Source: Synergistaceae bacterium
Lineage (GTDB): Bacteria; Synergistota; Synergistia; Synergistales; Synergistaceae
Direction of reading: 5' to 3'
NCBI GenBank assembly: GCA_012513245.1
Contig: JAAZCN010000293.1
Coordinates: 1 to 15,130 of the forward strand
DNA length: 15,130 bases
A program made the translations under genes and the position numbers. Every line of letters starts with the position of its first letter. Positions within the stretch are counted from its first letter, which is position 1. This document shows, piece by piece, positions 1-15,130 of the stretch. The notes under the pieces were generated by a model. It did not search any database. It saw nothing but the letters and a program-made list of their open reading frames with translations, and was not told the DNA's origin.

Positions 1-9
1 AGGGAGGGT

Positions 10-25
10 CATGCGAGGACGACGG
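10..25 (+). repeat. Partial copy of GAYGACGG-ended hairpin repeat
   Basis: CATGCGAGGACGACGG resembles the 3' half of a hairpin repeat seen in fuller form at 9308-9340 (CATGCGGGGATGACGG) and, on the other strand, at 6688-6716. Another degenerate 3' half lies at 4278-4293. The 5' half is not seen here and may lie outside the window or be degenerate. Confidence 0.3.
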
Positions 26-48
26 AAGGGGCGTGTCTTAAAAGAACC

Positions 49-137
49 AATTCTCCGCTGAATGATTTAATCAGCAAATTCTCCGCAGCACGTACTATGC
101 TGCAAATTCACCGTGGCGTTGACGCCACAATTCCCGC
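49..137. repeat. Three tandem hairpins joined by an AAATTCTCC-type linker
   Basis: Three different small inverted repeats follow one another. They are GCTGA/TCAGC (57-61/71-75), GCAGCA/TGCTGC (85-90/98-103) and GTGGCG/CGCCAC (113-118/123-128). Near-identical linkers separate them: AATTCTCC at 49-56, AAATTCTCC at 76-84, AAATTCACC at 104-112 and AATTCCCGC at 129-137. Stem sequences differ completely while linkers and pairing are kept, so this is a designed-looking unit of about 24-28 nt and not simple duplication. It lies upstream of the abiE promoter. There is no U-tract, so it is not an ordinary terminator. Confidence 0.6.
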
Positions 138-160
138 GGCAGGTTACATTCCACAGGCCC

Positions 161-219
161 ATGTATAACAAAATATCTGTTGCAAAATTTAATTTTGAGT
201 GCTATATTTGGTTATAAAT
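161..219. promoter_or_regulatory. Large dyad over the abiE promoter, candidate AbiEi operator
   Basis: A 59-bp imperfect dyad is centred on base 190. Inner arms CAAAATT (183-189) and AATTTTG (191-197) pair perfectly. Middle arms AAATAT (171-176) and ATATTT (204-209) pair perfectly. Outer arms 161-169 and 211-219 match at 8 of 9 positions. In total 21 of 29 symmetric positions pair. It covers the likely -35/-10 region. AbiEi antitoxins of known systems repress their own promoter by binding inverted repeats, so this is a natural candidate operator; binding is inferred. Confidence 0.55.
180..208 (+). promoter_or_regulatory. Probable promoter of the abiE operon
   Basis: TTGCAA (180-185) and TATATT (203-208) are separated by 17 nt and lie just upstream of the first abiE gene. 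The -35 is a 4 of 6 match and the -10 a 5 of 6 match to the sigma-70 consensus. The elements lie inside the dyad centred on 190, which fits autorepression. Confidence 0.5.
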
Positions 220-241
220 ACTAGAAAAGCAAGGTGTGGAC

Positions 242-1027
242 ATGAGCAGAGGAAAAAGTATCGTATATGATGAATTTTATAAATCTCTGAATAAAGTGAT
301 GAGAAACAAGTCTTCACTTCAAATAGTGGATATATATTCTGCTTTTCCAGAGATGAAAGAGAAAACCGTTTCATGGTATATGCATAAACTTGTCCATGAT
401 GGAAAGGTCAACAGGGTCAAACATGGTGTGTATTCATTGAAAACCGCTGGTGAGATCGTTGTGCCATACGATCGTATACAGATGGCATCTAGAAAACTAT
501 ACGATGAAATGCAAGAATACGGCTATCCTTTCTACATATCAGGCATAGATGCTCTTATTGGGAAGATGCAGCACATCCCGGAGCAATATCCGGTGGTCAT
601 GGTGGTCGAGCAAAAATCGTCTTCGGTGATCAGAGAAGGATTAATTACAAAATCAAAGGTCGTTATCTCCAAAGAGGACGTAAAAAATATCAACAGAAAT
701 CTTTCTATGGTAAACGTTGATGTAATACTGTTGTCCGGAAAAAATTTCTCAGTACTTTCATCTGAGGGGATGGCCTTTCCCGAGAAAGGGTTTGTTGATT
801 TGTATTACGTCGTCACGCGTATAAAATATCCGATGTCGATGCAGGAACTTTCCCGAACGTATGAAAGTCTCACACGACATAAAAGTTTTTCACAGATAAG
901 AATATTAGATGCAGCAAAAGATACAGGAATATCCGATGAAATAACATGGCTGTTAAAAATTGCAAAAATGACTAAAGAAGCACAGGAGTTCGCCTTTATG
1001 CAATTGAGAGAAGTTTTAAGCAAATGA
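242..1027 (+). CDS. abiEi: AbiEi-like antitoxin (type IV TA / abortive infection)
   Basis: Predicted cytoplasmic protein of 261 residues. In AbiE systems AbiEi is the DNA-binding antitoxin that represses the operon and counteracts AbiEii without a stable complex. Residues about 24-68 look like a winged-helix: a helix pair around IVDIYSAF and TVSWYMHKLVHDGKV, then the short wing VKHGVYSLK. The middle part (GYPFYISGIDAL, VVMVVEQKSSSVI) resembles the AbiEi C-terminal region. I chose ATG 242 because AAGGTG (231-236) sits 5 nt upstream; the in-frame GTG at 236 overlaps that ribosome-binding site. The stop overlaps the next start as ATGA, so translation is probably coupled. The family call rests mainly on the wHTH plus the unmistakable AbiEii partner. 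The gene looks more AT-rich than the housekeeping genes, in keeping with horizontal transfer. Confidence 0.72.
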   Translation: MSRGKSIVYDEFYKSLNKVMRNKSSLQIVDIYSAFPEMKEKTVSWYMHKLVHDGKVNRVKHGVYSLKTAGEIVVPYDRIQMASRKLYDEMQEYGYPFYISGIDALIGKMQHIPEQYPVVMVVEQKSSSVIREGLITKSKVVISKEDVKNINRNLSMVNVDVILLSGKNFSVLSSEGMAFPEKGFVDLYYVVTRIKYPMSMQELSRTYESLTRHKSFSQIRILDAAKDTGISDEITWLLKIAKMTKEAQEFAFMQLREVLSK

Positions 1028-2238
1028 GCACTTACGGTCACTATCAGAATCTACTTCTTGACAGGGTGTCATTTGAACGTGGAACCATTGAAGCAAGGAT
1101 GATATTGGGCGGCTTCAATTCTATTTCGCGTTTTGAGCTATTTCTATGGGATTTGGAAATCCTTCTTCAGCTCCAAAAACGACTTGGGAGCAAAATAGTA
1201 CTTAAAGGAGGAGCTGCGGCACAGTTCTACATACCAATAAAAGCCCAGCGGACCAGTGTGGATATTGACGTTATATGCAGAGCATCAGAGATGGAAGTTC
1301 AAGACGTATTGTCTGAGATCGAACACTCATTAGGTGGCACGGGGGAAGTGTTTAAGTTCAGAAAACATATGCCGCAGAATCCGAGAATTGCGCTGTCATC
1401 TTTGTCTACCTATTTTATGACAGTTCCAACAACATGTACTGACAAGGAACTTATAGGGAGAGGTGCTAAACAGGAAGTCAAACTTGAACTCTTGTTTGTC
1501 GATGAAGAATATCCCATCAATAAGATTCAATCACCTCAATTATTTGCAGTTGAGACTGATGCTATTTTCAACGTACTTCCTTTTGAATGCCTATTTGCCG
1601 ACAAACTAACAACTTTGGGGCCTAACACTATTGGTATCCCGGATGAACGATCTGATGAGCAGTTCAAACAGATATATGATCTTGTTACAATGTTCGATGC
1701 TAACTCCGGATACACGCTGGAAAAAGTAGATGCCATCAAGGAACATTACCAAAACGCAGCACATCATGAGTGCAGGCTACACAGTATAGCCTACGATGAG
1801 AGGCATCTTCTTGAAGACATGAGCAACATTATATCCAAGCTGCGCGATATAGAAAACGACGACCAACTAACGAGGATAGCCAATGATTTCCAATCTCTTT
1901 ATATTAAGCGGACTCAAATCAGGACAAAGTCAGATTGGGCTACTGCTCTAACAAAATTACAGCTTTTGACAGAGAGGATATTCGAAAATAATAGAAATAT
2001 TGACATGATCGAAGAAATTGAGGAACTGATAACCAAATTACAATTTAATGATATTCGTGGTCCGGAAAGAGGTAAAAAAATAATCGCTGTGAAAAAAGCA
2101 TTAAAAATCATTTGCAACGGTATACCTAATATAAGGGCAGATCTTTTCAACAAAAAACCAGAGCGTGTCATTTGGGAGTTGTTGTTGCACAAAGACATGG
2201 AAAATATTACTGTTGCGTTAGAAAATATTTTAGGGTGA
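1024..2238 (+). CDS. abiEii: AbiEii/AbiGii-family nucleotidyltransferase toxin
   Basis: Protein of 404 residues. The family is a DNA-polymerase-beta-like nucleotidyltransferase; related MenT toxins add nucleotides to tRNA and stop translation, and AbiEii toxins are bacteriostatic and can abort phage infection. Key motifs are visible: KGGAAAQF (61-68) followed by RTSVDIDV (76-83) gives the GG-x(n)-RxSxDID signature with metal ligands D80 and D82. A likely third acidic position is E155 in EVKLELLF. FADKLTTLG (191-199, K194) and the R209...YDL region (D219) match the later conserved basic/acidic motifs. The catalytic residues are intact, so the toxin is probably active. The gene starts inside the antitoxin stop codon (ATGA) with only a weak upstream GAGAG, so expression should depend on antitoxin translation. 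Substrate nucleotide and tRNA target cannot be read from the sequence. Confidence 0.85.
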   Translation: MSTYGHYQNLLLDRVSFERGTIEARMILGGFNSISRFELFLWDLEILLQLQKRLGSKIVLKGGAAAQFYIPIKAQRTSVDIDVICRASEMEVQDVLSEIEHSLGGTGEVFKFRKHMPQNPRIALSSLSTYFMTVPTTCTDKELIGRGAKQEVKLELLFVDEEYPINKIQSPQLFAVETDAIFNVLPFECLFADKLTTLGPNTIGIPDERSDEQFKQIYDLVTMFDANSGYTLEKVDAIKEHYQNAAHHECRLHSIAYDERHLLEDMSNIISKLRDIENDDQLTRIANDFQSLYIKRTQIRTKSDWATALTKLQLLTERIFENNRNIDMIEEIEELITKLQFNDIRGPERGKKIIAVKKALKIICNGIPNIRADLFNKKPERVIWELLLHKDMENITVALENILG

Positions 2239-2286
2239 ATTGCAATTACAATGGTGAAGGTAATTTATTGTGGAATACGTACTAAT

Positions 2287-2327
2287 TGATACATATTAAT
2301 TGACATAGTGCGCATAATTATGTATCA
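2287..2327. promoter_or_regulatory. Candidate operator, 9-bp inverted repeat over promoter
   Basis: TGATACATA (2287-2295) is a perfect inverted partner of TATGTATCA (2319-2327), centred on 2307. Several interior positions also pair, giving 14 of 20 symmetric positions. One arm lies just upstream of the -35, the other covers the -10, a typical layout for autorepression by a TA antitoxin. The downstream antitoxin carries an HTH and is the obvious candidate ligand (inference). Confidence 0.6.
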
Positions 2328-2328
2328 T
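2300..2328 (+). promoter_or_regulatory. Strong sigma-70-type promoter of the second TA operon
   Basis: A perfect TTGACA (2300-2305) is followed after 17 nt by TATCAT (2323-2328), a 5 of 6 match. It lies about 24 nt upstream of the toxin start codon, so the leader is short. It shows that this TA pair has its own promoter and need not be read from abiE. Confidence 0.7.
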
Positions 2329-2351
2329 AATGTTGTCTGGGAGGTCGTCCA

Positions 2352-2762
2352 ATGAGCCAACATTACGATCAGAATTATTCTAAGGAAAAAATCACAGAAG
2401 TTTTAAGAAAAATCCAGGACTGCATTCGTAAAGGTAGATATACGATCGCAAAGAATAGCAACAGAGAAGAGAATCTTGACTTTATTCGGGAATATAATCT
2501 TATGTCCAAGAGGCAAAGACAGATACTTCTTCAGATCAAGCCTGAAGATTTTTGTTACTCGTTACAAAATAAAAATATCGGATTTGAGCATGAAACGCTC
2601 TATGTTTATTGTCCACAGGTGAGGTTGTTCAATTTCGATAACGAAGAGAAACGGGTTGATTTATATATTAAATTTAACATCGTTGAAAATAAAGCAGGTT
2701 ATCTGGTGATAGTGGTTTCATTTCATGAACGGAACAAGCCGATCGATTATTGTTTCAGATGA
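2352..2762 (+). CDS. Probable toxin paired with MqsA/Panacea antitoxin
   Basis: Small protein of 136 residues with an alpha-beta pattern: helical N-terminus (SKEKITEVLRKIQDCIRKG), a basic segment IAKNSNREENLDFI, a helix MSKRQRQILLQI, then EDFCYSLQN and C-terminal strands ending VDLYIKFNI...YLVIVVSFHERNKPIDYCF. This overall plan fits small ribonuclease toxins of the MqsR/RelE type, with His and Arg in the last strand (SFHERNKP) as possible catalytic residues. I do not recognise a named family with certainty. The toxin call rests on size, on being the first gene of a two-gene operon 27 bp ahead of an antitoxin-like gene, and on toxin-first order as in mqsRA and higBA. GGGAGG (2339-2344) lies 7 nt before the ATG. 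Target and mechanism are not readable. Confidence 0.6.
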   Translation: MSQHYDQNYSKEKITEVLRKIQDCIRKGRYTIAKNSNREENLDFIREYNLMSKRQRQILLQIKPEDFCYSLQNKNIGFEHETLYVYCPQVRLFNFDNEEKRVDLYIKFNIVENKAGYLVIVVSFHERNKPIDYCFR

Positions 2763-2789
2763 TCATCGAGTTCTAAGGGAGGGATATTA

Positions 2790-3788
2790 ATGAGTGAACA
2801 GACAGTTTTTTGCCCGGAGTGCAGAGAGGATGTAAGATATTCTGTCATAAAGAGGGAAGAGACCGCAAAATTAAAGGGAGAGACCTATGAATTTGTTTCA
2901 CATATAGCTTTTTGTGAAAAATGCGGGGAAGAAATTTATGTTGCTCTGCTTGAGGATAGAAATCTGAAGGCCCTGTATGATGCCTATCGTCAAAGGCATG
3001 ACATTATCTCTCTTGAAAATATCAGGGCCATTCCGGAAAAGTATGGTATTGGTAAAAGGCCTCTCTCTCTCTTGTTGGGATGGGGAGAATTGACGTTTAG
3101 CCGTTATTATGACGGAGATATACCCACAAAACAGTATTCGCAAATATTAAAGAAGATTTATTCCGATCCAGTCTATTACCTTTCATCTCTACTAGAAGGT
3201 AATAAAGACAAATTAAAAAGTGATAAAACATATGAAAAAAGCAAAGCCGAAACGGAAAAACTTTTGAATAACCCTGAAGGACAAATGACTAAAATGGATA
3301 TTGTTGTTGATTATCTGTTGTCGGGATGTCGTGATATTACTCCTCTTTCTTTGCAAAAAGTGCTCTATTATGTTCAGGGTTTTCACTCTGCGTTTTATGG
3401 CACATTCTTATTTACAGAAGAGTGTGAAGCCTGGATTCACGGGCCAGTTTACCCCGACGTTTATAGATGGTACAAAAAATATTGTTTTGATCCCATTGAT
3501 GGTGTGAATGAGTTCGATGTCTCTTTGCTTTCAGTGGAAGAAAAAATTCTTCTTGACAGCATTATCAGAAATGTTTGTTGCTACAGCGGCAAGACACTTG
3601 AGTCATTTACACATACAGAAACGCCTTGGAGTACGGCACGAAGCGGGTTGCCAGCCGACGCGATATCCAAAATGATCATCCATCGAGAGACGATCGGTAG
3701 TTATTTTTCCTCTGTAAAGAAGAAGTACCACATGCTTAACCCCGCAAATATAAAAGACTATATGCACGATATGTTTTCGCAGGTATGA
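2790..3788 (+). CDS. Antitoxin: MqsA-like zinc/HTH fused to Panacea (SocA/DUF4065) domain
   Basis: Protein of 332 residues in three parts. Residues 8-45 carry CxxC-x30-CxxC (C8, C11, C42, C45), the spacing seen in the MqsA zinc domain. Residues about 73-127 form an Xre-like HTH containing LLGWGELTFSRYYDGDIP, also as in MqsA. Residues about 168-330 match the Panacea/SocA (DUF4065) domain, with SLQKVLYYVQGFHSAFYG (187-204) and AWIHGPVYPDVY (214-225). Panacea is a known hyper-promiscuous toxin-neutralising domain. The HTH would repress the operon, probably at the dyad 2287-2327, and the Panacea part would neutralise the upstream toxin. A strong ribosome-binding site, AAGGGAGGG (2775-2783), precedes the ATG by 6 nt, favouring antitoxin excess. 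The roles of zinc domain versus Panacea in neutralisation are inferred. Confidence 0.82.
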   Translation: MSEQTVFCPECREDVRYSVIKREETAKLKGETYEFVSHIAFCEKCGEEIYVALLEDRNLKALYDAYRQRHDIISLENIRAIPEKYGIGKRPLSLLLGWGELTFSRYYDGDIPTKQYSQILKKIYSDPVYYLSSLLEGNKDKLKSDKTYEKSKAETEKLLNNPEGQMTKMDIVVDYLLSGCRDITPLSLQKVLYYVQGFHSAFYGTFLFTEECEAWIHGPVYPDVYRWYKKYCFDPIDGVNEFDVSLLSVEEKILLDSIIRNVCCYSGKTLESFTHTETPWSTARSGLPADAISKMIIHRETIGSYFSSVKKKYHMLNPANIKDYMHDMFSQV

Positions 3789-3819
3789 AAGGGATGGGAC
3801 TGCGGCGGGCGCGTGCCGC

Positions 3820-3912
3820 GGGAGTCGGTGGCAAATCTATTGCAAATTGGTTGGGGAGTCAATGGTTAGGGCTGGCAAGCGATAGGCGAGCATTGGCAAG
3901 CTGTCGGCAAGC
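3820..3912 (-). repeat. 7+4-nt direct-repeat array A1 (GGGAGTC/GCAAAT block, then GGCAAGC x4)
   Basis: Seven-base words recur every 10-11 nt. GGGAGTC (3820), GCAAATC (3831), GCAAATT (3842), GGGGAGT (3853) and GGTTAGG (3864) are followed by GGCAAGC (3874), GGCGAGC (3885), GGCAAGC (3895) and GGCAAGC (3906). The separators are short and variable: GATA, ATT, TGTC, AGTT. On the minus strand this reads like the arrays at 4388-4429 and 9373-9459, including the same GGGAGTC-type block and the flank AGTTGTTAAGACG. It starts about 30 nt after the antitoxin stop codon. Apparent short ORFs across it are artefacts of the repeat. Confidence 0.75.
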
Positions 3913-3969
3913 AGTTGTTAAGACGACCCTTTGGCCCTCTTCGTCTCCCTCGGACGCAACTGATCGCGA

Positions 3970-4034
3970 GAGTACTGTTCCCCTTTAGGGGAAACATTTT
4001 AAACTAACATTAGTACTCGAAGCATTTCGAATGC
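3970..4034 (+). repeat. Structured hairpin module M1
   Basis: Outer arms GAGTACT (3970-3976) and AGTACTC (4012-4018) pair perfectly. They enclose a hairpin, CCCC/GGGG (3980-3983/3988-3991) extended by GTT/AAAC, with loop TTTA. A second hairpin follows: GCATT (4022-4026), TCG, AATGC (4030-4034). The same architecture, with different stem bases, recurs at 4050-4113 and on the minus strand at 4205-4265. Confidence 0.65.
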
Positions 4035-4049
4035 GTTTTGAGATCAGAA

Positions 4050-4113
4050 GGACACCGTTTCTCGTTAGAGAAACTCTTAAGATAAACATCAGTGTCCGCA
4101 CTATTTCGAGTGC
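4050..4113 (+). repeat. Structured hairpin module M2
   Basis: Outer arms GGACAC (4050-4055) and GTGTCC (4092-4097) enclose GTTTCTC/GAGAAAC (4057-4063/4068-4074) with loop GTTA. The follow-on hairpin is GCACT/AGTGC (4098-4102/4109-4113), loop ATTTCG. Compared with M1, both the outer and inner stems have changed on both arms. A 25-nt segment at its end recurs exactly at 9212-9236. Confidence 0.65.
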
Positions 4114-4154
4114 GTTTCGAGAGGGGGGGCCAGTGGCTTTTGTCTGAGCCTTGA

Positions 4155-4185
4155 AAACTCAGTCATAGCCTAAGTTGAAAGCCGC
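4155..4185 (-). repeat. Inter-module conserved block (CR), copy 1
   Basis: The reverse complement of this 31-nt block matches 9256-9286 at 28 of 31 positions, including GGCTATGACTGAGTTT. In both places it lies next to an M-type hairpin module and a GATCGGGG or CCCCGATC junction, so the modules form a composite repeat. Confidence 0.6.
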
Positions 4186-4204
4186 TCCCCGATCTCGAAG
4201 CGCA

Positions 4205-4265
4205 CTCGAAATGGTTCGAGCACTAAGGTTGATCTAATATGTTTTCCTAACGGAAAACTGTACTC
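4205..4265 (-). repeat. Structured hairpin module M3 (inverted)
   Basis: Read on the minus strand it repeats the M1/M2 plan. The outer arms are at 4260-4265 and 4218-4223. The inner hairpin is GTTTTCC/GGAAAAC (4241-4247/4252-4258) with loop GTTA on the minus strand. The follow-on hairpin is CTCGAA/TTCGAG (4205-4210/4215-4220). One outer pair is G.T on the minus strand but C/A on the plus strand, suggesting that any RNA is read from the minus strand here. Confidence 0.6.
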
Positions 4266-4277
4266 TCCCGATTGGAG

Positions 4278-4293
4278 CACTCGAGGACGACGG
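4278..4293 (+). repeat. Partial copy of GAYGACGG-ended hairpin repeat
   Basis: CACTCGAGGACGACGG is the same 3'-half motif as at 10-25 and 9325-9340. It sits between module M3 and the GCTCAGC array, the same position that the fuller copy holds at 9308-9340. Confidence 0.35.
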
Positions 4294-4330
4294 AACTTTT
4301 GAAGATTTAATTTATTAAGGTTTTACAACT

Positions 4331-4374
4331 GCTCAGCTATTGCTCAGCAACCGCTCAGCCATCCATTGCTCAGC
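4331..4374 (+). repeat. 7+4-nt direct-repeat array A2a (GCTCAGC x4)
   Basis: GCTCAGC occurs at 4331, 4342, 4353 and 4368 with separators TATT, AACC and CATCCATT. It is preceded by TTTTACAACT, a lead-in shared with the array upstream of ftsH. Cores are identical while separators vary. Confidence 0.8.
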
Positions 4375-4387
4375 TGCCCCTACAACT

Positions 4388-4429
4388 GCTTGCCAACGTT
4401 TGCCTATCGCTTGCCCGCTTCTGCACGCC
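4388..4429 (+). repeat. 7+4-nt direct-repeat array A2b (GCTTGCC type)
   Basis: GCTTGCC (4388), GTTTGCC (4398), GCTTGCC (4409) and the degenerate GCACGCC (4423) follow TACAACT. This is the inverted counterpart of array A1: CAACTGCTTGCC and TATCGCTTGCC occur in both, but this copy appears to lack one 10-11-nt unit. Together A1 and A2b flank the hairpin modules as distant inverted repeats. Confidence 0.7.
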
Positions 4430-4442
4430 AGTTATCACCTAT

Positions 4443-4571
4443 CGCAATTGGGGCAGAGAGTAGATGATGACGATGCAACACGAAAAATTCAAGCTAAGAC
4501 GTATTAAGCATACGTCGAAGTGAAGGATTTTTCGTGTTGTGAAGTCAGGGCTGCTCTATGCCCCAATTGCG
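4443..4571 (+). repeat. 129-nt palindromic element E, copy 1
   Basis: Three nested stems share the centre near 4507. The ends CGCAATTGGGGCA (4443-4455) and TGCCCCAATTGCG (4559-4571) pair perfectly, and pairing continues to 4463/4551 with one mismatch and one G.T. The middle stem of 13 bp is perfect (4476-4488/4527-4539). The inner stem GACGTAT/ATACGTC (4498-4504/4510-4516) has a 5-nt loop. A second full copy lies inverted at 6491-6620. It carries no ORF and no visible target-site duplication, so it could be a MITE-like element or a structured RNA. It ends 8 nt before the -35 of the tRNA-Gly promoter. Confidence 0.8.
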
Positions 4572-4579
4572 CCTCCCAC

Positions 4580-4609
4580 TTGACAGGGGAGTGATGACAG
4601 TGCTATCAT
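4580..4609 (+). promoter_or_regulatory. tRNA-Gly promoter with extended -10
   Basis: A perfect TTGACA (4580-4585) and TATCAT (4604-4609) are spaced 18 nt apart. TG at 4601-4602 gives an extended -10 (TGCTATCAT). The tRNA starts 11 nt after the -10, so the 5' leader is very short. Confidence 0.75.
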
Positions 4610-4620
4610 TCCTCCGTTGC

Positions 4621-4696
4621 GCGGAAATAGCTCAGCTGGTAGAGCGATGGCCTTCCAAGCCGTAGGTCGCGGGTTCGAGTCCCGTTTTCCGCTCCA
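4621..4696 (+). tRNA. tRNA-Gly (anticodon UCC)
   Basis: A full cloverleaf of 76 nt with encoded CCA. The acceptor is GCGGAAA/TTTCCGC and the discriminator is T. The D-arm is GCTC/GAGC. The anticodon stem ATGGC/GCCGT has loop CTTCCAA, giving anticodon TCC. The T-arm is GCGGG-TTCGAGT-CCCGT. It decodes GGA and probably other glycine codons. It is a single-gene transcript bounded by its own promoter and terminator. Confidence 0.97.
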
Positions 4697-4706
4697 GGAT
4701 ATTTAG

Positions 4707-4734
4707 AGTCCCTGCCTTTGGCAGGGGCTTTTTT
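4707..4734 (+). terminator. Rho-independent terminator of tRNA-Gly
   Basis: CCCTGCC (4710-4716) and GGCAGGG (4720-4726) form the stem, extended outward to about 10 bp with one G.T. The loop is TTT, and CTTTTTT follows. It separates the tRNA from tilS. Confidence 0.9.
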
Positions 4735-4776
4735 CTTTCCCAAAAAGCTTAATGTGTGTATAGTATTAGTGCAAAT

Positions 4777-4806
4777 TTGAACCAATTTCCAACGCTCTTT
4801 TTATAA
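4777..4806 (+). promoter_or_regulatory. Possible promoter of tilS-hpt
   Basis: TTGAAC (4777-4782) and TTATAA (4801-4806), 18 nt apart, lie 34 nt before the tilS start. The match is moderate; some promoter is needed here because the tRNA terminator lies upstream. Confidence 0.35.
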
Positions 4807-4839
4807 GAAGTTCAGGGTGTTTGGCTAAGGAGAAATTAT

Positions 4840-5886
4840 ATGAAAAAACTTAATGCCTCTTACAAAAAAATAAAGGCTGCAGGGGAACGTCAGGGTTGGT
4901 GGGATTCTGAAGGTCTTGTTGCTGCACTTTCCGGCGGCGGGGATTCTGTAGCGATGCTCTGGCTTCTTCACCGTTTCTATAAGGGAAGGATCGTGGCTGC
5001 ACACCTCGATCACTGTACACGTGAAGGGATGTCCCACGTGGATGCGGTCTTCTCTAGGGACCTTTGCGAGAAGTTGGGTATTAAATGCATAGTGAAAACT
5101 GTCGAGGTCTATCAGGAACGTTTGACGGGCGAGTCTTTTGAAATGGCAGGACGCAGGGAGCGTTACACCCATTTCTACGAGACGGCGGAAACAGAAAAGC
5201 TGCCCTTTATAGCGGTCGGCCATTCTGCTGACGATGTGGTTGAGACACAGCTCATGAATCTTTTTAGAGGGACGGGGCTTGAGGGTCTCAGAGGTATACC
5301 CGAGACGCGCGGCATGATAGTCCGTCCGATCATTGATTTCCGTAGAGATGAACTCAGGGAGATACTTCGTGATAATTGTGTTGAGTGGCGTGAAGACGCG
5401 AGCAATACCGACACTGTTTACAAGCGGAACAGGGTGAGGGAAGAGCTTATCCCATGGATAAAGGAAAACTTGAACCCGAATTTTGAGTCTGCCATGGTCG
5501 GTCTGTCAAAGCAGATAGACGCTGAGCTTGAGCATAAGCAGAAAGTTACGGAGAAACACATTGAGGATGTTGTGATCAATATTCCTCCTGCCATCGTCTG
5601 CTGGTCTCCTGCCTTCATCAAAAATATACCGAACGTGGAACTGATAGATATGCTGAGGCTGCAGGGATTGATGCTGGATCTTCCCAGACTTGACAGGGAC
5701 AGGACTTTAAACCTGGCAGCCCTTATCCGAAGGGGAGGGAAATGGCGCTTCCAATGGGCAAGGGATATTGAGGTATGTTATTCGAACAGGGGCATGGGAT
5801 GGCTGCATCGTGAAGATATTGGAAAAGGCGTAGCGAAAAATAAGCAAAATACCGAAAGATCAGACCTTCCATGGTGGGCGAGATAG
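4840..5886 (+). CDS. tilS: tRNA(Ile)-lysidine synthase TilS
   Basis: Protein of 348 residues. It ligates lysine to C34 of tRNA-Ile(CAU) using ATP, changing its decoding from AUG to AUA. The N-type ATP-pyrophosphatase domain is clear: PP-loop SGGGDS (31-36), AHLDHCTREG in the place of the family's HxNHxLR motif, GHSADDVVET (from H128), then RGTGLEGLRGI. Next comes WREDASNTDTVYKRNRVREELIP, the conserved DxSN...RNxxR block. It is shorter than the roughly 430-470 residues of E. coli or Bacillus enzymes and nearer the short forms lacking the full C-terminal domains. TAAGGAG (4826-4832) sits 7 nt before ATG. AUA codons are common in the neighbouring genes, so the enzyme should matter to this host. 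It is the first gene of the tilS-hpt-ftsH cluster. Confidence 0.95.
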   Translation: MKKLNASYKKIKAAGERQGWWDSEGLVAALSGGGDSVAMLWLLHRFYKGRIVAAHLDHCTREGMSHVDAVFSRDLCEKLGIKCIVKTVEVYQERLTGESFEMAGRRERYTHFYETAETEKLPFIAVGHSADDVVETQLMNLFRGTGLEGLRGIPETRGMIVRPIIDFRRDELREILRDNCVEWREDASNTDTVYKRNRVREELIPWIKENLNPNFESAMVGLSKQIDAELEHKQKVTEKHIEDVVINIPPAIVCWSPAFIKNIPNVELIDMLRLQGLMLDLPRLDRDRTLNLAALIRRGGKWRFQWARDIEVCYSNRGMGWLHREDIGKGVAKNKQNTERSDLPWWAR

Positions 5887-5955
5887 TGATATTCATGTTA
5901 TTATGTCTAATGTTTTTGAGCAGAAAAATCTTTGGCGTTGGGGAGTGTTCCTTAC

Positions 5956-6522
5956 TTGGAATATAAAATAGGTAAAACACTTATTTCTGAAGAAAGACTA
6001 CAGGCCAAAATCAAGGAACTTGGGGAGAAATTAAGCAAAGATTATGCCGGAAAAGAGCTGATCTGCGTTTGTGTCCTCAAAGGTGCTGTGGTATTTCTTG
6101 TAGATCTTATCAGGCACATTAGTCCTGAAGTGGACGTAAGGATAGATTTCCTTGCTATTTCCTCTTATGGAGCATCTACAAAAAGCAGCGGTGTGGTGCA
6201 GATCCAGATGGACCTCAGCACAGACATCTATGGCAAAAACGTCCTTATAATAGAGGACATCGTCGATACAGGGCTATCCCTGAAATACATCAAGGCACTG
6301 CTGCACGAACGTAAACCGCAGAGCCTTGCGATATGCGTACTTCTTGATAAGCCGGATCGCCGTAAGGAAACAGTTGAGGTAGAATATACAGGTTTTACGA
6401 TCCCCGATGAGTTTGTAATAGGTTATGGTCTGGATTATGCAGGGAAGTTTCGCCATCTGCCGGCGGTACATATCGCAGAACCTGTTGCGGCGCAATTGGG
6501 GCATCTCGAAGCCCTGGTTTAG
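5956..6522 (+). CDS. hpt: Hypoxanthine phosphoribosyltransferase
   Basis: Predicted 188 residues, cytoplasmic. It transfers phosphoribose from PRPP to hypoxanthine (and usually guanine) in purine salvage. The PRPP-binding signature VLIIEDIVDTG is at 96-106. VCVLKGAVVFLVDL, the flexible-loop SSYGAST and VIGYGLDYAGKFRHLPAVHI are all typical of the family. I chose TTG 5956 because TTGGGGAG (5938-5945) precedes it by 10 nt and the protein then begins EYKIGKTLISEERLQ as usual; TTG at 5932 or 5938 are alternatives without a better ribosome-binding site. The last ten residues (QLGHLEALV and the preceding Ala) are encoded by the terminus of repeat element E copy 2, an unusual tail beyond the normal C-terminus. 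It lies 69 bp after tilS, probably the same transcript. Confidence 0.93.
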   Translation: MEYKIGKTLISEERLQAKIKELGEKLSKDYAGKELICVCVLKGAVVFLVDLIRHISPEVDVRIDFLAISSYGASTKSSGVVQIQMDLSTDIYGKNVLIIEDIVDTGLSLKYIKALLHERKPQSLAICVLLDKPDRRKETVEVEYTGFTIPDEFVIGYGLDYAGKFRHLPAVHIAEPVAAQLGHLEALV

Positions 6523-6620
6523 CAACACTCGAAGTCCTTCGCTTCGACGTATGACCAATACGCCTTAGCTTGAACTTCTTCGAGTTGCGTCACCATCATC
6601 TCCGATCTGCCCCAATTGCG
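6491..6620 (-). repeat. 130-nt palindromic element E, copy 2 (overlaps hpt 3' end)
   Basis: The ends CGCAATTGGGGCA (6491-6503) and TGCCCCAATTGCG (6608-6620) pair perfectly. Read on the minus strand it aligns along its length with copy 1. Shared stretches include AGATGATG, TTCAAGCTAAG, CATACGTCGAAG, GAAGGA and CAGGGCT. The middle stem keeps pairing with different bases (GCAAC and TCGAAG against CTTCGA and GTTGC: 6522-6526, 6529-6534, 6578-6588). In the inner stem one pair is G.T on the minus strand and C/A on the plus strand, so the minus strand is the better RNA candidate. The first 32 nt lie inside hpt. The palindrome may also serve to stop transcription after hpt, but no U-tract follows. 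Confidence 0.8.
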
Positions 6621-6687
6621 GAGAAATATTGAGAGAAACAACCGGAGAATTAGAAATTAAATCTTTTACATCTAGAACCAAAATCAC

Positions 6688-6716
6688 CGTCATTCCCGTA
6701 TGCAACTGAGCGGGAG
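6688..6716 (-). repeat. GAYGACGG-ended hairpin repeat, inverted copy
   Basis: CCGTCATTCCCG...CGGGAGT has stem TCCCG/CGGGA (6694-6698/6711-6715). Its reverse complement aligns with 9308-9340 (CCCGCTCA..GCAT.CGGG.ATGACGG). Similar short inverted repeats are common in many bacterial genomes. It stands immediately before a 7+4 array, as at 9308-9459. Confidence 0.6.
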
Positions 6717-6736
6717 TTTGATATAGGTTTACAACT

Positions 6737-6830
6737 GCTCAGTAATATTTTTAACAAAAGTTTGACTACCGTTTGACAATTGTTTGACGATAGTTTGACA
6801 AATTTTACAACCGCTTAGCTATCGCTCAGC
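6737..6830 (+). repeat. 7+4-nt direct-repeat array A3 (GTTTGAC x4 flanked by GCTCAGC-type units)
   Basis: After the lead-in TTTACAACT, GCTCAGT lies at 6737. GTTTGAC then recurs exactly every 11 nt at 6760, 6771, 6782 and 6793 with separators TACC, AATT and GATA. TTTTACAACC leads to GCTTAGC (6813), TATC and GCTCAGC (6824). The array mixes two core types in one place and lies 67 nt upstream of ftsH. Confidence 0.8.
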
Positions 6831-6896
6831 AAAACTTCTAACTGTAGATGGCAGGAAAATTTAGAAAAACCAAGGTAAGAAAGCGAGGTCACACGT

Positions 6897-8906
6897 TTGA
6901 AGAAAACCTCTAAAAATGTTGGGATGTATATAATATTGATCGTGCTTGTAGTCAGTCTGGTGAATGTATTTTTGACTCCGGACGGGAATAAGGCCGCTCA
7001 GGTCGCCGAGGTACTTCCTTACAGTCAGTTTTTGAACGAAGTCAACATAGGTAATGTTGCTAAAGTCAGAATAGACCACGAGCAGCTTAAAGGGACACTG
7101 AAGTCCGGCAAGGAATTTACGACATACATTCTTGACCCGGGAACGCTGCCCGGTGAGATAGCCGGGAATGGCGTTGAGGTCGAGGTCGTTCCTCCTCCGA
7201 AGAACTCATGGTTAACGGCTCTGCTGACATCCCTGCTTCCTACATTGCTTCTTGTAGGTGTATGGATCTACTTCATGTACCGCATGCAGGGCGGAGGAAA
7301 CAAGGTTATGGGTTTTGGAAAGAGCAAAGCCAAGCTCTTTATGGACAACAGGCCCAAGGTCACGTTTGCTGACGTTGCGGGATGTGACGAGTCGAAGGAA
7401 GAGCTTGAAGAGGTAGTGCTTTTCCTTAAGGATCCCGCAAAGTTTACGAGGCTTGGTGCTAAGGTTCCTCGTGGCGTATTGCTTCTGGGTGCGCCCGGAA
7501 CCGGAAAGACCCTTCTTTCGAGGGCTGTAGCGGGGGAGGCTAACGTTCCCTTCTTCAGCATAAGCGGATCTGATTTTGTTGAAATGTTTGTCGGTGTTGG
7601 AGCTGCTCGCGTAAGGGACCTTTTTGAGCAGGCTCGTAAGAATCAACCATGCATAATCTTCATAGACGAGATAGATGCTGTTGGACGTCATCGCGGTGCC
7701 GGGCTCGGAGGCGGTCACGATGAACGTGAACAGACACTCAATCAGCTCCTTGTTGAGATGGACGGTTTCGAAGGAGAAACAGGAATCATTCTGCTTGCCG
7801 CGACAAACAGACCTGACATACTTGACCCGGCATTGCTCCGTCCGGGACGTTTCGACAGACAGATAGTCGTAGACAGACCTGACGTAAGAGGTAGACATGA
7901 CATATTGAAGGTACACCTTAAAGGCAAGAAGGTCAGCAAAAAAGTCGACCTTGATGTCATAGCCCGCAGGACCCCCGGTTTTGTGGGTGCAGATATCGCA
8001 AACCTTGTAAATGAGGCCGCGCTTCTTGCAGGACGCAGAGGCAAGGACAGGCTTGGAATGGCGGAGTTTGAAGAGGCGATCGACAGGGTAATGGCAGGTC
8101 CTGAACGCAAGAGCCGGGTAATAAGCAAAAAAGAACGCGAGATAATTGCTTATCATGAAGCCGGACATGCCCTGGTCGCAAGCAAGATCCCCGGCAGTGA
8201 TCCGGTGCATAAGATATCTATAATACCGCGCGGCCACATGGCGCTTGGCTACACTCTGCAGCTGCCTGAAGAGGACAGGTTCCTCATTTCAAAGAAGGAG
8301 CTCTCGGACAGGATCACGATACTGCTTAGTGGACGTGTTGCTGAACTGCTTAAGTTCCAAGATGTCACTACAGGGGCTTCGAATGATCTTGAAAGGGCTA
8401 CACAGATCGCCAGGCAGATGGTAACCGAGTTCGGAATGAGCGACAGGCTTGGACTTGTCACGCTGGGCAGAAAACAGCATGAGGTCTTCCTTGGCAGAGA
8501 TATCATGGAAGATAGGAACTACAGCGAAGAGATAGCCTATGCGATAGACCAGGAAGTTCGCAGCATAATAGATGAGTGTTACAGCAGAGCAAAAAAGATC
8601 CTTGTAGAACAGAATGAACGTCTCGAGGAGATAACAAGATTGCTTCTTGAAAAAGAAGTCCTTGATGGCGACGAGCTTGATGAGCTCCTTGGATATCCGA
8701 AAAAAGAGGCTCCGGAGGTAATTCCAGGATCTGAGTATGAGGATCCTGACGAAGAGACCGCTGACGAAGAGACCGCTGAAGAAGAGACTGAAGCAGAGGA
8801 AGAAAACGGGTCCGAAGAGGAAGAAGATAATAAGAAGCATCGGGACGAAACTGAGACTGAAGATCAGGATGATGAAGGCGAAGATCCTGACGAAGAAGAA
8901 GAATAA
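6897..8906 (+). CDS. ftsH: ATP-dependent zinc metalloprotease FtsH
   Basis: Protein of 669 residues, membrane-anchored AAA+ protease that degrades misfolded membrane and short-lived regulatory proteins as a hexamer. TM1 is near 9-27, an extracytoplasmic domain spans about 28-104, and TM2 is near 105-128. Walker A GAPGTGKT is at 198-205, the pore-loop MFVGVG at 230-235, and Walker B IIFIDEID at 253-260. The second region of homology includes R315 and R318. The zinc site HEAGH is at 420-424 with third ligand D497 in [12 protein letters not shown]. The start is TTG, supported by GAGG (6885-6888) at 8-nt spacing; [17 protein letters not shown] then reads as the usual N-terminus. After residue about 602 the protein carries an extremely acidic tail of some 60 residues, partly built from a 15-nt DNA repeat (8748-8792), not typical of the family core. 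Terminated at 8918-8955. Confidence 0.98.
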
Positions 8907-8917
8907 AACAAAAGATC

Positions 8918-8955
8918 ATAAAGGAGCCGTGAGGCTCCTTTATTTGGCTTTTTTT
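8918..8955 (+). terminator. Rho-independent terminator of ftsH
   Basis: ATAAAGGAGCC (8918-8928), loop GTGA and GGCTCCTTTAT (8933-8943) form an 11-bp stem. TTGGCTTTTTTT follows. It begins 12 nt after the ftsH stop. Confidence 0.9.
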
Positions 8956-8992
8956 GGGGGGCAATTGATCGGCGTATAGCTGAGACATTATT

Positions 8993-9021
8993 TCCACAAT
9001 TCAAGGAATGTATGCTATAAT
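8993..9021 (+). promoter_or_regulatory. tRNA-Pro promoter with extended -10
   Basis: A perfect TATAAT (9016-9021) is preceded by TG at 9013-9014 (TGCTATAAT). A weak -35 TCCACA (8993-8998) lies 17 nt upstream. The tRNA begins 12 nt after the -10. The tRNA-Gly promoter has the same TGCTATNAT form. Confidence 0.7.
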
Positions 9022-9032
9022 TCCCTGTGTCG

Positions 9033-9110
9033 CGGGATGTAGCGCAGCCTGGTTAGCGTACCTGCTTTGGGAGCAGGGGGTCGTCGGTTCAAATCCGACT
9101 ATCCCGACCA
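9033..9110 (+). tRNA. tRNA-Pro (anticodon UGG)
   Basis: A 78-nt cloverleaf with encoded CCA. The acceptor is CGGGATG/TATCCCG with a closing G.T, and the discriminator is A. The D-arm is GCGC/GCGT with loop AGCCTGGTTA. The anticodon stem CCTGC/GCAGG has loop TTTGGGA, giving anticodon TGG. The T-arm is GTCGG-TTCAAAT-CCGAC. It reads CCA and probably other proline codons. Confidence 0.97.
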
Positions 9111-9118
9111 TTGAGATT

Positions 9119-9159
9119 AAAAGAGCTGATGAGAGATAATATCTTTCATCAGCTCTTTT
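9119..9159. terminator. Long-stem terminator after tRNA-Pro
   Basis: AAAAGAGCTGATGA (9119-9132) pairs perfectly with 9146-9159, and the stem continues inward to about 19 bp with one G.T and a 3-nt loop (9138-9140). It has A- and T-runs at both ends, so it can act in both directions. The U-run is short (TTTT), and a repeat array starts at the very next base. Confidence 0.8.
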
Positions 9160-9199
9160 GCTGAGCAGTTGCTGAGCGATAGCTGAGCAATGGCTGAGC
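9160..9199 (-). repeat. 7+4-nt direct-repeat array A4 (GCTGAGC x4)
   Basis: GCTGAGC occurs at 9160, 9171, 9182 and 9193, exactly 11 nt apart, with separators AGTT, GATA and AATG. On the minus strand these read GCTCAGC with CATT, TATC and AACT, the same core and separators as the plus-strand arrays. It abuts the tRNA-Pro terminator without a gap and is an inverted partner of the array at 9373-9412. Confidence 0.85.
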
Positions 9200-9211
9200 A
9201 AAAGTTTTTCC

Positions 9212-9245
9212 CAGTGTCCGCACTATTTCGAGTGCGCTTTGAGAT
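9212..9245 (+). repeat. Partial hairpin module M4
   Basis: The first 25 nt (9212-9236) are identical to the 3' part of module M2, including GTGTCC and the hairpin GCACT/AGTGC (9220-9224/9231-9235). The 5' strand of the outer stem and the GTTA hairpin are missing, so this is a truncated copy. Confidence 0.6.
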
Positions 9246-9255
9246 CGGGGATTCA

Positions 9256-9286
9256 GCGGCTTCGAACTTCGGCTATGACTGAGTTT
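9256..9286 (+). repeat. Inter-module conserved block (CR), copy 2
   Basis: 28 of 31 positions match the reverse complement of 4155-4185. It follows module M4 as copy 1 follows M3 on the minus strand, confirming a composite repeat order M-CR. Confidence 0.6.
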
Positions 9287-9307
9287 ATAGACCCGAAAAC
9301 TAGACCT

Positions 9308-9340
9308 GGATCCCCGCTCAACGGCATGCGGGGATGACGG
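9308..9340 (+). repeat. GAYGACGG-ended hairpin repeat, full copy
   Basis: ATCCCCGC (9310-9317), a 10-nt loop and GCGGGGAT (9328-9335) form an 8-bp stem followed by GACGG. Related copies are at 6688-6716 (inverted), 4278-4293 and 10-25 (partial). No U-run follows directly. Confidence 0.65.
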
Positions 9341-9372
9341 GATTTTTAAAAATTCATCATGGTCTTACAATT

Positions 9373-9459
9373 GCTCAGCAACTGCTCAGCAACAGCTCAG
9401 CCATTGCTCAGCTAAATTTTTTAACCAGTGACTCCCCAACCGATTTCCAATCGACTCCC
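9373..9459 (+). repeat. 7+4-nt direct-repeat array A5 (GCTCAGC x4, then GACTCCC block)
   Basis: GCTCAGC occurs at 9373, 9384, 9395 and 9406, exactly 11 nt apart, with separators AACT, AACA and CATT. After TTAACCAGT come GACTCCC (9430), GATTTCC (9442) and GACTCCC (9453). Read on the minus strand, block order and flanks match array A1 (GGGAGTC block, TGGTTA, four cores, AGTTGT/AATTGT, AAGAC), but the core is GCTGAGC where A1 has GGCAAGC. The rest of the gap to uvrB (9460-9571) holds only a weak CCTTT/AAAGG hairpin and a possible promoter. Confidence 0.8.
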
Positions 9460-9503
9460 GCGACGATATCCGTCGTATTTCCCCCTTTTCAGGAGAAAGG
9501 CGG

Positions 9504-9532
9504 ATGACGAGAATATGAAATGGTTATATATT
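9504..9532 (+). promoter_or_regulatory. Possible promoter of uvrB-uvrA-rlmB
   Basis: ATGACG (9504-9509, 4 of 6) and TATATT (9527-9532, 5 of 6) are 17 nt apart, 39 nt before uvrB. I see no E. coli-type (CTGT-N8-ACAG) or Bacillus-type (GAAC-N4-GTTC) LexA box here, so SOS control is not evident. Confidence 0.35.
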
Positions 9533-9571
9533 AGCGAGCGGTAATTTGTTTTTACAAAAGGGAGAAAATTT

Positions 9572-11614
9572 ATGTCTGACGAATTTAAGCTCTTTTCACC
9601 CTGGCCTTTGTCCGGGGATCAGCCGGAAGCAGTGGAGAAGCTGGTCCGGGGGTTTCGGAAGCAGGGTGCTGTGCAGACACTGCTTGGGGTGACGGGCAGC
9701 GGAAAGACTTATACGATGGCTAATGTGATCCGGCGACTGCAGAGGCCTACTCTTGTTATGGCTCATAACAAAACTCTGGCGGCGCAGCTCTATAGCGAAT
9801 TCAAGGAGTTTTTTCCGGAGAATTCGGTCAACTATTTTGTCAGCTATTACGATTACTATCAGCCTGAGGCATATATGCCCGCCCAGGATATATATATAGA
9901 GAAGGACGCCTCTATCAATGAGAGGATAGAGAAGCTTCGTCTTGCAACGACTAAAGCTTTGCTGGAGCGGCGTGACGTCATAGTGGTGGCAAGCGTCTCG
10001 TGCATTTATGGTCTTGGAAAGCGAAAGAATTACGAGGATGCTATCTTCCGTTTTGCGGTCGGCGAGCAATGGGATCGACGGGCTTTCATGATGAGACTTA
10101 TTGATAATTATTATCAGCGAAACGATCTGGTGCTCCAGCCGGGCACATTCCGAAGCAGAGGAGAGTCTATGGAGATATATCCCGCATACAGCGACACTGC
10201 TGTTAGGGTAATGTTTTTTGAGGACGAGATCGAGCGTATAGATGAGATAGACCCTGTTAGCGGAAGGGCGATCCTCAGCAAGGACCACACCGGGATATTT
10301 CCGGCCCAGCACTATGTTACCTCATCGGATGCAATTAATAACGCTGCAGAGCTTATAGAAAAGGAACTTGAGGATAGAGTCACACAACTTGAGTCTGACG
10401 GAAAAATAGTCGAGGCACAGAGGCTCAAAATGAGGACTAAGTATGATCTTGAGATGCTTCTTGAGGTCGGCTACTGTTCCGGGATAGAAAACTATTCGCG
10501 TTTCCTTGACGGACGCGAGCCGGGGGACGCTCCGGGAACTCTTATGGACTTTTTCCCCGAGGATTCCCTTCTTTTTATAGATGAATCCCACATGACTCTC
10601 CCTCAGGTGCGGGGGATGTACAACGGTGACAGAGCAAGAAAACAAGTGCTTGTCGAGCATGGCTTCAGGCTGCCTTCCTGCCTTGACAACAGACCGCTTA
10701 AATGGGAAGAGTATGAGCCGCTTTTGAAGAACGCGCTCTTTATCTCTGCTACACCGGGAGACTATGAAATTGCCCACTCAGATCACGTTGTGGAGCAGCT
10801 TATACGACCGACCGGTGTTACAGACCCGGTCGTTGAGATACACCCCGCAACGGGCCAGGTAGATGACCTTCTTGCAGAGGTCCGGCCGATCATCGAAGCC
10901 GGCGAACGCGTCCTCATTTCAACTCTGACAAAACGTTCAGCGGAAGACCTTGCCGAGTATATGGCAGAGCTGGGGATAAAGGTGCGATATATCCACTCGG
11001 AGCTTGATACATTTGAACGGGCAGAGCTGCTTCGTGATCTGCGTCTTGGGGTATTCGCGGTGCTTGTCGGTGTCAATCTCCTGAGGGAGGGAATTGATCT
11101 GCCGGAGGTCTCACTTGTGGCGATCCTTGATGCGGACCGTGAGGGATACCTCAGGTCGCACCGGTCGCTGATACAGATGATCGGAAGGGCTGCAAGAAAT
11201 CGGGCCGGAAAGGTCATACTCTACGCTGACAGGATAACGGGCAGCATAGATACTGCGATGAAAGAGACGGAAAGAAGAAGGATCCGCCAGATATCATATA
11301 ATGAAGAACACGGTATAATACCTCAGACAATATCGAAGGCGGTCAAGGACCTTCTCCCTGCAGAGCTTCTCAAAGAGGGCGGATATGCAGGCAAGAGGGC
11401 GGCTTCACCGCTTAAGAGCGCAGAGAATGCGCCTGACATACATGAACTTGAGCGGAGAATGTGGGCCGCGGTGGAAAAACTGGATTTTGAAACTGCTGCG
11501 GAGATAAGAGACGATATACAGAGAATGAAAGGCGATGCGAAAAGTGGAACAGAGCATAAAAATTACAGGGGCAAGGCAGCACAATTTAAAAAACATAAAC
11601 GTAGAAATCCCTAA
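9572..11614 (+). CDS. uvrB: Excinuclease ABC subunit B (UvrB)
   Basis: Protein of 680 residues, the damage-verifying helicase-like subunit of nucleotide excision repair that receives DNA from UvrA and recruits UvrC. The N-terminus [17 protein letters not shown] is typical. Walker A GVTGSGKT is at 39-46, the beta-hairpin region [21 protein letters not shown] near 93-113, and DESH (Walker B) at 337-340. The helicase C-terminal motifs [23 protein letters not shown] and [10 protein letters not shown] are intact. A UVR domain ([29 protein letters not shown]) lies near the end. AAAAGGGAG (9556-9564) precedes ATG by 7 nt. About 26 C-terminal residues, rich in Lys/Arg, come after the UVR domain and overlap uvrA in another frame, longer than usual. 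Probably co-transcribed with uvrA and rlmB. Confidence 0.98.
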
Positions 11615-14375
11615 AAACCAGCTTGTGGTAGTGACAGGGCCATCAGGTTCAGGCAAGTCATCGCTTGCCTTTGACACTATTTACGCTGAGGGGCAGAGAC
11701 GCTATGTTGAATCCCTCTCGTCCTATGCAAGGCAGTTTTTGGGAATGTCAGATAAACCCGATGTCGACGATATAAGCGGGCTCTCTCCTGCTATTTCTAT
11801 TGAGCAAAAGGGTACCGGCCACAACCCGCGCTCAACTGTCGGGACCGTTACGGAAATTTATGACTACCTGAGGCTTCTTTTCGGCAGAGCCGGGACTCCA
11901 CACTGCCCAAGCTGCGGCAAAGAGGTGCGTCGTTACAGCGTTGACGAGATAGTGGATAAGATATACAGGGACTATGACGGCAAACCGATCGAGATCCTCT
12001 CTCCTCTTGTAAAGGGCAAAAAGGGAGAGTATAAGAACCTGCTGCTGAAACTGCACCGGCAGGGCTACCTCAAAGCCAGGGTCGACGGAACGGTCCTTTG
12101 GCTTGAGGAAGAAATTGAGCTCGACAAGAAGAAAAAACACACTATCGAATGTCTTATCGACAGGCTGCGGGTCAAGGAAGAGAACCGTCAGCGCCTTTCA
12201 GAAGCTGTCGAGATGGCGATGAAACTTTCTGAAGGATTTGTGCTTCTGGTCACCGAGGGAATGGATGATCTGGAACTTACAGAAAAGTATATCTGCCCGG
12301 ATTGTGAGATAAGCCTGCCGGAAATAGAACCGAGGCTTTTTTCCTTCAACAACCCATACGGGGCCTGTCCTGACTGTTCCGGCCTTGGGGTGCATCTTCA
12401 TTTTTCGGAGGAGCTTGCTGTGAATCCGGAATATCCCATCGGAGAGGGCGGATTTATCCCCTGGAAGAGCATGAAGTATATGATACAGAAGGCGGAACTC
12501 ATGGCAGCCCGTCATGATGGATGGGATTTGTCCAAGCCCTTTAAGGACCTCCCTGAAGAGGCAAAAAAAACCCTCTTGTATGGCTCCGATGAAGTTATCC
12601 CAATGATATTCAGCGACAAGAACGGGGACTGGGAATACAACGGTCACTATCCCGGACTGATCCCCTGGCTTGAGAAACGGCTGGGAGAGACTGAATCTGA
12701 GAATTACCGCGAAGAACTTCTAAGATACCGTGAAGAAGACATCTGCAAGAGCTGTAATGGCGCAAGACTTAAGCCGGAGGTCCTCGCTGTGACACTCGGA
12801 GGCTATAACATAGCTCAGTTTACAGAGATGCCTATAGAGGATCTTGTTACAGTTCTTGACACGCTGCAGCTTGGAGAGAGAGAGAACAAGATCGTCGGGC
12901 AGGCGTTGATCGAGGTACGCAAAAGACTTGCCTTTTTAAACAACGTAGGCGCAGGATATCTCAGCCTTTCAAGAAGGGCTGACACGCTCAGCGGCGGGGA
13001 GAGCCAGAGAATAAGGCTTGCCACACAGATCGGATCGCAGCTTACGGGAGTCCTTTACGTATTGGATGAACCGACTATAGGTCTTCATCCAAGGGACACG
13101 AACAGACTGCTGGATACGCTTAAGGATATAAGAGATATCGGCAACACTGTCATAATCGTTGAACATGACAGGGAGACAATGATGGCAGCTGATCATATAC
13201 TGGAGCTTGGTCCGGAGGCGGGCGAAAATGGGGGAAACCTTATTGCATGTGGAAGCTCAGCCGATATCATCGCCGGAAATACGCCAACTGCCCTCTATCT
13301 TAGAGGTGAGGCTGACGGAACATACAGGCCTAAACCAAAGAGACGGAAGGCGAAGGGAAAGATAAAGGTAACGGGCTGCCGCGAGAACAATCTGAAAAAT
13401 ATCAACGTTGAGGTCCCGCTGGGAGTCCTCGCCTCTCTAAGCGGAGTTTCAGGCTCAGGAAAGAGCACGCTCCTATACGAGATACTCTATAAGGGCCTCA
13501 AGGGAAAGTTTGACAGGGAATACAGGGACCGCGCAGGAAAATTCGACGGCATCTCCGGTTATGAGTCGCTGAGGAACGTGGTTCTCGTTGATCAGAGCCC
13601 CATCGGAAGGACCCCGCGCTCGAACCCCGCAACTTACACAGGCGTTTTTACTCCTATAAGGGAGTTTTTTGCGCAGCTTCCCGAATCCAAGCTCAGGGGA
13701 TACATGCCCGGCCGTTTCAGTTTCAACGTGAAGGGCGGAAGGTGCGAGTCGTGCAAAGGAGATGGGGAGTTAAAGGTTTCGATGCTCTTTTTGCAGGATG
13801 TCTATGTCAAATGCGACGTCTGCAAGGGAACGAGGTATAACAGGGAGACGCTCGAAGTAAAGTACAAAGGGCTCTCTATAGCTGATGTGCTTGCCCTGTC
13901 GGTAGACGAAGCGGTAGAGCATTTTAAAGATATTCCCAGGATAGTGAACAAACTGAAAGTGATCCAGGAGGCAGGGCTTGGATATATAAAACTTGGCCAG
14001 CCTGCGCCTACTCTGAGCGGGGGAGAGGCTCAAAGAGTGAAGCTTGCGACTGAACTGAGCAAGAAGTTCAGGGGCAGTACCCTCTACCTTCTTGACGAAC
14101 CGACGACAGGGCTGCACTACAATGACGTTAAAAAACTTCTAAAGCTGCTGCATAAACTCGTCGACAGCGGAAGCTCTGTACTCGTCATAGAGCACAACCT
14201 TGATGTTCTAGCATCGGCAGATTATATAATGGACCTTGGCCCGGAAGGCGGACGAAGGGGCGGAGACCTTATCGCAAAGGGAACGCCGGAAGAGATCGCA
14301 GCTTCGGACGGACCGACCGGAAGATACCTTGCGGCATTTTTCAACGATACAAAGGAAGGCAGGAAAGCCGGATGA
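11535..14375 (+). CDS. uvrA: Excinuclease ABC subunit A (UvrA)
   Basis: Protein of 946 residues, the DNA-damage sensor ATPase of excision repair. It has two ABC modules: Walker A GPSGSGKS (35-42) and GVSGSGKS (637-644), signatures LSGGESQ (485-491) and LSGGEAQ (827-833), and Walker [10 protein letters not shown] (510-518) and LDEPTTGLH (853-861). Zinc-binding Cys pairs are C254/C257 with C278/C281 and C737/C740 with C760/C763. [24 protein letters not shown] is the family N-terminal hallmark. Length matches the usual 940-950. The start at ATG 11535 gives the standard N-terminus ([14 protein letters not shown]) but lies 80 nt inside uvrB; AAAGG (11528-11532) is very close, so GTG 11544 is an alternative. 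A start downstream of uvrB would remove conserved residues. Its stop overlaps the rlmB start (ATGA). Confidence 0.98.
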
Positions 14376-15130
14376 GAGAAGAAAAGACAAGCGTAAGCGA
14401 AGATATCTGCTGGGGCAGGAACCCGGTCTTATCATTGCTTGAAGAGTCACCTGAAAGATGCATGAAAGTCCTGGTCTCGAAGACAGTCCAGCCGCACATA
14501 AAAGGGCGGCTCATGGATCTATGCAAGGCTGCAAATATCGTCCTTAATACTGTTGATCCTGTGGCTCTCGATAAGATGACCAACAGGGAAAACCATCAGG
14601 GAGTGGTTGCTTACATGGCCCCGATGAAACTCTGGGACGCAGAGGAACTTATCCGGCTGCTTCCCCCAGCACCGGAGCCGGCTTTGGTACTGCTGTGCGA
14701 CCACCTTCAGGATCCCCACAACCTTGGTGCTGTAATAAGGAGTGCCGAAGCCGCGGGAGCATCCGCAGTGTTGATCCCAAAACGCGGAGGAGCGCTTCCT
14801 ACCGGAACTGTAGTTAAAACCAGCGCAGGCGCAGCACTGAGACTGCCCATAGCAAAGACTGGAAATATTTCTCAGACAATAAGGCTCCTTCAGGAAGCTA
14901 ATTTTTGGGTGGTTGGTCTTTCAATGGATGCAAAGGAGACGCTTTTCAAAGAAGATATGCCTCCGAGGGTAGTGATCGTGATCGGCGCCGAAGGCGACGG
15001 TCTTGGCCAGATAGTCGCCAAGTCCTGCGACGAGCTGAGGTATATTCCCATGGCAGGAAAGACGGGGTCGCTGAATGCGTCGGTGGCGGCTTCACTTGCG
15101 CTTTTTGAATACTCCCGCAGCAATTGGGGC
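14372..15130 (+). CDS. rlmB: 23S rRNA 2'-O-methyltransferase RlmB / TrmH family (3' end outside window)
   Basis: The frame is open to the window edge (253 codons), near the usual full length. It is a SPOUT-class methyltransferase using S-adenosylmethionine; RlmB methylates G2251 of 23S rRNA. WGRNPVLSLLEE at 14-25 and NHQGVVAY (74-81) mark the substrate-binding N-terminal domain. SPOUT motif 1 DPHNLGAVIRSAEAAGA is at 114-130, motif 2 IGAEGDGL at 204-211, and motif 3 IPMAGKTGSLNASVAAS at 225-241; together they form the trefoil-knot cofactor site. ATG overlaps the uvrA stop (ATGA), so translation is likely coupled. Other TrmH-family specificities are possible, but the NHQGVVA N-terminal domain favours RlmB. 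The last visible codons read into a sequence identical to the terminus of repeat element E. Confidence 0.9.
   Translation, partial: MREEKTSVSEDICWGRNPVLSLLEESPERCMKVLVSKTVQPHIKGRLMDLCKAANIVLNTVDPVALDKMTNRENHQGVVAYMAPMKLWDAEELIRLLPPAPEPALVLLCDHLQDPHNLGAVIRSAEAAGASAVLIPKRGGALPTGTVVKTSAGAALRLPIAKTGNISQTIRLLQEANFWVVGLSMDAKETLFKEDMPPRVVIVIGAEGDGLGQIVAKSCDELRYIPMAGKTGSLNASVAASLALFEYSRSNWG
15120..15130 (+). repeat. Probable terminus of a third palindromic element E
   Basis: GCAATTGGGGC is an 11-of-11 match to the ends of the elements at 4443-4571 and 6491-6620. It sits where rlmB should be ending, just as copy 2 sits at the end of hpt. The rest lies outside the window. Confidence 0.45.

Follow-up and report, generated by a model that had tools for sequence, protein, structure and literature searches.

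Intergenic heptamer arrays in a Synergistaceae genome as probable gene-less ends of S23/IVP elements

Introduction

In Cyanobacteria, the STRR sequences are heptanucleotide repeats. Arrays of another heptamer, TAACTGA, occur between genes in Beggiatoaceae, Cyanobacteria and Bacteroidetes and were proposed as translational sites (PMC4679880). A heptamer repeat next to a protein-coding gene is known from the 23S rRNA IVS of Coxiella, where three copies of GACAGAT with varying copy number lie upstream of an S23p gene and the whole was called a selfish element (PMC4990558). For the CGTC-type REPs, no dedicated transposase is reported in the available sections of PMC3733652. SARP regulators have heptamer repeats (PMC5930380). 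PhoB/OmpR or SARP boxes are 7+4 direct repeats.

Here, we analyzed a stretch of 15,130 nucleotides from a Synergistaceae bacterium (the window), in which an earlier note had pointed out arrays of a 7-nt core and a usually 4-nt separator. The locus shares features with each of the systems above. As in the 23S rRNA IVS, tandem heptamers accompany the IVP genes of relatives; unlike the IVS, as far as it is covered by the available part of that report, the arrays are intergenic, outside rRNA, on both sides and 7+4 spaced, and the gene is absent in the window. With the TAACTGA arrays they share intergenic 7-nt direct repeats across phyla; those arrays, however, consist of heptamer direct repeats of a single word, and the searched parts of PMC4679880 mention neither spacers nor S23 nor a helix bundle. 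Internal stretches between the arrays carry CGTC palindromes, often as dimers, as CGTC-type REPs do, whereas the latter, by the available sections of the same source (PMC3733652), have no 11-bp arrays of their own. The search found no publication that describes flanking heptamer arrays as a general feature of IVP genes, subscription literature lying mostly outside it.

Results

Arrays in the window

The window encodes tilS, hpt, ftsH, uvrB, uvrA and an rlmB-like gene. Its closest relative is Synergistaceae UBA1037 (genome G001, locus L001; UvrB 92% identical), and array analysis beyond the window rests on genomes of relatives. A strict motif scan yielded 10 unit triples in the window and none in 300 of 300 Markov-1 shuffles, and the rescan confirmed five arrays at or near positions 3820-3912, 4331-4429, 6737-6830, 9160-9199 and 9373-9459. 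They sit in gaps of protein and tRNA genes outside 23S rRNA and thus not at the classical IVS location. PF05635 was absent in a profile scan of the nine main window ORFs; these ORFs hold no cas domain either, and the separators are not CRISPR spacers but four-nucleotide NAYN sequences.

The first group of arrays begins with an outer hairpin, GCGGC...GCCGC (3802-3819), beside a degenerate GAYTNNC block (word E; minus strand, 3820-3860) of four units 11-12 bp apart, both recognized by eye. Core chaining then gave a leader with four GCTYGCC cores (word B, BBBB; minus strand, 3874-3923) and, beyond a REP-like, partly palindromic internal stretch (3924-4319, arms 4043-4128 and 4187-4272), a leader with four GCTCAGC cores (4320-4374) and three GYTTGCC cores (4388-4415) on the plus strand. 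Also on the plus strand, a leader with one degenerate core, GCTCAGT, lies at 6729-6744, followed by a leader-like unit and four GTTTGAC cores (6749-6799; hpt-ftsH gap) and two GCTYAGC cores (6813-6830), the last two modules again by core chaining. Two modules of four GCTCAGC cores, one on the minus strand (9160-9199, core chaining) and one on the plus strand (9373-9412, core chaining and strict scan; leader 9362-9368), enclose an internal stretch (9200-9361) that carries a pair of CGTC-type REPs; a plus-strand GAYTNNC block (9430-9459) and an outer hairpin (9461-9475) complete this group at 9430-9475.

The cores were said to be nearly uniform within an array. Positions 4331-4429 consist of two modules, four GCTCAGC and then three GCTTGCC/GTTTGCC cores, and 6737-6830 likewise of four GTTTGAC and then two GCTYAGC cores, so that uniformity belongs to the module and not to these whole arrays. 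The same block order had been seen in 3820-3920 and in 9366-9459; by eye, both indeed share a word module, a GAYTNNC-like block and a short hairpin, but their GAYTNNC blocks were not called as runs by the strict scan. The hairpin at 3802-3819 is placed like the hairpins at the ends of an IVP element found at loci L281 and L276 of relatives, and window positions 9436-9473, read on the minus strand, match the left end of this element with 84% identity over 38 bases (E-values of 5.8e-6 for L276 and 6.7e-6 for L281).

Other features were observed in the window. An AbiEii-like toxin gene and its DUF6577 partner, a small ORF and an MqsA/SocA(Panacea)-like antitoxin gene occupy 236-3788. A MITE-like element, roughly 130 bp long and bounded by inverted ends of 21 bp (CGCAATTGGGGC...), is present at 4443-4571 and 6491-6620 and in L001 at 6746-6873 and 15546-15676, the positions being near tRNA-Gly and after hpt. 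A second class of intergenic repeats consists of tandem hairpin units of the AATTC-NCC type, with stems that change but remain matched (e.g., GCAGCC-GGCTGC and GCGACG-CGTCGC), at window 40-150, L001 9455-9560 and in many array loci.

Array grammar in relatives

Units were chained in 57 loci by their cores only, ignoring the separators. The arrays share a grammar of 11-bp units, GYTYNNC+NAYN, mostly arranged as a leader unit and three or four cores of the same word. Adenine occupied base 2 of the four-base separators in 276 of 278 cases and C or T base 3 in all 278; core spacing was 11, 10 and 12 bp in 282, 23 and 2 of 307 cases, larger gaps ending a module by construction. Of 112 modules comprising three or more cores, 107 contained a single word (shuffles: mean 10.6, maximum 22, n=2000), and in 93 a leader unit ending AC-NAYN stood eleven bases upstream. 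The proposed common 7+4 format therefore stands, with the NAYN grammar extending it to relatives, as does the difference in cores between arrays.

The separators do not drift freely, as the earlier note had supposed, since they obey NAYN and adjacent ones are alike less often than expected (identical in 2/128 pairs, expected 8.1); core and separator were thus not copied together as in ordinary 11-bp tandem repeats. Nor does each core have its own separators, the tie to the word being weak: mutual information was 0.06 bit for base 1 (p.0016) and for base 4 (p.0028) and not significant for bases 2 and 3. Within the modules of L137-L192, neighboring separators were anti-correlated, with alternating C/T at base 3; their dissimilarity possibly marks survivors of slippage.

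A generic three-core pattern matched 14 of the 149 genomes nearest G001, the reversed pattern giving one match. By their NAYN separators, nine of the 14 are true (G001, G002, G004, G005, G006, G007, G009, G013 and G018), and the other five look unrelated. An agnostic scan for C-NAYN-G spacing returned 163 runs, compared with 4 when the sequence was reversed, and added the words GYTTCAC and GAYTNNC. In a second phylum, that of a Sporobacter MAG, the unit pattern occurred in 12/398 genomes, seven of them with at least two matches (158, 64, 43, 18, 8, 4 and 2), mainly with the word GYTYAAC; the reversed control gave 4 matches in 3 genomes. A viral origin was considered and rejected: the 10 viral loci are ordinary-looking tandem repeats; in eight of them the separators do not vary at all, three of these eight being the same sequence, and in L222 and L223 one separator differs. 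Mobilization as REPs by a RAYT was likewise rejected, PF01797 (Y1_Tnp) being absent in 7/9 array genomes, with one copy with an inner stop in G001 and one in G018.

Direct repeats of the 7+4 type are also read by PhoB/OmpR-type winged-helix regulators, and the arrays agree with such tandem boxes in their 7-nt repeats, 4-nt spacers and 11-bp period. However, the array gaps are not mainly promoters, with 33 tandem, 16 convergent and 7 divergent arrangements of the flanking genes (n=56), and PF00486 is present in no copy in the array-rich G007 and G009 and in 1-3 copies in seven other array genomes (genome completeness not given). We consider it extremely unlikely that the arrays are boxes of this kind.

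Neighboring arrays less than 1.3 kb apart (n=36) are often divergent (24 -/+, 8 +/+, 3 -/-, 1 +/-), and the left and right arms of such pairs often differ in word. The latter speaks against the units forming RNA hairpins in transcripts, although GCTCAGC and GTTTGAC nearly self-pair and some window stretches fold well (9155-9205, z of -5.7 and -6.7; 9363-9462, z of -2.8; 6738-6840, z of -2.3). In three of seven stretches z lay between -0.5 and 1.0, and sep1 and sep3 showed no excess of pairing. Natural separators of GYTYGCC modules (n=11) folded slightly better than re-ordered (0/100) or any-position ones (3/100), whereas those of GCTYAGC (n=29) and GTTYGAC (n=15) modules folded no better than shuffled ones. 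A role as RNA hairpins thus appears very unlikely.

The note had further proposed that cores are homogenized or replaced as a set, and orthologous arrays were compared for cores that change over constant separators. Of the 32 pairs of orthologous arrays listed, some are probably anchored in repeats and only pairs with gene flanks were relied on. Arrays agree at the sites L137/L145 and L144/L148 and also at L169/L183, where the array stretch is 99-100% identical and the flanks 74-98%; the excess at L169 9801-10000 may reflect recombination or conservation. Orthologous arrays are nevertheless not constant in word, A being GCTYAGC and C GTTYGAC: L142, L146 and L175 carry words A, A and B, L144 reads BBCC-AAAA where L173 has CCCC and GYTTCAC, and the window has C and A words where L001 has A and B words. 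Whole modules or intergenic stretches differ at these sites, rather than cores over unchanged separators, and one pair, BBBB of the window versus AAA in the orthologous L170 (G006), is readable as a replacement of cores.

A composite of a CGTC REP pair and an array, about 300 bp long, occurs twice in G004, once with 3+4 and once with 2+2 units (81.5% identity over 303 bases). Such copies, together with the intergenic position, mosaic structure and fast turnover of the arrays, would also be expected of neutral satellite-like debris that is dispersed with the CGTC REPs and has no reader. Against this, the cores are fixed while the N bases of the separators vary, the same grammar is found in two phyla, and the arrays are linked to one IVP clade, as described below, which makes neutral debris highly improbable.

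IVP genes and their flanking heptamers

Beside the arrays of the first 57 loci, no recurrent gene was detected apart from orthologues and shared gene families, and IVP genes were missed there. PF05635 was reached by clustering neighbor ORFs of the second-phylum (Bacillota) loci and by reading the hpt-ftsH gap of G004; 14 of the 42 genomes searched contained 32 matches. This gap has 36 bp and no array in G002 (L002), carries word arrays without an IVP gene in the window and G001 (L001), and contains an IVP gene flanked by GAYTNNC arrays in G004:C4 and G009:C244 (L281, L276; proteins 95% identical). The gap exists in an empty, an array-only and a gene-bearing state; no target duplication was found. 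Another IVP gene, in G004:C11 (L272), lies between GCTCAGC arrays that point the same way and are not inverted, and GYTYAAC 11-bp arrays stand on both sides of the IVP genes of L273, L275 and L287. Of the three words in the window, two (GYTYGCC and GTTYGAC) were seen beside no IVP gene examined, and PF05635 gave no match in the array-rich G001, G005 and G007 (genome completeness not given). Hits in the array-poor G008, G015 and G017 were left out of account.

Three sets of IVP loci were compared with mechanical ORFs from the same loci as control genes. Set 1, on which the hypothesis was formed, holds 23 of the 32 PF05635 matches, leaving out one below the cut-off, four that cover the domain in part, two L282 copies inside 23S rRNA and two without a locus. 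The independent set 2 consists of the 30 loci returned (matches in 92/301 genomes), and set 3 of 12 records hand-chosen from 24, with proteins outside the tree described below and none 50% identical to a member of its 7+4 clade. At least three inverted shared 8-mers were present in 22/23 IVP loci of set 1 versus 4/26 control genes, in 22/30 of set 2 versus 7/39 (Mann-Whitney p 8.7e-6), and in 7/12 of set 3 (no control). The words beside IVP genes are heptamers, as a rule with period 7: both flanks had a period-7 score of 20 or more out of 33 in 11/16, 17/30 and 10/12 IVP loci versus 1/25, 0/35 and 0/6 controls (pooled, 38/58 versus 1/66), and arrays on either side were present in 48/58 versus 11/66.

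In a tree of 53 IVPs, seven proteins drawn from both genome groups form one clade (support 100/100), and period 11 (7+4) was found in six of these seven, compared to 1/58 among the remaining IVP loci and 0/66 among the controls. The clade member without 11-bp arrays is L274 (G006:C4:233108), whose flanks were seen to consist of GAGAAGTG words parted by varied hairpins instead of NAYN. IVP similarity also predicts the flanking word (0/2000 permutations reach the observed value), a repeated 6-mer being shared by 19.9% of 176 pairs at 50-90% identity, 3.7% of 720 at 40-50% and 2.1% of 1054 below 40%. Within the 7+4 clade, no repeated 6-mer is common to two IVPs whose words differ, and co-inheritance rather than recognition may therefore explain the correlation.

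On cyanobacterial plasmids, IVP genes were located in the gap from cas6 to cas4 (Pseudanabaena galeata, Anabaena sp. 90), within a cmr operon (Picosynechococcus) and flanked by two nrd genes (Nostoc edaphicum), most of them adjoined by heptamer arrays with words such as GTAGGGA, GGTGACA and AGTCAGG. These words may correspond to STRRs, and they differ from the window arrays in having period 7, not 11. At L326, L329 and L331, the IVP genes of such plasmids lie inside CRISPR-cas operons, a location that may explain IVP in CRISPR-association screens; the legend to a figure about CRISPR associations in PMC10910872 names IVP.

The tight gaps (cas6-cas4) and cmr operons occupied by plasmid IVP genes would also suit elements that insert in or beside arrays as a target, the arrays being an independently selected family of binding sites for another protein, and arrays without an IVP gene far outnumber those with one. 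Yet word and spacing follow the IVP clade, and the control genes of these loci seldom have period-7 arrays next to them (1/66). We regard insertion into such a target as unlikely.

Discussion

Heptamers upstream of one S23p gene were known before, as given in the available part of PMC4990558; here, flanking arrays accompany IVP genes in general, their spacing follows one IVP clade and their word follows IVP relatedness. We conclude, with a probability of roughly 0.6, that the arrays are gene-less end sequences of small elements which are dispersed and, in their gene-bearing form, encode S23/IVP (PF05635, a four-helix bundle), a reading compared to which the RNA-hairpin, RAYT and PhoB-box explanations fared worse. 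The 7-nt cores then represent words of the IVP element family; in one IVP clade, NAYN separators bring the step between words to 11 bp, which is one helical turn. A DNA-binding protein, suggested earlier as the reason for this step, is plausible, and S23/IVP is a candidate.

According to this IVP-element reading, the window arrays would be gene-less or remnant element ends joined to CGTC-type REPs. The S23/IVP protein is described as a homopentamer in the available part of PMC4990558, and the solved structure of an IVP relative, 2gsc, has five chains. Such a pentamer, or a partner, may read the repeated words with one subunit per unit; a leader and four cores make five units and would suit one ring per module, which is suggestive only. 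Gene-less copies may spread or be kept in trans, and the element may be mobile. Different word sets could represent different specificities of different IVP sublineages, in which case a site re-occupied by another subfamily would appear to have exchanged all its cores together.

More tentatively, and with considerable doubt, IVP/S23 genes may form the core of widespread mobile elements without a known transposase, whose only protein would be a pentameric four-helix bundle reading lineage-specific heptamer arrays at the ends. Gene-less copies might seed the intergenic repeats of many genomes, perhaps including TAACTGA and the cyanobacterial STRRs, with word and spacing evolving as a code that fits the protein. 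The widespread IVP/S23 family has no assigned function, and the intergenic heptamer arrays described in separate groups came with no protein. A connection between the two makes it testable whether the ring reads the repeats and whether this is the way in which the element spreads or is tolerated, and the 7+4 clade, in which the words differ and the format is fixed, offers a natural test.
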